From Pseudomonas fragi (GTDB taxonomy: Bacteria; Pseudomonadota; Gammaproteobacteria; Pseudomonadales; Pseudomonadaceae), in NCBI RefSeq assembly GCF_025426255.1, contig NZ_CP104861.1, forward strand, positions 2,728,001 to 2,792,000: a DNA stretch of 64,000 nucleotides, given 5' to 3'. The position numbers and the translations under genes are program-made. Positions 1 through 64,000 of the stretch are shown in pieces. The notes under the pieces are model-generated. The model was given only the letters and a program-made list of their open reading frames with translations, did not search any database and was not told where the DNA came from. Numbering within the stretch: position 1 is the first letter of the stretch; every line of letters starts with the position of its first letter.

Positions 1-1
1 C

Positions 2-313
2 GTGCTGGATATCCTGGCTAGAGCGTTCCTGGGCGACACATTGGCCAATCATCCTCTGGCCTCACCTGTGTTCGCGGACGTCACTGGTCTTCCACCAATC
101 CTGGTGCAGATCGGCGAGAACGAACTGATGTTGAGTGATGCAATGCGCCTTGCAACTCACCTGGCTGATAACCGCGTTCGCGTAAACCTGGAAGTATGGC
201 CTGCGATGTTCCACGCCTGGCACTTTTACGCCGCCATGCTCCCAGAAGGTCAGCAGGCAATGGAGAGCTCCGTGCGCTTCATTGAGGCTGGCCTGGCCGA
301 CGCAATTCGCTAA
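2..313 (+). CDS. Alpha/beta hydrolase (HSL/esterase type), C-terminal part only
   Basis: The gene enters from outside the window, so only the last roughly 103 residues are seen. The segment has the end of an alpha/beta-hydrolase fold of the hormone-sensitive-lipase/carboxylesterase type: a PPILVQIGENELMLSDA stretch, where the Asp would be the acid of the catalytic triad, and MFHAWHFY, where a His fits the triad base. The nucleophile Ser and the HGG oxyanion motif must lie upstream and cannot be checked. The family hydrolyses short acyl esters; the substrate is unknown. A hairpin follows the stop at once and the next gene reads the same way. The first GTG visible is an in-frame codon, not the true start. 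Confidence 0.75.
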   Translation: MLDILARAFLGDTLANHPLASPVFADVTGLPPILVQIGENELMLSDAMRLATHLADNRVRVNLEVWPAMFHAWHFYAAMLPEGQQAMESSVRFIEAGLADAIR

Positions 314-316
314 AAC

Positions 317-357
317 GCAGACCGACCGCGACAACGTCCTGGCTGTCGCGGTTCTGC
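317..357 (+). terminator. Hairpin after the esterase gene
   Basis: GACCGCGACA (324-333) pairs with TGTCGCGGTT (344-353), and the outer GCAGA/TCTGC can extend the stem, with a 10-nt loop. It begins a few bases after the stop at 313. There is no run of T after the stem, so it is a weak candidate for an intrinsic terminator. Confidence 0.45.
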
Positions 358-426
358 TCATTTGGTTTGTAACACTACCCCTCCCAATACCGCTCATCGC
401 TGATGCAGCATGAGGAACGCAACTTA

Positions 427-442
427 GATTATGATCATAATC
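427..442. promoter_or_regulatory. Perfect 16-bp palindrome, candidate operator
   Basis: GATTATGATCATAATC is a perfect inverted repeat 49 bp before the SDR start codon. The size and position suit a dimeric repressor, but no regulator gene lies beside it in this window, so the partner is unknown. Confidence 0.4.
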
Positions 443-490
443 AATGTCACCCCATCCGTTGTATCAAGCCCTTGGCCATTGAGGTATCAA

Positions 491-1303
491 ATGAGTGCAG
501 CTTCCGAAAAAACGGCGATAGTGACCGGTGCATCATCCGGTATTGGGCGCGCAACTGCCGAGGCTTTGGTGCAGGCGGGATATACAGTGTTCGGTACGAG
601 CCGCAAGGCCGGCGACAGTCCATCGCAGGTGTCCCTGCTCACTTGCGATGTTACAGATGCAGACTCGGTCAGTGCCCTTGTTTCATCTGTGCTCGCACAG
701 ACCGGGCGGATCGACCTCTTGGTTAACAACGCAGGTATTGGCCTGCTTGGCGGAGCTGAGGAGTTCTCGATCCCGCAGGTGCAGGCACTGTTCGATGTCA
801 ATTTGTTCGGCGTAATCCGTATGGCTAACGCGGTATTACCGTCGATGCGGCAACGTGGTCAGGGACGCATCATCAATATGGGATCGATTCTAGGGTTGGT
901 ACCTGCGCCCTACTCCGCTCATTATTCGGCGGTCAAGCACGCGATAGAAGGCTATTCAGAATCTCTTGATCATGAGGTGCGTGCCTTCGGTATTCGCGTC
1001 TCGGTCATCGAGCCCGCATTCGTGCGTACTGTCTTCGATCAAAACGGCATTGAACCGGACTCGCAGTTGAAGCAATACGATCAGGCTCGACTCGGGTTCA
1101 GGGCCCTGCTAGCCGAGGTAATGCCGAAAGCCGACCCTCCGGAAGTGGTGGCCGCGGTAGTAGTGAAAGCGGCGACTGATGTCCGCCCTCGCCATCGCTA
1201 CACTGCCGGAAAGACAGCTCAACAAATCAGTCTTTTGCGCCGCTTTGCCCCCGCAGGGATCTTCGACAAGACCTTACGCAAGCAATTCCGCCTACCGGCT
1301 TGA
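491..1303 (+). CDS. Short-chain dehydrogenase/reductase (SDR)
   Basis: A 270-residue classical SDR. Visible motifs are the Rossmann TGASSGIG (residues 12-19), NNAG (79-82), the catalytic Ser near 132, and Tyr145 and Lys149 in YSAVK. Such enzymes oxidise or reduce a hydroxyl/carbonyl group with NAD(P)(H) in the cytoplasm. The substrate cannot be told from sequence. I chose the ATG at 491 because GAGG stands about 6 nt before it and the Rossmann strand begins just after; an upstream ATG at 431 would add 20 unlikely residues and would lie over the palindrome at 427-442. It follows the partial esterase gene in the same direction and may share its transcript. Confidence 0.85.
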   Translation: MSAASEKTAIVTGASSGIGRATAEALVQAGYTVFGTSRKAGDSPSQVSLLTCDVTDADSVSALVSSVLAQTGRIDLLVNNAGIGLLGGAEEFSIPQVQALFDVNLFGVIRMANAVLPSMRQRGQGRIINMGSILGLVPAPYSAHYSAVKHAIEGYSESLDHEVRAFGIRVSVIEPAFVRTVFDQNGIEPDSQLKQYDQARLGFRALLAEVMPKADPPEVVAAVVVKAATDVRPRHRYTAGKTAQQISLLRRFAPAGIFDKTLRKQFRLPA

Positions 1304-1449
1304 ATCACAAGATGTATGAGCCGCAGGAGATCAGCGGCGTCGCAGTGCCGCCGAGTCAATTACTCCGGCCAATAAACCTGAGCGACTGTCCGGAATCATC
1401 AGAGCGCTGCAGTCCAATGACTAAAAGGCGAAGCCCGATCAAAGAAGCC

Positions 1450-2142
1450 TCACTCCTCGCCCCGCTCGACCAAATGATCGTGCATCGCCTTCTCCGCGCC
1501 TGAAGGATCGTTGGCCTTAATAAAGCCCAGAATCACTTCGTGCTCCTTGACGGTCATCTCCCGACCCTTGAAGCGCAGCATGTCTTCCCGGTAATCGGCC
1601 ATCCACTCGAGGATGGCGCGTGAGATGGCAACATAGATTGGATTACCGGAAATGCGCGCAATCTCGCTGTGGAACTCCATGTCGGCCGGGATGAACTCAT
1701 CGGTTTTGAGACCTTTGCGCATTTTCTCCAGCACCACTTCCAGCCTTGCCACGTCTGCGGTTGTGGCCTTCTGTGCGGCAATCTTGACCAGGCCGGTCTC
1801 GAAGAACGTGCGGGCCTGGCGCAGGTGGTCGACATTCTTCGCAGAACTGGACAGCAGATGACGTGCAGCCAGATCGATCTGGCCGATCATGGAATTCATG
1901 TCCACCTGTCCGACCTTGGCCCGCTCACCGTGCTGGATAGTGATCATGCCCATGCCCGCCAGACGCTGCATAGCTTCGCGAACAACGGGTCGCCCCACAC
2001 CAAAGGTTTCCATTAATTCGCGCTCGGCAGGCATCTGGTCGCCGGGTTGAAGGCCCTCTTCCTCAATGAGGTCGATCAGTTGCTCAAAGACAATGTCAGA
2101 AAGCTTCTTACGTTGAATCAGGCGTTTCTTGATCTCTGACAT
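1450..2142 (-). CDS. GntR/FadR-family regulator of the apiose cluster
   Basis: A 230-residue FadR-type regulator. The N-terminal winged helix lies at about residues 15-75, including the recognition segment ELMETFGVGRPVVREAM, and is followed by an FCD ligand domain (about 90-225) with the DMEFHSEIARISGNP signature. Its closest look is to NanR-like members that sense sugar acids or phosphates. It is the last gene of a leftward unit after the two lactonase genes (51 bp gap), so it probably controls the surrounding D-apiose genes and responds to an intermediate. It most likely acts as a repressor. The effector is inference only. Confidence 0.85.
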   Translation of the reverse strand: MSEIKKRLIQRKKLSDIVFEQLIDLIEEEGLQPGDQMPAERELMETFGVGRPVVREAMQRLAGMGMITIQHGERAKVGQVDMNSMIGQIDLAARHLLSSSAKNVDHLRQARTFFETGLVKIAAQKATTADVARLEVVLEKMRKGLKTDEFIPADMEFHSEIARISGNPIYVAISRAILEWMADYREDMLRFKGREMTVKEHEVILGFIKANDPSGAEKAMHDHLVERGEE

Positions 2143-2193
2143 TAACGAATATGTCTCCGTAGGATGCTTAAAAAGTCGGCAAAGGTAGCGCGA

Positions 2194-3387
2194 TTATAAT
2201 GCCGGCTCAACAGTCAAGCGGCAGTCGATGACCGCCACCGCCCAAGCCTTGAGCGTAGGCACCGGCGATTCCCGCGCGGGTTGCATGAACTGCGGGTCTG
2301 ACAACGCCGTAACATAACTATCCTGATCCAGCACCGTGCAACCTGTCACCTCTGCACCGATTATCTCGAAGGTTTGCAATTCGCAACTGAGATTGCCCAA
2401 CCACAGTCTGACGTTTTCACCGCCATCCTCGGACCATCCTAGCGCAACGATGTCCGGCGATGACGTTTCGAATACCAATGCCGATCTCCCGCGCGCCAGC
2501 GACAAGCCTTTGATCACATGAAAAACCGGCCAATAGTGTTGCGCCGACGCCACGCTGAAGGGTTCATTTACCGCCCACAAAGCGATCGCGTCAACGCCGC
2601 TGCATTGGGCCGCGTGGTAGTGCGCCAGTGTCCAGACGGCTGCAAGCAACCCCCGTTGACGCGGGTCCTGATCACTGAGGGTCAGTCTCTCGCGCTGGGG
2701 GTTCGGCGTGAGTTGCCCACCATAGGGGTTGCGCCATGCGCCGACAGCGCTAGTGGTGAGGCGATAAGGTTTGCCGTCAGCCAGTGCTCTTCCAGAACGA
2801 AACACATCTGGCAAGGCTTGCAGCGACTCGACGATAGACGCGTCGTCGGCCGCATGCACAATCGGCGACGTGGCGTGTGTCAAGTAATCGAAGCTGCCTG
2901 GGGTGGGTCGGCATCGATTGAGTTCGGTGAAAAACGTGGGCACTCCTGCACCGATCATCACCTGCGGCACATATTCGCGAGCCAGTTGCGCGACCTCTAC
3001 AGGCGTCATACCGCAAGGCCATATGCCGTCGGGCTGATAGCTTTCCAAATACGCGGCGGGTGTAACCAATACTCCGCGTATAACAAACCGCTCATTGATT
3101 AGCCCCGCCAATTGTCGAAGCTGAGCGTGAGGTTGCGCGTCATCAACCACCACCAGAAGCCAAATGTCGGTTTCGCTGCTTGCACACACGCGCAGCGCCT
3201 GCTCCAGTCGATCGAACGCACCGTCGTTGCGCAGGTCCACCAGCAACTCCAGGTGTGCGCTCTGCAACCAATCAATGATTTCCAAAGCTTCGGCGCCGTC
3301 ATTTAAACGATCCACCCAAAGCCCTTGGCCCAAAGCTGGAAACCCAAGCAACGCTGGCCCGGCGTATTGGATGCTTACTGTGTTCAT
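2194..3387 (-). CDS. apnL: D-apionolactone lactonase ApnL, TIM-barrel and C-terminal part (split gene)
   Basis: A 397-residue protein with no signal peptide and the look of a (beta/alpha)8 barrel followed by a beta domain; acidic segments FFTELNRCRP and WAVNEPF resemble strand ends of glycosidase-like barrels. D-apionate lactonase (ApnL) of the D-apiose pathway is, from memory, a single chain of about 630 residues with an N-terminal beta domain, a TIM barrel and a C-terminal domain. This gene would be the last two parts. It starts at an ATG that overlaps the stop of the preceding gene by 4 nt (ATGA), which argues for translational coupling. Function rests on context and domain order; I could not align it. 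Confidence 0.6.
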   Translation of the reverse strand: MNTVSIQYAGPALLGFPALGQGLWVDRLNDGAEALEIIDWLQSAHLELLVDLRNDGAFDRLEQALRVCASSETDIWLLVVVDDAQPHAQLRQLAGLINERFVIRGVLVTPAAYLESYQPDGIWPCGMTPVEVAQLAREYVPQVMIGAGVPTFFTELNRCRPTPGSFDYLTHATSPIVHAADDASIVESLQALPDVFRSGRALADGKPYRLTTSAVGAWRNPYGGQLTPNPQRERLTLSDQDPRQRGLLAAVWTLAHYHAAQCSGVDAIALWAVNEPFSVASAQHYWPVFHVIKGLSLARGRSALVFETSSPDIVALGWSEDGGENVRLWLGNLSCELQTFEIIGAEVTGCTVLDQDSYVTALSDPQFMQPARESPVPTLKAWAVAVIDCRLTVEPAL

Positions 3388-4112
3388 GAATGCACCTGCG
3401 CTTGCCCGATCAACTTCACACTGATGCACTGCTCCACCGTTTCCCCCGCGTCCAGGATATAAGGGCAAGGCCATGCCAGCGGGCGGTTGTAGGTTTTGAA
3501 TGAAGCATCGGACCAGTTGCGCTGATCTTCCATTTCGAACACATCACCACTAAAGCTCCATTCAAGGCTCAAGCCCGGCATTGGCGAGTGAACCAGACGC
3601 TTGATGTCGAAGAAAGGTTGGATCGGGGCTATCAGATCGGGAAACGCACCCTGCTGGGTCTGCCCGTCACTGTGGGTCACATGGACCGGCATCGCCACCG
3701 CGCCCTTGAGCGGATGCAATACCATCAAACCCGCCCTGCAAGTGGTGAACGCGCTGCGAGCCTGCAGCCGCACACTGACTGACACTTCTCGTTCGGCCAC
3801 GCGCATGTCCAGCGACCAGTCCAGCACAGGCTCTTGGCCTTCAGGGGTCACCACCCCCTCGCTCACTTGTCGCCAGAGCCGGTCATCTGCCTGGATCTCA
3901 CATGAGTGCTGCTGCAGTGAGTAAGTCCCCCAAAATTCATCGCGGATTACCAGTCCAACACTGCGCAAGACCTCGAAGCCACTGACCCGAAGCGTGCGTA
4001 GCTGCTGCCCTTCCACGCGAAACGCCAGTGACCCGACGGTCACCGATAACGCAGCAGTAACAGCCTGATCGGTCCCATAAAGGCGCTGGGGAAGGGAGAT
4101 TTCTGCCGTCAT
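3384..4112 (-). CDS. apnL: ApnL-like N-terminal beta-domain protein (first half of split lactonase)
   Basis: A 242-residue beta-rich protein beginning MTAEISLPQRLYG, without signal peptide or membrane segment. It ends with RPLAWPCPYILDAGE and a short tail, a type of sequence expected where the N-terminal beta domain of ApnL passes into the barrel. The following gene overlaps it by 4 nt and together they make about 640 residues, close to the single-chain enzyme as I remember it. I infer that the two polypeptides form one lactonase, opening D-apionolactone to D-apionate. A GGAG lies about 9 nt before the ATG at 4112; the reading frame stays open further upstream but has no better start. Confidence 0.58.
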   Translation of the reverse strand: MTAEISLPQRLYGTDQAVTAALSVTVGSLAFRVEGQQLRTLRVSGFEVLRSVGLVIRDEFWGTYSLQQHSCEIQADDRLWRQVSEGVVTPEGQEPVLDWSLDMRVAEREVSVSVRLQARSAFTTCRAGLMVLHPLKGAVAMPVHVTHSDGQTQQGAFPDLIAPIQPFFDIKRLVHSPMPGLSLEWSFSGDVFEMEDQRNWSDASFKTYNRPLAWPCPYILDAGETVEQCISVKLIGQAQVHS

Positions 4113-4205
4113 AAACACGCGCTCCGGTGTTTTTATTGGATGGGCACCTGGTAAACGGCGAGCTTTACCGAATGACCTTGGGTGATGAAAAGAGGCTATC
4201 ACCAT

Positions 4206-4226
4206 TGGTATGATGATGATATATAG
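4206..4226. promoter_or_regulatory. Candidate operator between apnL and the ABC operon
   Basis: TGGTATGAT at 4206-4214, followed by TGATGATATATAG, lies in the 171-bp divergent region between the lactonase genes and the DUF2291 gene. The same 9-mer recurs at 16153-16161 near the head of the other apiose operon. GGTATA-like repeats are known for NanR-type GntR proteins, so this may be the binding site of the 1450-2142 regulator. Confidence 0.35.
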
Positions 4227-4283
4227 TGACCATAGAACCTCCTGACAAGTACAAAAAAATCGCCCCGAGGCGAGGAGATCTGC

Positions 4284-5033
4284 ATGAGCTTAGTGTCGTC
4301 TGGAAAAAGTCAGCCCCTTTCTTCGCGCGGCCAGCCAGCCCTCTTTCTTACAGGAGGAATCTGTGCCGTCCTACTTGGGTTATCGGCGCTCAACGGTCCG
4401 TTGATAAGCATCCGTAAACTCGACCCGGTGACGGGCAAGGTCGCTCTGAACAACGTTCGCGCGGCCAACGCCGAGGGACAGAACCAGACATTCGCCCTCT
4501 CCAGCTTCGACGCCAACCAGTTTGTCACTCAACAATGGGCGGGAGATGTCGAAACGGTCGTGGCTGAACGTACCGTTGACCTCACCCAATTGCTTACCGC
4601 CATCAACCAGAACCCCGCCCAGGCGGCCTTGGACTACTCGGTGCCCCACGACGGTCAGGCAAAGAACTTTATCGTCAGCGCCCGCGCCAAGGTCAGTGAA
4701 GTCAACGTCAAGTCTCCCATGGGACTTCTGGAGCTGGAACTGCCCGCCGGGTCGGTGCCTGCATCCGTAAAAATCCAGCTACTCGCAGGACCTCTGGTCA
4801 TCAGCACCACGCTACGCGATGTGGCAACCAACATGTCTCTGAACAACTTCACCAATCAGACCCAGTACGCCGATGTGGCCGCCGCCCTGAACCGAAAAGC
4901 GTTGGCTCAGGCTTACGCCGCTGCGCCGGCAGCGGAACTGAAAGGCAAGACCATCGAGTTCACTGGGGTGTTTAACCTGCAATCACCCGCCACCATCCGA
5001 ATTCTGCCAATCAGCCTGACGGTGGAGGAGTAA
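4284..5033 (+). CDS. DUF2291 family protein of the sugar ABC operon
   Basis: A 249-residue protein with one hydrophobic segment near residues 20-40 (PALFLTGGICAVLLGLSAL) that would anchor it in the inner membrane with the rest in the periplasm. I recognise it as DUF2291, a family that often travels with ribose-type ABC importers and has no established function to my knowledge. It is the first gene of the rightward transport unit, with GAGGAGA about 6 nt before the ATG, and the ATPase gene follows after 3 nt. A role in substrate delivery or in assembly of the importer is inference. Confidence 0.75.
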   Translation: MSLVSSGKSQPLSSRGQPALFLTGGICAVLLGLSALNGPLISIRKLDPVTGKVALNNVRAANAEGQNQTFALSSFDANQFVTQQWAGDVETVVAERTVDLTQLLTAINQNPAQAALDYSVPHDGQAKNFIVSARAKVSEVNVKSPMGLLELELPAGSVPASVKIQLLAGPLVISTTLRDVATNMSLNNFTNQTQYADVAAALNRKALAQAYAAAPAAELKGKTIEFTGVFNLQSPATIRILPISLTVEE

Positions 5034-5036
5034 GGC

Positions 5037-6641
5037 ATGACCAACGATCTGCAAGCGGCTGGGCCACTCCCCCCTGCCCGCGCACCGTTGTCAATGCGGG
5101 CGCGCAATATCAGCAAGGTGTACCAGGGCACTACGGCCCTCAAGGGCGTGGACTTCGATGTGGTGCACGCCAGCGTCAATGTCCTGATCGGCGAAAACGG
5201 CGCAGGCAAATCGACGCTGATGAAGATTCTTGCGGGTATCGAGCAGCCCACCTCCGGCCAGCTGTTCAGCGGCGACGACGAGCTGACCCTAAGCACCCCC
5301 CGGCAAGCCATGGCTTTGGGCATTGGCATCGTCCATCAGGAGCTGAACCTGTGCCCAAACCTCAGCGTTGCCGAGAATATGTTCATCGGCAAGGAACTGC
5401 GCGGCCGCTTCGGCAACGTACGCCACCACCAACAGCGCGAACTGGCCCGCACCACGCTGTTGCGAATGGGCCAGGAGATCGATGTCGACACACTGGTACA
5501 GGACCTGAGTATCGGTAAACGGCAAATTGTCGAAATCGCCAAAGTGCTGGTCAGTGACGTACGCGTGCTGATCCTTGATGAGCCCACCTCTTCATTGAGC
5601 GAAGCGGAAGTGGAAATCCTCTTTTTGCTGATCGCTGAATTGAAGCAGCAAGGGGTGTCGATCATATACATCTCGCATCGGCTTGAAGAGCTGATCGAAA
5701 TCGGCGACTACTTCACCGTTCTGCGTGACGGCAACCTGGTCGGCACCGGCCTTAAAGGCACCGTGACAGTGGGCTGGCTGGTGGAACAGATGATTGGCCA
5801 GCAGATGACCACTGAGCTGCGCGCCGGTGCCGAACCCTCTGTGCACGAAAACGCACCGCAGGCGCTCAGGGTCGTCGACCTCGACGTGGCCAGCGAGCGC
5901 GGTTCGCTGTTGCTGAACAAAGTCTCTTTTAGCGTCAAGCGCGGAGAAATAGTGGCTTTCTATGGGCTGATGGGTGCCGGCCGAACCGAGTTGTTCGAGA
6001 CACTCATTGGCCTACGTAAAGCCATTGGCGGCGAAATACACATCAACGGACAGCAAGTACCCTTGCGTCAGGACATCGCCGCACGTATCCAGGCCGGGAT
6101 CGCCCTGGTGCCCGAAGACCGGCAAAAGCTTGGGCTAGTTACCGGGGCATCGGTTCGCGACAACTTGCTGCTGCCTAACCTCAACCGTTACCAGCGTCTG
6201 TATGGCCTCGCGACACCCGCCATGGACGCCGACGTATCACGAATCATCCGCGAGCTGCATATCAAGACTGAACATGCAGGCGTCGCCATCTCGTCACTGT
6301 CCGGTGGTAACCAGCAAAAAGTCGTGGTGGGCAAAAACCTGCTGACGGATCCGCACATATTGCTCCTGGATGAGCCGACTCGCGGCATCGACATCAAGGC
6401 CCGACGCGAATTATTCGAGGTGCTCGATCGCCTCGCCCGCAATGGACTGACCATTTTGTACGCCTCCAGTGATCTCAAGGAAATTCTCGGCGGTGCCGAT
6501 CGGGTGCTGGTGATGTGTCAGGGCCGGATTACCGCCAATCTGCCGCGCCAGCAACTGTCCGAGGCCAGCCTGGTGGCTTGCTCGCAAGTCATTCGCAAAG
6601 ACCCGCACGGGGCCACGCACCTTCACAAGGAACACGCATGA
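5037..6641 (+). CDS. Sugar ABC importer ATPase (RbsA type), probable D-apiose importer
   Basis: A 534-residue double ATPase of the ribose/xylose class. The first half has Walker A GENGAGKST (residues 52-60), a signature LSIGKRQ and Walker B LILDEPTSS. The second half has LSGGNQQK and LLLDEPTRGID but, as usual for RbsA-like proteins, a degenerate second Walker A (GLMGAGRTEL). It drives uptake through the permease encoded next. The gene lies 3 nt after the DUF2291 gene and overlaps the permease start by 4 nt. Substrate D-apiose is inferred from the catabolic genes around it; the transporter class itself is certain. Confidence 0.9.
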   Translation: MTNDLQAAGPLPPARAPLSMRARNISKVYQGTTALKGVDFDVVHASVNVLIGENGAGKSTLMKILAGIEQPTSGQLFSGDDELTLSTPRQAMALGIGIVHQELNLCPNLSVAENMFIGKELRGRFGNVRHHQQRELARTTLLRMGQEIDVDTLVQDLSIGKRQIVEIAKVLVSDVRVLILDEPTSSLSEAEVEILFLLIAELKQQGVSIIYISHRLEELIEIGDYFTVLRDGNLVGTGLKGTVTVGWLVEQMIGQQMTTELRAGAEPSVHENAPQALRVVDLDVASERGSLLLNKVSFSVKRGEIVAFYGLMGAGRTELFETLIGLRKAIGGEIHINGQQVPLRQDIAARIQAGIALVPEDRQKLGLVTGASVRDNLLLPNLNRYQRLYGLATPAMDADVSRIIRELHIKTEHAGVAISSLSGGNQQKVVVGKNLLTDPHILLLDEPTRGIDIKARRELFEVLDRLARNGLTILYASSDLKEILGGADRVLVMCQGRITANLPRQQLSEASLVACSQVIRKDPHGATHLHKEHA

Positions 6642-7741
6642 TGGCTGAATCAATGTCATTGCCCGCCCGCAAGACCCCGTCCATAAACGCACGCAGCTTG
6701 CCGCTATTGCTGTTGAAAATGCGGGCCTATCTCGCCCTGATGCTGCTGGTCATTCTCTTTTCCAGCATCGCGCCTTCATTTCTCTCGGCACGCAACCTCG
6801 TCATTGTCGCGGAACAAGTCGCGGTGTTCGCGATTCTCGGAATCGGCATGACCTTCGTGATTCTGGCTGCGGGGATAGACCTGTCAGTGGGTGCCATCGC
6901 AGGCCTAGCCGCCATGATTGCCGGCTACCTGATTGCCGAAGGCCTGCAGTTGCCCTGGCTGGGAGTCTCGGTGTTTGGCAGCATCCCGGTAATCTGCATG
7001 GTGACATTGGCCGTGGGGACTTTGGTCGGAGCCATTAACGGCTGGTTTATCACGCGCCTCAAGGTTACCCCGTTCATCATGACGCTGGGCATGCTGTACA
7101 TGGCTCGCGGCGCAGCTCAACTGGTATCCGGAGGCGCAACTTATGGTGATCTGGGCGGGCAAGCCGAACTCAACAACACAGGTTTTCTGCTGCTGGGAAC
7201 CGCACGCATACTCTCGGTCCCGGTGTCCATCTGGCTGATGATCATCCTGACGCTGGTGGCAGTCTATATCTGCCGCAAGACAGTGTTCGGCCGTCAGGTG
7301 TACGCCATTGGCGGCAATGAGCGCGCAGCCGAGCTGTCGGGCGTTCGTGTCAATCGGGTGAAGCTGGGGACCTACGCTATTTCCGGATTCTGTGCTGCCT
7401 TGGCCGGGCTGATCATCGCCTCACGCTTGGGGGCCGCCAACCCGGCAATTGCGACGTCTTACGAACTGAATGCTATCGCCGTGGTGGTGCTTGGCGGAGC
7501 GTCGTTGTTCGGTGGTGTGGGCACCATCGGCGGCACCATTATTGGCGCCTTTGTGCTTGGGGTTCTGAGCAACGGCATGGTGCTGGTGGGTATTTCCGAT
7601 TTCTGGCAAACGGTGATCACCGGTGCGGTCATCGTGCTGGCGGTAGTGGTTGACCAATTGCAGCGGCGCGTCGAGAAATCCAGCGCCGAACGCGAGGCCA
7701 AGGCCCAGGAAACACAGGGTTCAACAGTCTCTAATGCTTGA
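6638..7741 (+). CDS. Sugar ABC importer permease (RbsC type)
   Basis: A 367-residue integral membrane protein with about eight to ten hydrophobic segments and the BPD_transp_2 signatures of RbsC-like permeases: AAGIDLSVGAIAGLAAM, TLGMLYMARG, VYAIGGNERAAELSGVRV and VVVLGGASLFGG. It forms the membrane channel of the importer in the inner membrane. The start is the ATG at 6638, overlapping the ATPase stop as ATGA; a second ATG follows at 6641 and cannot be excluded. Translational coupling with the ATPase is likely. D-apiose as substrate is inferred from neighbours. Confidence 0.9.
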   Translation: MMAESMSLPARKTPSINARSLPLLLLKMRAYLALMLLVILFSSIAPSFLSARNLVIVAEQVAVFAILGIGMTFVILAAGIDLSVGAIAGLAAMIAGYLIAEGLQLPWLGVSVFGSIPVICMVTLAVGTLVGAINGWFITRLKVTPFIMTLGMLYMARGAAQLVSGGATYGDLGGQAELNNTGFLLLGTARILSVPVSIWLMIILTLVAVYICRKTVFGRQVYAIGGNERAAELSGVRVNRVKLGTYAISGFCAALAGLIIASRLGAANPAIATSYELNAIAVVVLGGASLFGGVGTIGGTIIGAFVLGVLSNGMVLVGISDFWQTVITGAVIVLAVVVDQLQRRVEKSSAEREAKAQETQGSTVSNA

Positions 7742-7763
7742 TTTTCAAGGGATGGCAACAACA

Positions 7764-8729
7764 ATGAAAAAGAGCTTCTCTGAGCATCTGTTCTCGCTGG
7801 CCGCACTGTCGGCGGCCCTCTATGCAACCAGTGCCATGGCGGTTGAATTCAAACCTTCCGATCATTTGATCGTGATTATCACGCCGTCGCACAGCAACGC
7901 CTTTTACAAGGCCGAGTCCGACACCGCACAAGCCGCAGCCAAGAAGCTCGGTTACCGCACCAACGCACTGGTGCATCAGGACGACCCTGACATTCAATTA
8001 CGCCTGGTACAGACCGCGATCGGTGATAACGCCAGCGCCATCATCCTCGACAATGCCGGCTCGGATTCGTCCATCGCTGCGGTGAAACGGGCTAAAGAAG
8101 CAGGAATACCTACCTTTCTGATCGACCGCGAAGTCAACGCCAATGGCATCGCAACGGCACAAATCGTCTCCAACAACTCTCAGTGTGCAACCTCCGTGGC
8201 TGAGTTTTTCGCCGAGCAGGTCGGTTTTAAAGGCGAGTACGTCGAATTGACCGGGCGCACCTCCGACGTCAACGCCCACGTGCGCTCCGAAGGTTTTCAT
8301 CGGGTGCTGGACCAGATTCCCGATATGAAGATGGTCGCGCAACAATCGGCCAACTGGGACCAGACCCAGGGCTATAACGTGATGCAGTCGATCATTCAGG
8401 CCAACCCGAACATTGTGGGAGTACTTGCTGGCAACGACACCATGGCCCTTGGCGCAGCCGCAGCCTTGAAAAACGCGGGCAACAACAAGGTGATTGTGGT
8501 CGGTATCGACGGCAACCCCGACGTGGTGCGGCAGATTGCAGGCGCAGGTCCGATCGCCGCCACCGGCTTGCAGCAAGCAACAAAAATGGCAGCAATGGCC
8601 ATGGAGCAGGCCGACCAATATCTACGGACCGGGAAAACCGACAAACCGGAAAAACAATCCGTAGATTGTGTGCTGGTGTCCAAGGACAACAGCCATCAGG
8701 TACGCGAGGGTGGTTTCGGTATGCAGTAA
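7764..8729 (+). CDS. Periplasmic sugar-binding protein of the ABC importer (RbsB type)
   Basis: A 321-residue periplasmic binding protein of the Peripla_BP_4 class. The start at 7764 gives a standard signal peptide (MKKSFSEHLF then a hydrophobic core, cleavage after ATSAMA near residue 26); upstream ATGs at 7734 and 7752 would spoil it. AAGGG lies about 12 nt upstream. Ribose-binding-type landmarks are TPSHSNAFYKAESD, ILDNAGSDSSIAAVKRAKEAGIPTF, LAGNDTMALGA and GIDGNPDVV. It catches the sugar in the periplasm and hands it to the permease. It is the third transport gene and lies 22 nt after the permease stop. D-apiose as ligand is inferred. Confidence 0.9.
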   Translation: MKKSFSEHLFSLAALSAALYATSAMAVEFKPSDHLIVIITPSHSNAFYKAESDTAQAAAKKLGYRTNALVHQDDPDIQLRLVQTAIGDNASAIILDNAGSDSSIAAVKRAKEAGIPTFLIDREVNANGIATAQIVSNNSQCATSVAEFFAEQVGFKGEYVELTGRTSDVNAHVRSEGFHRVLDQIPDMKMVAQQSANWDQTQGYNVMQSIIQANPNIVGVLAGNDTMALGAAAALKNAGNNKVIVVGIDGNPDVVRQIAGAGPIAATGLQQATKMAAMAMEQADQYLRTGKTDKPEKQSVDCVLVSKDNSHQVREGGFGMQ

Positions 8730-8750
8730 CGTCTGTCGCCGATGTGAATA

Positions 8751-8777
8751 CGCCGTGAGGTTTACCCGCCCACGGCG
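8751..8777. terminator. Hairpin between convergent genes
   Basis: CGCCGTG (8751-8757) pairs with CACGGCG (8771-8777) across a 13-nt loop, in the 57-bp gap between the binding-protein stop and the dehydrogenase stop. There is no clear T run on either strand, so this is only a plausible shared terminator. Confidence 0.35.
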
Positions 8778-8786
8778 CTCACGGCG

Positions 8787-9830
8787 TCATTTCCAGCGTC
8801 GGGGTTTGACGGTGGTGCCGGTTTCAGCTGATTGGTAAGCCGCCTCGACCAGCGCCTGAGTATTGTAATTGTCCGTACCGCTGGTCTCGCATGCCGTGCC
8901 TGCGCGTTGATGGTCCAGCCATTGGTTCTGCAGACTCAATACACTCTGCTGAATAGCCGACCATGGCGCCTCGCTCCAGGCCGGTACCTGCGGGGACACG
9001 TCAACCTCCCTCAGCCCCCCCTGCATGTCATGCACCTGCAATCGAAAATCGGCCAGCAACCGTAACGATCCAGCATCCCCATCGATCTCCAGCAAGGTTT
9101 GTGGAAACGGGTCCTTGTGCAACCGGGTGGCGTAGCTGAAATCCACCACGCTGGTAACCCCCGAATCATGGGCCAGCATCACCGTGGCGACATCTTCGCC
9201 AAGGATTGCCGGGTTCACCCGCCGGGTTTCACACGTCAAGCGACTGACATCGCCAAATAATGCCCGGGCCACATCGAGCACGTGCACGCCCAAGTCATCG
9301 ATGATAAAACGCGGGGTCTTGGCCAGGTAGGGCTGTAAACGATACACATCGAAGCCGCTGCGAAAACTGACACGTCCGAAAAAGGGCGTGCCGATGCTGC
9401 CCGTGCGCAGCTGTTCGATGGTCGCCCGGATGGCGGCTTGCCAGCGAAAATTTTCATGCACGGTCAAACTCACCCCACGCTCTGCACAGGCATCAATCAT
9501 TAGTCGGGCGTCCTCCAGAGTCGCCGCAAAGGGCTTCTGACAGATCACCTGAAGCCCGGCCTGCGCCGCCATCAACACCAGCGGTTTATGGGCTACAGTG
9601 GGCGTGGCAATGTCAACGAAATCAAGTTGCAGTTCATCGAGCATTATTTGCGCGTCAGTGAACAGCGCTGCATCTGGCTGATACTCGGCAAAAGCGGTCA
9701 GCCGCCGGGGATCGCTGTCACACAGCGCGACGATCGCAACGCCCTGCTGCGCCTGCCAAGCACGCAGTTGATTGAGGGCAAAAAAACCACAGCCAATCAA
9801 AGCCCCGCGCAATGGTGTGCAGTCCTGCAT
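8787..9830 (-). CDS. apsD: D-apiose dehydrogenase (Gfo/Idh/MocA family)
   Basis: A 347-residue Gfo/Idh/MocA oxidoreductase. The N-terminal Rossmann motif is GALIGCGFFALNQLRAW; the usual EKP signature appears as QKPFAATLEDA, and DDLGVHVLDVARALFG follows in the catalytic domain. In the D-apiose pathway ApsD oxidises D-apiose at C1 to D-apionolactone with NAD+. The assignment comes from the company of every later enzyme of that route. The ATG at 9830 was chosen for the GAGG shortly before it and the immediate Rossmann strand; a longer frame to 9968 would overlap the upstream gene. It lies 88 bp downstream of the apnO stop and is probably the last gene of the long leftward operon. Confidence 0.78.
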   Translation of the reverse strand: MQDCTPLRGALIGCGFFALNQLRAWQAQQGVAIVALCDSDPRRLTAFAEYQPDAALFTDAQIMLDELQLDFVDIATPTVAHKPLVLMAAQAGLQVICQKPFAATLEDARLMIDACAERGVSLTVHENFRWQAAIRATIEQLRTGSIGTPFFGRVSFRSGFDVYRLQPYLAKTPRFIIDDLGVHVLDVARALFGDVSRLTCETRRVNPAILGEDVATVMLAHDSGVTSVVDFSYATRLHKDPFPQTLLEIDGDAGSLRLLADFRLQVHDMQGGLREVDVSPQVPAWSEAPWSAIQQSVLSLQNQWLDHQRAGTACETSGTDNYNTQALVEAAYQSAETGTTVKPRRWK

Positions 9831-9918
9831 AGATACCTCTGTTGATATCGGACCGGTCAAAAAAAACGCCCGGGGTATTAACCGCCGAGCGCTGAACGTC
9901 GCTGAGTATGCGCTTGAA

Positions 9919-10788
9919 TCAGGCAGCGTCGGCTTTACGCACCGCATCGATCTTGAGCATGCGGGCAATGATCAGGTCCAGCTCCTTCTCATCGAAAATT
10001 TTCTTCCAATCCGGTTTTATGATTTGCTCACGACCATAGTCGATAGCAATCAGGCAAGCATCGGAGAACGGGTTGGTACTGCGGAATGCCACTGCCAGGG
10101 CAATCTGGATATGACCGTAAAGCATCGCCTTGGCTGCCGCTTCAGGCACACCGATGCGGTTGATGGTTTCATCCAGCGCTTCTTTCATGAAGCTGCCGAC
10201 CATGCAGGCCACGGTTTCCACCAACGTCGGTTCCAGATAGGCCAGTTGTTTGACAGTGACCCAGTGCACCTCCCCCACCGGGCCGTACATCACGCCAATG
10301 ATCTCGGCCAGTTCTGAACGCTGCTTGTCGTTACCGCTCTCAAAAGCGGCGCAAACATCTTGAATAGCTGCGTTGCCACCGAAAGCATCGGCGTACTCTT
10401 CCTTGGTGGTTCGCTCAAGAAACACAGACGGGTGACAGGGGTGAGCGACTGCCTGGTGAATGCCGTCACGCTGCGCCAGCAGCCCGGCGTAAGAGGCAGC
10501 AGGATCGAGGGTCAGCAGAATCGCACCGTTTTTCATCTGCGGCACTACAAGCCCGGAGACAGTTTCCAGTGCCACGTCGGGCACCGCAAGAATCACCACA
10601 TCGGCGTGAGCCACCACCTCATCGGTGACCGCCAGCTCACGACCGGCGGCGATGATTTGTTCACGCGCCCGGGGCGAGTTTTCGCAGTACGCCACGTTGT
10701 AACGGCTGTGCTGCAGGTTGTTGGAAATGCGCATGCCCATCTTCCCGCCGGCGCCCACAATGGCAATTTTTTTCAGTTCGTATGTCAT
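9919..10788 (-). CDS. apnO: D-apionate oxidoisomerase (phosphogluconate dehydrogenase-like)
   Basis: A 289-residue dehydrogenase with an N-terminal Rossmann fold (KIAIVGAGGKMGMRIS, residues 7-22) and an all-helical C-terminal domain of the phosphogluconate-dehydrogenase type (VKQLAYLEPTLVETVACMVG onwards). ApnO enzymes convert D-apionate to 3-oxo-isoapionate by coupled oxidation and isomerisation. The family and the flanking genes (decarboxylase upstream, apiose dehydrogenase downstream) support this. It lies 3 nt after the decarboxylase gene, so co-translation is likely. A general 6-phosphogluconate dehydrogenase role is unlikely at this length. Confidence 0.78.
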   Translation of the reverse strand: MTYELKKIAIVGAGGKMGMRISNNLQHSRYNVAYCENSPRAREQIIAAGRELAVTDEVVAHADVVILAVPDVALETVSGLVVPQMKNGAILLTLDPAASYAGLLAQRDGIHQAVAHPCHPSVFLERTTKEEYADAFGGNAAIQDVCAAFESGNDKQRSELAEIIGVMYGPVGEVHWVTVKQLAYLEPTLVETVACMVGSFMKEALDETINRIGVPEAAAKAMLYGHIQIALAVAFRSTNPFSDACLIAIDYGREQIIKPDWKKIFDEKELDLIIARMLKIDAVRKADAA

Positions 10789-10791
10789 GGG

Positions 10792-11598
10792 TTATTCCTC
10801 GCTTTGCTTGGCATTCAGGTAGTTCAGGTTGTGTCGCGTCCATTGGTCTTCCATGGCGCAGGTAGACGCCGCGTCGAGTTGCCAGGGAAGCCAGTGTTCG
10901 ATGATCTGGTTGATGTGCTTGTGGTCGGGCTGGACCTTGCCGCGCATGTAGTCGTAATCCAGCAGGCCTTCGCCCATCGGGCAGCCAGCAAAGGTGAACC
11001 CCACCCAACCGTCGCGTCGGGAAAAGCTGAAGTCCTTGACGTGCAGGTTCAGCACACGGCTGGCGGTCATGTCGATCACATCCTTGGGATGCTCGAGCGC
11101 TGCAACACAGTTGCCAGGGTCCAGACAGATGCCTAACCAAGGGCTGTCGATACGTTCGATCGCCTGCATAATCCTGCTGGTCGGCACCTGCTCATAAGTC
11201 TCCAATGCCAGCTTGACGTCCTGCTCGACAAAGCTCGGCATCACCGTTTCCAACAGCCAGACGGCCTCGTCAAGGGTGGGTTGGTGCGTGTTGCTGTTGA
11301 ACATGCTTCGCAGGAGGCGCACATCAAGAGTTCGGGCGATATCCAGATATTTCCGTAAGTGCGCGGTTTCCAGCCCGCGCGTACCCAGTTCGAGAATAAG
11401 GCCCAGGTCATCTGCTTGGTGTTTGAGCTCAAGCAAGGCCCGCGGCGAGAGCGCTTCGAGACCTTTGTAATCACAGATCTGGAACACCCCCGCGCCCAGC
11501 TCTGCGGTCTGCTGCAGCATCATCGGCAGATCCAGGGGGCGTGGCACACGCTCGGATGCACGCCAGAAAAACGAGTAGGTACTCAAGCCGATTGCCAT
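10792..11598 (-). CDS. oiaC: 3-oxo-isoapionate decarboxylase (sugar phosphate isomerase/epimerase fold)
   Basis: A 268-residue AP-endonuclease-2-type TIM barrel. The four expected metal ligands are visible in order: Glu in LALETYEQV, Asp in ICLDPGNCV, His in LNLHVKDF and Glu in CPMGEGLLDY. OiaC in the D-apiose route decarboxylates 3-oxo-isoapionate to L-erythrulose and CO2. The alternative branch (kinase plus transcarboxylase/hydrolase or RuBisCO-like enzyme) is not present, so the decarboxylative branch is used. A strong AAGGAGGAGGG precedes the ATG. The start overlaps the end of the upstream isomerase gene by 16 nt. A simple epimerase is the alternative call if the pathway were wrong. Confidence 0.76.
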   Translation of the reverse strand: MAIGLSTYSFFWRASERVPRPLDLPMMLQQTAELGAGVFQICDYKGLEALSPRALLELKHQADDLGLILELGTRGLETAHLRKYLDIARTLDVRLLRSMFNSNTHQPTLDEAVWLLETVMPSFVEQDVKLALETYEQVPTSRIMQAIERIDSPWLGICLDPGNCVAALEHPKDVIDMTASRVLNLHVKDFSFSRRDGWVGFTFAGCPMGEGLLDYDYMRGKVQPDHKHINQIIEHWLPWQLDAASTCAMEDQWTRHNLNYLNAKQSEE

Positions 11599-12395
11599 AC
11601 GTTGCCCTCCTCCTTGGCGATGACTGTGTCAGCGCACTGTCGCGCCGCTTCTTCGAGAATCGATGCGAAGTTCAGCGGGTCATGGGCAAAGCGGCCAAGG
11701 AACAACCCATCAACCTTACCGCCAAGTGCGGTCAGCAAGCCGGGCCCGGCGCTGCCGCCATAGATAACCCGGGTTCCGGCAAGCCCGTTCTCGGCGACCC
11801 GCTTGCCGAGAGCTGCGCAAACCTCGCCGATGTAGGCCAAAGAAGCTGGCTGGCTGGCACCGATGGCCCACTGTGGTTCATACGCCAGAATCAAATCCCC
11901 TTGCAGCCCGGCATCCACCGCACTGGCCAATGAAGCCTCGAGCTGCTCCAGGCACACTTCAACGGCCTCTTCGACGCGTCCGTGGTGCTCCTCCCCAAGA
12001 CACAACATCGGAGTCAAACCGTTACGCCAGGCTGCGGCCGTCTTGTCGGCAATGCTCCGGGGTGTTTCAGCGAAATAGCGCCGGCGCTCGGCATGCCCGA
12101 TTTCCACCAGGCTACAACCCATTTCCTTGAGCACTGCCGGGCTGACTTCGCCGGTATAGGCCCCCTCGTCCTCCCAAAATACGTCTTGTGCGCCGACCTT
12201 GGCGATGCCGTGGAAAATCTCCAGCGCCGGCGCCAGCATCGGAAAACTGGGGATCACCAACACTTCAATCGCGCCACTGCGCACCTGAGGATGCTGTTTG
12301 ATCTGCTCGGCCACCGCCGCACACCATTGCAGCGTTCGCTGGTAGCCGAAATACATCTTCAGGCTGACCCCGAGTGTTACCGCCGGGCGATTCAT
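11583..12395 (-). CDS. lerI: L-erythrulose-1-phosphate isomerase (triose-phosphate isomerase-like)
   Basis: A 270-residue TIM-family isomerase. The catalytic framework is present: Lys in VSLKMYFG (replacing the NWK of true TPI), His in [10 protein letters not shown], Glu in [10 protein letters not shown], and the phosphate-binding YGGSA. LerI turns L-erythrulose 1-phosphate into D-erythrulose 4-phosphate. The variant lysine motif and the place between an RpiB and a DhaKL gene separate it from the housekeeping tpiA. It overlaps the upstream rpiB-like gene by 4 nt and the decarboxylase gene by 16 nt. Confidence 0.8.
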
Positions 12396-12862
12396 CGCGC
12401 ACTGACCCGTTCATAGTCATTCAGGGTCTGGACCTTGAGCGCGGATGCCGAGCTTTCGTCAAAGCGATAGGTCAGCCACTCCTTAAGCAGGCGACGTGCC
12501 AGTTCCAGGCCTATCACCCGTTGACCGAATGTCAGGACCTGAGCGTTGTTGCTGAGGATCGCGCGCTCCACCGAGAAACTGTCGTGAGCGGTTACCGCAC
12601 GAATGCCTGGGACTTTGTTGGCGGCGATCGCCACCCCCAGACCAGTACCACAAATCAGCAATGCTCGGTCGGCCTGCCCTGCCGCGACTTTTTCGGCTGC
12701 CGCTATTGCTATCAGGGGATAAGCCGTATGGCTCTGGCTGTCTACGCCAATATCGTCGACCGACGCTACGGCCGGGTTCGCCATCAGATCGCGCTTGAGG
12801 GCTTCCTTGTATTCGTAACCGGCGTCATCGCAACCAATTACAATGCGTAATTTTTCACCCAT
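12392..12862 (-). CDS. derI: D-erythrulose-4-phosphate isomerase (RpiB/LacAB family)
   Basis: A 156-residue RpiB-type isomerase. Motifs are [15 protein letters not shown] at the N-terminus and [21 protein letters not shown], whose Cys is the usual catalytic base. In this pathway DerI makes D-erythrose 4-phosphate, which enters the pentose phosphate and aromatic routes. The ATG at 12862 has GAGGAGA about 7 nt before it and lies inside the last codons of the kinase gene (8 nt overlap). A ribose-5-phosphate isomerase B is the generic alternative; the operon argues for the erythrulose substrate. Confidence 0.8.
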
Positions 12863-14618
12863 GGACTGTCTCCTCGGCAAGGTTTGGCGCTCGAAGGCCG
12901 ACGCGTAGCAACGGCTCGATCGCATTGATAATCAGGGAAAGGGAAACCGCACCTGCGTCGGGTGTGCCGAGGCTTTTCTCGGCGAGCGGCCGTGCACGGC
13001 CAATGCGCGGCCGTAATTGAGCGGTGTCGGCAGCGGCTCTTTGCGCGACTTTGGCGGCGATGCCCCAGGCCTCTCCGAGCTCCAGTGCAGACTGCGCTGA
13101 TTCGCACAGCGACTGGCTGAATGGAACCAGCACATCGACCATGGTCTTGTCGCCCACCTGTGCCTTGCCAAAATGCATTATCCCCTGGCTAGCCCGACGA
13201 ACCCCTTCGGCAACCAGCGCGGTATCGGGATCCAGGTGATCCCCAAGAGTGGTGCCCAATGCCGTCAATGCCACCCCCCAGAGGGCACCGGATGTGCCCC
13301 CCGCCTGGTCAGCCCAGGCATCGGCGGCTAAACGCAGCAAGGTGCCTGCTCCACACTTGAGTGCCTGTACCTCGCGCGCCCTGGCAACGGCGGCCATCAC
13401 CCCGCGCTGCATGCCAATCCCGTGGTCACCGTCACCCGCAATGGCATCGATCCGTCCCAGTTCATCGGCATGCTGCAGCACGGTGCGCTCGGCCATTTCC
13501 AGCGCCTGCAACACGCACTGCGCGGACCGTCTGGACTTGACGCTGGCTGCCGGAATGACCACCTGTTCGATTACTTGAAACGCCAACTCGCCCAAGGTTT
13601 CAGCCAACACCACTGCGCCTTTTCGATACGCCGGGGTCGATACCGGAGCGCACCAGAATCGCTCGAGTTCCTCGTCCAGCCAGCACAGCGTCAGTGAGAC
13701 ACCGGCCATGTCAAAGCTGGTCACCAGCTCACCGACTTCTGGCTCGACCACACGCAGGCCGGCCTCACTCAACAATTGAGAGACGCACCGGTACACCACG
13801 AACAGCTCTTCGTATTTCACACTGCCCAAACCGTTGAGGATCACCGCCACGCGCTGGCCATTTACCAAAAAAATATCCTCGGGCAAGTCCTTGAGCAACG
13901 CCGCCACCATCAATTCGGCCAGCTCATCAGCGCTGGGAACCGGACGTTCATCAATGCCCGGCTCGCCATGGATGCCCATGCCCAGAGCCATCTTTCCCGG
14001 TGGCACATCGAACAAAGGGTGTTGCGCCCCCGGCAACGTACAGCCCGCAAATGCCACGCCCAGTGAGCGGGTTCGGGCATTCGCATGCCGCGCTACGCGC
14101 ACCACCTCAGAAAACTCATATCCGCTTTCGGCCGCGGCCGAGGCGGCCTTGAACACCACCAGATCGCCAGCGATACCGCGTCGCTTGTGCAGTTCGTCGC
14201 TGCCGGCGCTGGAAATGTCATCCGTCACGGCTATCACTTCACACTGAATGCCCTCGGCCAGCAGACGGTCCCTGGCCAGACCGAAGTGCAGCACGTCACC
14301 TGCGTAGTTGCCGTAGCCCAGCAACACGCCGCCGCCCTTATGGGCGACACGCGCAACGTTGTAGATCTGCTGCGCGGACGGTGAAGCAAACAAATTGCCC
14401 ATGACCGCCGCATGGGCCAGGCCTTGGCCGACCAAGCCGGCGAAGGCCGGGTAATGACCGGAACCGCCGCCGATTACCACCGCCACGGAGCCCGGCTCAC
14501 TGCGGGTACTACGTACGACGCCACCGGGAACCTGACGAACTTTATCGCCATGCACCGCGACGAAACCTTGCACCAGCTCGCTGGCAAACGCCGAAGGTTT
14601 ATTAAACAAACGAGTCAT
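12855..14618 (-). CDS. lerK: L-erythrulose kinase, DhaK-DhaL fusion
   Basis: A 587-residue fusion of the dihydroxyacetone-kinase substrate domain (DhaK, about residues 1-330, with [24 protein letters not shown] and MGIHGEPGI) and the ATP-binding DhaL domain (about 375-580, with [13 protein letters not shown], whose Asp residues hold Mg-ATP, and [16 protein letters not shown]). The His of IHGEPG lies in the region that binds the ketose covalently in DhaK. LerK phosphorylates L-erythrulose at O1 with ATP. It lies 3 nt after the MFS gene. An ordinary ATP-dependent dihydroxyacetone kinase has the same architecture; the context decides. Confidence 0.82.
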
Positions 14619-14621
14619 TAC

Positions 14622-15980
14622 TTACTCTCCCTGTAGCGCTTGACGGGTGGGGGTGGGCGGCGTCACGGAAACTGCCCGGCGCTCGCTGCCCAAAGCAACC
14701 ATAAGCACGGCCGACATCAGCATCAGCCCGCCGACAACGAACATCGGCACGGTGTAATCGCCAGTACTTTCCTTGAGCATTCCGGTGACGAAGCCAGCAG
14801 AAAAACCTGCCACGTTGCCCACTGTATTGATCAACGCCACCGCGGCAGCCGCTGAAGCACCGGTGAGGAATCGAGTTGGCAAGGTCCAGAAGTTCGGCAG
14901 TGCAGCGAAGATCGAACAAGCGGTAATCGTTACCACCGCCACCGTGGCCGCCGGCGAAGCCATAGCCAGGGCGAGCGGGATACTCACGGCACCGGTCAGC
15001 GCCGGTAGCGCAATGTGCCAAGTGCGACAGCCTCTGCGGGTGGCATCTCGCGACCATAGATACAGCGCGACCGCGGCAGGCAAATAAGGAATCGCGGTGA
15101 TCAGGCCTTTTTCGAACACCGTGAAAGTGGTGCCGAACTGGGCCTGGAAGCCGCCAATGATAGTCGGCAGGAAGAATGACAAAGCGTAGAGGCCGTAGAT
15201 GAAGCCGAAGTAGATCAGGCACAGCATCCACACCCGGCCATTAAGCATGGCGCGTCCGACACCCGGATGGCCCGCACTAGATTGAGTCTCGCCATGCTCG
15301 CGTTCAAGCTCACCGACCAACCAGGCTTTCTCTTCGGCGTTCAGCCATTTGGCTTCCGATGGACGATCGACCAGGTAATACCAGGCAATGAATCCGACAA
15401 GAATCGCCGGCAGTGACACGCCGAGAAACATCACGCGCCAGCCAGCCAGTCCGAACAGGCCGTCATGTCCGATCAACCAGGCTGCCAGCGGCGCACCAAT
15501 GACCACTGTCAACGGCTGAGCCAGATAAAACAGCGCGAGGATCTTGCTGCGGTAGCGCGAAGGGACCCACAGGCTGAGGAACAGGATGGCGCCGGGAAAG
15601 AAGCCAGCTTCGGCGATCCCGAGCAACAAGCGCAGCCCGTACAACCCTTCGACACTGCTAACCCAGGTGAAGAGCAAGGACACCACTCCCCAGGACACCA
15701 TGATCCGCGCCAGCCACTTGCGGGCTCCGAAGCGGTGCAAAGCGAGATTGCTCGGAATTTCCAGCAGGATATAACCGATAAAGAAAATCCCGGATGCCAG
15801 CCCGAACTGCGCAATGGTCAGGCCCAAGTCCTGTGTCATGCCATTAGGACCGGCGAAAGAAATCGCCGTGCGATCAAGAAAGTTGATGAAGAACATGAGG
15901 CCCACAAAAGGCACCAGGCGCAGCGATATTTTGCGGATGGCCGATTTTTCGGCGCTAAGTGATGCGCAGACAATGGACAT
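14622..15980 (-). CDS. MFS transporter, anion:cation symporter type, first gene of the catabolic operon
   Basis: A 452-residue, twelve-helix MFS protein of the ACS group (tartrate, phthalate and sugar-acid carriers). It shows FINFLDRTAISFAGPNGM in helix 1, GYILLEIPSNL in helix 2, FFPGAILFLSLWVPSRYRSK and YYLVDRPSEAKWLNAEEKAWL before the central loop. It leads the leftward apiose operon, although an ABC importer already serves the cluster, so it may carry an acid of the pathway such as apionate; that is inference. The ATG at 15980 has GGAG seven nt upstream; the ATG at 15998 has none. Confidence 0.82.
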   Translation of the reverse strand: MSIVCASLSAEKSAIRKISLRLVPFVGLMFFINFLDRTAISFAGPNGMTQDLGLTIAQFGLASGIFFIGYILLEIPSNLALHRFGARKWLARIMVSWGVVSLLFTWVSSVEGLYGLRLLLGIAEAGFFPGAILFLSLWVPSRYRSKILALFYLAQPLTVVIGAPLAAWLIGHDGLFGLAGWRVMFLGVSLPAILVGFIAWYYLVDRPSEAKWLNAEEKAWLVGELEREHGETQSSAGHPGVGRAMLNGRVWMLCLIYFGFIYGLYALSFFLPTIIGGFQAQFGTTFTVFEKGLITAIPYLPAAVALYLWSRDATRRGCRTWHIALPALTGAVSIPLALAMASPAATVAVVTITACSIFAALPNFWTLPTRFLTGASAAAAVALINTVGNVAGFSAGFVTGMLKESTGDYTVPMFVVGGLMLMSAVLMVALGSERRAVSVTPPTPTRQALQGE

Positions 15981-16136
15981 GTCGTTTCTCCGACTCATCT
16001 ACGGTCATGAAGTGCGTCACGACTGGTGTGATGAGGTGATTTCTTATTATGGTCGCTATAAAGCAGCGATCCGACCTTAGGCCTGGCTCGTGATCAAGCG
16101 ATGGCTTAGGCAAATTTCTAACACGACCCTTTCCAA

Positions 16137-16161
16137 TTGTATACTGTGATGATGGTATGAT
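16137..16161. promoter_or_regulatory. Candidate operator shared with 4206-4226
   Basis: TTGTATACTG with a central GTATAC palindrome (16139-16144), then TGATGATGGTATGAT. The 9-mer TGGTATGAT (16153-16161) and the TGATGA element also occur at 4206-4220 in the other apiose promoter region. The order and spacing differ between the two places, so this is a weak call. Confidence 0.3.
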
Positions 16162-16184
16162 CTCTATGCAAGCTAGAATAAACC

Positions 16185-16201
16185 CTCAGGACTATCCTGA
16201 G
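16185..16201. repeat. Short perfect hairpin
   Basis: CTCAGGA and TCCTGAG flank a CTA loop, a perfect 7-bp stem. No T run follows, so a terminator is unlikely; a protein site or RNA structure is possible. Confidence 0.35.
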
Positions 16202-16417
16202 AGGACCGTGCCAGAGGGGTTAGAAAATCAAACAACTGTTTATTTAAAGTTTAGCGGGGCACGCTCAACCATCCGGATACAGCCTGAAATTGTCACTCCG
16301 GGAGAGCTTTATATAAGTGCCGCGAGGGGGCGAAGACAGAACAGCTGAGGCAACCAGGCTAGTGTCGCGTGACCAATCTCGTGATAAACACCTCGCGTGG
16401 AAGCCAACTCCCGGGGC

Positions 16418-17029
16418 TCAACGCAGGGCCCTGTAAATCTCGGAAACAACCTGCATCGTCGCGTCTTCGATGGTCCCTTCATTACGGCATACAACCCAGC
16501 CGTGATCTGCACTCGCTTGCTCGAACGCCTGGGTACAGGCGACATGTTCTTCCAGCTTATGGATCACCGTACTGCTTAGCCCCCGTCGCCGCGCTGCCGC
16601 CCTCGCCCATGAAAGTTCAGGTGCGGTGACAACCCCGACATGCAGGTCGGGCACTCGCACATTTCGTTCAATGTTCAATTGCAGAATTTCTGCGAACGGG
16701 AGTATCCGGCGAAAAGCGGCATCAGACGGATACCAGCGATCGATCAGGATGATGCTATCGGGGGGTTGTTTAGTCAGCACGTGCCGGGAAATCCAGGCAC
16801 GGCTATCAGCAAAGCGTTCACACACCCTTAACTCTAAATCCCGGGTGGGATTTCTGGCGAATGCGTTAACGAGGGTCATCGTTTCAGCCCTGCCGGGGTC
16901 GCTTTTTTTCTCGCAAAGCCGGATCACTTTTTTGTTATCGGCCCTCAGTGCTTTCGTAACGGCCTCCAACAGTGTGGTTTTGCCGGTTCCTTTGGGCCCA
17001 TCTAGAGAAACAAACAGCGGACGATTCAT
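16418..17029 (-). CDS. Thymidylate-kinase-like P-loop kinase, orphan
   Basis: A 203-residue P-loop protein with Walker A GPKGTGKTTL at residues 11-20 and a SIILIDRWYPSD segment near the middle that matches the DR[YFW] motif of thymidylate/deoxynucleoside kinases, followed by an Arg-rich lid-like WARAAARRRG. It would transfer phosphate from ATP to a nucleotide or related small molecule in the cytoplasm. It is not the housekeeping tmk, which normally sits beside holB. No related genes surround it and its AT-richer flanks suggest acquisition. Such TMPK-like proteins also occur in defence and mobile contexts, but nothing else here supports that. Confidence 0.6.
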   Translation of the reverse strand: MNRPLFVSLDGPKGTGKTTLLEAVTKALRADNKKVIRLCEKKSDPGRAETMTLVNAFARNPTRDLELRVCERFADSRAWISRHVLTKQPPDSIILIDRWYPSDAAFRRILPFAEILQLNIERNVRVPDLHVGVVTAPELSWARAAARRRGLSSTVIHKLEEHVACTQAFEQASADHGWVVCRNEGTIEDATMQVVSEIYRALR

Positions 17030-17166
17030 TCTTCAAATATCGATTGTTTTGCGTTTTTTTGCCCTGTTCGTTTGCTGGAACCGCTTGGTGCGACTACGCG
17101 AATCGAGTGCAAGGTCCTTATGAACAGACATCGGCGAGCACTTTAACCTTAAACCCGCTCTTTCTC

Positions 17167-18087
17167 TCAGCGACGCCCTGCTGGAGTAAGATTAGCCCCC
17201 AGATATTCGATTAAAGCACTGACTTTTGGCAGCGCTTCGCGGCTCTTTAGCCATACCAAATTCATCGGAAGACCTTCCGTGGCCAGATGAGGCAAAACCT
17301 CCACCAGCGCTCCCGTGTTCAAATGCGCTTGCACCAGCCAGGTAGGCAGTTGGGCGATGCCAAGCCCGGCCAATACTGCCATCACCTCTCCTTCACCGTC
17401 CCCCACGGCAATATGGGGGTGCATGATCCTGCGCTCCTTATCACCCTGCTGACGGCCTTTGAAATACCAGGGGATCGCCATCCCGTCGTTCTGCCCATAA
17501 CCCACGCAAAGGTGTGCATCCAGGTCCGACTCCGACTGGGGTTGCCCGTAGCGGAGCAGATAATCGGGTGATGCGCAAAAAACCAGCTTCGGCGTGCCGA
17601 AAAAACGGTGCCCTATAGAGGCAGGCCACGCATCCGAGCCGCCGATCCTGACAACAATATCAATACCTTCGTGGACCGGGTCGACGTAACGATCCGAGAA
17701 CGACACATGCGGTGACAGCCGTGGGTGCAGCTTCATGAAATCCAGAATTAGCGGCAGGACATGAAGCCTTCCATAAGAAGCTGGCAGGTCAATACGCACC
17801 TTGCCCTGAGGTTCGGTCTGGGTCGAGGTCAGCGCTATTTCAACCTCTTCCAGATCCGAAAGCACCGCCGTACACGTACGGTAGAAGGTTTCTCCCGCGT
17901 CGGTCAGTGACAAGCGACGCGTGGTGCGCTGAAACAAACGGGTGCCGAGCCGCCCTTCGAGTCGGGCAATGCTCTTGCTGACGGCAGAGTTGGTCAGGTT
18001 CAGGCGGCCAGCGGCCGCCGTAAAGCTGCCCAGATCGGCAACGATAACAAAAACATCAATACCCTTAAGGCGTTCAGACGAAAACAT
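17167..18087 (-). CDS. LysR-family regulator divergent from an MFS exporter
   Basis: A 306-residue LysR protein: winged helix at about residues 3-62 (SFTAAAGRLNLTNSAVSKSIARLEGRLGTRLFQ) and a type-2 periplasmic-binding effector domain beginning near 90 (GKVRIDLPASYGRLHVLPL). It belongs to the large CrgA-like group of Pseudomonas LysR proteins. The ATG at 18087 has GGAG close upstream. The MFS gene starts 110 bp away on the other strand, the usual arrangement of a LysR regulator and its target, so it probably controls that exporter. The inducer is unknown. Confidence 0.85.
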   Translation of the reverse strand: MFSSERLKGIDVFVIVADLGSFTAAAGRLNLTNSAVSKSIARLEGRLGTRLFQRTTRRLSLTDAGETFYRTCTAVLSDLEEVEIALTSTQTEPQGKVRIDLPASYGRLHVLPLILDFMKLHPRLSPHVSFSDRYVDPVHEGIDIVVRIGGSDAWPASIGHRFFGTPKLVFCASPDYLLRYGQPQSESDLDAHLCVGYGQNDGMAIPWYFKGRQQGDKERRIMHPHIAVGDGEGEVMAVLAGLGIAQLPTWLVQAHLNTGALVEVLPHLATEGLPMNLVWLKSREALPKVSALIEYLGANLTPAGRR

Positions 18088-18103
18088 CACCACTCCAATT
18101 GAT

Positions 18104-18114
18104 GAATTAAATTC
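18104..18114. promoter_or_regulatory. Candidate LysR site between regulator and MFS gene
   Basis: GAATTAAATTC, arms GAATT/AATTC around one base, lies in the divergent promoter region. It is short and AT-rich, so the call is tentative. Confidence 0.3.
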
Positions 18115-18196
18115 CACTCACTCAGTAGAATTCAGCAAAGATCAAGCTCAGTTTCTCCAATAGGCTATATCAAAACCTATTCTGGAGTTAAGCGAC

Positions 18197-19387
18197 ATGC
18201 AGTCCTCATCTGCGGCAAGTGCCACATTGGCCCCTGCCGAAACATCACGTTCAGGACTTCAGATTCTGATTATGGCGGTCGCAGCCTTTATTATCGTGAC
18301 CACCGAGTTCCTGATCGTCGGCCTGCTACCAGCCCTGTCACGAGACCTGAATATCTCTATCGCCCTGGCTGGTCAGGTCGTTACGCTGTTTGCCTTTACC
18401 GTAATGTTATTCGGGCCCGTACTCACGGCCAGGCTGGCGCATGTCGAGCGCAAAAAGCTGTTCACCATCATTCTCATGGTGTTCGCGGCATCCAACGTTC
18501 TGGCAGCGGTGTCCAGCAATATCTGGGTGCTGGCTGTGGCTCGATTTATCCCTGCCCTGGCGTTACCGGTTTTCTGGGGCACGGCCAGCGAGACTGCAGG
18601 CCAACTCGCAGGGCCTGGGCAGTCGGGTAAAGCTGTAGGCCGCGTTTACTTGGGCATTACCGCCGCACTGGTGTTTGGTGTGCCGCTGGGTACCTTGGCA
18701 GCTGACACGGTGGGCTGGCGCGGCAGCTTCTGGATCCTGGCAGCCGTCTCCCTGCTGATTGGCATCCTGATGCATCTGGTGATGCCAAAGCTGCCGGTCA
18801 CCGAAAAATCGCACCCTGACCAGAAACAGACGGCAATCTTGCGCCAACCACGTTTTCTGGCTCACTTGCTGCTGTCGGTCCTGAGCTTTACCGCTCTGTT
18901 CACCGCCTATACCTACCTTGCAGACATCCTTGAACGACTCGGCGGCATTCCTGCTGGCCAGGTGGGCTGGTGGCTGATGGGCTTCGGCGCGATCGGCATG
19001 GTTGGTAACCACTTGGGCGGCAGTATGGTAGACCGCAAACCGCTGGCTGCCATGGTGGTGTTTCTGGTGCTGGCCGGTGCCGGGATGCTGGCGGCCGTAC
19101 CGCTTGCACCTCATCACCTTTGGTTGACCGTTGCGTTGGTGGCGTGGGGTATCGGTTACACCGCGCTATTCGTGGTGTGTCAGGTGCGAGTGATGCAGGC
19201 CGGTGAGCAATCTCAGGCCTTGGCTGCGACCCTGAATATATCGGCAGCCAACGCCGGCATCGGCCTGGGCGCAATCCTTGGTGGGGTCGGCATCGGTCAC
19301 TATGGTCTGGGCTCGATCGGCATTATCGCCACCCTGATCGCCGCACTCGCTGTCATCGTTGCACTGCTGATGATGCGTCGTCAGTAA
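18197..19387 (+). CDS. MFS efflux transporter (DHA1, SotB/AraJ type)
   Basis: A 396-residue MFS protein of the DHA1 family with twelve hydrophobic segments. Landmarks are TTEFLIVGLLPALSRDLNIS in helix 1, ARFIPALALPVFWGTASE in helix 4 and RVYLGITAALVFGVPLGTLA in helix 5, as in the AraJ/SotB/YdhP exporters of sugars and small molecules. It sits in the inner membrane and works by proton antiport. The divergent LysR gene is its probable regulator. The exported compound is unknown. Confidence 0.87.
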   Translation: MQSSSAASATLAPAETSRSGLQILIMAVAAFIIVTTEFLIVGLLPALSRDLNISIALAGQVVTLFAFTVMLFGPVLTARLAHVERKKLFTIILMVFAASNVLAAVSSNIWVLAVARFIPALALPVFWGTASETAGQLAGPGQSGKAVGRVYLGITAALVFGVPLGTLAADTVGWRGSFWILAAVSLLIGILMHLVMPKLPVTEKSHPDQKQTAILRQPRFLAHLLLSVLSFTALFTAYTYLADILERLGGIPAGQVGWWLMGFGAIGMVGNHLGGSMVDRKPLAAMVVFLVLAGAGMLAAVPLAPHHLWLTVALVAWGIGYTALFVVCQVRVMQAGEQSQALAATLNISAANAGIGLGAILGGVGIGHYGLGSIGIIATLIAALAVIVALLMMRRQ

Positions 19388-19388
19388 C

Positions 19389-19688
19389 TCAGGCCTGGGA
19401 AAGAATGCAATCCAGCAAGCCCGGGAAACGCAGATTGAGCTCCTCCGACCGCAGCGAGTTCATGTGCGTAGTACCGATATTTCGCGTGTGAACAAGCCCG
19501 GCGTCGCGCAAGACTCGAAAGTGATGGGACATGCTGGACTTGGGGCGACCGCCGTCCAGCTCGCCGCACGATGCTTCAGCGACGCCCGCAAGATACCGGA
19601 CAATCTCGAAACGAACAGGGTCGCTCAGGGCGTAAAGCAAACGCTCGAGGATGAAATCGGATGGAACTGGATGTTTGAAGGTGCGCAT
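19389..19688 (-). CDS. ArsR-family repressor divergent from xenA
   Basis: A 99-residue winged-helix protein: SDFILERLLYALSDPVRFEIVRYLAG at the N-terminus and the recognition helix around SSMSHHFRVLRDAGLVHTRN. It lacks the ELCVCDL metal site of arsenic sensors, so it is likely one of the redox- or ligand-sensing ArsR proteins. I chose ATG 19688 by similarity to family length; ATG 19724 would add 12 residues and is possible. It is divergent from the ene-reductase gene with a palindrome between them, so it probably represses xenA and itself. Confidence 0.82.
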   Translation of the reverse strand: MRTFKHPVPSDFILERLLYALSDPVRFEIVRYLAGVAEASCGELDGGRPKSSMSHHFRVLRDAGLVHTRNIGTTHMNSLRSEELNLRFPGLLDCILSQA

Positions 19689-19726
19689 GTGGCGATGATA
19701 ACGAACGCTTTCAATGAATGCCATAT

Positions 19727-19742
19727 TTCGAATACTATCGAA
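19727..19742. promoter_or_regulatory. Inverted repeat in the arsR-xenA gap, candidate operator
   Basis: TTCGA and TCGAA are separated by six bases (ATACTA), giving a 16-bp dyad in the middle of the 85-bp divergent region. The size fits an ArsR dimer site that could block both promoters. Confidence 0.5.
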
Positions 19743-19773
19743 CAAGCGAAACAAACTTTCCAGGAGCCATGAC

Positions 19774-20865
19774 ATGTCTGCACTATTCGAACCGTACACG
19801 TTGAAGGACGTCACCTTAAGAAACCGTATCGCCATTCCGCCGATGTGTCAGTACATGGCCGATGACGGCATGGTCAACGATTGGCACTTGGTCCACCTGG
19901 CCAGTTTGGCAAGGGGCGGCGCCGGTCTGGTTGTAGTCGAGGCAACAGCCGTATCTCCCGAAGGGCGTATCACGCCAGGCTGCGCCGGCATCTGGAGCGA
20001 TGCCCATGCCCAGGCGTTCGTGCCCATGGTAAAAGCGATCAAGGCTGCCGGTTCTGTGCCTGGCATTCAGATAGCCCATGCCGGACGCAAGGCCAGCGCT
20101 AACCGTCCTTGGGAAGGCGATGATCACTTCGCGGATGGCAATCCAAATGGCTGGAAGACCATCGCCCCCTCTCCCATCGCGTTCGGCGGCAATCTGCCGA
20201 AAGTCCCCCAGGAAATGACCCTGGAAGACATTGCCCGGGTGCGCCAGGACTTCGTCGATGCTGCACGCCGGGCCCGTGACGCCGGTTTTGAATGGATCGA
20301 GCTGCACTTCGCACACGGGTATCTGGGTCAAAGCTTCTTCTCGGAACACTCCAATCAGCGCACCGACGAGTATGGCGGCAGCTTTGAAAACCGTAGTCGG
20401 TTCCTGCTTGAGACGTTGGCAGCCGTGCGTGAAGTTTGGCCAGAGAACCTGCCACTGACGGCTCGTTTCGGGGTGATCGAGTATGACGGGCGTGATGAGC
20501 AAACGCTGGTTGAATCGATTGAATTGGCGCGGCGCTTCAAGGACGGCGGGCTTGACCTGTTGAGCGTCAGTGTAGGCTTCACTATCGCGCAGACCAATAT
20601 TCCTTGGGGTCCCGCCTTTCTGGGCCCTATCGCCGAGCGCGTGCGTCGCGAGTCGGGCCTGCCGGTGACTTCTGCATGGGGCTTTGGTACTCCGCAACTG
20701 GCACAAGCCGCTATCGAATCTCGCCAGCTGGACCTGGTGTCAGTGGGCCGGGCTCACTTGGCTGATCCGCACTGGCCGTACTTTGCAGCCAAAGAGTTGG
20801 GGGTTGAAAAGGCTTCCTGGACGCTCCCTGCGCCCTACGCTCACTGGCTTGAACGCTACAGATAA
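19774..20865 (+). CDS. xenA: Xenobiotic/ene-reductase XenA (old yellow enzyme family)
   Basis: A 363-residue FMN-dependent NAD(P)H oxidoreductase, the same length as XenA of Pseudomonas putida and very close to it by memory. Key residues are Cys25 in PPMCQYM, which tunes the flavin in the YqjM/XenA subgroup, the substrate-anchoring pair in ELHFAHGYLGQ (His near 178 and 181), and the flavin phosphate region near SVGRAHLADP. It reduces activated alkenes, nitro compounds and nitrate esters in the cytoplasm. The ATG at 19774 has CAGGAG about 7 nt upstream. A clear hairpin follows the gene, so it is transcribed alone. Confidence 0.95.
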   Translation: MSALFEPYTLKDVTLRNRIAIPPMCQYMADDGMVNDWHLVHLASLARGGAGLVVVEATAVSPEGRITPGCAGIWSDAHAQAFVPMVKAIKAAGSVPGIQIAHAGRKASANRPWEGDDHFADGNPNGWKTIAPSPIAFGGNLPKVPQEMTLEDIARVRQDFVDAARRARDAGFEWIELHFAHGYLGQSFFSEHSNQRTDEYGGSFENRSRFLLETLAAVREVWPENLPLTARFGVIEYDGRDEQTLVESIELARRFKDGGLDLLSVSVGFTIAQTNIPWGPAFLGPIAERVRRESGLPVTSAWGFGTPQLAQAAIESRQLDLVSVGRAHLADPHWPYFAAKELGVEKASWTLPAPYAHWLERYR

Positions 20866-20876
20866 GTTGACCGGGA

Positions 20877-20901
20877 AATTGCCGCGTTGTTAGCGGCAAT
20901 T
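20877..20901 (+). terminator. Hairpin after xenA
   Basis: AATTGCCGC (20877-20885) pairs perfectly with GCGGCAATT (20893-20901) across a 7-nt loop, 11 nt after the xenA stop. The T run is poor, but the position and the perfect 9-bp stem support a terminator. Confidence 0.6.
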
Positions 20902-20947
20902 CTACCCAGGCTATGGAGCTCATCTCACCGGGGTGCGTATGGCTCAA

Positions 20948-21577
20948 CTATGCTTGCGGCGAGTTCTCCAGCTTTAATGCTCGCTTCCAGCTGTCCAGTC
21001 CAGCCAGACGTTGCAGGTAAGCCTGCACATGAGGATATTGCACCCCTGCCCTCATCTGCTCGATCACCGTGATGGCGACAAAAGCCAGCATGAAATCAGC
21101 CCCTGACAATGTATCCCCCACGATAAAGGTTCTGTTCGCAAGCGTACTGTCCAGAAACCCCAGGACCTTCTCAAACTCGGTCTGGGTGTAGCCGTCGAGG
21201 AATTTCAATTGAGTCCCGGCGTTGATCTCAAACTGGGTAAATAGCTTGAGTAGCACCGGCACCATCGCCGAACTTTCCGCAAAGTGAATCCATTGCAGGT
21301 ACTGAATATAATCCGGTGAATTGAACGCGGGCTCCAGCTGGGGCGCGAACCGGCGGATCAGGTATTCGACAATGGCGCCTGATTCAACGAGCACCTGCCC
21401 GTCAAATTCAATCACCGGTGACTTGCCCAGCGGATGAATATTCTTCAGCGAGGCAGGCGCGAGACGAGTGACCGGATCGCGCTGATAGCGGATCAGGGTG
21501 TAAGGCTCGCCAATTTCTTCAAGCAACCAAAGTATACGCAGCGATCGGGACGCGTTGAGGTGGTGAAGTGTGATCAT
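20948..21577 (-). CDS. Glutathione S-transferase
   Basis: A 209-residue soluble GST: thioredoxin-like N-domain (residues 1-80, with NASRSLRILWLLEE and the glutathione-binding GKSPVIEFDGQVLVESGAIVEYL region, where a cis-Pro and Glu-Ser pair are expected) and an all-helical C-domain with the SGADFMLAFV N-capping box. It conjugates glutathione to electrophiles or isomerises or dehalogenates them; substrate unknown. The ATG at 21577 is chosen over 21604 because the fold starts at once. It lies next to xenA and a DJ-1-type gene, so a detoxification role is plausible. Confidence 0.88.
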   Translation of the reverse strand: MITLHHLNASRSLRILWLLEEIGEPYTLIRYQRDPVTRLAPASLKNIHPLGKSPVIEFDGQVLVESGAIVEYLIRRFAPQLEPAFNSPDYIQYLQWIHFAESSAMVPVLLKLFTQFEINAGTQLKFLDGYTQTEFEKVLGFLDSTLANRTFIVGDTLSGADFMLAFVAITVIEQMRAGVQYPHVQAYLQRLAGLDSWKRALKLENSPQA

Positions 21578-21648
21578 GACGGCTCTCTTTAATGAGGGGG
21601 ACACCCGCGGCGCCCGGACTGCTCTACAAGCCCGGACGCTGTCAGTGG

Positions 21649-22326
21649 TTACTTCAGTTGGGCGACCAGTGCTTTGGCAACACCTTCAGAACTCGCCGGG
21701 TTCTGACCGGTGATCAGCTTGCCATCTTCAATCACGAAGGGGGCCCAATCCGGCCCTTTTTCATAATGCCCACCCAGGCTCTGGAACTCATCCTCGATCA
21801 AAAATGGCACGACATCGGTCAGTTCTACTGCCGCTTCCTCACCATTGGTGAAACCGGTGACCCGGCGCCCTTTAACCAGCGGTGCGCCGTCCGCGGCCTT
21901 CACATGACGTAGCGCTCCCGGTGCGTGGCAGACAAAACCAATGGGCTTGCCAGAGCGTTCGAAGGATTCGATCAGGTGGATAGACGTCTTCGACTCGGCC
22001 AGATCCCACAGAGGGCCATGCCCACCCGGGTAGAACACGGCGTCAAAGTCTTTAGCGCTCACCGTATCCAGCTTGACGGTGGTCGCCAAGGCCTGCTGTG
22101 CGGCAGGATCAGCGTTAAATCGATGGGTCATGTCAGTCTGGAAATCCGGCAGTTCACTCTTTGGGTCCAGCGGTGGCTGACCACCTGCTGGCGACGCCAA
22201 CACCACCTCGGCCCCGGCATCCTTGAAGACGTAGTAAGGCGCTGCGAACTCTTCAAGCCAGAATCCTGTTTTCAAGCCCGTGTCCCCCAGTTGATCGTGG
22301 GACGTTAGAACCATCAGAACTTTCAT
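21649..22326 (-). CDS. DJ-1/PfpI family protein (Hsp31-like glutamine amidotransferase fold)
   Basis: A 225-residue protein of the type-1 glutamine-amidotransferase-like fold. The nucleophile elbow is GFVCHAPG with Cys133, and an acidic residue in GFWLEEFAAPYYVF (Glu25/26) matches the DJ-1/Hsp31 pair; the FYPGGHGPLWDL loop is typical. Members act as glyoxalase III/deglycase or stress chaperones in the cytoplasm. It is transcribed leftward just upstream of the GST gene (71-bp gap), so the two may be co-expressed in a response to electrophiles such as methylglyoxal. Confidence 0.85.
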   Translation of the reverse strand: MKVLMVLTSHDQLGDTGLKTGFWLEEFAAPYYVFKDAGAEVVLASPAGGQPPLDPKSELPDFQTDMTHRFNADPAAQQALATTVKLDTVSAKDFDAVFYPGGHGPLWDLAESKTSIHLIESFERSGKPIGFVCHAPGALRHVKAADGAPLVKGRRVTGFTNGEEAAVELTDVVPFLIEDEFQSLGGHYEKGPDWAPFVIEDGKLITGQNPASSEGVAKALVAQLK

Positions 22327-22740
22327 GTCATAGCCCTCATTGCTGCGGTTTGGCCTTTGGCAACGCGATCTGCCTTGGGCTTATGCTGGATGTACTGCAT
22401 TGCACTGACTATGTACGACCACCGGTTTTTGAATACGTGCAACGCCGAAAAACGTGATTATCATGATAGGCCCCATGCCTGCTGCACAGGCCGCCACATC
22501 GATAACCTGGGCGCTGTTTCGACACTGAGTTGTTCCTCTGCAACATAGCAAGAAACCTCGTTCAATATCGTTCGATAAAGATTTCCTCTATTGGCGGTTG
22601 CGCCACTCTTGAATTAACGTTTATCCCATCTGTTCATCGTGACTTGGATCCAGTCATCCGCTGCTGTTTCAGGGGGCGGCTTGGTGCACGCGCGCGCATC
22701 GCTCATCAAAGTAGTTAACCCACTGATTATCAGAGTGATT
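22327..22740. other. 414-bp divergent intergenic region
   Basis: No gene is supported. It must carry the promoters of the DJ-1 gene (left) and of the RND efflux operon (right). TATCG-TT-CGATA at 22566-22577 is a small dyad that could be a repressor site. No regulator gene lies in or next to the gap. Confidence 0.5.
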
Positions 22741-24369
22741 ATGAAAGAGCTGCCTCGCCAGTGTGCATCGGGTTCGCGACAGGTGATGCACATCTGCGCG
22801 ATTTTTCGACAGTCACATTTTCTGGCGCCGTTGAGTCTGCTGTGCATTGCCCTAGCGGGTTGTACCGTGGGGCCCGACTTTGTTCGCCCTGATGTGGCCG
22901 CAAATGCCGACTATTCCCGAAAGCAGCTCACCACCACCGCCCAGGCTGATGTCGACGCTGGCGGCGCGGCACAACAGCTGATTGCCGGGATGGATATCCC
23001 CGGACAGTGGTGGACGTTGTTCCGCTCACCGGCACTCAATGCCCTGGTGGCAGAAGCGATGCACGCCAACCCGAATGTCAGCGCCGCACAAGCGGCATTG
23101 CGCCAGGCTAACGAACTGGTTTATGCCGACCAAGCGTCGCTGTTCCCTTCCATAACCGGCAATGTGTCGAAAACCCGCGAGAAAATATCGGGGGTCACGA
23201 CAGGGGCACCGTCGTCATCCATTCTCACGCTGAACTCTGCGTCGCTGAGCATTTCCTATGCCCCGGACGTGTTTGGCGGCACCCGACGGCAAATCGAATC
23301 TTCTACGGCGCAAGCCGAGTACGAGCGTTTCCAACTGGAGGCGACGTACCTCACATTGACCTCCAATGTGGTCAATACCGCGGTCAGCCTGGCGTCTGTA
23401 CGCGATCAGGTGGCAGCCACCGAAGAAATCATCCGGCTGCAGAGCGACCAGCTCGACCTTCTGCACGCGCAGCGGCGACTGGGCGCGATTGGCGATACTG
23501 ACGTCCTCACGCAGGAGACCGCGCTGGCACAAACACGCGCCACCTTGCCGCCCCTGCAAAAGCAATTGGCGCAGACCCGCAATCAGTTGATGGCCTACCT
23601 TGGGCGGTTTCCCAATCAGGATCAGGACGAGCGTTTCAACCTGGCTTCTTTGCACTTGCCGGAACAACTGCCACTCAGTCTCCCCTCGGCAATCGTCGGC
23701 CAGCGGCCGGATGTGCGTTCTGCGCAAGCTCAACTGCATCAGGCCAGCGCCAATATTGGCGTGGCTATCGCCAACCAGCTGCCACAGTTCAGTATCACCG
23801 GATCATTGGGCTCTACCGTGGCCAGCGGAACCAGGTTGTTCTCGGCAGGCAGTGGCGTCTGGAGCCTCGCCGGGTCGATTGCCCAGCCAATATTTGATGC
23901 CGGTGCACTCGAGCATCGTAAACGCGCAGCCGTGGCCGCCTATGACGAGTCGGCGGCCCAGTACCGCGGCACGGTGATTGCCGCATTCCAGGATGTGGCC
24001 AATGCACTGCGAGCGCTGGAAGCCGACGCTGATGCGCTCAACCAGCAGGTGGTGGCTGAACGTTCAGCGCAAGCTAACCTCGGCCTGGTACAAGCACAGT
24101 TCCGACTCGGGGCAGTGGCTTACATCAACCTGCTCACGGCCCAACAAACCTACCAGAACACCGTGCTTGCGCGCGTCAAGGCCCAGGCTGCTCGATACAG
24201 CGATACCACCGCCCTGTTCCAGGCACTGGGTGGCGGCTGGTGGAATCGCGCTGACGTGGACCCTGCCACGGCTGGCAGTCCCGATCGCTTCGGCCTGCCG
24301 TCTTGGCAAGAGATCATGCCGCCTGCCAACAAAAAGGCTGCACCTGCCAATGCGGCGCGGCTGGACTGA
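22741..24369 (+). CDS. RND efflux outer-membrane factor (OprM/NodT family lipoprotein)
   Basis: A 542-residue outer-membrane channel protein. A lipoprotein signal ends in ALAGC shortly before TVGPDFVRPD, the standard start of OprM/NodT proteins. Two OEP repeats follow with long helical stretches, and AQPIFDAGALEHRKRAA marks the second. Trimers of this protein span the outer membrane and join the adaptor and pump encoded next. The start is uncertain: ATG 22741 gives a longer signal region, ATG 22786 a shorter one, and neither has a strong ribosome-binding site. It is unusual in coming before the adaptor and pump genes. Confidence 0.88.
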   Translation: MKELPRQCASGSRQVMHICAIFRQSHFLAPLSLLCIALAGCTVGPDFVRPDVAANADYSRKQLTTTAQADVDAGGAAQQLIAGMDIPGQWWTLFRSPALNALVAEAMHANPNVSAAQAALRQANELVYADQASLFPSITGNVSKTREKISGVTTGAPSSSILTLNSASLSISYAPDVFGGTRRQIESSTAQAEYERFQLEATYLTLTSNVVNTAVSLASVRDQVAATEEIIRLQSDQLDLLHAQRRLGAIGDTDVLTQETALAQTRATLPPLQKQLAQTRNQLMAYLGRFPNQDQDERFNLASLHLPEQLPLSLPSAIVGQRPDVRSAQAQLHQASANIGVAIANQLPQFSITGSLGSTVASGTRLFSAGSGVWSLAGSIAQPIFDAGALEHRKRAAVAAYDESAAQYRGTVIAAFQDVANALRALEADADALNQQVVAERSAQANLGLVQAQFRLGAVAYINLLTAQQTYQNTVLARVKAQAARYSDTTALFQALGGGWWNRADVDPATAGSPDRFGLPSWQEIMPPANKKAAPANAARLD

Positions 24370-24399
24370 ATTGAACGATTGAAACAGTGAGAACCCCCC

Positions 24400-25596
24400 A
24401 TGGCTGACGTCAAGACTGCCTCTCCCCTGCCACCCGAGCCCAGTGCACCGGGCGGGCCACGTAAACGTCGGTTGTGGCGGCCGATGCTGATCATGGTCGG
24501 AGTGGTACTGGTGATTGTGGCGATCATTGCCGGGGTCAAATTCACCCAGATTTCAGCGCTGATCGCACAGTCGAAGGTGCCCTTGCCCGCCTCCGTGGTG
24601 ACGGCCATGCACGTGCCGTTCGACGACTGGCAACCCAGTGTCTCTGCCGTGGGATCGATGAAGGCAGTAAGAGGGGTTGATGTAACCACCGAAGTGGGCG
24701 GCATTGTGCGCACCATCGGCTTCAAGCCCGGACAAGAGGTTGCGGCACAGACGCTGCTCGTGCAGTTGAACGCCGACTCGGACATCGCGCTACTGCACTC
24801 GCTTGAGGCCACTGCCGACCTGGCAGTCATCGTCCTCAAGCGCGACAAGGCCCAACTCGCGGTGAACGCCGTGTCGCAAGCCCTAGTTGACACTGACAGC
24901 GCCGACCTGAAGGCCAAGCTCGCCGCTGCGGAACAACAACGGGCGTTAGTAGCGAAAAAAACCATTCGCGCACCGTTTGCCGGACGTATCGGGATTACCA
25001 GCGTCAACCCCGGTCAATACCTTAACCCCGGCGACAAAATAGCCACGCTGCAAACCTTTGATCCGATCTACATCGACTTCACCGTGCCACAGACCCAGCT
25101 GGAGGAAATTGCCATTGGCCAAAATGTCGCGGTGACCGCTGATGGCCTCTCCAATCAAACCTTCACGGGGCGAATCAGCACCATCGACACTCAGTTCGAC
25201 TCAACCACGCGCAACGTCACCGTAGAAGCGACCGTCGAGAATCCCAAACAAAGCCTGGTGCCCGGAATGTTTGCCCGGGCCATCGTCGAGTCCGGCACGC
25301 CACAGCGCTACCTCACCGCTCCGCAGACGTCGGTCACCTACAACCCTTACGGCACCACGGTTTTTATCGCCACACCGCACACCAACGACAAGGGTGAAGA
25401 AGAGCTGACGGCGCAACAAGCCTTCATCAAGACCGGGCCTACCCGTGGCGACCAGGTCGCCATCCTGTCCGGCGTGAAGGAAGGCGACCTGTTGATCACC
25501 AGCGGCCAGATGAAGCTCAAAAACGGCTCGCCGGTGCAGATCAATAACAACGCCGCCCCGCTGAACGACCCCGCACCGACCCCACAAGAACACTAA
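24400..25596 (+). CDS. RND efflux periplasmic adaptor (membrane fusion protein)
   Basis: A 398-residue HlyD/AcrA-type adaptor with a proline-rich cytoplasmic start, one transmembrane helix at about residues 29-46 (MLIMVGVVLVIVAIIAGV), a barrel-sandwich half with GGIVRTIGFKPGQEV, a helical hairpin, and the second lipoyl half with IRAPFAGRIGI. It has no lipobox, so it is anchored by its helix rather than a lipid. It links the pump to the outer-membrane channel. It lies 30 nt after the channel gene and 9 nt before the pump gene. Confidence 0.92.
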   Translation: MADVKTASPLPPEPSAPGGPRKRRLWRPMLIMVGVVLVIVAIIAGVKFTQISALIAQSKVPLPASVVTAMHVPFDDWQPSVSAVGSMKAVRGVDVTTEVGGIVRTIGFKPGQEVAAQTLLVQLNADSDIALLHSLEATADLAVIVLKRDKAQLAVNAVSQALVDTDSADLKAKLAAAEQQRALVAKKTIRAPFAGRIGITSVNPGQYLNPGDKIATLQTFDPIYIDFTVPQTQLEEIAIGQNVAVTADGLSNQTFTGRISTIDTQFDSTTRNVTVEATVENPKQSLVPGMFARAIVESGTPQRYLTAPQTSVTYNPYGTTVFIATPHTNDKGEEELTAQQAFIKTGPTRGDQVAILSGVKEGDLLITSGQMKLKNGSPVQINNNAAPLNDPAPTPQEH

Positions 25597-25605
25597 AGGT
25601 GTCCC

Positions 25606-28600
25606 ATGAAATTTACCGATACCTTTATTCAGCGACCGGTCTGGGCCGTGGTCGTCTCGCTGTTCATCTTGATCCTGGGGCTGCGCTCGATCTTTGAATT
25701 GCCGGTAAACCAATGGCCACGGACTGAAAATACCGTCGTCACCATCACTACCGCTTACTACGGTGCTGACGCTGCCACGGTTGCGGGCTTTATTACCCAG
25801 CCGCTTGAATCGGCCATCGCACAAGCCCAGGGCATCGACTACCTGTCCTCGTCGAGTATCACCGGCGTATCGACCATTACCGCAACGCTGCGGCTCAACT
25901 ACGACGCCAGCAAGGCACTCACCGAAATCAATACCCAGGTCAACTCGGTGAAGAACCAGCTACCGGCACAGGCCCAGGAACCAGTGCTGTCGGTCGCAGT
26001 CGGACAGACCACGGACGCCATGTACCTGGGTTTCTACAGCGACACACTGCCCACCAATAACATCACCGATTACCTGGTGCGGGTGGTCAAGCCCAAGCTG
26101 GACTCGATCCAGGGCGTGCAGACCGCAGAAATTCTTGGCGGGCGTCAGTTTGCCCTGCGCGCCTGGCTGGACCCGGACAAACTGGCAGCGCATAACGTGA
26201 CGGCGCAGGACGTGTCCACAGCTCTGGCAAACAATAACTACTTGTCTGCCGTGGGCTCGACCCGAGGTCAAATGGTCACGATTGATCTGACGGCCGGGAC
26301 CGACTTGCACACGGTGGATGAATTCAAGCGACTGGTGATCAAGCAAAAAGGCGATGCACTGGTCTACCTGGAGGATGTGGCGAACGTCACCCTGGGCGCA
26401 GAAAGCTACGACAGCAGCGTGGCGTTTTCCGGCAAGCGCTCGGTGTTTATCGGTATCAAAGCGGCACCCAATGCGAACATCCTGACCGTCGCCACCAGTG
26501 TGCGCAACGCATTCCCCGAGCTGCAATCGCAGTTACCCGCAGGGGTGCGCGGTGAAATCGTTTATGACTCCACGGAGTTCATCAACACCTCGATTGTTGA
26601 GGTGGTGAAGACCCTGGCAGAAGCGATGATCATTGTGTCGGTGGTCATCTACCTGTTCCTCGGCTCGTTCCGGGCGGTGATTGTGCCCTTGGTGGCGATA
26701 CCGCTGTCCCTGGTCGGGACATTCTTCGTCATGTACCTGCTGGGTTACTCCATCAACCTGCTGACCTTGCTCGCCCTGGTGCTCGCAATAGGCTTGGTGG
26801 TGGACGACGCGATTATTGTGGTTGAAAACGTCGACCGCCATATCAAGGAGGAAGGAAAAGGTGTGATGGAAGCCGCGCTGATCGCGGCGCGGGAACTGGG
26901 TGGTCCGATTGTTGCGATGACTGTGGTGCTGATTGCCGCGTACGTGCCCATCGGGTTGCGCAGCGGTCTCACGGGAGCTCTGTTCAAGGAGTTCTGTTTC
27001 TCCCTGGCCGGTGCCGTGACCGTATCGGCCGTGGTGGCGTTGACCCTCTCGCCGATGATGACCTCACGCCTGTTCAAGTCCGGGCAGGAAGAAGGTCGCT
27101 TCGCCCGCCGGCTCGATCAGTACTTTGATTGGCTGCGGGGGCGCTACCGTCGCGTGCTGTCAGCCGGTCTGGATGTCTGGCCGGTGCTGGTGACATTCGG
27201 CTTCGTGTTGTTCCTGCTGGTCGCCGCCAGCGGCATGACCGCTAAAAGCGAGCTGTCCCCGACCGAGGACCAAGGCCTGGTATTCATGCAAATCAAAGGC
27301 CCGCCGACGGCATCGCCCCAACAGATGGAGCGCATTGCCGACCAGGCTTTCCAGATAGCCAACAAAGAACCCGAATATGCCCAGATGTTCCAGTTGACCG
27401 GGCTGCCCGCACTCAACCAGGGGCTGGGTGGGGTGCTGCTCAAGCCCTGGAGCCAGCGCACGCGTTCACAAGCCGATGTGGTGAAAGATCTGCAGCAGAA
27501 GTGGAATCAGGTGCCGGGCGCAACCATCGCGGCCTTCCCGCTGCCATCACTGCCGGGCGCTCAGGGTTTGCCGGTGCAATTTGTGATCACTACCACCGAT
27601 TCGGTGGAAAACCTCAACGAAGTCGCTCAAGCGGTAATGGCCGAGGCGCAGAAACAACAGCTGTTCTGGTTCTCCGACATGGATTTGAAACTGGACAAGC
27701 CACAAGCCAGGCTGGTGGTTGACCGGGAAAAAATCGCCGCACTGGGCATGACCCAGGCAGACGTCGGTGCTGCTCTTTCAGCCGCACTGGGTGGCAACTA
27801 CGTGAACTACTTCTCGACAGCCGGGCGCTCGTACAAAGTCATTCCCCAGGTGTTGCAGGTTGACCGCCTGAACCCGGAACAAATTCTCGATTACTACATT
27901 CGCACGCCATCCGGATCCATGATTCCGGCGCGCACGGTGGCGCATATCGAGACCTCGACGCAGCCGGAATCGATCAACCACTTCCAGCAACTCAACTCGG
28001 CGACCCTTTCAGGCGTCAGTGGCGTGGCCCAGGGCGAACTGCTGGCGAAGTTGAATACGATTCTGAGCAACGTTGCGCCATCGGGTTACACATCAGACTT
28101 CTCGGGTGAATCGCGCCAGTTCATGCAGGAATCAGGCGGGTTCGTCGGTTTACTGCTGTTCTCGATTCTTATCGTCTACCTGGCCCTGGCCTTCCAGTTC
28201 GAGAGTTTCCGCGACCCGGTAGTGATTCTGTTCTCGGTACCTCCGGCCCTGTTTGGTGCGCTGGCCTTTATCACCATGGGATTCGCCTCGATCAACGTGT
28301 ACACCCAGGTCGGGCTGGTGACGCTGCTGGGGCTGATCACCAAGCATGGGATTCTGATCGTGCAGTTTGCCAACGAGTTGCAGCGCGCAGGTCGCAGCAA
28401 GCGCGAGGCGATTGAAGAGGCAGCCGGCGTTCGTCTGCGCCCGATCCTGATGACCACGGCGGCGATGGTATTGGGCGTGGTGCCATTGGTTTGGGCCTCT
28501 GGTGCAGGCGCTGCGGGGCGTCATGACATGGGCCTGGTGATCTTTGCCGGGCTGTCGATCGGCACCCTGCTGACGCTGCTGATGGTCCCGGCGATGTACA

Positions 28601-28647
28601 TGTTTATTGGCACCTCGCACCAGACCGAGCAGACGCACCCTGCGTAG
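25606..28647 (+). CDS. RND multidrug efflux pump (HAE1 family)
   Basis: A 1013-residue RND inner-membrane pump with the two-fold repeat of helices and periplasmic porter loops. The proton relay is visible in GLVVDDAIIVVENVDRH (helix 4, two Asp) and in LLGLITKHGILIVQFANE (helix 10, Lys). FIQRPVWAVVVSLFILILG is the typical first helix. It exports amphiphilic compounds by proton antiport in the tripartite system. The length is slightly short of AcrB (about 1049), as in the MexK/VexF-like branch. A REP-like hairpin overlaps the stop codon. Substrates cannot be told from sequence. Confidence 0.94.
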   Translation: MKFTDTFIQRPVWAVVVSLFILILGLRSIFELPVNQWPRTENTVVTITTAYYGADAATVAGFITQPLESAIAQAQGIDYLSSSSITGVSTITATLRLNYDASKALTEINTQVNSVKNQLPAQAQEPVLSVAVGQTTDAMYLGFYSDTLPTNNITDYLVRVVKPKLDSIQGVQTAEILGGRQFALRAWLDPDKLAAHNVTAQDVSTALANNNYLSAVGSTRGQMVTIDLTAGTDLHTVDEFKRLVIKQKGDALVYLEDVANVTLGAESYDSSVAFSGKRSVFIGIKAAPNANILTVATSVRNAFPELQSQLPAGVRGEIVYDSTEFINTSIVEVVKTLAEAMIIVSVVIYLFLGSFRAVIVPLVAIPLSLVGTFFVMYLLGYSINLLTLLALVLAIGLVVDDAIIVVENVDRHIKEEGKGVMEAALIAARELGGPIVAMTVVLIAAYVPIGLRSGLTGALFKEFCFSLAGAVTVSAVVALTLSPMMTSRLFKSGQEEGRFARRLDQYFDWLRGRYRRVLSAGLDVWPVLVTFGFVLFLLVAASGMTAKSELSPTEDQGLVFMQIKGPPTASPQQMERIADQAFQIANKEPEYAQMFQLTGLPALNQGLGGVLLKPWSQRTRSQADVVKDLQQKWNQVPGATIAAFPLPSLPGAQGLPVQFVITTTDSVENLNEVAQAVMAEAQKQQLFWFSDMDLKLDKPQARLVVDREKIAALGMTQADVGAALSAALGGNYVNYFSTAGRSYKVIPQVLQVDRLNPEQILDYYIRTPSGSMIPARTVAHIETSTQPESINHFQQLNSATLSGVSGVAQGELLAKLNTILSNVAPSGYTSDFSGESRQFMQESGGFVGLLLFSILIVYLALAFQFESFRDPVVILFSVPPALFGALAFITMGFASINVYTQVGLVTLLGLITKHGILIVQFANELQRAGRSKREAIEEAAGVRLRPILMTTAAMVLGVVPLVWASGAGAAGRHDMGLVIFAGLSIGTLLTLLMVPAMYMFIGTSHQTEQTHPA

Positions 28648-28670
28648 CCGCTGAAGAGCGAAGCGGCTAC
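28644..28670. repeat. REP-like palindrome at the end of the RND operon
   Basis: GTAGCCGCT (28644-28652) and AGCGGCTAC (28662-28670) form a perfect 9-bp stem with a 9-nt loop and include the pump stop codon. The GTAGCCGCT end is typical of Pseudomonas REP sequences; it may also stop transcription or protect the mRNA 3' end. Confidence 0.55.
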
Positions 28671-28763
28671 AAAAGCACTGCAGTATTTACTGCGTGGTAG
28701 CGCCCGTTTGATATAGGCTGACTTGCCGCAAACCGCTGGATTCAGCCCCCAAGGAATGATCGA

Positions 28764-29246
28764 ATGGCAGACAAAATGCACCGCTACGAAGTCCAGGTAA
28801 GCTGGACTGGCAATCAGGGCACAGGGACATCTTCTTATCGCGGTTATAGCCGGGCACATGTAATCCGGGCAGGCGACAAAACACCTATCGACGGCTCATC
28901 CGACCCTTCCTTTCGGGGCGATCCAACACGCTGGAACCCGGAGGAACTGCTGGTTGCATCCTTATCCGCATGCCATAAATTGTGGTACCTGGGGCTGTGT
29001 GCCGAAGCCTCAATTGTCGTGTTGGCCTACGAGGACAATGCACAAGGAGCAATGGTCGAGCAAAGCGATGGCGCGGGTCAGTTCACCTCAGTTGTATTAA
29101 GACCCAAAGTGGTTCTGGCTTCAGGCGCTGACATCGAGAAAGCGCGTGCACTGCACTCTGCCGCACACGAAAAATGCTTTATCGCACGCTCGGTCAACTT
29201 TCCAGTCAGCCATGAGCCGCAACTGTCCGTCAGTCACAATGCTTGA
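28764..29246 (+). CDS. OsmC family peroxide-reducing protein
   Basis: A 160-residue OsmC/Ohr-family protein. The two reactive cysteines are present, one in LSACHKLWYL (about residue 70) and one in HEKCFIARSVNFPV (about 137), together with NPEELLVASL. These proteins reduce organic hydroperoxides with thiol cofactors in the cytoplasm. The segment RGDPTRWNPEELL places it with the general OsmC-like branch rather than with Ohr. It stands alone, convergent with the next gene. Confidence 0.9.
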   Translation: MADKMHRYEVQVSWTGNQGTGTSSYRGYSRAHVIRAGDKTPIDGSSDPSFRGDPTRWNPEELLVASLSACHKLWYLGLCAEASIVVLAYEDNAQGAMVEQSDGAGQFTSVVLRPKVVLASGADIEKARALHSAAHEKCFIARSVNFPVSHEPQLSVSHNA

Positions 29247-29315
29247 GCCACTGAAAAGGGCAAAGAGTACCCTTTCCAGCGTTGCAGGTATCACCTGCGG
29301 GCACGGTCGAGAGTT

Positions 29316-29804
29316 TTATGACTGGCCCGCTCTGCGGCGAGTCATGTGAATGAGTGCTGTTCTCCCACCCTCCCAGCTGGCTCGTTCTTCGACAGCAAAG
29401 GGCACAAAGCCCAATTTTGGATAAAGCAGCAAACCTGCCGTATTTTCGTTGAAGCACGATAACTGCACTTCTGTCGCGTCATGACGTTCGAACGCCAGGG
29501 CAGTCATGGTCTCCACAAGAAAGCTCGCCACACCTTGCCCTCGCGCCTCCTTGGCGACGATGACATTGCCGATACAGCAAACCCCGCCCGTGTCAGCCCG
29601 ATAAAAGTTAGCGAAACCAACTACCCTGCCCCCGCTTTCGACAACCGTCGAGTCGAAACGCTGAGCAATGGCCCCCGACAACTGGGCTTCAGTCAGAGGG
29701 TATTGCGCTTTGGGGAACATGAAAAACAGTTCCCGCTCACCAAGAGGAAAGCCACAAATCGTCCTGATATCATCAGCCTGAACTGGCCTGTGTTGAAATT
29801 TCAT
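29316..29804 (-). CDS. GNAT family N-acetyltransferase
   Basis: A 162-residue GNAT acetyltransferase. The acetyl-CoA pyrophosphate loop is visible as VAKEARGQGVASFLVE (motif A, R-G-Q-G-V-A), preceded by the beta4 strand CCIGNVIV and followed by FNENTAGLLLYPKLGF (motif B). It transfers acetyl from acetyl-CoA to an amine of unknown identity. GGGGCAGG precedes the ATG by a few bases. It lies 35 nt after the small gene at 29840 and probably shares its transcript. Confidence 0.85.
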   Translation of the reverse strand: MKFQHRPVQADDIRTICGFPLGERELFFMFPKAQYPLTEAQLSGAIAQRFDSTVVESGGRVVGFANFYRADTGGVCCIGNVIVAKEARGQGVASFLVETMTALAFERHDATEVQLSCFNENTAGLLLYPKLGFVPFAVEERASWEGGRTALIHMTRRRAGQS

Positions 29805-29839
29805 CGCCTGCCCCTGAGGTCCACTTCAAAAAATGCCCG

Positions 29840-30205
29840 TTACGCGCCAAGCTCAACGTAGCTTGACTCTCCACCACCCGTTGCGCCCGATAACCAGCCC
29901 CATACGAAATTCAGGGTGGTACGGCCTGCCTGATCAACACCTACAGTGCCACGGGACCAGCCACAAAGAAGCTCGCCGTCCAGGGTCAAACACTGGAAAA
30001 GCAGTTCAATGGAATCGGGGCTCGTTACCCGGCCGACTTGATTGCCCGTGCGAATCCGGCCGCCCTGGTAAGTGCCCGAAATAGCATGTTCCTCAACAAG
30101 GTAATGAAAAACCGTGCCTGCACCGGATAGCCCCTGGGTGTTGCCCGCGACGATAAATCGGCGATTGTGCAAACGTTCGCTAACTGGAGAAAAAGCGGTT
30201 GGCAT
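29840..30205 (-). CDS. Small beta-rich protein of the family often labelled N-acetylglutamate synthase
   Basis: A 121-residue cytoplasmic protein, beta-rich, with FHYLVEEHAISGTYQGGRIRTG, LDGELLCGWSRGTV and LNFVWGWLSG. I recognise the pattern GTYxGGxIxxGxxVG from short proteins that databases name N-acetylglutamate synthase; the name looks like a transferred error, since the fold is unlike ArgA or ArgJ. No function can be claimed. The ATG at 30205 is preferred, with AGGA upstream. It lies 82 bp after a LysR gene and 35 bp before the GNAT gene on the same strand. Confidence 0.65.
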   Translation of the reverse strand: MPTAFSPVSERLHNRRFIVAGNTQGLSGAGTVFHYLVEEHAISGTYQGGRIRTGNQVGRVTSPDSIELLFQCLTLDGELLCGWSRGTVGVDQAGRTTLNFVWGWLSGATGGGESSYVELGA

Positions 30206-30287
30206 AAATGTCGCGTCCTGTGATCGAAAGGGTCCATTGCAACTCTGAGTGATCCTACCCGATGTCCGCAAAGACCTGCACCCTGTT

Positions 30288-31160
30288 CTACCCGGCCCTC
30301 GCTGCTCCCTGAACGCTGTCAAAAAAAGAAGAAATCAACCGGCTGGCCCGGCGTTCTGTCAGGCAGTACAGGTACGTTTCGGTGAAGAGCGACTCGCCCT
30401 CGATACGTATCATGCGAATCCGTGGGTCGGGGATAAACTCGGCTTCGGATACCACACCCAGACCGATGCCGCGCACCACGGCTTCACGCAAGGCTTCCCG
30501 GCTGCCGATTTCCATGGCAATTCGCGGTTCGACAGCGGCTTCGCTCAAAGCCCGCTCCATAACCAGGCGCGTGGTCGAGCCACGCTCGCGCTGCAACATG
30601 GCCTGGCCTTCGAGTGCCTGTAACGGCACGCTCTCATAACGCGCCAGCGGGTGCTTATGGTGGGCAAACAACACAATCGCGTGTCGCGCATAGCGTACGG
30701 AGCACAGTGCCGGGTCGTTGTGCAGACCGGCCAGCACGGCAATGTCGGTGGTGTAGTTTTCAAGGTCCGCCAGCACTTGCGCCGAGTTGCCGACCCGTAT
30801 CGATACATCAATACGCGGATAAAGCTGGTGGTAGCCGTCGACCATTTCGATCACATGAAACGGCCCCACGGCCCCCAGCTTCAATTGGCCACTGTCAAGC
30901 CGACCGGAGTCACGCAACAGGTTATGCGCTTCCAGGTCGAGGGCGGCCATGGCCTGGGCAATCGGCAGCAGTTGGCGGCCCACATCGGATAACTCGATGC
31001 GCCGGCCACGGCGGTGGAAAAGCTCGACATTGTGCTCGCGTTCAAGCCCTTGCACCTGGGTCGTCAGCGTCGGCTGGCTGAGCCCCAGCGCTCTGGCGCC
31101 AGCACTGAAGCTGGCGTGGCGGGCCACTGCGAGAAAAGCGCGCATCCGCGAGGTCGACAT
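30288..31160 (-). CDS. LysR-family regulator of the phosphonate uptake genes
   Basis: A 290-residue LysR protein with the helix-turn-helix near residues 17-36 (SAGARALGLSQPTLTTQVQGL), ELFHRRGRRIEL, and an effector domain from about 90 (LKLGAVGPFHVIEMVDGYH). It is divergent from phnD with a 109-bp gap that holds a perfect TGTCACGTGACA palindrome. It therefore probably activates phnDCE and the genes after it. Its sequence resembles the second LysR at 36389-37255 (shared ELFHRRGR, SREA and RGIGxGxVSxxE), which suggests that the two are paralogues serving one pathway. Confidence 0.85.
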   Translation of the reverse strand: MSTSRMRAFLAVARHASFSAGARALGLSQPTLTTQVQGLEREHNVELFHRRGRRIELSDVGRQLLPIAQAMAALDLEAHNLLRDSGRLDSGQLKLGAVGPFHVIEMVDGYHQLYPRIDVSIRVGNSAQVLADLENYTTDIAVLAGLHNDPALCSVRYARHAIVLFAHHKHPLARYESVPLQALEGQAMLQRERGSTTRLVMERALSEAAVEPRIAMEIGSREALREAVVRGIGLGVVSEAEFIPDPRIRMIRIEGESLFTETYLYCLTERRASRLISSFFDSVQGAARAG

Positions 31161-31216
31161 CCATAGACTCCATCAATAGTTAACTGCTTAAACCCATATT
31201 GAATTGATCACATGAC

Positions 31217-31228
31217 TGTCACGTGACA
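31217..31228. promoter_or_regulatory. Palindrome in the lysR-phnD promoter region
   Basis: TGTCACGTGACA is a perfect 12-bp palindrome 41 bp before phnD. AGTTAACT (31178-31185) is a second small palindrome nearer the lysR start. One or both may be regulator sites. Confidence 0.4.
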
Positions 31229-31269
31229 TTCCTAGCCTGTGGCAACTCCATCAGACCTCCTGGAATGCC

Positions 31270-32139
31270 ATGAAAACCCTCTCTCGATTTCTGCGTGTCG
31301 CCAGCCTTTCGCTTCTCGTCATCGGCACAGTTGGCCAAGTTTGTGCCAGTGATAAATTGACCATCGGCCTGATTCCGTCCGAAGACTCACAGGCCATGAT
31401 CGAAGCCAGCAAGCAGGTGTTGAGTCGTCTTGAAAGCACACTGGGGATGCCGGTCGTGCCTTATGTCGCAACCGACTACAACGGCATCATCGAAGCGTTG
31501 CGCTCAGGCAAGCTCGACGTGGCATACCTGGGGCCTTTCTCCTATGTGCTGGCGACATCCGTGGCCGATGTCGAGGCCTTTGCGGTGGCGGTTACCAAAA
31601 AGACCGGACAAAGCGCTTACCACAGCGTGATTCTGGCGAGAAAGGACAGTGGAATTCGCGAACTGGCTGACCTCAAGGGGCGCACTTTTGCATTTGTCGA
31701 TCCAAGCTCGGCGTCGGGCCATCTGTTCCCCAAAGCAGGACTGGAACAGGCGGGTTTCGATCCTGGCACGCTGTTCTCACGGGTAATTTTCTCCGGCTCG
31801 CATGACGCCAGCATCCTCGCGGTAGAAAACCACAAGGTGGATGCCGCTGCAGTAGCCGATCGTATTTTCAGCAGCGCCGCGGCCAAGCAAATGATCAAGC
31901 AGGACGATTTTCAAGTGGTATGGAGTTCGCGGCCAATTCCTGAGTCGCCGATGGTCTGGCGCAAAAAGCTGGACCCGGCGCTCAAGCTCAAAGTCGCTGC
32001 GGCCCTGGCCTCGATCAAGGATGTGCCGTGGGGTGACCAGGGCGTTCTGGATGGCTTTCAGCCCACCACGGACTCGGCCTATGACGTGGTTCGCGACACG
32101 GCCAAGGTGCTCAACCTCGACTTGCGGAGCATGAAATGA
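31270..32139 (+). CDS. phnD: Phosphonate ABC importer, periplasmic binding protein
   Basis: A 289-residue PhnD-type binding protein with a signal peptide ending near residue 27 (VGQVCA). Family landmarks are LTIGLIPSEDSQAM, the YNGIIEALRSGKLDVAYLGPFSYVLA segment that builds the phosphonate pocket, SSASGHLFPKAGL and SHDASILAVENHKVDAAAV. It captures a phosphonate in the periplasm. It opens a rightward operon whose next gene overlaps by 4 nt. The ligand may be 2-aminoethylphosphonate or a relative; see the phosphonate finding. Confidence 0.92.
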   Translation: MKTLSRFLRVASLSLLVIGTVGQVCASDKLTIGLIPSEDSQAMIEASKQVLSRLESTLGMPVVPYVATDYNGIIEALRSGKLDVAYLGPFSYVLATSVADVEAFAVAVTKKTGQSAYHSVILARKDSGIRELADLKGRTFAFVDPSSASGHLFPKAGLEQAGFDPGTLFSRVIFSGSHDASILAVENHKVDAAAVADRIFSSAAAKQMIKQDDFQVVWSSRPIPESPMVWRKKLDPALKLKVAAALASIKDVPWGDQGVLDGFQPTTDSAYDVVRDTAKVLNLDLRSMK

Positions 32140-32921
32140 TCCGCATCGGTAATCTGACCAAGCAGTTCGGTAGCAACCCGGTGTTGCGCGGTATCGATCT
32201 GCAAGTGGGCGCAGGCGAATTCGTGGTGATTCTGGGCCAGTCCGGTGCAGGTAAATCCACCCTGCTGCGTTGCATCAACCGCTTGGCTCAGGCCGACTCC
32301 GGCACCCTTGAAGTGGCGGGTATCGACGCGCTGGGCTGCAGCGACCCGCGACTCCTGCGCCAGCAGGTGGCGATGATTTTCCAGCACCACAATGTAGTGC
32401 CGCGCCTGAGCGTGTTGAAAAACGTGCTGACCGGGCGTCTTGGCGCTGTTTCGACCCTGGCATCGGTGCTGCAACTGTTTCGCCGTGACGATATCGAGTT
32501 GGCCATGCAATGCCTGGCCCGTGTCGAACTCGATCACAAGGCCCATCAGCGTACTGATTCGCTGTCCGGTGGGCAGATGCAGCGGGTGGGCATCGCCCGC
32601 GCATTGGCGCAACGACCCAAGGTAATTCTCGCTGATGAGCCGGTCGCGAGCCTCGATCCAAAGACAGCCCGTCTGGTGCTGCAATACCTGCGCGACGCCA
32701 GCCGTGAACTGGGTATCACCGTGCTGTGCAATTTGCATCAGGTCGATTATGCCCGCGAGTTCGGTGACCGGATTGTGGGGCTGGCTCACGGCAGTCTGGT
32801 GTATGACGGCAGCGCCGAAGGCCTGAGCGAGGCCGACTTGCAGCGTATCTATCCGGGGCAGCAAGCAACCTGCACTGCCCCCTTGCCTGCCATGAGCTAC
32901 TGCGCTGAACTGAGGGGCTGA
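32136..32921 (+). CDS. phnC: Phosphonate ABC importer, ATP-binding protein
   Basis: A 261-residue ABC ATPase: Walker A GQSGAGKST (about residues 37-45), Q-loop MIFQHHNVV, signature LSGGQMQR, Walker B VILADEPVASLD and H-loop CNLHQVDYA. The PhnC subgroup is recognised from the order and from RINRLxxxDSGT-type segments. The 4-nt overlap with phnD and 2-nt gap to phnE show one tightly coupled transporter unit at the inner membrane. Confidence 0.93.
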   Translation: MIRIGNLTKQFGSNPVLRGIDLQVGAGEFVVILGQSGAGKSTLLRCINRLAQADSGTLEVAGIDALGCSDPRLLRQQVAMIFQHHNVVPRLSVLKNVLTGRLGAVSTLASVLQLFRRDDIELAMQCLARVELDHKAHQRTDSLSGGQMQRVGIARALAQRPKVILADEPVASLDPKTARLVLQYLRDASRELGITVLCNLHQVDYAREFGDRIVGLAHGSLVYDGSAEGLSEADLQRIYPGQQATCTAPLPAMSYCAELRG

Positions 32922-32923
32922 AG

Positions 32924-33742
32924 ATGAAACCGCATAACTATCACTGGACCGTGGACCTGCCCCGTGGCACGCGCAGTTGGCTGAGCACCGGGGCGATTGC
33001 CCTGGCGGTGATCATGACCCTGCACTGGAGCGCTCAGGGCGCGCAACTGAGTATCGGCGAGCTGGCCGACGGTTTGCCGCAAATCGGCGACTTTCTGGCC
33101 CGTACCGTGCCACCGGATCTGAGTATTCTGCCGCGGTTGCTGGCGCCAGCGGTTGAGACCCTGCAAATCGCAATCTGGGGCACGCTGCTCGGTGTTTTGC
33201 TGGCTATCCCGTTGTCATTTCTGGCGGCCCGCAACCTGAGCCGCAACCGCCTGGTGTTTCACGCGACACGCCAGTTCCTTAATTTTACCCGCAGCATCAA
33301 TGAGTTGATCCTGGCGCTGATTTTCGTCTCGGCTGTCGGCCTTGGACCGTTTCCCGGGGTTCTGGCTTTGGCGCTGCATGGCCTGGGCATGCTCGGCAAG
33401 TTTTTTGCCGAAAGCATCGAGGAAATCGACCAGGGGCCCATCGAGGCGCTACAGGCAACCGGTGCCCGACCTCTGCAAGTGATTGTGTTTGGCGTGCTGC
33501 CTCAGGTCATCACCGCCTGGATCGCCGTGGTGCTCTACCGCTTCGAGGTTAATCTGCGTTCGGCAACCGTGCTGGGCATGGTGGGTGCTGGCGGGTTGGG
33601 ATTTGAGCTGGTGAGCAGCCTCAAGCTGTTCAAGTATCAGGAAACCGCCACCTGCATCATCGTCATTACGGTCATGGTGATCATCGCCGATGCCGCGTCG
33701 AGCCGACTGCGTAGCGCCATTCAGCGTGGTTCGAGCCATTAA
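32924..33742 (+). CDS. phnE: Phosphonate ABC importer, permease
   Basis: A 272-residue inner-membrane permease with about six helices. The EAA loop that contacts PhnC is seen as IEALQATGARPLQVIVFGVLPQV, and ATVLGMVGAGGLGFEL is the usual PhnE C-terminal signature. There is a single PhnE gene; some phosphonate importers have two copies, and no second one lies here. It ends 115 bp before the alcohol dehydrogenase gene. Confidence 0.92.
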   Translation: MKPHNYHWTVDLPRGTRSWLSTGAIALAVIMTLHWSAQGAQLSIGELADGLPQIGDFLARTVPPDLSILPRLLAPAVETLQIAIWGTLLGVLLAIPLSFLAARNLSRNRLVFHATRQFLNFTRSINELILALIFVSAVGLGPFPGVLALALHGLGMLGKFFAESIEEIDQGPIEALQATGARPLQVIVFGVLPQVITAWIAVVLYRFEVNLRSATVLGMVGAGGLGFELVSSLKLFKYQETATCIIVITVMVIIADAASSRLRSAIQRGSSH

Positions 33743-33857
33743 CGGCCGTCCTTGTATCGGCTGAGCCGATTCAAACCTGCGATTTATCGATTTGAGCTGT
33801 TTTCGCTTGCCCCCGAGTATGGGGCCACCTGCGACAACAACAAAAAAAGGACCCACC

Positions 33858-34949
33858 ATGACATCCCGATTCTACAACCCGGTTGAAACCCGCTTCGGCT
33901 GGGGCAGCTTGCTGGAACTTGCCGATATCACCGAACACCAGAGCGTTGCCCTGGTGACGTTTCCCGAGGCGCGGGCGCTGGGGTTGGTGCAGCGTATCGA
34001 GGACTTGCTGGGCGAGCGCCTGGTGTATGTGATCGAAGACGTGCAGCCCAACCCGGACGTGGCGCAACTGCGTAACACTTACGAGCGTTTCTGGCGCGAA
34101 GCCGGTGACTGCCAGGTGGTGGTCGCCGTGGGCGGTGGCAGCGCGATCGATACGGCCAAGGCTCTGATCGTCGGCACCGAAACCGGCAGCTTCGATGAGT
34201 TGCTGACGTTGTTGGCAACCGGCCAACCCTTTACCCCGGCTCGCAGCAAAGTTCTTATCGCGGCGCCTACCACCGCAGGCACCGGCAGCGAAGTAACGCC
34301 CTGGGCGACCATCTGGGATTCACTCAGCCAGAAAAAATACTCCCTGCACCTGGACTGTACCTGGCCCAAGGTGGCCATTATCGACCCGCAATTAATGCTC
34401 ACAGTGCCGGCTTCAGTGACGGTTTCGACGGGGCTGGATGCGTTGTCCCATGCCCTGGAATCGATCTGGAATATCAACGGCAACGCGGTTTCAGACACCT
34501 TTGCCGTTGCTGCCATCGAAGACATCCTCGAATGCCTGCCGCTGCTGCGCCACGACCTGTGCAACCCGGAACTTCGTTCGCGCATGGCCCTTGCCGCGCT
34601 CAAGGCCGGGATGGCGTTTTCCAATACCAAGACCGCGCTGGCCCACTCTATTTCTTATGAAATGACCCTGCGCTACGGCTTGCCCCATGGCATTGCCTGC
34701 TCGTTCACCTTGCCGCTGGTGCTGGGCATGGCATGGGGGCACGACGCAGCACGCGACCGGACCCTGCAGCGAGTGTTTGGCACTGACGTGCACCATGCCC
34801 AGCGCCAGCTGCGAGAGTTCCTGCACAACCTCGACGTGAAAACCGAATTCACCGATTACGGGGTGACGGCGGTCGAGGCCGAGAAAATGGTCCAGTTCGC
34901 CATGCAAGGCGCACGCGGCAAAAACTTTATCGGTTCACAAGCTGCGTAG
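33858..34949 (+). CDS. Iron-containing alcohol dehydrogenase, phosphonoacetaldehyde reductase type
   Basis: A 363-residue group III alcohol dehydrogenase. NAD-binding GGGSAIDTAKAL and the metal site residues in SVTVSTGLDALSHALES and YGLPHGIACSFTLP are in place. It resembles the phosphonoacetaldehyde reductases (PhpC/FomC-like) that interconvert phosphonoacetaldehyde and 2-hydroxyethylphosphonate. Between phnDCE and phnX it would more probably run as an oxidation, giving PhnX its substrate; this direction is inference. AAAGGA lies 7 nt before the ATG at 33858; an earlier in-frame ATG at 33792 is poorly placed. Confidence 0.78.
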   Translation: MTSRFYNPVETRFGWGSLLELADITEHQSVALVTFPEARALGLVQRIEDLLGERLVYVIEDVQPNPDVAQLRNTYERFWREAGDCQVVVAVGGGSAIDTAKALIVGTETGSFDELLTLLATGQPFTPARSKVLIAAPTTAGTGSEVTPWATIWDSLSQKKYSLHLDCTWPKVAIIDPQLMLTVPASVTVSTGLDALSHALESIWNINGNAVSDTFAVAAIEDILECLPLLRHDLCNPELRSRMALAALKAGMAFSNTKTALAHSISYEMTLRYGLPHGIACSFTLPLVLGMAWGHDAARDRTLQRVFGTDVHHAQRQLREFLHNLDVKTEFTDYGVTAVEAEKMVQFAMQGARGKNFIGSQAA

Positions 34950-34991
34950 CCGCCCCACGGTAATTTCCTGCTGCTCCCATACAGAGTGCCA

Positions 34992-35013
34992 CCCTTGGAC
35001 CTTGGCCCAAGGG
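34992..35013 (+). terminator. Hairpin between alcohol dehydrogenase and OPA transporter genes
   Basis: CCCTTGG (34992-34998) pairs with CCAAGGG (35007-35013) with an 8-nt loop. No T run follows; it may be a weak terminator or attenuator within the operon. Confidence 0.3.
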
Positions 35014-35038
35014 GACGAACAATAATAAGGAAAAGATC

Positions 35039-36334
35039 ATGAATCGTGCCCAAACCCTGTCTGATCTCGCCGTCCCCAGTCCATCGTTTCGCGTGGCTCA
35101 GTGGCGCATGCTGCTGGCCGCCATGTTCTGTTATCTGTTTTTCTACACTGGCCGCCAGACCTTCGGCTTCGCCATTCCCGGCATCCAGGCAGAATTTGGC
35201 TTGACCAAAGAGACCCTGGGCTGGATTTCTGCCGCGATGCTTTGGTCTTACGCCGTAGGCCAGGCTATCAACGGCAACTTGGCTGATAAATTCGGTGGGC
35301 GGCGCATCATGACCTTGGGCGCCGTATTGTCATGCGCCGCCAACTGGGTCACCAGTTTTGCCAGCGGTTTTACCAGCTTGATCCTGCCTTGGGGCATTAA
35401 CGGCTACTTTCAGGCGCTGGGCTGGGCACCGGGCAGTCGCCTGATTTCCAATTGGTGGAGTGCCGGCGAACGCGGCAAGGTCTACGGCTTTTATGTGTTC
35501 GCCGCCGGTTGCGCGTCGGTACTTTCGTATATCACGTCCATCGTTGTGCTCGAAGTGCTGCAACTGGAATGGCGCTGGATCTTCCGCTTGCCCGTATTGC
35601 TGATGCTGGCAGGCGGCATCATTTTTTATCTGGTTGCCCGTGAGCGCCCCCAGGACCTGGGCTTTGAGCCTCTGGGTGACACCGGCGTGGCCAATGCCGA
35701 CGATAAAAACCATGAAGTGGCGCAGGGTGAAGTCGAAACCTCGTTGCAGCGTTACTCCGCAGTATTGAAGAACTTTCGCCTGATCATAGCCGCCGTGTCC
35801 CTGGGATTTCAGAACGCCGCTCGCTATGGCCTGATCGTGTGGGTGCCGGTGCATTTTCTGGGTGCTGACTGGAAAAGCGGTGACAGCATGGTCGATCCCA
35901 AGTGGATCACCGTTGCCTTGCCGGTCGGCATGGCCATCGGTGCGCTGAGCAATGGCTGGGTCTCGGACAAGCTGTTCGGCTCCAAACGCTACCTGGCGAT
36001 CATGCTCTATATGGTCTTGGGCGCTGCTACCAGCTTGTGGATGTGGGTCCTGCCGCCCCATAGCGCAATCGGCCTGGTAGCGCTGTTCCTCTGCGGTTTC
36101 TTCGTCTACGGCCCGGCTTCCAGTTTTTGGGCCCTGTGTCCCGATCTGGTGGGTGCCAAACGCGCGGGCACCGCCACCGGAGTGATGAACTTTTCGTCTT
36201 ACCTGTTTGCCGGTCTGGCAGAACCCCTGATCGGCAGCATGCTCGATAGCACGGGCAATACCTCATTGATTTTCGTCGTAGTGACCACTGCGTGCCTGTG
36301 CAGCGCCGCGGTCGCGTTGTTTATCAGGCGCTGA
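35039..36334 (+). CDS. MFS transporter of the organophosphate:phosphate antiporter (OPA) type
   Basis: A 431-residue, twelve-helix MFS protein. YTGRQTFGFAIPGIQAEFGLTKETLGWISAAMLWSYAVGQAINGNLADKFGGRR matches helices 1-2 of GlpT/UhpT/PgtP proteins (only short parts quoted here as key signs: YTGRQTFGFA and GNLADKFGGRR), and LISNWWSAGERGKVYGF lies after helix 4. OPA carriers exchange phosphate esters for phosphate. In this operon it could import a phosphonate or export phosphate released by PhnX. AAGG lies before the ATG. It is followed after 54 bp by a LysR gene. Confidence 0.82.
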   Translation: MNRAQTLSDLAVPSPSFRVAQWRMLLAAMFCYLFFYTGRQTFGFAIPGIQAEFGLTKETLGWISAAMLWSYAVGQAINGNLADKFGGRRIMTLGAVLSCAANWVTSFASGFTSLILPWGINGYFQALGWAPGSRLISNWWSAGERGKVYGFYVFAAGCASVLSYITSIVVLEVLQLEWRWIFRLPVLLMLAGGIIFYLVARERPQDLGFEPLGDTGVANADDKNHEVAQGEVETSLQRYSAVLKNFRLIIAAVSLGFQNAARYGLIVWVPVHFLGADWKSGDSMVDPKWITVALPVGMAIGALSNGWVSDKLFGSKRYLAIMLYMVLGAATSLWMWVLPPHSAIGLVALFLCGFFVYGPASSFWALCPDLVGAKRAGTATGVMNFSSYLFAGLAEPLIGSMLDSTGNTSLIFVVVTTACLCSAAVALFIRR

Positions 36335-36388
36335 ACATGTCATTTAGCTGCTTGAATTAACCCGACAGCCCGGCAACAGGAAGCTTTT

Positions 36389-37255
36389 ATGTACCAGTAC
36401 CACAAGTGGTTACGCTCCTTTCACGCGGTGGCCAAGACCGGCAGTTTTACTCTCGCGGCTGAGTACCTGTGCGTCGGCCAGCCAACCGTCAGCGAGCAGG
36501 TCAACGCGCTGGAGAAAAAGTTTTCCGTGGAGCTGTTCCACCGTCGCGGGCGCTTTATAGAAATGAGTTCGGCCGGGCATCAACTCTATGTCATCACCCA
36601 GGGCCTGTTCGGCCAGGAAGATGAAGCGGTGCAACTGCTGCAAAGCTTCAAACAGCGCAAGACCGGGATGTTGCGCCTGGGAGCGGTCTCGCCGCCCATT
36701 GCGATGAACATGACTTACGCATTGATGCAGCGCCATCCGGATATCGAACTGGAGACCTCGTTCTCCACGGAACGCGAGACCCTGGCACGGCTATTCAACT
36801 TCGATATCGATGTCGCAATCCTCGCGCTGTCCGAGTTCGATGAGCGCTTTCATACCCAGCTGTATCGGCGCTATCCGATTATTGCCGTGGTGCGCGATGA
36901 CCATCCTTGGGCTCGTCAGGCCGAGGTTCACTTTACTGAAATCAGCCATGAACGCTGGGTGATGCGCGAACAAAGCTCGCGCACCCGGCAATTGGTGGAA
37001 GAAAGCTGCAAGCGCCAGGGCGTCGCGCTCAACTGCGTGATGCAACTCAACAGCCGCGAAGCGATTGTGCATGCCATCGCACGGGGCATCGGCATCGGCT
37101 TTGTGTCGGCCGTCGAGTATGCAGAAACCCCGGGCACAGTCCCCATCACCTTTGTCGATCACCCACTGTTTATCGACTACCACCTGTGCTGCCTGGGCAT
37201 ACGCAGAAATCGCCCGATGATCGCCGAGCTGTTTGACACCAGCGCCGTGCAATAG
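36389..37255 (+). CDS. Second LysR-family regulator in the phosphonate block
   Basis: A 288-residue LysR protein. The helix-turn-helix is at about residues 17-37 (SFTLAAEYLCVGQPTVSEQV), followed by ELFHRRGRFIEMS, and the effector domain starts near 92 (MLRLGAVSPPIAMN). It is closely related in layout to the LysR at 30288-31160. It is transcribed with the transporter and phnX, 49 bp upstream of phnX. It probably activates phnX in response to a phosphonate intermediate; which promoter it binds cannot be told. Confidence 0.85.
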   Translation: MYQYHKWLRSFHAVAKTGSFTLAAEYLCVGQPTVSEQVNALEKKFSVELFHRRGRFIEMSSAGHQLYVITQGLFGQEDEAVQLLQSFKQRKTGMLRLGAVSPPIAMNMTYALMQRHPDIELETSFSTERETLARLFNFDIDVAILALSEFDERFHTQLYRRYPIIAVVRDDHPWARQAEVHFTEISHERWVMREQSSRTRQLVEESCKRQGVALNCVMQLNSREAIVHAIARGIGIGFVSAVEYAETPGTVPITFVDHPLFIDYHLCCLGIRRNRPMIAELFDTSAVQ

Positions 37256-37304
37256 ACGCCTGAACCCTGAACACAAAACCCCTTGAACCCATCAACACTG
37301 GAGA

Positions 37305-38138
37305 TTGACCATGAATTACCAACAACCGACCCGTCTGCAAGCAGTCGTTCTGGACTGGGCTGGCACCGTAGTCGATTTCGGCTCCTTCGCTCCCACCCAG
37401 ATTTTTGTCGAAGCCTTTGCCGAGTTCGGCGTAGCCGTGAGCCTCGAAGAAGCCCGTGGTCCGATGGGTATGGGCAAGTGGGACCACATTCGCACCCTGT
37501 GCAATCAACCGCAGATCGCCGAACGTTACCGCGCGGTCTTCGACCGACTGCCCAGTGATGCTGACGTCACCGCGCTCTATGAACGCTTTATGCCCCTGCA
37601 GATCGAGAAAATCGCCCTGCATTCAGCCCTTATCCCTGGCGCCCTGGATGCCATCGCTGCATTGCGCGACCAGGGTCTGAAAATCGGCTCTTGCTCGGGA
37701 TATCCGGCAGTGGTCATGGCCAAGGTCGTGGAACTGGCCAGGGCCAATGGCTACGTAGCCGACCATGTGGTCGCCACCGACGAAGTTCCCAACGGCCGCC
37801 CACACCCGGCCCAGGCGCTGGCCAACGTGATCGCACTTGGGGTGAGCGACGTCGCCGCATGCGTCAAGGTCGATGACACCTGGCCCGGTATCCTTGAGGG
37901 CCGCAGTGCGGGAATGTGGACAGTCGCCCTCACCTGCTCGGGCAACGCCCTTGGCCTGACCTACGAACAGTACAGGGATCTACCGGAGCAAAAACTGGCT
38001 GAAGAGCGTGCCCGCATCAGCCAAATGTTCGAGGGTTCACGCCCCCATTACCTGATCGACACCATTTGCGAGTTGCCGGGCGTGGTCGAAGATATCAACG
38101 CACGACTGGCACGGGGCGAGATGCCACAGAGTTACTGA
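37305..38138 (+). CDS. phnX: Phosphonoacetaldehyde hydrolase (phosphonatase)
   Basis: A 277-residue HAD-superfamily enzyme. Motif I is [13 protein letters not shown] (nucleophile Asp near residue 15, with Trp-Ala-Gly-Thr as in phosphonatases), and the Schiff-base lysine specific to PhnX is in [12 protein letters not shown] of the cap domain; SCSGYP and [20 protein letters not shown] are motifs II and IV. It splits phosphonoacetaldehyde to acetaldehyde and phosphate. Usually it is paired with the transaminase PhnW, which is missing here. It ends 39 bp from the convergent LysR gene. Confidence 0.95.
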
Positions 38139-38177
38139 TGAAGTTCAGGGGCCCGAGTTTTGCTAGCAAGGTCGAAT

Positions 38178-39149
38178 CTAACCGGCAAACCAATCCTTGC
38201 GCCCCTCAAACGTACTGACAATCAAGTCCACCAGCATCTGCACCTCCTTTGGATAGCGCACATCTGCATTCACTGCCATCCATGCCCCCCGCTGCAGGCT
38301 ATCAGGCAACAATCCTGGCAAGGCGATCAGTTCGCGGTCGAAGTGACTCATATAGTGCGGCAGCAGGCCGATGCAGCCGCCGCAGCGGATGGTTTCCAGC
38401 ATCAATGAGTAGTCGTGCACGTGTACCACCGAACTCAGCCGCTGTTGCACCAGGTTGTTCCAGGGGCGCAGGGCTTCGATCTGCTGGTCGGGACGCCACT
38501 GCACCAGCATGTAGTCGATCAGGTCTTCCAGGTTCTCCGGGCGGGTGATCGAGCGTGAATAGCGTTTGGCGATATGGGGCAAGTAATGCAGGCGAGCCAG
38601 CGGTCTCGCTGGCTGGATGCGAAAGCTGGGGCCGGGCCCTGGCGAGTCGACGTCCGACAGCCACAACACCAGGTCGGCCTCTACGCCTTGCAATGATTGC
38701 TGGCCATCGAGGGAGATAATGTCCAGCCGCACGCTGGCATTGCGCCGCAGCAAGGCAATCAAGTCGCGACCGAGAATGTCGTGCAGGATCGGTTCGGCCA
38801 CGGCCAAGCGGATCAGCGGTTGCTCGATCTGCGGCAAGCGCCGGTCCTGAGCGATCAGTTGCGCCTGTAGCTGCTGGCCTGCTTCGCTGAGTACCAACGC
38901 CTTGCCCTGATGATTGAACAGTGAGCCGTGTACCTGCTCTTCCAGCTCGGCCAGGCGCTTGCGCAGCAGCGTGGTCTTGATATTCAGGCTGCGTGCCGCT
39001 TGGGTGAAGCAACCCGAGCGTGCACATGCCAGAAAGTAACTGGCCACATCGGGGTCCACGGCTGCCGGGGCCAATAGCGGTGCTGGCAACTCAAGGTGTT
39101 CTCGGTCATGGGGGGCACCGTGGTGCACCGGGTGTTCAAGGAATATCAT
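38178..39149 (-). CDS. LysR-family regulator
   Basis: A 323-residue LysR protein with an N-terminal extension of about 30 residues rich in His and Pro (MIFLEHPVHHGAPHDREHLE) before the helix-turn-helix (CFTQAARSLNIKTTLLRKRLAELEEQ, about 46-70). GGAG lies 6 nt before the ATG at 39149, which supports the long start. It is convergent with phnX and faces away from ptxS. The position gives no clear target; I recall near-identical N-termini in other Pseudomonas genomes, so it is probably a conserved core regulator. Confidence 0.8.
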   Translation of the reverse strand: MIFLEHPVHHGAPHDREHLELPAPLLAPAAVDPDVASYFLACARSGCFTQAARSLNIKTTLLRKRLAELEEQVHGSLFNHQGKALVLSEAGQQLQAQLIAQDRRLPQIEQPLIRLAVAEPILHDILGRDLIALLRRNASVRLDIISLDGQQSLQGVEADLVLWLSDVDSPGPGPSFRIQPARPLARLHYLPHIAKRYSRSITRPENLEDLIDYMLVQWRPDQQIEALRPWNNLVQQRLSSVVHVHDYSLMLETIRCGGCIGLLPHYMSHFDRELIALPGLLPDSLQRGAWMAVNADVRYPKEVQMLVDLIVSTFEGRKDWFAG

Positions 39150-39358
39150 GCTCGACTCCGTGTCTTGTTGATCTTGTGCATCCAGGCCTTGCGAGGTGAC
39201 TTACTCCAGGATCCGGTTCAATTGCGCGCCATCGATAGTCAGGTCTACCGCGCCCACCAAAACCTTCATCATGAAGCCAGTTTATGAACCTGACGTTACA
39301 GCGATGGCAAAAAACCATGCGTGTGACACTTGACGAGAGCGGGCTATTTGAGTTCCCA

Positions 39359-39372
39359 TGAAACCGGTTTCA
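39359..39372. promoter_or_regulatory. PtxS operator upstream of ptxS
   Basis: TGAAACCGGTTTCA is an exact copy of the palindrome known to bind PtxS. Half-site-like GAAACCG (39385-39391) and GGTTTCA (39413-39419) follow before the preferred ptxS start, suggesting a second, degenerate site. It serves autoregulation. Confidence 0.9.
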
Positions 39373-39423
39373 GCGCCCTCACGCGAAACCGCCTGCGATA
39401 ACTCAAATAAAAGGTTTCAGGCC

Positions 39424-40449
39424 GTGAACAGTTTTTCAGCAGCCCAGCGCACCCGCGTAACCATGCTCGATGTTGCCCAGCGGGCCGGTGTGTCCAAGGC
39501 CAGCGTGTCGCGCTTTATTGGCGAAGACCGCGCCTTGCTCTCCGAAGCCATTGCCGAGCGTATCGAGCGTGCGATCAATGACCTGGGCTATCGCCCCAAT
39601 CAAATGGCCCGTGGCTTGAAACGCGGACGTACGCGGCTGATCGGGATGCTGGTGGCCGATATTCGCAACCCCTATTCGATTGCGGTCATGCATGGCGTAG
39701 AAACCGCCTGCCGTCTGCACGGTTACAACCTGGTGGTGTGCAACACCGACCGCAATGATGAGCAAGAGCGTCAGCATCTGGCAGCCCTGCGCTCCTACAA
39801 TATCGAAGGCCTGATCCTTAACACCCTTGGCCATGACCCTGACGCGCTGCTTGAGCTGCATCAGGAAATGCCCATCGTGCTGATTGACCGTAAAGTCGAG
39901 CAACTGCACACCGATCTGGTCGGCCTCGATAACGCTGATGCGGTGCGCATGGCCCTTGAGCATCTTGAGCAGCAGGGTTATCGCGACTTGCTGATGGTCA
40001 GCGAGCCGGTCGACGGCACCAGTTCGCGGATCGAGCGCATCCAAAGTTTTACCAGCCAGCTGGCCGCACGCCCCGCCCTGCGCGGAACCGTGGTGAAAAC
40101 CGGCTCGGCACTGCACGCTGATATCCAGACTTTCCTGCACACCCCGGGCCACGGCCCCAAGGCTCTGTTTTGCGCCAACGGCCTCGCCGCGCTGGCCTGC
40201 ACCCAGGTGCTGCGCGAGTTGAACTGCCAGTTGTTTGCAGACGTGGGCCTGATTGCCCTCGATGACCTGGAGTGGTTCCCGCTGGTTGGCAGCGGCATCA
40301 CTGCCCTGGCCCAGCCTACGCAACAGATGGGTGCCAGTGCATTTGACTGCCTGTTGAAGCGCCTGAGCGGCGACAAGTCGGCTGCTCGGGCGCTGAACTT
40401 TGCCCCGCAGTTGATCGTCCGCGGCTCTACACAACCCCTGACTACCTGA
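39424..40449 (+). CDS. ptxS: LacI-family repressor PtxS of 2-ketogluconate use
   Basis: A 341-residue LacI/GalR protein: helix-turn-helix at about residues 13-33 (VTMLDVAQRAGVSKASVSRF), hinge near YRPNQMARGLKRG, and a ligand core starting RLIGMLVADIRNPYS. PtxS of other Pseudomonas species is about 340 residues, represses itself and the kgu operon, and releases DNA with 2-ketogluconate. I prefer the GTG at 39424: the in-frame ATG at 39358 lies across the operator itself and would add 22 unlike residues. Exact operators before this gene and before kguE confirm the identity. Confidence 0.93.
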   Translation: MNSFSAAQRTRVTMLDVAQRAGVSKASVSRFIGEDRALLSEAIAERIERAINDLGYRPNQMARGLKRGRTRLIGMLVADIRNPYSIAVMHGVETACRLHGYNLVVCNTDRNDEQERQHLAALRSYNIEGLILNTLGHDPDALLELHQEMPIVLIDRKVEQLHTDLVGLDNADAVRMALEHLEQQGYRDLLMVSEPVDGTSSRIERIQSFTSQLAARPALRGTVVKTGSALHADIQTFLHTPGHGPKALFCANGLAALACTQVLRELNCQLFADVGLIALDDLEWFPLVGSGITALAQPTQQMGASAFDCLLKRLSGDKSAARALNFAPQLIVRGSTQPLTT

Positions 40450-40506
40450 CACTTTACCGGCTGACAACCCTTGAACCGGTCGCCAGCCGTTTAACGCACA
40501 ATAAAA

Positions 40507-40520
40507 TGAAACCGGTTTCA
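40507..40520. promoter_or_regulatory. PtxS operator upstream of kguE
   Basis: A second exact TGAAACCGGTTTCA ends 13 bp before the kguE start codon. Bound PtxS would block the kguEKTD operon until 2-ketogluconate appears. Confidence 0.92.
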
Positions 40521-40533
40521 GAGATCAATAACA

Positions 40534-41316
40534 ATGACTACATTCCCCGTTTCCATCAGCCTCTCGAGCTACGGCGCCGATCTGGTTCGCCAGCGCGGAC
40601 AAACCAGCTTCATTGAATTGCTGGCCAAGGCCGGTGTGACCCGTATCGAACTGCGCGAAGAGTTGTTGACCAGCGAAGACCCGAGCACCTTTAGCCAGGC
40701 CGTTCAGCAACAGGGGCTTGAATGTGTGTTTTCGTCGCCACTGGAACTGTGGGAAGCCGGACAATCGCGGCCCAATACCCAACTGCAGGCTACGTTGCAG
40801 CGAGCCCACGCCTTCGGCGCCAAATGGCTGAAAGTATCCCTGGGCTATTTCACCGAACACTGTGACCTGCAAAACCTGGCGGCCTGCCTGAACCAGCAGC
40901 CGGTGCAGTTACTGGTGGAAAATGACCAGACCTCCTACGGCGGTCGCATCGAGCCGATGCAGCGCTTTTTTGATCAGGTCGAGCAGCAGCAAGCGCCGAT
41001 CAGCATGACCTTCGATATCGGCAACTGGCATTGGCAAGACCAATCGGCCAGCACCGCCGCCCGCCTGCTGGGCCGCTACGTCACTTACCTGCACTGCAAA
41101 GGCGTGAGCCGTCGCGCGGACGGCAAACTGATTGCCACACCACCGACTGCCACCGACTTGCAGCAGTGGCAACACCTGATGACCCATATGCCCCATGGCC
41201 TGACCCGCGCCATTGAATATCCGTTGCAGGGGTCGAACCTCGACGTACTGACCCTGGAACACGTTGCCGTGCTGGCCCGCTTGAGCCAACAACAGCAGGA
41301 GTTGAGCCATGTCTAA
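40534..41316 (+). CDS. kguE: KguE, sugar phosphate isomerase/epimerase-like protein
   Basis: A 260-residue AP-endonuclease-2-type TIM barrel, first gene of the 2-ketogluconate operon. Metal-site candidates are Glu in LLVENDQTS, Asp in TFDIGNWHW, His in LHCKGVSR and Glu in AIEYPLQG. Its exact reaction in the kgu pathway is not established; the name comes from conserved position and fold. It starts 13 bp after the PtxS operator and overlaps kguK by 8 nt. Confidence 0.88.
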
Positions 41317-42280
41317 AGTTGATGTGTTGTCGTTTGGCGAAACCATGGCCATGTTGGTCGCCGAACACACTGGCGATCTGGCGCAGGTCGAGCAGTTCCA
41401 CAAACGTATCGCCGGGGCTGACAGCAACGTCGCCATTGGCCTGGCGCGTCTGGGTTTCAATGTGGCCTGGTTGAGTCGTGTGGGTGCGGACTCCCTGGGC
41501 CGCTTTATACTCAATACGCTGCAAGCCGAAGGGCTAAACTGCCAGCATGTCGAAGTCGACCCGCAACACCCGACCGGTTTCCAGCTCAAATCCCGGGTTG
41601 ACGATGGCAGCGACCCACAGGTGGAGTACTTCCGCCGCGGCTCTGCCGCCAGCCACCTGAACCGTTCTGCACTTACCCCGGAGTTGCTCGGTGCCCGGCA
41701 TTTGCACGCTACCGGCATCCCGCCTGCGCTCTCGGCAAGCTGCAACGAATTGTCCTTTGAACTGATGAAGTCGATGCGCGCCGCGGGCAACAGCGTGTCC
41801 TTCGACCCCAACCTGCGCCCTTCACTGTGGGCCAGCGAACAACAGATGATTCGCGACATCAACGCCCTCGCCGCCCATGCCCACTGGGTATTGCCGGGGT
41901 TGAGCGAGGGCCGTTTGCTGACCGGTTACGACGACCCATCCGACATCGCCGCGTTCTACCTCGACCAAGGTGCTGAGGCGGTGGTTATTAAATTGGGGGC
42001 CAAAGGCGCGTTCTATCGCACGGCCCAGATTGAACAGTTCGTTGCGGCCGTGCCGGTCGCCAACGTCATCGACACCGTCGGCGCCGGGGACGGCTTTGCC
42101 GTCGGGGTGGTCAGTGCCTTGCTGGAAAACCTCGGTTTTGCCCAGGCCGTGGAGCGCGGCAACTGGATCGGCAGTCGTGCCGTACAGAGCCGTGGCGATA
42201 TGGAGGGCCTGCCAACCCGCGCCGAACTCAACGCCTACCACGCGCTGCCCGCGTCCCTTGAAATCCCTTTATCTGCTTGA
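41309..42280 (+). CDS. kguK: 2-ketogluconate kinase
   Basis: A 323-residue PfkB-family sugar kinase. The two signatures are [14 protein letters not shown] near the N-terminus and the catalytic [17 protein letters not shown] (Asp in GAGD is the base). [12 protein letters not shown] is also typical. It phosphorylates 2-ketogluconate to 2-keto-6-phosphogluconate with ATP in the cytoplasm. It resembles KDG kinase (KdgK), but the operon settles the substrate. It overlaps kguE by 8 nt and precedes kguT by 48 bp. Confidence 0.93.
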
Positions 42281-42328
42281 TCCGTCACCTGCTGCGTAAA
42301 AACAAAAACAAGCTCAGGAGCACCACCT

Positions 42329-43624
42329 ATGCAATCGCTAAAACTCGCCGCCCGTCGTTGGTGGTACATCATGCCGATCGTGTTTATCACCTACAGCCTG
42401 GCGTACCTTGACCGTGCCAATTACGGCTTCGCCGCCGCCTCAGGGATGGCCGAAGACCTCAATATCACTCCTGGCCTGTCGTCGTTGCTGGGGGCGCTGT
42501 TCTTTCTTGGCTACTTTTTCTTTCAAGTGCCCGGGGCGATTTATGCGCAGAGAAACAGTGTTAAAAAACTGATCTTTGTCAGCCTGATCCTCTGGGGCAG
42601 CCTCGCCACGCTGACCGGCGTGGTCTCCAGTGCTTACTGGCTGATCGTCATCCGCTTTATGCTCGGGGTGGTTGAAGCTGCCGTGATGCCTGCGATGCTG
42701 GTGTACCTGTGCCACTGGTTCACCCGTGCCGAACGCTCCCGCGCCAATACCTTCCTGATCTTGGGCAACCCCGTGACCATGCTCTGGATGTCCGTCGTTT
42801 CGGGCTATCTGGTGCAGCACTACAGCTGGCGCTGGATGTTTATCGTCGAGGGCCTGCCTGCGGTGCTCTGGGCCTTTATCTGGTGGCGTCTGGCCGATGA
42901 CCGCCCAAGCGAAGCCAAATGGCTGAGCAACCAGGAAAAACAGGACCTGCAAAGTGCGCTGGATGCCGAGCAAGTGGGCCTCAAGCCGGTGAAGAACTAC
43001 GCTGCAGCGTTCCGTACCCCTGCCGTTATCCTGCTGGCCCTGCAGTTCTTTTGCTGGAGCATCGGGGTCTACGGTTTTGTGCTGTGGCTGCCGTCAATTC
43101 TCAAGCAAGGCGCGCAGATGGACATGATCGAAGCCGGCTGGCTCTCGGCCCTGCCCTACCTGGCTGCAGTGATCGCAATGCTGGCGGTGTCCTGGGGCTC
43201 GGACAAACTGCAAAAGCGGAAACGTTTCGTCTGGCCGCCGTTGCTGATCGCGTCTATCGCCTTCTACGGATCCTACATGCTGGGTGCCGAACACTTCTGG
43301 TGGTCCTACGCCTTGCTGGTGATTGCCGGTGGCTGCATGTACGCACCTTATGGCCCGTTTTTCGCCATCATCCCGGAAATCCTGCCATCCAACGTAGCCG
43401 GTGGCGCCATGGCGCTGATTAACAGCATGGGCGCGTTGGGTTCCTTTGCCGGCTCGTACCTGGTCGGTTATCTGAACAGCTCGACCGGTTCAACAGCCGC
43501 GTCCTTCCTGCTGATGAGCGGCGCCCTGATGATTTCGGTACTCCTGACACTGATGCTCAAACCCGCTGCCAAAGACCCTGCTGCGCCGCAACACAGCACT
43601 TCGCAACGTCTGGCCCACTCTTGA
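42329..43624 (+). CDS. kguT: 2-ketogluconate transporter (MFS)
   Basis: A 431-residue MFS transporter of the anion:cation symporter group: YLDRANYGFAAASGMAEDL in helix 1, GYFFFQVPGAIYAQR in helix 2, EAAVMPAMLVYLCHWFTRAERSRAN after helix 4 and WWRLADDRPSEAKWLSNQEK before the central loop. It imports 2-ketogluconate across the inner membrane. AGGAG lies before the ATG. Its stop overlaps an upstream TTG codon of the kguD frame. Confidence 0.92.
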   Translation: MQSLKLAARRWWYIMPIVFITYSLAYLDRANYGFAAASGMAEDLNITPGLSSLLGALFFLGYFFFQVPGAIYAQRNSVKKLIFVSLILWGSLATLTGVVSSAYWLIVIRFMLGVVEAAVMPAMLVYLCHWFTRAERSRANTFLILGNPVTMLWMSVVSGYLVQHYSWRWMFIVEGLPAVLWAFIWWRLADDRPSEAKWLSNQEKQDLQSALDAEQVGLKPVKNYAAAFRTPAVILLALQFFCWSIGVYGFVLWLPSILKQGAQMDMIEAGWLSALPYLAAVIAMLAVSWGSDKLQKRKRFVWPPLLIASIAFYGSYMLGAEHFWWSYALLVIAGGCMYAPYGPFFAIIPEILPSNVAGGAMALINSMGALGSFAGSYLVGYLNSSTGSTAASFLLMSGALMISVLLTLMLKPAAKDPAAPQHSTSQRLAHS

Positions 43625-43644
43625 ATTCAAAGTTGGTGATTCCC

Positions 43645-44619
43645 TTGAAAAAGAATGTCGTGCTCTACAAAGAACTGTCCCCGGCGCTGATGCAGCGCCT
43701 TGAAGCTCACGCCAATGTCACGCTGATCGAGCGCCTTGACGCCGAGGGCATGAACAAACTGCGTGCTGCCCTGCCCCAGGCCCAGGGCATTCTGGGTGCA
43801 AGCCTCAAGCTGGATGCCCAGTTGCTGGATCTAGCGCCAAATCTGGAGGCGGTGGCCAGCGTGTCGGTGGGTGTCGATAACTACGACATCGACTACCTGA
43901 CCGAGCGCAAGATCCAACTGACCAATACCCCCGACGTACTTACCGAAACCACTGCAGACACAGGCTTTGCCCTGGTTCTGGCCAGCGCCCGCCGGGTGGT
44001 GGAGCTGGCCAATATGGTGCGTAACGGCAAATGGCAAAAAAACGTCGGTCCCGAGCACTTCGGCACCGACGTGCATGGCAAAACCCTGGGCATTATCGGC
44101 ATGGGCCGTATTGGTGAGGCCTTGGCCCAACGCGGGCACTTTGGCTTCGGGATGCCGGTGATTTACCACAGCAACTCACCCAAGCCTGCGGTCGAAGCAC
44201 GCTTCAACGCGCAGTACCGCAGCCTGGATGAGCTGTTGCAGCAAGCTGACTTTATCTGCCTGACCCTGCCCCTGACCGCGCAAACCGAAGGTTTGATCGG
44301 TGCCGAGCAATTTGCCTTGATGCGCCCCGAGAGCATCTTTATCAATATCTCTCGCGGCAAGGTAGTGGACGAAGCGGCGCTGATTAACGCCTTGCAACAA
44401 GGCCAGATTCGCGGCGCCGGGCTCGACGTGTTCGAGCGCGAGCCATTGGAGCTGACCTCGCCCTTGCTGCAACTGGATAATGTAGTGGCCACGCCGCATA
44501 TCGGCTCGGCCACCTTTGAGACCCGTGAAGCCATGGCCCGCTGCGCCGTAGAGAACCTGCTGGCGGCATTGGCCGGTGCTCGCCCGGCCAACCTGGTTAA
44601 CCCGCAAGCATTGCGCTGA
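43645..44619 (+). CDS. kguD: 2-keto-6-phosphogluconate reductase
   Basis: A D-isomer-specific 2-hydroxyacid dehydrogenase of about 324 residues. Visible are VASVSVGVDNYDI, NTPDVLTETTADTGFALVLA, the NAD-binding GIIGMGRIGEALAQRG, NISRGKVVDEAAL with the catalytic Arg region, and VATPHIGSAT with the catalytic His. It reduces 2-keto-6-phosphogluconate to 6-phosphogluconate. No ATG starts the frame: TTG at 43645 before AAAAAGAATGTC matches the usual N-terminus KKNVVLYK and has GGTG 6 nt upstream; TTG at 43621 is the alternative. Confidence 0.9.
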   Translation: MKKNVVLYKELSPALMQRLEAHANVTLIERLDAEGMNKLRAALPQAQGILGASLKLDAQLLDLAPNLEAVASVSVGVDNYDIDYLTERKIQLTNTPDVLTETTADTGFALVLASARRVVELANMVRNGKWQKNVGPEHFGTDVHGKTLGIIGMGRIGEALAQRGHFGFGMPVIYHSNSPKPAVEARFNAQYRSLDELLQQADFICLTLPLTAQTEGLIGAEQFALMRPESIFINISRGKVVDEAALINALQQGQIRGAGLDVFEREPLELTSPLLQLDNVVATPHIGSATFETREAMARCAVENLLAALAGARPANLVNPQALR

Positions 44620-45699
44620 TCAGCGGCCGGCCTTGATCGTGGTCCACACCCGCGTGCGGACCCGATCAATATTCAGCGGCATGGCCTCCAGCGCAAACAG
44701 CTTGTCCATCATTGCGGGGGTTGGGTAGACCTTGGTGTCAGCCTTGATTTCAGGGCTGACCAAGGCATCGGCCTGCTCGTTGCCATTGGCGTAATGCACA
44801 TGGTTGGTGATCCCGGCCATCACGTCCGGGCGCAGCAGGTAGTTCATAAAGCTGTAAGCGGCTTTTTCGTCTGGCGCATCGGCGGGCATGGCAACCATGT
44901 CAAACCAGATGGCCGCACCTTCCTTGGGAATCGCATAGCCGATTTCGACGCCGTTATTGGCCTCTTTGGCCCGGGTTTCGGCTTGCAGAATATCTCCCGA
45001 AAAACCGACTGCTACGCAGATATTGCCGTTGGCCAGATCACTGGTGTACTTCGATGAGTGAAAGTAGCTGATATAAGGGCGGACCTTGAGCAGCAGCTCT
45101 TCGGCTTTCTTGTAGTCGGCCGGGTTCTTGCTGTGATGGGGCAAGCCCAGGTAGTTGAGCGCTGCCGGCAAGATTTCCGGGCCATTATCGAGAATCGCCA
45201 CCCCACAGGACTTGAGCTTCTCCATGTTTTCGGGCTTGAAGATCAGATCCCAGGAGTCCACCGGTGCGTTGTCGCCCAGCACGGCCTTGACCTTGGCGAT
45301 GTTGTAACCAATCCCGGTGCTGCCCCACAGGTAAGGAAAACCATGTTCGTTGCCCGGGTCGTTGACCTGCAATGCCTTGAGCAGCACCGGGTTGAGGTTT
45401 TTCCAGTTCGGCAGTTGGCTCTTGTCGAGTTTCTTCAACGCCTTGCCCTGGATCTGCCGCGCCATAAAGTGGTTGGATGGAAACACCACGTCATAACCGG
45501 ACGAACCCGTCATCAACTTGCCATCCAGCGTCTCGTTGCTGTCAAACACGTCATAGCTGAAAGCAATACCGGTATCGCGCTGGAAGTTCTTCATCGTGTC
45601 GGGGGCAATGTAGTCCGACCAGTTATAGACCTTCACAGTTTCGGCGGCCTGACACAGCGTACCGGCCAGCATCAGGGGCAACAGGGTCATACGGATCAT
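44620..45699 (-). CDS. Polyamine-type ABC substrate-binding protein (PotF/SpuD family)
   Basis: A 359-residue periplasmic binding protein of the PotD/PotF/SpuD family with a signal peptide ending at CQAA (about residue 19). VKVYNWSDYIAPDTMKNF is the classic start, and YDVVFPSNHFMARQIQ, PYLWGSTGIGYN and CVAVGFSGDILQA build the polyamine pocket in relatives. It should bind putrescine, spermidine or a similar amine in the periplasm. No ATPase or permease gene is near, so it must use a transporter encoded elsewhere or act as a sensor. It sits 54 bp after a cupin gene on the same strand. Confidence 0.88.
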   Translation of the reverse strand: MIRMTLLPLMLAGTLCQAAETVKVYNWSDYIAPDTMKNFQRDTGIAFSYDVFDSNETLDGKLMTGSSGYDVVFPSNHFMARQIQGKALKKLDKSQLPNWKNLNPVLLKALQVNDPGNEHGFPYLWGSTGIGYNIAKVKAVLGDNAPVDSWDLIFKPENMEKLKSCGVAILDNGPEILPAALNYLGLPHHSKNPADYKKAEELLLKVRPYISYFHSSKYTSDLANGNICVAVGFSGDILQAETRAKEANNGVEIGYAIPKEGAAIWFDMVAMPADAPDEKAAYSFMNYLLRPDVMAGITNHVHYANGNEQADALVSPEIKADTKVYPTPAMMDKLFALEAMPLNIDRVRTRVWTTIKAGR

Positions 45700-45753
45700 G
45701 AGTCGATTCCTTGCATATTTTGGGCAGCTGTTTTTATTGGCAGGTTTCGGCGA

Positions 45754-46095
45754 TCAAAGGATCAATACATAGGTCTTGCGCACGGTTTCCTGGATATCCC
45801 AGATTCCGGTGCTGTTGGCAGGCAACATCAGTGCGTCGCCTGCTTCTATGGTCAGGGTTTCACCATTATCCGGGGTGAAGGTGCAGCGGCCTTGAATAAA
45901 GTGGCAGAACTCCTGCTGCATGATCTGCCGACGCCAACGCCCTGGGGTGCATTCCCAGATGCCGGTCTCGACGCCGTCGTTACGTTCGACGCAGGTCACC
46001 GACGTCACTGCCACCGGCGTACCAAGCGGTACGGCCACCGGGAAAGACTCTTGCAAGGTCACGTGGGCGGTGTTCTTGAACTGAGTGATGCTCAT
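45754..46095 (-). CDS. Cupin-domain protein (DUF861/EutQ-like)
   Basis: A 113-residue single-domain cupin. GIWECTPGRWRRQI, EFCHFIQGRCTFTPDNGETLTIEAGDALMLP covers motifs 1 and 2 in outline (key parts: FIQGRCTF and AGDALMLP), and TGIWDIQETVRKTYV ends it, as in the DUF861 cupins found beside amine- and opine-use genes. It lacks a clear full set of metal-binding histidines, so an enzyme activity is doubtful; a small-molecule-binding role is possible. It lies between the FAD oxidoreductase and binding-protein genes. Confidence 0.8.
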   Translation of the reverse strand: MSITQFKNTAHVTLQESFPVAVPLGTPVAVTSVTCVERNDGVETGIWECTPGRWRRQIMQQEFCHFIQGRCTFTPDNGETLTIEAGDALMLPANSTGIWDIQETVRKTYVLIL

Positions 46096-46126
46096 GGAAT
46101 GCTTCCTGTTAAGCGCAAGTGTTGGG

Positions 46127-47533
46127 TTAGTGCATAAAACTTTCCATAAACCCCGCCATGCGGCTGGCAAATTGCCGACGCCAGGGCGGGCTGTCCGGAT
46201 TGGCCAGGGTTTTGTCTTCGTACACAAAGCTGCGAATGATCGCGTTGTAGCCCAGCCAGCGGCACGGCTCAGGCTCCCAGGACTTGAGCGCGCCCAGGCC
46301 ACCTTCGGTCAACACCCATGGTTGTTTTGTTTCAAGGGTGTCGCGCTGCAAAATCAGGTCGGCCAGGGTGCGCCCGCCCAAATGACTGGCCCCTACGCCC
46401 TCTCCACCGTAGCCACCGGCCAGCGCTATCCCCTGTTGGCGATCACACAGCATGTGCGGCTGAAAGCGTCGCGACATTCCCAGGTTGCCGCCCCAGGCAT
46501 GGCTGATTTCGACGTTTTTCAGTTGTGGGAACAGTTCACCAAACAGGTAGCGGCGCAGTTCGATTTCGTCAGTACTGAGGTCGAAGTTCTCACGCAGGCG
46601 TCCGCCAAACTGATACCCCCCCCGAGCCCCGAATACCAAGCGGTTGTCCGCGGTGCGCTGGCCATAGGTGACCTGACGACTGCTTTCGCTGAAGGCCTGG
46701 CCGTGGGACAAGCCTATTTGATCCCAAATGGCCTGGGATAATGGTTCTGTAGCCACTATCAGGCTCTGCACAGGCAATTGATAACGCCCCAAAGGCGCAA
46801 GGGTGTTGGCATAACCTTCCACGGCAGGCACCACCCAACGGCTGCGCACCTGAGCCTTGGCGGTGCGGGCATAACCGGCACGCCACTCTGTGACCGGGCT
46901 TTGCTCGTAAATCTTCACCCCCATGCGCTCAACGGCGCAGGCTAATCCGCGTACCAGTTTGGCTGGGTGAATGGTTGCGACATGCGGGGTGAAAATCCCG
47001 CCATAAGGCTTGGCGACGCGGATTTGCTGGGCCAGTTCGGACGGGCTCAGCCAGCGGTAGTCAGATTCGTTCAAGCCTTCGCCATAAAGACTGGCCAGAT
47101 AGCTGCGCAAGCTGACCTCTTGCTCGGGATAGCGCGCAGCGCAATATAACGCGCCACCTTTGCGGTAATCGCAGTCGATGCCTTCACGATCGATGACGTT
47201 CTTCACTTCATCGGGAATACCGTGCAGCAAGTCGAAGGATTCGCGGCGCTGCTCTGCAGACAAGCCGGCAAGCAAGCGATCCTCGCCCAGCAGGTTGCCC
47301 ATCAACCAGCCACCGTTGCGCCCTGACGCGCCAAAGCCCGCCGTTTGCGCTTCAACGATTGCGATACTCAGTTCAGGCGCATGTCGTTTGAGGTAGTACG
47401 CGGTCCACAGCCCGGTATAACCGGCGCCGATAATGACCACATCGACATCCAAATCGTGCTCAAGGGACGGCCGGGGCGCAAGCTCCTCCCCAAGCTGGTC
47501 CATCCATAAACTGATTGAGCGCCATGCTGGCAT
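46127..47533 (-). CDS. FAD-dependent amine oxidoreductase (PuuB/PauB-like, DAO family)
   Basis: A 468-residue DAO-family flavoprotein. The FAD-binding dinucleotide fold is VVIIGAGYTGLWTAYYL near residue 35, followed by GASGRNGGWLMGN and near the end AGGYGGEGVGASHLGG. It resembles gamma-glutamylputrescine oxidoreductases (PuuB/PauB) that oxidise glutamylated polyamines to aldehydes. The C-terminus is longer than usual. GGAG lies 6 nt before the ATG at 47533. With a polyamine-type binding protein in the same unit, an amine substrate is likely, but its identity is unknown. Confidence 0.83.
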   Translation of the reverse strand: MPAWRSISLWMDQLGEELAPRPSLEHDLDVDVVIIGAGYTGLWTAYYLKRHAPELSIAIVEAQTAGFGASGRNGGWLMGNLLGEDRLLAGLSAEQRRESFDLLHGIPDEVKNVIDREGIDCDYRKGGALYCAARYPEQEVSLRSYLASLYGEGLNESDYRWLSPSELAQQIRVAKPYGGIFTPHVATIHPAKLVRGLACAVERMGVKIYEQSPVTEWRAGYARTAKAQVRSRWVVPAVEGYANTLAPLGRYQLPVQSLIVATEPLSQAIWDQIGLSHGQAFSESSRQVTYGQRTADNRLVFGARGGYQFGGRLRENFDLSTDEIELRRYLFGELFPQLKNVEISHAWGGNLGMSRRFQPHMLCDRQQGIALAGGYGGEGVGASHLGGRTLADLILQRDTLETKQPWVLTEGGLGALKSWEPEPCRWLGYNAIIRSFVYEDKTLANPDSPPWRRQFASRMAGFMESFMH

Positions 47534-47581
47534 TACCGACTCCACACCGATCCAAGAATGGCTCGATCCTAGTCGTTAGCG

Positions 47582-48400
47582 TTATGGCGCGTCTTGCGTG
47601 CGTGCCCGCAAAGAAATTTGTTTGGCGTAAGCCTTGGGCGATTGCCCCGTGTGCTGGCGAAAACAGCTGTAAAACGCCGATATCGAGTTAAAGCCCGCCG
47701 AAAAAGCCATTTCATCGACTTTGACCTGGACCTCGGCTACATCCATCGCGGCCAGCACATGGCGCAGCCGCGCTTGATTCACATAGCGATAGAAGCTTTG
47801 TCCCAGCACCTGATTGAACAAATACGACATCTGATTGCGCGTATAGCCACAGGCCTTGGCCACTTGCTGCAAGTCCAACTCGGGGTCGAGCCAGGGTTGC
47901 TGGCGCTCGAAGTAGGTTTGCAGGTCTTGCGCCATAAAACTCAGTTGCCGGGCCGACAGCCCAAGGCGACTGACTGCGGGCCGCAGCGGGCCTTGACGCG
48001 CCGGGTTAGCGGCAACTTCGTGCACCAGTGAGGCGTATTCGTTGACCTGCCAGATCAGGCCGTCGCGCACGGTAATGGCCTCGCTGGCGCGGAAAGCCAC
48101 CAACCCCTGACTGCCGCGCAAGGTCATGCGGTACTGAATAAACGCGGTATTGCCATCCAGACGAATGCGATCACTGTGCTCCAGTGCTTCGTCCGGTTCT
48201 CTGGGCATGGACGACTGCACGTACTCGCGGAGTTCATCAAGGCGCATGATCCGATTCTGAAAGAAGTCGTTGTAGGTCACATCCGGGTGATAAAGCGCCA
48301 TTACCCCGTCAAGATCCCGATGCTTCCAGCACAGGTGATATCGCATCACGGTTTCGCCAGTGGCGCGGGTGTGCTCGGGGCCGTCGTCTGGGGCTGACAT
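47582..48400 (-). CDS. AraC-family regulator with an NTF2/SnoaL-like N-terminal domain
   Basis: A 272-residue protein in two parts. Residues about 10-125 look like a SnoaL/NTF2-like polyketide-cyclase-type fold (YHLCWKHRDLDGVMALYHPDVTYND is its helical start and YRMTLRGSQGLVAFRASEAI its strands), and residues 160-265 hold an AraC DNA-binding domain (LQQVAKACGYTRNQMSYLFNQVLGQSF and VDEMAFSAGFNSISAFYSCFRQHTGQSP). An NTF2-type sensor is unusual among AraC proteins. It lies 48 bp upstream of the FAD gene in the same direction and probably controls the cluster. The ATG at 48400 was preferred to 48460. Confidence 0.8.
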   Translation of the reverse strand: MSAPDDGPEHTRATGETVMRYHLCWKHRDLDGVMALYHPDVTYNDFFQNRIMRLDELREYVQSSMPREPDEALEHSDRIRLDGNTAFIQYRMTLRGSQGLVAFRASEAITVRDGLIWQVNEYASLVHEVAANPARQGPLRPAVSRLGLSARQLSFMAQDLQTYFERQQPWLDPELDLQQVAKACGYTRNQMSYLFNQVLGQSFYRYVNQARLRHVLAAMDVAEVQVKVDEMAFSAGFNSISAFYSCFRQHTGQSPKAYAKQISLRARTQDAP

Positions 48401-48642
48401 GGAACGCTCGAAGGCAAAAAACAGAGAGTGCCGAGTTTGTGCGCTACCTTCAATGGGCACGTGCAGTAGATAAACAGCCTAAGTACATGATTCACATCAA
48501 AGTCTGGACAAACAACCGAGGGCGGGGCAAAAAAAGGCTTAGCGCTATCAGTCTTGGATGCTAGCTTGGATCACGAAGGAGTCGTCAACACACGCGGCCA
48601 GAATCAAGCCGCTGACACAATTTGAGCTAAAGGAATCGCTCT

Positions 48643-48921
48643 ATGAATACTCAAGGCAACATCAATAAGGTCACCTTCCCGAACGCCTGCCAACTGATGC
48701 GTTGGCATTTCCATCCGATGGGCTTCGAGGCAACCATGGACGCACCGAGCAGCATGGTCGCCAGGCTGTTTGACCGCGCCAGTGGTGAAACCCTGATTGC
48801 CGTCGCCGGCATCCCCTGCTCGGTGGTCATGACGCCCGGCCAAGTGGGCCGCATCATCCAGTCCGTTGAAGACGAACTCGAAAGCTTTGTGCCGCCGATG
48901 ACGTGGCAGGCGCAGGCCTGA
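48643..48921 (+). CDS. DUF1652 family protein
   Basis: A 92-residue cytoplasmic protein of a Pseudomonas-specific small family. FPNACQLMRWHFHPMGFEATMD and LIAVAGIPCSV with TPGQVGRIIQSVEDELESF are its marks. No function is known. AAAGGAATCG lies before the ATG. A 61-bp inverted repeat follows the gene. It is transcribed toward the gamma-glutamyltransferase gene, which reads the other way. Confidence 0.85.
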   Translation: MNTQGNINKVTFPNACQLMRWHFHPMGFEATMDAPSSMVARLFDRASGETLIAVAGIPCSVVMTPGQVGRIIQSVEDELESFVPPMTWQAQA

Positions 48922-48931
48922 ATACATAAGT

Positions 48932-49082
48932 CCTGTAGCAGCTGCCGAAGGAACGAGGCTGCGTTCGGCGGCGCAGCCGTCGTAAAACCTGAAATCGTGG
49001 CTTATCAGTAAAATCGCGGACTCAGGTTTTACGACGGCTGCGCCGCCGAACGCAGCCTCGTTCCTTCGGCAGCTGCTACAGG
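48932..49082. repeat. Perfect 61-bp inverted repeat (REP doublet/REPIN-like, likely shared terminator)
   Basis: The arm at 48932-48992 is an exact reverse complement of the arm at 49022-49082, with a 29-nt centre. The outer ends read CCTGTAGCAGCTGCCGAAGG and mirror, like Pseudomonas REP ends. It fills the gap between the convergent DUF1652 and ggt genes, so the RNA hairpin probably ends both transcripts. Confidence 0.85.
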
Positions 49083-49090
49083 CGCTGTAT

Positions 49091-50923
49091 TCAATCCCCC
49101 AGTGCAGTGCCTTCGCGGCGCGGATCAGCGCCGGCTGCCCAGCCATCTTTATCCCGCACAATGATCTGCGTACCGCTGGTCATCTCGATAAGCGAGACCT
49201 CATGCCCGCGGTCCTGCAACTGCTGCACCAGCGCAGGGCTGACACGACCCGCCTCGAGCTCCGTGCCGACATTGCGGCTGCCGAAGTTGGCAAGACTGAT
49301 GGCGTCCTGCGGGTTCAGTTTCCAGTCCAGCAGGCCTACCACCGCCTTGTTGACGTATTCGATTATCTGAGAGCCGCCAGGCGAGCCAATGGTTGCGACT
49401 AACTCGCCACTTTTACGGTCAAACACCAAGGTCGGGGCCATTGAAGAACGTGGGCGTTTGCCTGGTTCGATGCGATTGGCCACCGGCTTGCCATTTTCCT
49501 CAGGCACAAACGAGAAATCAGTCAGCTGGTTGTTCAGAATGAAACCATTGGTCATCACATGGGAACCAAACGCAGCTTCAACCGAGGTGGTCATCGATAT
49601 GGCCCCGCCCTGGTCGTCGACCGCGGCTATCTGCGAGGTGGATATACGCAATGGGGATCGATCGGGAGCCAGTGCTAGGTTGATTCCCGCTGGAACCCCC
49701 GCCTTGGCGCGCCCCATGCTCTTGTCTCCGATCAGGGCAGCCCGTGTCTTGAAATAGGCTTTATCAGTCAGCCCTTTCACATTGACGGGCACGAAAGCGC
49801 TGTCCGCCAGATACAGCGCCCGATCCGCGTAGGCCAGACGTTCTGCCTCGGCGATCAGGTGCACCGCAGACACCGAAGGCTCCAGACCTGCGCCAGAGTT
49901 GCTTGGCACGGGCGGCATCGCAGCCAGATCCAGCGCTGGCGATTTATTTTGCAGGGCTTCGAGAATGCCCAAGGTCTGCAACACGGCGACACCACCCGAA
50001 GACGGCGGCGGCATGCCGCAAACTTGCCACTGCTTATAGTCACCACAGACAGGCTTGCGCTCCTGAGCCTGGTAACCACTCACATCGGCCAGGGACAGTG
50101 TGCCGGGACGGGCGTGGGACCTGACCTTGTCCACCATTGCCTGGGCGACTGGCCCTTGGTAAAACGCGTCCGCGCCCTGAGTGGCAATGGCTTGCAGGGT
50201 ACGTGCAAGTTCCGGATTTTTCAGCAATGTACCGACTGGCAGAGCTTGCCCTTGAGGGGTCAGGAAGTACTTGGCCATTTCCGGGGAGTCGGCAATGAAT
50301 TTGTCGGCGGCGATTTGACCGTGCAATCGGCGGGACACAGGAAAGCCTTGGCTAGCCAATTGAATAGCCGGTTGGAACAGGTCATGCCAAGGCAGTTTGC
50401 CATGTTGCTGATGGGCCATTTCCAGTGCTCTGAGCACCCCTGGCACCCCGACTGAACGCCCGCCTATCTGGGCATCCGCAAAGGGGATTGGCTGGCCATC
50501 TGCCCCGAGAAACATACCGGTGCCGGCACCTGCCGGGGCCGTCTCACGACCATCAAAGGCCTGCACCCGCTCGCCATCCCAGTACAGAATAAAAGCACCG
50601 CCACCAATGCCACTGGCCTGGGGCTCTACAAGTGCCAGTACTGCTTGCATGGCTATTGCTGCATCAATCGCAGACCCGCCTTTTCGCAGCATCTGTTGCC
50701 CGGCGGCGGTTGCCAGAGGGTTCGCTGCCGCTGCCATGTGTCGGGTTGCGTGTACAGGGATCATGTCGGAGCGAAAACCCGAGGATATCTCGGGCGCAGG
50801 TGGCAATTCGGCGGTTTTCTGCTGCGGCGGCTGCTCGTTACTGCACCCTCCCATCCACAGGGCCAGCGCTGCCAAACCGATCACACGGGCACTATTGTTT
50901 TTGGTAAGCAGGGTGTTAATCAA
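49091..50923 (-). CDS. ggt: Gamma-glutamyltransferase, lipoprotein
   Basis: A 610-residue Ggt. A lipoprotein signal is seen (ALALWMGGCS, Cys near 27), so the enzyme would be tethered in the periplasm. ATAAGQQMLRKGGSAIDAAIA and EPQASGIGGGAF mark the N-terminal subunit; the self-cleaving and catalytic Thr is in GGAISMTTSVEAAFGS, and GGSQIIEYV lies in the small subunit. It transfers or hydrolyses gamma-glutamyl groups of glutathione. The start is a TTG at 50923 with AAGGA about 9 nt upstream. It follows the helicase gene by 12 nt. Confidence 0.94.
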   Translation of the reverse strand: MINTLLTKNNSARVIGLAALALWMGGCSNEQPPQQKTAELPPAPEISSGFRSDMIPVHATRHMAAAANPLATAAGQQMLRKGGSAIDAAIAMQAVLALVEPQASGIGGGAFILYWDGERVQAFDGRETAPAGAGTGMFLGADGQPIPFADAQIGGRSVGVPGVLRALEMAHQQHGKLPWHDLFQPAIQLASQGFPVSRRLHGQIAADKFIADSPEMAKYFLTPQGQALPVGTLLKNPELARTLQAIATQGADAFYQGPVAQAMVDKVRSHARPGTLSLADVSGYQAQERKPVCGDYKQWQVCGMPPPSSGGVAVLQTLGILEALQNKSPALDLAAMPPVPSNSGAGLEPSVSAVHLIAEAERLAYADRALYLADSAFVPVNVKGLTDKAYFKTRAALIGDKSMGRAKAGVPAGINLALAPDRSPLRISTSQIAAVDDQGGAISMTTSVEAAFGSHVMTNGFILNNQLTDFSFVPEENGKPVANRIEPGKRPRSSMAPTLVFDRKSGELVATIGSPGGSQIIEYVNKAVVGLLDWKLNPQDAISLANFGSRNVGTELEAGRVSPALVQQLQDRGHEVSLIEMTSGTQIIVRDKDGWAAGADPRREGTALGD

Positions 50924-50935
50924 AACGAGTTCCTT

Positions 50936-53410
50936 CTACTGATTGTTGTTATTTAGCCGCAAATCATCAAAAAACGCTTTGCCCTGGGGCACGCGGTCCG
51001 AGGCTTTGGGGATATTCGGTCCCTGGGCATCCTGACTTTCCAGATACCAGTAGCAATGTTTTACCGCCCGGGTGATACCCACATAGGCCAGGCGCAGGAT
51101 TTCGTCTTTCTGCGCATTGTCATACGGCTCGGGGTCACCGTCCTTGCCCAGGCCCGCCATGCGATACACCTGATTCTTGTACGGGGACGATGTCAGATGC
51201 TGACAGTCACCCAACAGGAAAACAGCATCCGCCTGCAAGCCCTTGGAGCTGTGATAGGTCAGTTGTTTTAACCTGCGGTCTTCTGGTGCCAATCTCGAAT
51301 CTACATTAACTACAGACTGTATACCCTTTTCTATCAATAACTTATCGCTGCTTTTTCGATACAACATTAAGATGCTATCGCCTGCGTTGTAATGCTCGAT
51401 CAAGCGCGCAGCCAACCCCTGATCGTCGCGGTGCAAGACACTCACCGGAACTGGAGTCTTGGGTTCGCCGCTGGCCTTGGCCCGTTTACCAGGGATCGAT
51501 GGCGCAGCACGGACGATATGTTCGGCGGCATCGATGATGTGTTGATGGCTACGAAAGTTGTCGCTGAGCATCACCCTAGTGGTGGCAGGCGACGGGAACT
51601 CTTTGTTGAACTCCATAAAGTACTTGGGCGAACTGCCCCGCCAGCCGTAGATCGATTGCCAGTCATCCCCTACACACAACAACGACGAGCGTTGGGCCCC
51701 GCGCCCCACATGCATCGCCGGGCCACGGCTGCGGATCTCGCGCAAGCTGGCGCGCAGCCACGATACGATCTGCGGCGAGACGTCCTGAAACTCGTCAATC
51801 ATCAAGTGCGACAGCGGGCGCAGTTGTGCATGGCTCAGCAATTTGAAGTTCTGCGGGGTGTTCTCGCCAAACAACGAGAACATGCGGTTGTAAGTCATGA
51901 CCGGCGGGGTCTGTGCCAGCAGGTGAGCTTCGAGCGCCCGCCAGTACAGGCTCAGGGCCTCGAAGAAAAAGCGATCCGGATCATCCTTGGCAAAGCGCAT
52001 ATCGGCCACGGCAGCTGCCACGTCGAGCCCCAGGTTTTCGATAAAACTTGCCGCCGCGACAAAACTGTCGAGCAACGGCGCCGAACCCAACTCGCCCTTG
52101 AGTTTGTAATCAAACCCCGGACCGGCGCTGGCATCACCGGCCAGCGAGCCTACAACACGCTTTGCAGAATCGTAATTTTCCAACCAAATCAATGGCTTAT
52201 TACAGAAAGCTTGAAACAGAGTGCGTTTGACCGCCCACTCGGCGCGCACGCTGAGTTTGGCTCCGGGACGGCAGATCTGCGGATTCTCACGCGGGTCGAA
52301 GCCCAGCACCACCCACGCATCCAGCTCGGCAATATAGCCGTGACAATGGAACTGCGAGCCATTGATCTCGACCGTTTCGCGATTGGGCTCGATACCTTTG
52401 ATCGGCCACGCCCCGGCGGCAAACCACAGGTCTTCGAGGGTATCGCAGAGTTCTTCGTCACGCTTGGCGGCCAGTTCGGTCACGGCCATGCGCTTTTGCA
52501 CATCGGGGTGGTCACGCTCCAGCTCCTTGAGCTGCAAGGCGTGCATGCGCAGCGGTGCCAGGGTCTGGCGGAAGCGCTCATCACCACTGTAAAGCTCGTG
52601 AAAGCAGGCATTGAGCTGCTGACGCTGAGCATCGTTGATGCGCAAGTCAAACGGGTTGCTGTCGGTATCGTCGTCGTTGAGCAAGCTGCGCGTATTCAGG
52701 GTCTCGAATGCCTGCAATTGAGCGTAGCCGGGCAAGCTGCGCACCATGGGCAGAATCCGCGAGTGGAACGTGCGCACCACATCACGTGCTTCCTTGAGTG
52801 ACAGTGTACGGCCCCACAGAGCAAAGATTTCCTGCAGCTTCTTGATGAAGTCCTTGCGCGACTCGCGGGTAAAGGTCACTACGGTCATTGAATCGAGCTC
52901 AAAACCCAGGTAGTGGGTCAACAGCAAGATCCGCAACACCAGCGACGTCGACTTGCCTGCCCCAGCGCCGGCAACCACCGAGGTCGACGGCGTATCGCTG
53001 AAAATCATCTTCCACTGCGCCGCGCTGGGCTGAGCGTGCTCGGGCAGGATCGCGGCAACATCGGCCTTGATCTGTTTTTTCAGCTCGGGGCCCAGCGGCA
53101 GCCGCCAGTCATCGAACAGGTTGTCATCAATACCGGGGGCACGCAGTTCCTGCGCACGCGTGTCACTGATAAACAGCACCTGGCGGCCCTCTTCCAGCCC
53201 TTCGACATGGCCCTCGGCATAGCCGTAATCAACCCCGGCGCTATGCCCGCTGCGAAACCCGTCAGCCTGGCCCTGTAGCCAGGACGCCGCATGTTGTGCG
53301 CGCAAGCGGCTTAAACCACTGCCAAACAATCGCGCCGCGAGACGCTTGAGCAAGGGCAATTGGGTAATGGGGGCAAGTTCATCAGGCAGATCGGGATTGT
53401 GTTGCGGCAC
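50936..53410 (-). CDS. UvrD/Rep-type superfamily 1 helicase
   Basis: An 824-residue SF1A helicase. After an N-terminal extension of about 130 residues with no recognised domain come Walker A VVAGAGAGKST (146-155), motif Ia VVTFTRESR, motif II MIDEFQDVS, motif III CVGDDWQSIYGWRGS, motif IV LSDNFRS, motif V TYHSSKGLQADAVFLL and motif VI LRLAYVGITRA. It should unwind DNA 3' to 5'. It resembles HelD-like (helicase IV) proteins more than UvrD or Rep in the extension. Its stop is 12 nt from the ggt start, an odd functional pairing that may be only positional. Confidence 0.88.
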   Translation of the reverse strand: MPQHNPDLPDELAPITQLPLLKRLAARLFGSGLSRLRAQHAASWLQGQADGFRSGHSAGVDYGYAEGHVEGLEEGRQVLFISDTRAQELRAPGIDDNLFDDWRLPLGPELKKQIKADVAAILPEHAQPSAAQWKMIFSDTPSTSVVAGAGAGKSTSLVLRILLLTHYLGFELDSMTVVTFTRESRKDFIKKLQEIFALWGRTLSLKEARDVVRTFHSRILPMVRSLPGYAQLQAFETLNTRSLLNDDDTDSNPFDLRINDAQRQQLNACFHELYSGDERFRQTLAPLRMHALQLKELERDHPDVQKRMAVTELAAKRDEELCDTLEDLWFAAGAWPIKGIEPNRETVEINGSQFHCHGYIAELDAWVVLGFDPRENPQICRPGAKLSVRAEWAVKRTLFQAFCNKPLIWLENYDSAKRVVGSLAGDASAGPGFDYKLKGELGSAPLLDSFVAAASFIENLGLDVAAAVADMRFAKDDPDRFFFEALSLYWRALEAHLLAQTPPVMTYNRMFSLFGENTPQNFKLLSHAQLRPLSHLMIDEFQDVSPQIVSWLRASLREIRSRGPAMHVGRGAQRSSLLCVGDDWQSIYGWRGSSPKYFMEFNKEFPSPATTRVMLSDNFRSHQHIIDAAEHIVRAAPSIPGKRAKASGEPKTPVPVSVLHRDDQGLAARLIEHYNAGDSILMLYRKSSDKLLIEKGIQSVVNVDSRLAPEDRRLKQLTYHSSKGLQADAVFLLGDCQHLTSSPYKNQVYRMAGLGKDGDPEPYDNAQKDEILRLAYVGITRAVKHCYWYLESQDAQGPNIPKASDRVPQGKAFFDDLRLNNNNQ

Positions 53411-53489
53411 GCTGACTCCAGGGTGTGAGGCTGTCCGGGCGGATGGGCTATGGTCGCCGCATTGTGCGTTGAGATCTAGCTAATTGCTT

Positions 53490-53544
53490 GAGCATCAGCC
53501 GTTTAGAGCATGCAGTGAAGGTAAATAGCGATTTACTGATGCTC
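53490..53544. repeat. Nested inverted repeat in the helicase-pirin gap
   Basis: GAGCATCAG (53490-53498) is mirrored by CTGATGCTC (53536-53544), and inside it GTAAAT (53521-53526) by ATTTAC (53531-53536). It lies in the divergent promoter region and could be an operator or a leader structure of the pirin mRNA. Confidence 0.4.
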
Positions 53545-53667
53545 GAATACATCGATTAACTAGATTGGTTTAACGCATTTTTTAAGCTTTTTATCGATAT
53601 GTTGATGCTGGAGAATCATTCCATCATCAACCGGGTAGCCGTTCACGACCCACGCAGGAGACCTATC

Positions 53668-54363
53668 ATGCTTGAACTCAGACCCTTCGCCACCCTGGGC
53701 GGCGCAAACCACGGTTGGTTGGACGCCCATCACCACTTTTCGTTCGCCGAGTACCATGATCCAGCGCGGATGAACTGGGGCAACCTGCGGGTATGGAACG
53801 ACGATATCATCGCCCCTGGCACCGGGTTCCCGAAGCACCCGCACCGCGACATGGAGATCATTACCTATGTCCGCGAAGGCGCAATCAGCCACGAAGACAA
53901 CCTGGGCAACAAGGGCCGCACCGAAGCAGGCGATGTTCAGGTCATGAGTGCGGGTACCGGGATTGCGCACAGCGAATACAACCTGGAGTCGACGCCGAGC
54001 AAAATCTTCCAGATCTGGATCATTCCGAATCAGCAAGGCGATGCCCCGGCGTGGGGTGCCAAGCCTTTCCCCAAAGGTCAGCGCGAAGGCTTCGTGACCC
54101 TGGCGAGCGGCAAGGATGGCGACCATGAAAGCCTGCGCATCCGCGCTGACGCCCGACTGGTTGCAGCCAACCTCAAAGCCGGAGAAACCGCCGAGTACCA
54201 ACTGGACAGTGGTCGCCGTGCCTATTTGGTGCCTGCCACAGGGGTGATCGAGGTCAACGGCCTGCGAGCCAGCGCCCGGGACGGCGTGGCCGCAGTAGAC
54301 GAGTCGGTGCTGCGGGTAACGGCGATTGAAGACAGCGAGATCGTGCTGGTGGACATCGCCTGA
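53668..54363 (+). CDS. Pirin family protein (YhhW-like quercetinase)
   Basis: A 231-residue bicupin. The N-terminal domain has the metal site GFPKHPHRDMEIITYVREG and VMSAGTGIAHSEYN with two further ligands; the C-terminal cupin is shorter and lacks the site, as usual. HHHFSFAEYHDPARMNWGNLRV is the pirin N-terminus. Some members cleave quercetin, others act in redox sensing. AGGAG lies just upstream of the ATG at 53668; an earlier in-frame ATG at 53599 lacks homologous sequence. Confidence 0.9.
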   Translation: MLELRPFATLGGANHGWLDAHHHFSFAEYHDPARMNWGNLRVWNDDIIAPGTGFPKHPHRDMEIITYVREGAISHEDNLGNKGRTEAGDVQVMSAGTGIAHSEYNLESTPSKIFQIWIIPNQQGDAPAWGAKPFPKGQREGFVTLASGKDGDHESLRIRADARLVAANLKAGETAEYQLDSGRRAYLVPATGVIEVNGLRASARDGVAAVDESVLRVTAIEDSEIVLVDIA

Positions 54364-54379
54364 TCCCCCTTCACCTGTC

Positions 54380-54415
54380 GCCGCTGCCGCTGGCTGCGCT
54401 GCGGACCCCAGCGGC
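54380..54415. repeat. REP-like hairpin between pirin and punC
   Basis: GCCGCTG (54380-54386) pairs with CAGCGGC (54409-54415); CCGC/GCGG form an inner stem. On the minus strand it begins TGTAGCCGCTGGGG, a common REP end. It stands between convergent genes and may end both transcripts. Confidence 0.5.
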
Positions 54416-54420
54416 TACAT

Positions 54421-55605
54421 TCAGGAGGTGGCTAATGCCTGGGCATTGGCCTTGCGGCGCTGAATCAAGTACCCCAGTACCGCCAGTGGCGCAGTTGCCA
54501 GCATCACCTCAACGGTGATCAACAGTGGCTGGCTGATAAAGGTCGACACCAGCAGGCTGCCCAGAAAGCACAACCCAAGCTGCAAGGTATTCTGCAAACC
54601 CGCTGCTTTACCGGAGTTTTGCGAAAACGGCATCAGTGCATTGGCGACCACAATCGGATAGCTCGCACCGTTCACCAGCGCCATCAGACAGAACGGAATC
54701 AGCAAGGTGGCCAACGTTGGCTCGGTCTGAGTCGCGACCAGGTACAGCCCCACCATGCTCGCGCAGTAGGCAACCAGCAACCAGGGCAACAGTGTGCGAC
54801 CACTGATCCGCTGCAAGGCACTGCGACAGCCGTAACCACCCACCATAAACGCCAGAGTCGGCAACGCGTAGCTCAAGCCGATATCGCTTGGGCTGTAGCC
54901 CATGTCACCGAGAATAAACGGCGATGCCGTCAACCAGGCAAAGAAGCTGGCCGAACACGCAGCGAAGATCATCACGTTACCGCTGAAATTTGCCGAGCGC
55001 AGGATCTGCCAATAGCTCACCTTCGACTGTGCAACAGCTTTTGGCGTTGAACGGGGGCTTTCCTTGAGCAGCAGCGTGGGCACGATCAGCAACACCGCCA
55101 GGCCCAGCAACACCGCGAAAATCGCCTGCCAGCCCAAGTGGCTCAACACCACGGCGCCCAGCAGAGGGGCCAAGGCCGGTGATAGCCCCATCAGCGGCAT
55201 GATCCCGGCGAACACGCGATTGGCTTTATCGGCCGGGTAGCGATCAATCACCAGCGCTTGCCAGGTCACAGCCGCCGCGCAAATACCAATGGCCTGGATA
55301 AACCGCAAGCTGAGCAACAGCACGGTGTTATCGACCCAGAACATCCCGGCACACCCCAACGCGAACAGCGACAAACCTGCCAGCAGCACCGGCTTGCGCC
55401 CAAGGCGGTCCGACAGCGGCCCCCAAAGCAACTGGCCAAAGGCAAAACCGGCCAAAAAGATGCTTAGACTCGCCCCCACTGCACCGGCGGACAGCCCTAA
55501 TTCACTGCGCAACGTGCCGAATGCCGGCAGATACATATCCATCGCCAGATAGCCCAGCATGCTGAGCCCCGCGAGATAACAGGTAAAACCAAAAGAGTTC
55601 TTCAT
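54421..55605 (-). CDS. punC: MFS transporter PunC (purine nucleoside, Bcr/CflA type)
   Basis: A 394-residue DHA1 MFS transporter: [24 protein letters not shown] in helix 1, [21 protein letters not shown] in the conserved loop 2-3, and [12 protein letters not shown] in helix 4. It matches the Bcr/CflA group. The divergent LysR gene is very close to E. coli PunR, whose target is the purine nucleoside transporter PunC, so I use that name. The ATG at 55605 is chosen by alignment to that family; the frame extends upstream without support. Confidence 0.82.
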
Positions 55606-55628
55606 GTGCACCCAAAAACTTGCCATCA

Positions 55629-55639
55629 AACAATTTGTT
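55629..55639. promoter_or_regulatory. Candidate PunR site in the punC-punR gap
   Basis: AACAATTTGTT is an 11-bp dyad (arms AACAA/TTGTT) 24 bp upstream of the punC start in the 119-bp divergent region. It is AT-rich and unproven. Confidence 0.3.
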
Positions 55640-55724
55640 GACTGGCGCGTATTATCCGGCTGAGGATTTGCTTGTGAAGCGATAATAATTGCCAACTAGC
55701 ATCAAATTTTTTGAAGGCAAACCC

Positions 55725-56684
55725 ATGTGGTCTGAATACTCGTTGGATGTAATTGATGCCGTGGCTCGCCACGGCAGTTTCAGTGGCGCGGCTCAGGAGC
55801 TGCATCGCGTGCCCTCCGCCGTCAGCTACACCGTGCGCCAATTGGAACAGTGGTTGGCGGTGCCGTTGTTTGTTCGTCGTCATCGTGATGTGGAGCTGAC
55901 GCCCGCCGGGCAGATGTTTGTCAAGGAAGCCCGCGACGTGATGAAAAAAATGCTCGGCACCCGGCGCCTGTGCCAGCAGGTTGCAAACGGCTGGAGCGGC
56001 CAGTTGCGAGTGGCTGTGGACTCGATCATCAAGCATCCGCGATGCCAGCAAATGCTGATCGACTTCTATCGTCACTTTCCGGATGTGGAGCTGATCGTTC
56101 AGTACGAGGTGTACAACGGAGTGTGGGATGCGCTGGTCGACGGTCGTACCGACATAGTTATCGGTGCCACGCGCGCGGTGCCAGTGACGGGCAGCTTCGC
56201 CTTTCGCGACATGGGCTTTATGCACTGGCTGTGTGTGTCCAGCCCACAGCATGCGCTGGCCTCGGTTGCCGGGTTGCTCGGGGATGATCATCTACGCCCC
56301 TACCCCGCGCTGTGCATGGATGACACCTCACGCAACCTGCCCAAACGTGACACCTGGACCCTGGACAACCAGCGCCGAATGATGGTGCCCGACTGGAGCG
56401 CGGGGCTGGCCTGCCTCAGCGATGGCATGTGTGTCGGCATGGTGCCTGCCCATCTGGCGCAGCCCTTGATCGAGCAAGGCAAACTGGTTGCCCTGAACTT
56501 GCAACGCCCCTTCCCGGCCAGTCCTTCCTGCATAGCCTGGTCGCAAAAAAATCATTCCCCGGCCATGAGCTGGCTGCTGGAATACCTTGGCGATACGGCC
56601 ACCCTTAGCCAGGAATGGCTCAATGAACCTCAAACAGAATCGGATACAGCGACACCACCAACAGAATCGCCATTGTCAGGTTGA
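55725..56684 (+). CDS. punR: LysR-family regulator PunR
   Basis: A 319-residue LysR protein. MWSEYSLDVIDAVARHGSFS, the helix-turn-helix AAQELHRVPSAVSYTVRQLEQW and RRHRDVELTPAG are nearly those of E. coli PunR (YdhB), and IGATRAVP, SAGLACLSDG and WLLEYLGDTATL keep the match through the effector domain. PunR activates the divergent punC when purine nucleosides such as adenosine are present. GAAGG lies 7 nt before the ATG at 55725. Its 3' end overlaps the convergent lysE-type gene by 65 nt. Confidence 0.88.
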   Translation: MWSEYSLDVIDAVARHGSFSGAAQELHRVPSAVSYTVRQLEQWLAVPLFVRRHRDVELTPAGQMFVKEARDVMKKMLGTRRLCQQVANGWSGQLRVAVDSIIKHPRCQQMLIDFYRHFPDVELIVQYEVYNGVWDALVDGRTDIVIGATRAVPVTGSFAFRDMGFMHWLCVSSPQHALASVAGLLGDDHLRPYPALCMDDTSRNLPKRDTWTLDNQRRMMVPDWSAGLACLSDGMCVGMVPAHLAQPLIEQGKLVALNLQRPFPASPSCIAWSQKNHSPAMSWLLEYLGDTATLSQEWLNEPQTESDTATPPTESPLSG

Positions 56685-57231
56685 AAGCCAGCAACCATTT
56701 GGGTTTGGTCAGCACGTTGCGTAGCGCACTGCCGCAGCCCGCCCAGACGCACACGCTGGGTAAATTGATGATGGCAAAGACCAGCGCAATGATGAACACA
56801 TTGGCGATATAACCCTGGGACGGGGTGTAGGTGGTAATTGCACCGATGGCCATTACCCAAGCCTTGGGGTTGACCCACTGAAAAGCCGCCGCACCCCAGA
56901 AGCCCAAAGGCTTGCCCTGGGCCGAATCCGACTCGGAAACCGGCCCCGAGGTCGCAACTTTCCAGGCCAGATACAGCAAGTACGCCGCTCCCAGGTATCG
57001 CAGCACGGTATAGGCCATGGGCACGGCCTTGAACACCCCGCCCAGCCCCAGACCAACCGCCAGTACCAGAAACATGAAGCCAAAGCTGATACCCAGGGCA
57101 TGGGGAATGGTGCGCCGGAATCCGAAGTTGACCCCGGAGGCCAGCAACATGGTGTTATTGGGGCCGGGGGTGATGGAGGACACAAACGCAAACAGTGCGA
57201 AGGCAGAAATCAATTCGAGGGAAAACGGCAT
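56620..57231 (-). CDS. LysE/RhtB family amino-acid exporter
   Basis: A 203-residue inner-membrane protein with about six helices. The family marks SSITPGPNNTMLLASGVNFG near residue 20, LGISFGFMFLVLAVGLGLG and WVNPKAWVMAIGAI are all present. It exports amino acids or similar compounds; which ones is unknown. Its last 65 nt overlap the end of punR on the opposite strand, so the two mRNAs are complementary at their 3' ends. Confidence 0.9.
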   Translation of the reverse strand: MPFSLELISAFALFAFVSSITPGPNNTMLLASGVNFGFRRTIPHALGISFGFMFLVLAVGLGLGGVFKAVPMAYTVLRYLGAAYLLYLAWKVATSGPVSESDSAQGKPLGFWGAAAFQWVNPKAWVMAIGAITTYTPSQGYIANVFIIALVFAIINLPSVCVWAGCGSALRNVLTKPKWLLAFNLTMAILLVVSLYPILFEVH

Positions 57232-57419
57232 GGGATTATCCGGCAGTCAGAGGAGCGGTGAACTCACCCTATAGGATTACCGGCTTGGCAGAGCGCTACA
57301 GATGGGCTCTATTTTTACCGCACACATTGAAAGTGGATTGCGTTTTTACGACAGCCTTTTCACGTCACGTTCACATCATCAAGTCTAGATTGGCCCCACT
57401 CCTTTAATGAATCCCATTT

Positions 57420-57448
57420 GGCCCGCTCCCCCCAGCGGGCCTTTTTTT
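57420..57448 (+). terminator. Strong rightward intrinsic terminator without an upstream + strand gene
   Basis: GGCCCGCT (57420-57427) and AGCGGGCC (57434-57441) form a perfect 8-bp GC stem with a 6-C loop, followed at once by seven T. The T run is on the + strand only, yet both flanking genes read leftward. It may close an unannotated small RNA starting somewhere after 57232. Confidence 0.8.
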
Positions 57449-57467
57449 GAGCGCTTTTTAATGGCCT

Positions 57468-58004
57468 TCAATCGTCCAGGGCCTTGACCTGTTTCGCCGG
57501 TTTTACCGGCTTGGCCGACTTGCCCGCCGCAACGCCTTTGGCTGGAGTCTCAACCGCCACCGGGGCCTGCGTTTCCTTTTCAGCCACGGGCAAGGCATCG
57601 ATGGTTTTAAACAGCTCGTTAAGGTCAACGTCGCCGACCGTCTCGACCTTCTTCTCACCATCCTTGCCGATCAGGATCACCTTGGCCTTATCAATGATCA
57701 TCCCCGGCTTGAGCCCGCGAATCAGCGACATCGTGCTCTGGGGTTCAAGGTCCTTGCCATCACGCTTGCCGGTAATCCCGACAATCGTATAAAGCACCAT
57801 ATTGCGCTCGTTAAATGCCTGCTTGGTGGCAGGGTCTTCAAGCGCTTTTTTGAGGGTCACCAGCGTTGGATCGGCATCTGCACGGGCAACGATGACCAGC
57901 GGGCGAAACTTGCCGCGGTCCTGCTCAAGGGGGTTGGGAACTTCAACAGCCTGCACTGTGCCAGTCACCAGCACACTGGCGAGGATCAATAAACGGATAA
58001 ACAT
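57468..58004 (-). CDS. DUF4174 family secreted protein
   Basis: A 178-residue protein with a signal peptide (MFIRLLILASVLVTGTVQAV, cleavage near 19). FRPLVIVARADADPTLVTLKKAL and LIGKDGEKKVETVGDVDLNELFKTID fit DUF4174, a thioredoxin-like fold without the CxxC pair. The C-terminal 45 residues are low-complexity Ala/Lys/Pro. It is probably periplasmic. Function is unknown. AGGAGG lies shortly before the ATG. Confidence 0.8.
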   Translation of the reverse strand: MFIRLLILASVLVTGTVQAVEVPNPLEQDRGKFRPLVIVARADADPTLVTLKKALEDPATKQAFNERNMVLYTIVGITGKRDGKDLEPQSTMSLIRGLKPGMIIDKAKVILIGKDGEKKVETVGDVDLNELFKTIDALPVAEKETQAPVAVETPAKGVAAGKSAKPVKPAKQVKALDD

Positions 58005-58214
58005 CCAGACCTCCTTTTATTATCGGACCGGCTTCGCGAGCGTATTGCCAATGCCTTGAAACCCTTGGCGTTGAGCCTGTCATTCAGAGCTTAGGCCAAG
58101 GGCCCAGTCACGCAACCGGGTACTCGGACTTTGCCTTCCATGTTTGTTTTTTGCAACTGCGGTCCAGATCGCTCGCTCATGGAAAGATGAACGCAAAATG
58201 CTTGAGCAGCCATG

Positions 58215-58799
58215 TCAGAGTGATTTGACGGTGCGGTTTTTCGCTCTGTAGTAACGGGCCATTGCTACAACCGCCATCAGCACAATTACACCCAGTGCAA
58301 TAGGCAAACGATACGGTTTCAGGTCGCCCAGCACACCTTCCAAAAACTCCCCGGCCCAATACCCGGCACTGGCAAACAGCGTTGCCCATGCGGCAGCGCC
58401 CAAGGCGTTGATGCAGGTGAATTTCAATGGCGAGACCTTGCACGCACCGATCACCATAGGCCCAACAAGACGCATGCCATACAAGAAACGCACCGAGAAA
58501 ATCGACACGGTCGGGTACTGGTTGATCAGTTGCGTCACACGATCAATGGCAGCCTGCTGTTTATGCAGCCGCGGTAATAGTCGAGCACCAAAATATCGGC
58601 CAGCCCAGAACAGCAACTGGTCGCCCAGCATCCCCGCCAGGCTGGCGTAACCGATCACTGGCAAGAGCTTGAGCACATGCTGGTGCGCAGCCATCCCTCC
58701 CAGGATCAGAATGGTTTCACCCTCCAGCAAACAGCCGATAAAGACGGCCAGATAGCCATAGGTTGCCAGCAAGTAATTGAAGTCGATGTGCTCAAACAT
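58215..58799 (-). CDS. DedA family membrane protein
   Basis: A 194-residue DedA/SNARE-associated membrane protein with about five hydrophobic segments. GCLLEGETILILGG (with the conserved acidic residue), AGMLGDQLLFWAGRYFGARLLPR and FSVRFLYGMRLVGPMVIGACKVSPLKF with the essential Arg pair are visible. The family is tied to lipid-carrier recycling (undecaprenyl phosphate) and membrane homeostasis. Stands alone on the minus strand. Confidence 0.9.
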   Translation of the reverse strand: MFEHIDFNYLLATYGYLAVFIGCLLEGETILILGGMAAHQHVLKLLPVIGYASLAGMLGDQLLFWAGRYFGARLLPRLHKQQAAIDRVTQLINQYPTVSIFSVRFLYGMRLVGPMVIGACKVSPLKFTCINALGAAAWATLFASAGYWAGEFLEGVLGDLKPYRLPIALGVIVLMAVVAMARYYRAKNRTVKSL

Positions 58800-58868
58800 G
58801 CGTGATCTATAGCTCCATTTAAATCAGTGGGTTAAGCGTCCATCTGGTGCAATCCTGTACACCGCGAC

Positions 58869-59915
58869 TCAATGCCGATGTCGATGATGAATATCCGGAA
58901 AATGCGGGTGATTGTGCCTGATCGCGACATGTTGATGCGCATGACTGTGGGGCCCATCCACAGAAGCATCCTCGGCATGCTCATGCTGATGATGCTCGTC
59001 GTGGGTATGGCGATGAGTGTGCTCGAGCGACAGATGCTCATGTTCGTGCTCATGGCGTTCCGTGAGATGCAGCCAGACCCCGAAAATCATAAAGGCTGCT
59101 GCCAGCCAAAACAGCAGCGATACCGACTCCCCCAGCACCAGAATGGCAATCGCCGCGCCCAAAAAAGGCGCTGTCGAAAAATACGCTCCGGTTCGCGCAG
59201 CCCCCAGGCCGCGTAATGCCAGCACAAAAAGCACCAGGCTCACGCCATAGCCTAAAAACCCGATCAGCAGTGTCGGGCTCAGCACGGCTAGCGGCACAAG
59301 CTTGGCCCCTAGCGTGAATGCAATCGTGCAGTTCACCAGCCCCGCGAACAAGCCTTTGGCCCCGGCGATAAACAGCGCGTCAGAGGCAGACACCTTGCGC
59401 GTCAGATTGTTATCAACCGCCCAGCACAAACAGGCAAAGGCAACCGCCAGCGGCCCCAACCAGGAGTGCGACTCCCCCGCTGCCGCCTCCGAGGGCCACG
59501 ACAACACAACGCCCCCGGCAATGATCGCCAACATCCCCAGCACAATCCGCCGGTCAGCGTTTTCCTTGAACACCACCCACGCCAACAATGCAGTCAGCAC
59601 GGGCTCAAGATTCAACATCAGCGAAGCCGTCGCGCCGCTGGTGAGCGTCAAACCGAACATCAGGGCCACAGGCCCCAGAATTCCGCCAAATACAATCGCA
59701 CCGACCAGCCAGGGCCACTCACTTGCACTCAAGCCAGACGCTGACCAGCCGCGGTCGCGAATGCAACGCACCAGCAGCAGGCCCAAGCCACTGCCCAAAT
59801 ACAACAACCCGGCCAGCATCACAGGCGGCACTTCAGTGCCCAGCACCTTGGCCAACGGAGTACTGGCGCCAAACAGCGCGGCAGCTGCCAATGCGTAAAT
59901 CACACTTGTATTCAT
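58869..59915 (-). CDS. EamA/DMT transporter with a histidine-rich C-terminal tail
   Basis: A 348-residue ten-helix drug/metabolite transporter with two EamA domains (ALFGASTPLAKVLGTEVPP starts the first; LGPLAVAFACLCWAVDNNLTRKVS the second). After the last helix (about residue 285) comes a tail of about 60 residues with some 23 histidines in HxH runs. Such tails bind Zn, Ni or Co in metal exporters. I infer that it may carry or sense a metal, although plain EamA proteins move metabolites. The ATG at 59915 is preferred over a GTG at 59924. Confidence 0.85.
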   Translation of the reverse strand: MNTSVIYALAAAALFGASTPLAKVLGTEVPPVMLAGLLYLGSGLGLLLVRCIRDRGWSASGLSASEWPWLVGAIVFGGILGPVALMFGLTLTSGATASLMLNLEPVLTALLAWVVFKENADRRIVLGMLAIIAGGVVLSWPSEAAAGESHSWLGPLAVAFACLCWAVDNNLTRKVSASDALFIAGAKGLFAGLVNCTIAFTLGAKLVPLAVLSPTLLIGFLGYGVSLVLFVLALRGLGAARTGAYFSTAPFLGAAIAILVLGESVSLLFWLAAAFMIFGVWLHLTERHEHEHEHLSLEHTHRHTHDEHHQHEHAEDASVDGPHSHAHQHVAIRHNHPHFPDIHHRHRH

Positions 59916-60218
59916 CACACCCACTTCTGTAACAGTCGTGCAAGCATCCTAGCCCAGCCCGGCAACATAAGCCGAAACAGCAATAGGCATGACTCCCACG
60001 AAACGGTCGATTTACCGGGATTAAACCAAGCTCGTTCCATATATCTATGATTTTTCGACGGTTTTATCCCGTCACCGAGCAAAAAAATGTGTACAAATGA
60101 CCGCTATCGAACTTGCCTCATCGGCGCAGGCTCTATATATTCGTCCACCTGTCACGCAGGCACTGAGTACTTTACTGGTTAAAGCACCTTCCTTCCTGAC
60201 CCGCTTTACAGCGCTACC
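59916..60218. other. 303-bp region before tRNA-Leu
   Basis: No gene is seen. It holds the promoter of the EamA gene at its left end and that of the tRNA at 60113-60141. The middle is AT-rich with a run of seven A (60081-60087). Confidence 0.5.
60113..60141 (+). promoter_or_regulatory. Sigma-70 promoter for tRNA-Leu
   Basis: TTGCCT (60113-60118), a 17-nt spacer and TATATT (60136-60141) make a near-consensus promoter. Transcription would begin near 60148, about 70 nt before the tRNA. Confidence 0.55.
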
Positions 60219-60305
60219 GCCCGAATGGCGAAATTGGTAGACGCATGGGACTTAAAATCCCCCGCTCGTAAGGGCGTGCCGGTTCGATTCCGGCTTCGGG
60301 CACCA
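60219..60305 (+). tRNA. tRNA-Leu (anticodon UAA)
   Basis: An 87-nt tRNA with encoded ACCA end. The acceptor GCCCGAA pairs with TTCGGGC, the T arm is CCGGTTCGATTCCGG, the anticodon loop CTTAAAA gives TAA at 60253-60255, and the long variable arm CGCTCGTAAGGGCG is typical of leucine tRNAs. A terminator follows after 8 nt. Leucine tRNA 3' ends are common integration sites, but no second copy of this end is seen within the window. Confidence 0.97.
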
Positions 60306-60313
60306 AACAAATC

Positions 60314-60355
60314 AAGGGCTTGCATGAGATTCTTCATGCAGGCCCTTTGTTTTTT
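60314..60355 (+). terminator. Intrinsic terminator after tRNA-Leu
   Basis: AAGGGCTTGCATGA (60314-60327) pairs with TCATGCAGGCCCTT (60334-60347), 14 bp with one wobble, followed by TGTTTTTT. Confidence 0.9.
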
Positions 60356-60759
60356 GTTCCGCAATTCTGAAAGCTGTTCCGCAATTTTTGATTTTCGCCC
60401 CTCCCCCTGGCGTCCTGCCAAAGTACAAAACCCCAAGCTCATACCACTGCCAAACACCTCGCGCCCGACACTCTCAGCTGCATGCCGTACCTTGAGTTCA
60501 CCTATGGTTTTTACTCATGCTGAATTGATTGCAACATCACGGGAACCGCACACCATCCCTCTCACCAGCCCGGAATCGGTCGTCGCACAACTCAGGAGTA
60601 AAGCGATAACTTTGGCTAGCGTAACGGGCAGGTCGTGCCAAACGCGGAACGTGGACACTCCACTTATGCTTCAGCGTCTAGAGGATCAAAATGAAAACAA
60701 GGCTACTTGCATTATTGGGTCGGCAGAACATTATTCTTGGCCTTGCCCTACCGTAAAAC
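60356..60759. other. 404-bp stretch without a recognisable gene downstream of tRNA-Leu
   Basis: Neither strand holds a frame with a ribosome-binding site and family signs. TTCCGCAATT occurs twice in tandem (60357 and 60377 regions). The place next to a tRNA and before an antibiotic-kinase-like gene suggests eroded inserted DNA, but I see no integrase remnant. Confidence 0.45.
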
Positions 60760-61608
60760 TCACAACCCAAGCGCCAACGCTGCAAGCTTCGCCACCCCAA
60801 GGGGGATGGCCGGCTCAATGCCGTCCTCGAGCATCCAGGCTGCTGACAACCCGGCCCACGCGAGCACCCATTGCAATAACCTGTGGCGATCGATGTCGGA
60901 TGCCTGTGTCACGATACCGATCCGGCGCGCGAAACAACTTGGGGCCAAAGCGCTTTTGATATCGGGATTGCAGAAAATATTCGCGTAATCGAAGCCGCGC
61001 TCACCGTACAGTCCCTTAGGATCGATAGCGAGCCACCCCTTAGATCCGAAGTCCAACACATTGCCGTGATGGATGTCACCATGCAGTACCCTTAAGTCGC
61101 GCGGCGCATCCAGGAGTTCGCGAGCGGTTTTCGCGCATTGTACAAATACCCCTCGGTGCGTTGCCGCTGCGCTCCATAGGGCTTCGAACCGTTGCACCAG
61201 TGGGACTAAAGCAGGCACCGGTTTTGCGCGTGGTGTGTGAAGGCGGCTGACCACCGCACAGAGAATGCGAGTAGCCTCATCGTCCTGGCCGCAGCTCACC
61301 ATGTGTGTAAGCGAGGCCGAGCCGCTCGCGCGCTCCATCAGTAAGGCCTCGCCATCATGTCTCAACACGGGCGCCGCCCCCTCACCATCCCACCAAGCCA
61401 TGAGCAGATTGCCTGCTTGCTCTTCCACTTCTTGCGAGATTTTGAGCATGGCGGGCATGCCGTAGTGGCGAACGGGAAGTAGATTGCCATTCAGCGAGAC
61501 GAAAGCATCACCGTCGATGGTCAGTTCCCATCGCTTCAAGTATTGATCAAACATAAACGCATTAATTTTCGCTTTTAATCGAGCAATCATTATGAATGAT
61601 TGAGACAT
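60760..61608 (-). CDS. Aminoglycoside O-phosphotransferase, APH(6)-like
   Basis: A 282-residue kinase of the aminoglycoside/hydroxyurea kinase family. The catalytic loop is LHGDIHHGNVLDF and the metal-binding segment is WLAIDPKGLYGERGFDYANIF, both as in streptomycin 6-phosphotransferases (StrB type); PAMLKISQEVEEQ carries the ATP-contact Lys. It would inactivate streptomycin by ATP-dependent phosphorylation, though many chromosomal relatives have no proven resistance role. The start is uncertain: ATG 61608, 61590 or 61554 (MFDQYLKRW, closest to family starts), none with a good ribosome-binding site. Confidence 0.8.
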   Translation of the reverse strand: MSQSFIMIARLKAKINAFMFDQYLKRWELTIDGDAFVSLNGNLLPVRHYGMPAMLKISQEVEEQAGNLLMAWWDGEGAAPVLRHDGEALLMERASGSASLTHMVSCGQDDEATRILCAVVSRLHTPRAKPVPALVPLVQRFEALWSAAATHRGVFVQCAKTARELLDAPRDLRVLHGDIHHGNVLDFGSKGWLAIDPKGLYGERGFDYANIFCNPDIKSALAPSCFARRIGIVTQASDIDRHRLLQWVLAWAGLSAAWMLEDGIEPAIPLGVAKLAALALGL

Positions 61609-61917
61609 AAGGCTAAACGTCTGCTTTTGGCCGAGGCTGTGTAAAAACGTTTTTCAGTGCGACAGGCACTCAAAACCAGACTGGAAGTCGCGCTTCTACG
61701 GAAAATCCACATCTGCAGATGTGCCGATAAATTCCAGATTTAACGTAGAAGCGCACACTTCAATTTTGGCGACGCGTTTTTACACGCTCTGGGCCGATAG
61801 CTGCCGCTCGCGAACAACCACTTTTGGCCAAAAACGGACGGTCGGTGACCTGCAAGCACGTCAACGAATCCTGTGCCCTTTAACGGTGATTCATCGCTCT
61901 AGCTACCCCGCCGTCGC
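61609..61917. other. 309-bp intergenic region of nested inverted repeats
   Basis: It has no gene. Most of it is an ordered set of inverted repeats, described in the next entry, followed by a segment with CTTTTGGCCAAAA that resembles repeated intergenic DNA of other Pseudomonas genomes as I remember it. Confidence 0.5.
61639..61785. repeat. Nested inverted repeats
   Basis: Three tiers share one centre region: GTGTAAAAACG (61639-61649) with CGTTTTTACAC (61775-61785); GCGCTTCTACG (61690-61700) with CGTAGAAGCGC (61744-61754); and the perfect palindrome CACATCTGCAGATGTG (61708-61723). This could be a miniature non-autonomous element or a cruciform-forming repeat. Confidence 0.6.
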
Positions 61918-62817
61918 TCACCGGTTCAGGAACTTGATGACAGCACTGGCGAACAGTTCTGGCTGATCAAGCATGATGAAGTGAAAACTGCCGTCAATGC
62001 GCCTGAAGCTGATGTTGGGGGTCGAGGCATAGGCGTTATGGAACATTGCATCAATGTGGGATGCCTCTACGCCGTAAAGCAGGTCGTAGGCATAGACGAC
62101 CTCGACAGGCACCTTGATGCGTTCAAGCTCAGGCCGGAGGTCGGTGATCATCAGTTCATACATGGCATCGGCCATCGTCTTTCGGTCCGAGTTCATCCCC
62201 GCTGCGACCAGGCCTGGCCTGACCGCTTCAGTTTTAGCGAGACGGGCGATGGCGGCCTGCTGCATGGCGTGCGCCTGCTCAGGCGTTGCCGCCAACATTG
62301 CATCGCGCATCGCTGCAGCATGCGGGATCGCCGTTTCACTGGTCGCGGAGGGGTCAAAGAGCAACGTATAGAAGGGCATCGCATCGACAATCATCAGGCG
62401 TCCCACTTGATCGGGATGACGCGCACCCAGCATCAGTGCCACCTCACCACCCAACGAATGACCGATGATGACCGGCGCCTCGATGCGCTGGCTGCGGATG
62501 TATTCAGCGATCGCTTCGACCGTCGGCGCGACGACTCTCCCGTCTGGATTGGATACGGCAGGCGAGCCGGCAAAGCCAGCTACCTGCACGAGATGGAGAC
62601 GGTGGCTGTGCCGTAATCTGGAGGCCAAATCAGCCCAGACTTCGTAGGACGACGCAAATCCTGGAATTAAGATGATATCTGTTCCCGAGCCTTGTACCAG
62701 CACTGAGATACCACCCTGGTTGACAGTGACTGGCGGCAGCGGTGCAGGCTGGGCTGGCGATGCAGACAACAGCGCCAACATGGTGCCAATCCCGGCAAGA
62801 ATCACGCCTGCACGCAT
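61918..62817 (-). CDS. Secreted alpha/beta hydrolase
   Basis: A 299-residue alpha/beta hydrolase with a signal peptide (MRAGVILAGIGTMLALLSASPAQPA, cleavage near 25). The nucleophile elbow is IIGHSLGGE, the oxyanion segment IILIPGFASSYEVW, and the C-terminal His lies in IDGSFHFIMLDQPE. It should act in the periplasm or outside on an ester, lactone or amide. The ATG at 62817 has AAGGGG upstream; a start at 62838 would add a poor signal. No partner genes are next to it. Confidence 0.87.
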   Translation of the reverse strand: MRAGVILAGIGTMLALLSASPAQPAPLPPVTVNQGGISVLVQGSGTDIILIPGFASSYEVWADLASRLRHSHRLHLVQVAGFAGSPAVSNPDGRVVAPTVEAIAEYIRSQRIEAPVIIGHSLGGEVALMLGARHPDQVGRLMIVDAMPFYTLLFDPSATSETAIPHAAAMRDAMLAATPEQAHAMQQAAIARLAKTEAVRPGLVAAGMNSDRKTMADAMYELMITDLRPELERIKVPVEVVYAYDLLYGVEASHIDAMFHNAYASTPNISFRRIDGSFHFIMLDQPELFASAVIKFLNR

Positions 62818-63137
62818 GGCGTTCCCCTTTTCGCGCAATGCGACGTGACATTTACAGTGTCACGGTCGCCGATTACACCGACGGGTAGGCCGCTTAGCGG
62901 GTTCATAGCCATTCCTTTGACCGAAAAAGTATTGCCACTATACGGCGCACAAAGGCATCAGGAAACTCTCCCTGCCGGCAATCCTTGGCGTCCGCTCCGG
63001 GTCGATTTCTGCACTTCGCGACAGGCAGAAATCGGCCAGAATCAGACGTCAGAGTCGTGCAAAAAAATGTGCTCCCTTTAGCGTTCCTGGCCCGTTTTCA
63101 GGCGCAAAGAAAAGACAGTTTGCCGCCCGTACTTGAC
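62818..63137. other. 320-bp intergenic region
   Basis: No gene is supported. It should hold the terminator of the metallo-hydrolase gene, whose stop is at the right end, and the promoter of the secreted hydrolase at the left. I see no clear hairpin with a T run. Confidence 0.45.
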
Positions 63138-63992
63138 TCAAGCTTCGTAAGCAATGGTGTAGGTGTTACCGGAGCGCTTGATATGAGCAAAGCCGAGCGC
63201 GCCCAAGTGCATGCCCGCGATCATTAAGTTGTCTGAACTGGCAACATCCAGCAGCCTCGTTCGCGTGGCCGCTGATAGCAGCGGGTCCAGGTCGAAGGCA
63301 ATCGTGACATCAGGGCGCGCAATTTGAATTTGAGGAAAATGAACGATATCGCCCCACACCAGCAGGCTGCCCGCCGCGGATTCGAAGCGGTAACCGCAAT
63401 GCCCGACGGTATGCCCAGGCAATGGCATCGCGCTGATGCCAGGCAGTACATCATTAGTCGTGAGCGGACGCAGATTTTGCCGGTATCGCTCGAACACTCT
63501 TCGTGCCAATAGAAAATTGCCACGCGCTCGTTCACTGGCCTGGCCAAGGTGGCTATCGTCCTCCCAGAACGCTAGCTCTCGCGGGTCCACAACCAACTCA
63601 GCATTGGCGAAGGCCATTTCTCCCGATGCGTTCAACAAGCCACCGATGTGGTCGGGGTGCGCGTGGGTCAGCAGAATCGTGTCTATTTCGTCGGGTTGCA
63701 CGCCAGCCAATGCAAGATTGGTCAGCAACTCGCCGCCCCATTGATTGAATCCGCCGGCGCCAGCGTCGATCAGAATCGTTCGGCCACGCCCACGTACAAG
63801 ATAGCAATTGATATGAATCGACGCTGGCTCGCTGATTCCGGCGGCTAGCTGTAGCCGGACCGCCTCCGTTGGCGCGATGTTGGCGAGAAAATCCAGGCTC
63901 GCCCCCAAGTAGCCGTCGCTGATGGCGGTGATTGAAAACTCGCCGACTTGCTGGCTGGGGAGTCTCCAGCGATGTACGTCCACGTTACTCAT
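63138..63992 (-). CDS. Metallo-beta-lactamase-fold hydrolase
   Basis: A 284-residue MBL-fold protein. The zinc site is THAHPDHIGG (HxHxDH), with further ligands in PLPGHTVGHCGY and LVWGDIVHFPQI, so both zinc ions can be bound. No signal peptide is seen; INCYLVRGRGRTILIDAGAGG is the usual start of the fold. Members hydrolyse lactones, phosphotriesters or thioesters. It resembles the methyl-parathion-hydrolase/lactonase branch more than true beta-lactamases. The ATG at 63992 lies 8 nt from the window end, so upstream context is missing. Confidence 0.87.
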   Translation of the reverse strand: MSNVDVHRWRLPSQQVGEFSITAISDGYLGASLDFLANIAPTEAVRLQLAAGISEPASIHINCYLVRGRGRTILIDAGAGGFNQWGGELLTNLALAGVQPDEIDTILLTHAHPDHIGGLLNASGEMAFANAELVVDPRELAFWEDDSHLGQASERARGNFLLARRVFERYRQNLRPLTTNDVLPGISAMPLPGHTVGHCGYRFESAAGSLLVWGDIVHFPQIQIARPDVTIAFDLDPLLSAATRTRLLDVASSDNLMIAGMHLGALGFAHIKRSGNTYTIAYEA

Positions 63993-64000
63993 GACTGTAA

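Follow-up and report, generated by a model that had tools for sequence, protein, structure and literature searches.

A divergent ApnL-like lactonase encoded by two overlapping genes in Pseudomonas fragi and other Gammaproteobacteria: a probable gene fission

The lactonase ApnL (NCBIfam model NF049900, D-apionate lactonase; EC 3.1.1.115) is a single polypeptide chain in most of the carriers examined here. A Rhodobacteraceae strain growing on D-apiose is reported to possess a gene cluster with a D-apionolactonase (EC 3.1.1.115), a dehydrogenase and an oxidoisomerase, and the later steps of that cluster, as that source presents them, differ from those of the locus described below (PMC11747546). 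Short gene overlaps are reported to permit termination-reinitiation (PMC6728339, PMC10666635). They are also reported to be enriched for subunits of complexes, which in E. coli account for 249 of 820 closely spaced gene pairs versus 111 of 1,630 distant ones (PMC10666635). No description of a split ApnL was found in the literature searched, outside which the main D-apiose paper lay, and within that literature the two-gene form is an undescribed variant of a known enzyme.

The gene pair and its distribution

The window, meaning the whole stretch of P. fragi DNA analyzed, is 64,000 nucleotides long. Its initial annotation described a D-apionolactone lactonase divided between a 242-residue beta protein and a 397-residue barrel protein with an ATGA overlap, and these proteins and the overlap were recovered from the sequence on the minus strand (Table 1). 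The similarity to ApnL proposed for both products was found as well, since they matched consecutive parts of NF049900. The N protein matched model positions 3 to 232 of 595 (E 1.4e-62, 212.1 bits) and the barrel protein positions 269 to 590 of 595 (E 1e-49, 169.6 bits). When joined in silico (639 aa), they covered positions 4 to 590 in a single match and scored 386.2 bits; the naturally single-chain protein of Salinicola rhizosphaerae scored similarly (395.1 bits). The curated cutoff of the model is 750 bits. It was exceeded by a Sinorhizobium single chain (832.1 bits) and was reached neither by the window pair, joined or apart, nor by the single chains of S. rhizosphaerae and of the gammaproteobacterial genome G599 (495.8 bits). 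Because its score is below the cutoff, as for the latter two single chains, the pair is classed by sequence as a divergent relative of ApnL, an ApnL-like homologue and not a certified member. A drift of substrate is possible, given the joined score under 750 bits. A Pfam search at E 0.001 named neither half, and the barrel protein had one match within the window's own genome.

Table 1. Features of the gene pair and its surroundings in the window
Feature	Position	Strand	Details and basis
GntR/FCD regulator	1450..2142	minus	PF00392, PF07729; next gene downstream of the pair
Barrel subunit gene (putative TIM barrel and C-terminal beta domain of ApnL)	2194..3387	minus	397 aa, ATG at 3387, stop ending at 2194; NF049900 269-590, predicted structure, conserved columns
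ATGA stop/start overlap	3384..3387	minus	common to both genes; sequence
N subunit gene (putative N-terminal beta domain of ApnL)	3384..4112	minus	242 aa, ATG at 4112, TGA ending at 3384; NF049900 3-232, split position, conserved columns
AGGTG, possible Shine-Dalgarno motif (weak)	3393..3397	minus	5 nt upstream of the barrel ATG
DUF2291 protein and sugar ABC transporter genes	4284..8729	plus, divergent	PF10054, ORFs; transporter names from translations
Gfo/Idh/MocA dehydrogenase, candidate D-apiose dehydrogenase	8787..9827	minus	PF01408
ApnO-like dehydrogenase, PGDH_C domain	9919..10788	minus	PF16896, E 1e-59
Xylose-isomerase-like barrel, TIM-, RpiB- and Dak-type genes	10792..14618	minus	PF01261, PF00121, PF02502, PF02733/PF02734

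The pair appears to sit in an apiose gene cluster, judging by the Pfam domains of its neighbors and by the homologues found near other split loci; a cluster of this type is also listed in PMC11747546. The genes would fit a pathway in which D-apiose is oxidized to the lactone and the lactone hydrolyzed to D-apionate, with oxidoisomerization and decarboxylation to L-erythrulose next and then an erythrulose kinase/isomerase route, and the genes at 10792..14618 are taken here as candidates for the lower pathway through erythrulose. The flanks were surveyed in 19 of the 20 distinct split loci (L053 was left out). Homologues of the GntR regulator and of the window's Gfo/Idh/MocA dehydrogenase were present near all 19, both being large families in which a homologue is not a proven ortholog. 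An ApnO-like homologue lay within the fetched stretch of 16 of the 19 loci; at one of the three others, L028, the contig breaks and the gene is on the other contig. Genes of the transporter region also have homologues in other loci.

With duplicates removed, 20 distinct split loci were found in Pseudomonas, Salinisphaera, Halotalea, Kushneria and Salinicola, compared with 21 single-chain places in the same comparison. The genome samples described next overlap one another and were drawn from larger groups. The initial annotation had suggested looking for the same split in related Pseudomonas genomes; the gene was matched in 3 of 398 genomes of the genus sample, and all three were two-part. Both matches were split in the relatives sample (2 of 115 genomes) and in the order sample (2 of 194). 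The class sample gave two matches in 321 genomes, one split (the window's genome) and one single-chain (G599), and the 23 genomes of the family of G599 gave one match, single-chain. Among 398 genomes of the phylum sample, 15 matched: 2 were split (the window's and G1004), 1 had the N-type protein only (G897) and 12 were single-chain. In the family of G1004 (151 genomes), 12 of 13 matches were two-part; one of the 12 lies at a contig break, and in another the barrel gene is broken. The single-chain match, G1199, is the S. rhizosphaerae sequence. The family of G897 yielded matches in 7 of 250 genomes: four with single chains, two with the N-type protein only and one with a decayed copy. A scan of the genome_contigs collection with three aligned Pseudomonas barrels gave 18 loci, the five genera named above among them, of which those of S. 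rhizosphaerae and Bacterium HR40 were single-chain, and the close-relative search of that collection with the window barrel alone as the query gave no match. A tblastn search of a plasmid collection matched 236 records, mostly from rhizobia and all below 60% identity; the four records inspected were all single-chain.

Several observations accompany this survey. Within the genus the pair is rare (3 of 398 sampled genomes), and apiose genes therefore look patchily distributed. Bacterium HR40 (L027) carries two quite different single-chain ApnL-like genes (8059-10005 and 16080-18074), which fall in separate parts of the tree. In an uncultured Kushneria (L026:9001-9798, the same as G1165) the barrel gene is broken within the barrel and the N gene is intact, reflecting either recent decay or an assembly error. 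A second independent split was sought in the family of G897; the ApnL-like gene of G1487 (L093:6534-8317) is interrupted by an internal stop and appears to have decayed, in contrast to the clean split.

Conservation of both halves and the case for one enzyme

In all, 68 columns are conserved in 90% or more of the 25 single chains aligned. At these columns the window pair had no residue missing and 61 identical, 40 of 41 in the N protein and 21 of 27 in the barrel. Of these columns, 43 are likewise invariant across the 19 split rows, N accounting for 27 and the barrel for 16. The conserved N residues include E47, R50, R57, D58, R126, H147, E193, E195, D196, R198, N199, D202, K206 and Y208, and those of the barrel include N157, R158, H178, D182 and R234; barrel E155 is invariant in a 15-row alignment and absent from the 68-column list. 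Since conserved residues are dense in N, this subunit is not a disposable domain. The dN/dS ratio was 0.11 to 0.34 in 12 of the 13 comparisons with usable dS, pointing to purifying selection on both genes in these comparisons. The thirteenth gave 1.57 on a dS of 0.011, two further comparisons had reached saturation, and one for the barrel was left out on account of the broken L026 gene. Distances of the N and barrel proteins were correlated over 18 rows (r 0.93), as expected of linked genes.

The reading favored here, with good though not full confidence, is that one old fission of a single-chain ApnL produced an overlapping gene pair whose products form an obligate two-subunit enzyme with the function of the single chain. 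The ancestral chain would have consisted of an N-terminal beta domain, a TIM barrel and a C-terminal beta domain, and its gene would have been cut once, long ago, at the linker between the N domain and the barrel in one gammaproteobacterial lineage. The halves would have been retained as adjacent overlapping genes, an arrangement that fits translational coupling via termination-reinitiation, and the two proteins would assemble into an obligate complex that does the single chain's job. This predicted complex would hydrolyze the lactone, made from D-apiose by the putative dehydrogenase encoded nearby, to D-apionate, which would then go to the ApnO-like enzyme.

The two products very likely make up a single heteromeric enzyme, as suggested by their pairing, their shared conserved residues, the overlap and the re-fusion described below. 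Against it can be set that only 249 of the 820 closely spaced E. coli pairs in the published count are subunits of a complex (PMC10666635). Both proteins are probably needed for the active site, because 27 of the 43 residues retained in single chains and split forms alike lie in N. The split is conserved and both parts appear to be under selection, as would mark a heteromeric enzyme born by fission. More tentatively, the active site may be built mainly by the N beta subunit, or lie at its edge, and the glycosidase-like barrel may be its obligate partner. With the site so placed, which we regard as doubtful, the halves would have to meet to form one active site, having been cut once and rejoined once.

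It is unlikely that the two proteins are independent, the barrel being the lactonase and N a separate sugar-binding or mutarotase-like enzyme. The single-chain model does match aldose-1-epimerase-like structures, and N-type matches stand alone in G897 (L072:5382-6281) and G1501 (L094, about 6770-7342), no barrel partner having been detected within the stretch fetched. However, the N and barrel genes adjoin each other in all 20 distinct split loci, residues conserved in the single chains are retained in both proteins, and the genes appear to have been re-fused in one lineage.

Age of the split and nature of the junction

Maximum-likelihood trees were calculated from 40 rows and from 45 rows, with no outgroup and with midpoint rooting. 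In both trees the 19 split rows (19 of 19) and the S. rhizosphaerae single chain formed one group (support 100/99 and 100/100), and the nearest neighbor of this group was the G599 single chain (100/99 and 100/97). The next group in the 45-row tree consisted of Bacterium HR40, G995 and G1020, all single-chain; in the 40-row tree the midpoint root places this group on the opposite side. Two changes of state are needed on each tree, and the midpoint rooting of both implies one fission and one re-fusion. The S. rhizosphaerae gene (L024:8215-10221, the same as G1199) encodes a 668-aa single chain within the split group; it comes from one assembly, listed twice, on which the re-fusion rests. In the Salinicola alignment it has no ATGA and the frame reads through; here the genes appear to have been joined again and the ATGA junction rewritten. 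The true gene fission suggested by the initial annotation is thus well supported by the trees as one old event in a lineage of Gammaproteobacteria, kept since, the split rows forming one strongly supported group.

An ancestral state of two genes, with the single chain as a later fusion, is improbable. The trees are unrooted, and this order of events would follow if the root lay on the split group's stem. Against it, single chains occur in many Pseudomonadota families and in the gammaproteobacterium G599 adjoining the split group, the split is seen only within part of the Gammaproteobacteria, and the midpoint root lies outside the split group in both trees.

In the aligned joined chains, the junction fell at the identical column in 16 of the 19 split rows and a few columns off in the other 3, within a poorly conserved linker that separates the N-terminal domain from the barrel. 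The clean, not ragged, junction noted from the window alone was borne out by the shared ATGA and by the same arrangement in 20 distinct loci, which is beyond chance. A 4-nt overlap is present in 14 of these loci; of the others, one has 8 nt, two have 11 nt and three have 14 nt. Other overlaps between lower-pathway genes in the window (16 nt at 11583-11598 and 4 nt at 12392-12395) indicate that they are common in the region. The genes joined by the latter look like separate enzymes. The ATGA overlap alone is weak evidence, because separate-looking enzymes of the region also overlap by 4 nt.

The Shine-Dalgarno signal before the barrel gene counts as weak support. With an 8-nt anti-SD, the mean energy was -6.9 kcal/mol for the 20 barrel starts and -2.35 kcal/mol for 350 out-of-frame ATGs of the same genes (Mann-Whitney p 5e-12, the rows not being independent). 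Shuffles of the same bases averaged -5.0, so that the 20 starts were better only moderately. For the window's own barrel start, 84% of its shuffles were equally strong and the shuffles were stronger on average, and 17% of the control ATGs scored as well. In a run with a 13-nt anti-SD, 11% of the controls matched the window's score and 52% matched that of L002.

Programmed frameshifting at the overlap, by which one fused protein would still be made, is very improbable. The reading frames overlap and a slip could join them, but the frame relation of the two genes is of one kind in the 14 loci with 4 nt and of the other in the 6 loci with 8, 11 or 14 nt. Because the overlap classes differ in this way, a single kind of programmed frameshift could not join the products, and on this ground the mechanism was rejected. 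Several loci also have a barrel-frame stop about 19 nt upstream of the start, leaving little room. A recent frameshift or sequencing error that broke a single-chain apnL in the window strain, named by the initial annotation as the main alternative, has a negligible chance of being correct: such breaks exist in the family (the internal stop of G1487, the broken Kushneria barrel gene), but the idea is refuted by the recurrence of the split at 20 distinct loci across several genera, the split rows being one old tree group with both parts apparently under purifying selection, and no intact relative differing by one indel was found among the relatives with the gene.

Predicted folds and comparison with known systems

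The predicted structure of the S. rhizosphaerae single chain (27 rows) had a pLDDT of 85.0 and a pTM of 0.88, i.e., a defined domain arrangement in the model. That of the window barrel (15 rows), with a pLDDT of 86.1 and a pTM of 0.90, includes the C-terminal beta domain. Loop 223-236 had a pLDDT below 50 in the barrel-only model and the equivalent loop 57 to 69 in the full chain, a hint, no more, that the N domain may order this loop. A PDB sequence search with the barrel gave no relative up to E 1, and one with the N protein gave two unconvincing matches at E 0.3 and no solved relative. The full-length model also matched a putative aldose 1-epimerase in Foldseek, which would fit a beta-supersandwich N domain.

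The locus offers a clean case of an enzyme probably cut by evolution at a domain boundary and once rejoined. Because relatives of both kinds, intact and split, are numerous, hypotheses for gene splitting in terms of stoichiometry, folding or regulation become testable, and the density of invariant residues in the N subunit indicates where to seek the active site. The apiose pathway may be scored incomplete in bacteria with a split ApnL, because the halves fall under the ApnL cutoff and match no Pfam family.

At the head of the Foldseek list for the full-length model stood the beta-arabinopyranosidase 5xfm and the GH97 alpha-galactosidase 5e1q, GH97-type enzymes that likewise combine a beta domain, a TIM barrel and a C-terminal domain; the global superposition was poor (TM about 0.3, rmsd about 19), at about 10% identity. 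The barrel protein shares its fold with GH30 and GH51 enzymes, which top its Foldseek list. The single-chain model shares the fold of the beta-glucuronidase 7psk, which we take to be a GH79 enzyme (Z 24.4, rmsd 3.4, 361 aligned); the VIA-align 2 rows cover mainly residues 259-663 of the model, i.e., without the N domain. Identity to these GH79-, GH30- and GH51-type barrels is about 8 to 15%; likeness of fold is no proof of function, and glycosidase activity is not claimed.

Compared with ApnL, the pair covers the full length of the model, in order, and its gene neighbors fit the pathway; it differs in being two genes where ApnL is one polypeptide chain, and in a joined score of 386 bits against the cutoff of 750. 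With overlapping pairs that encode one complex it shares the ATGA overlap and the adjacent, codirected genes. It differs from them in its apparent origin, since here the pair would have been born by cutting one gene, with the coupling and the complex predicted.
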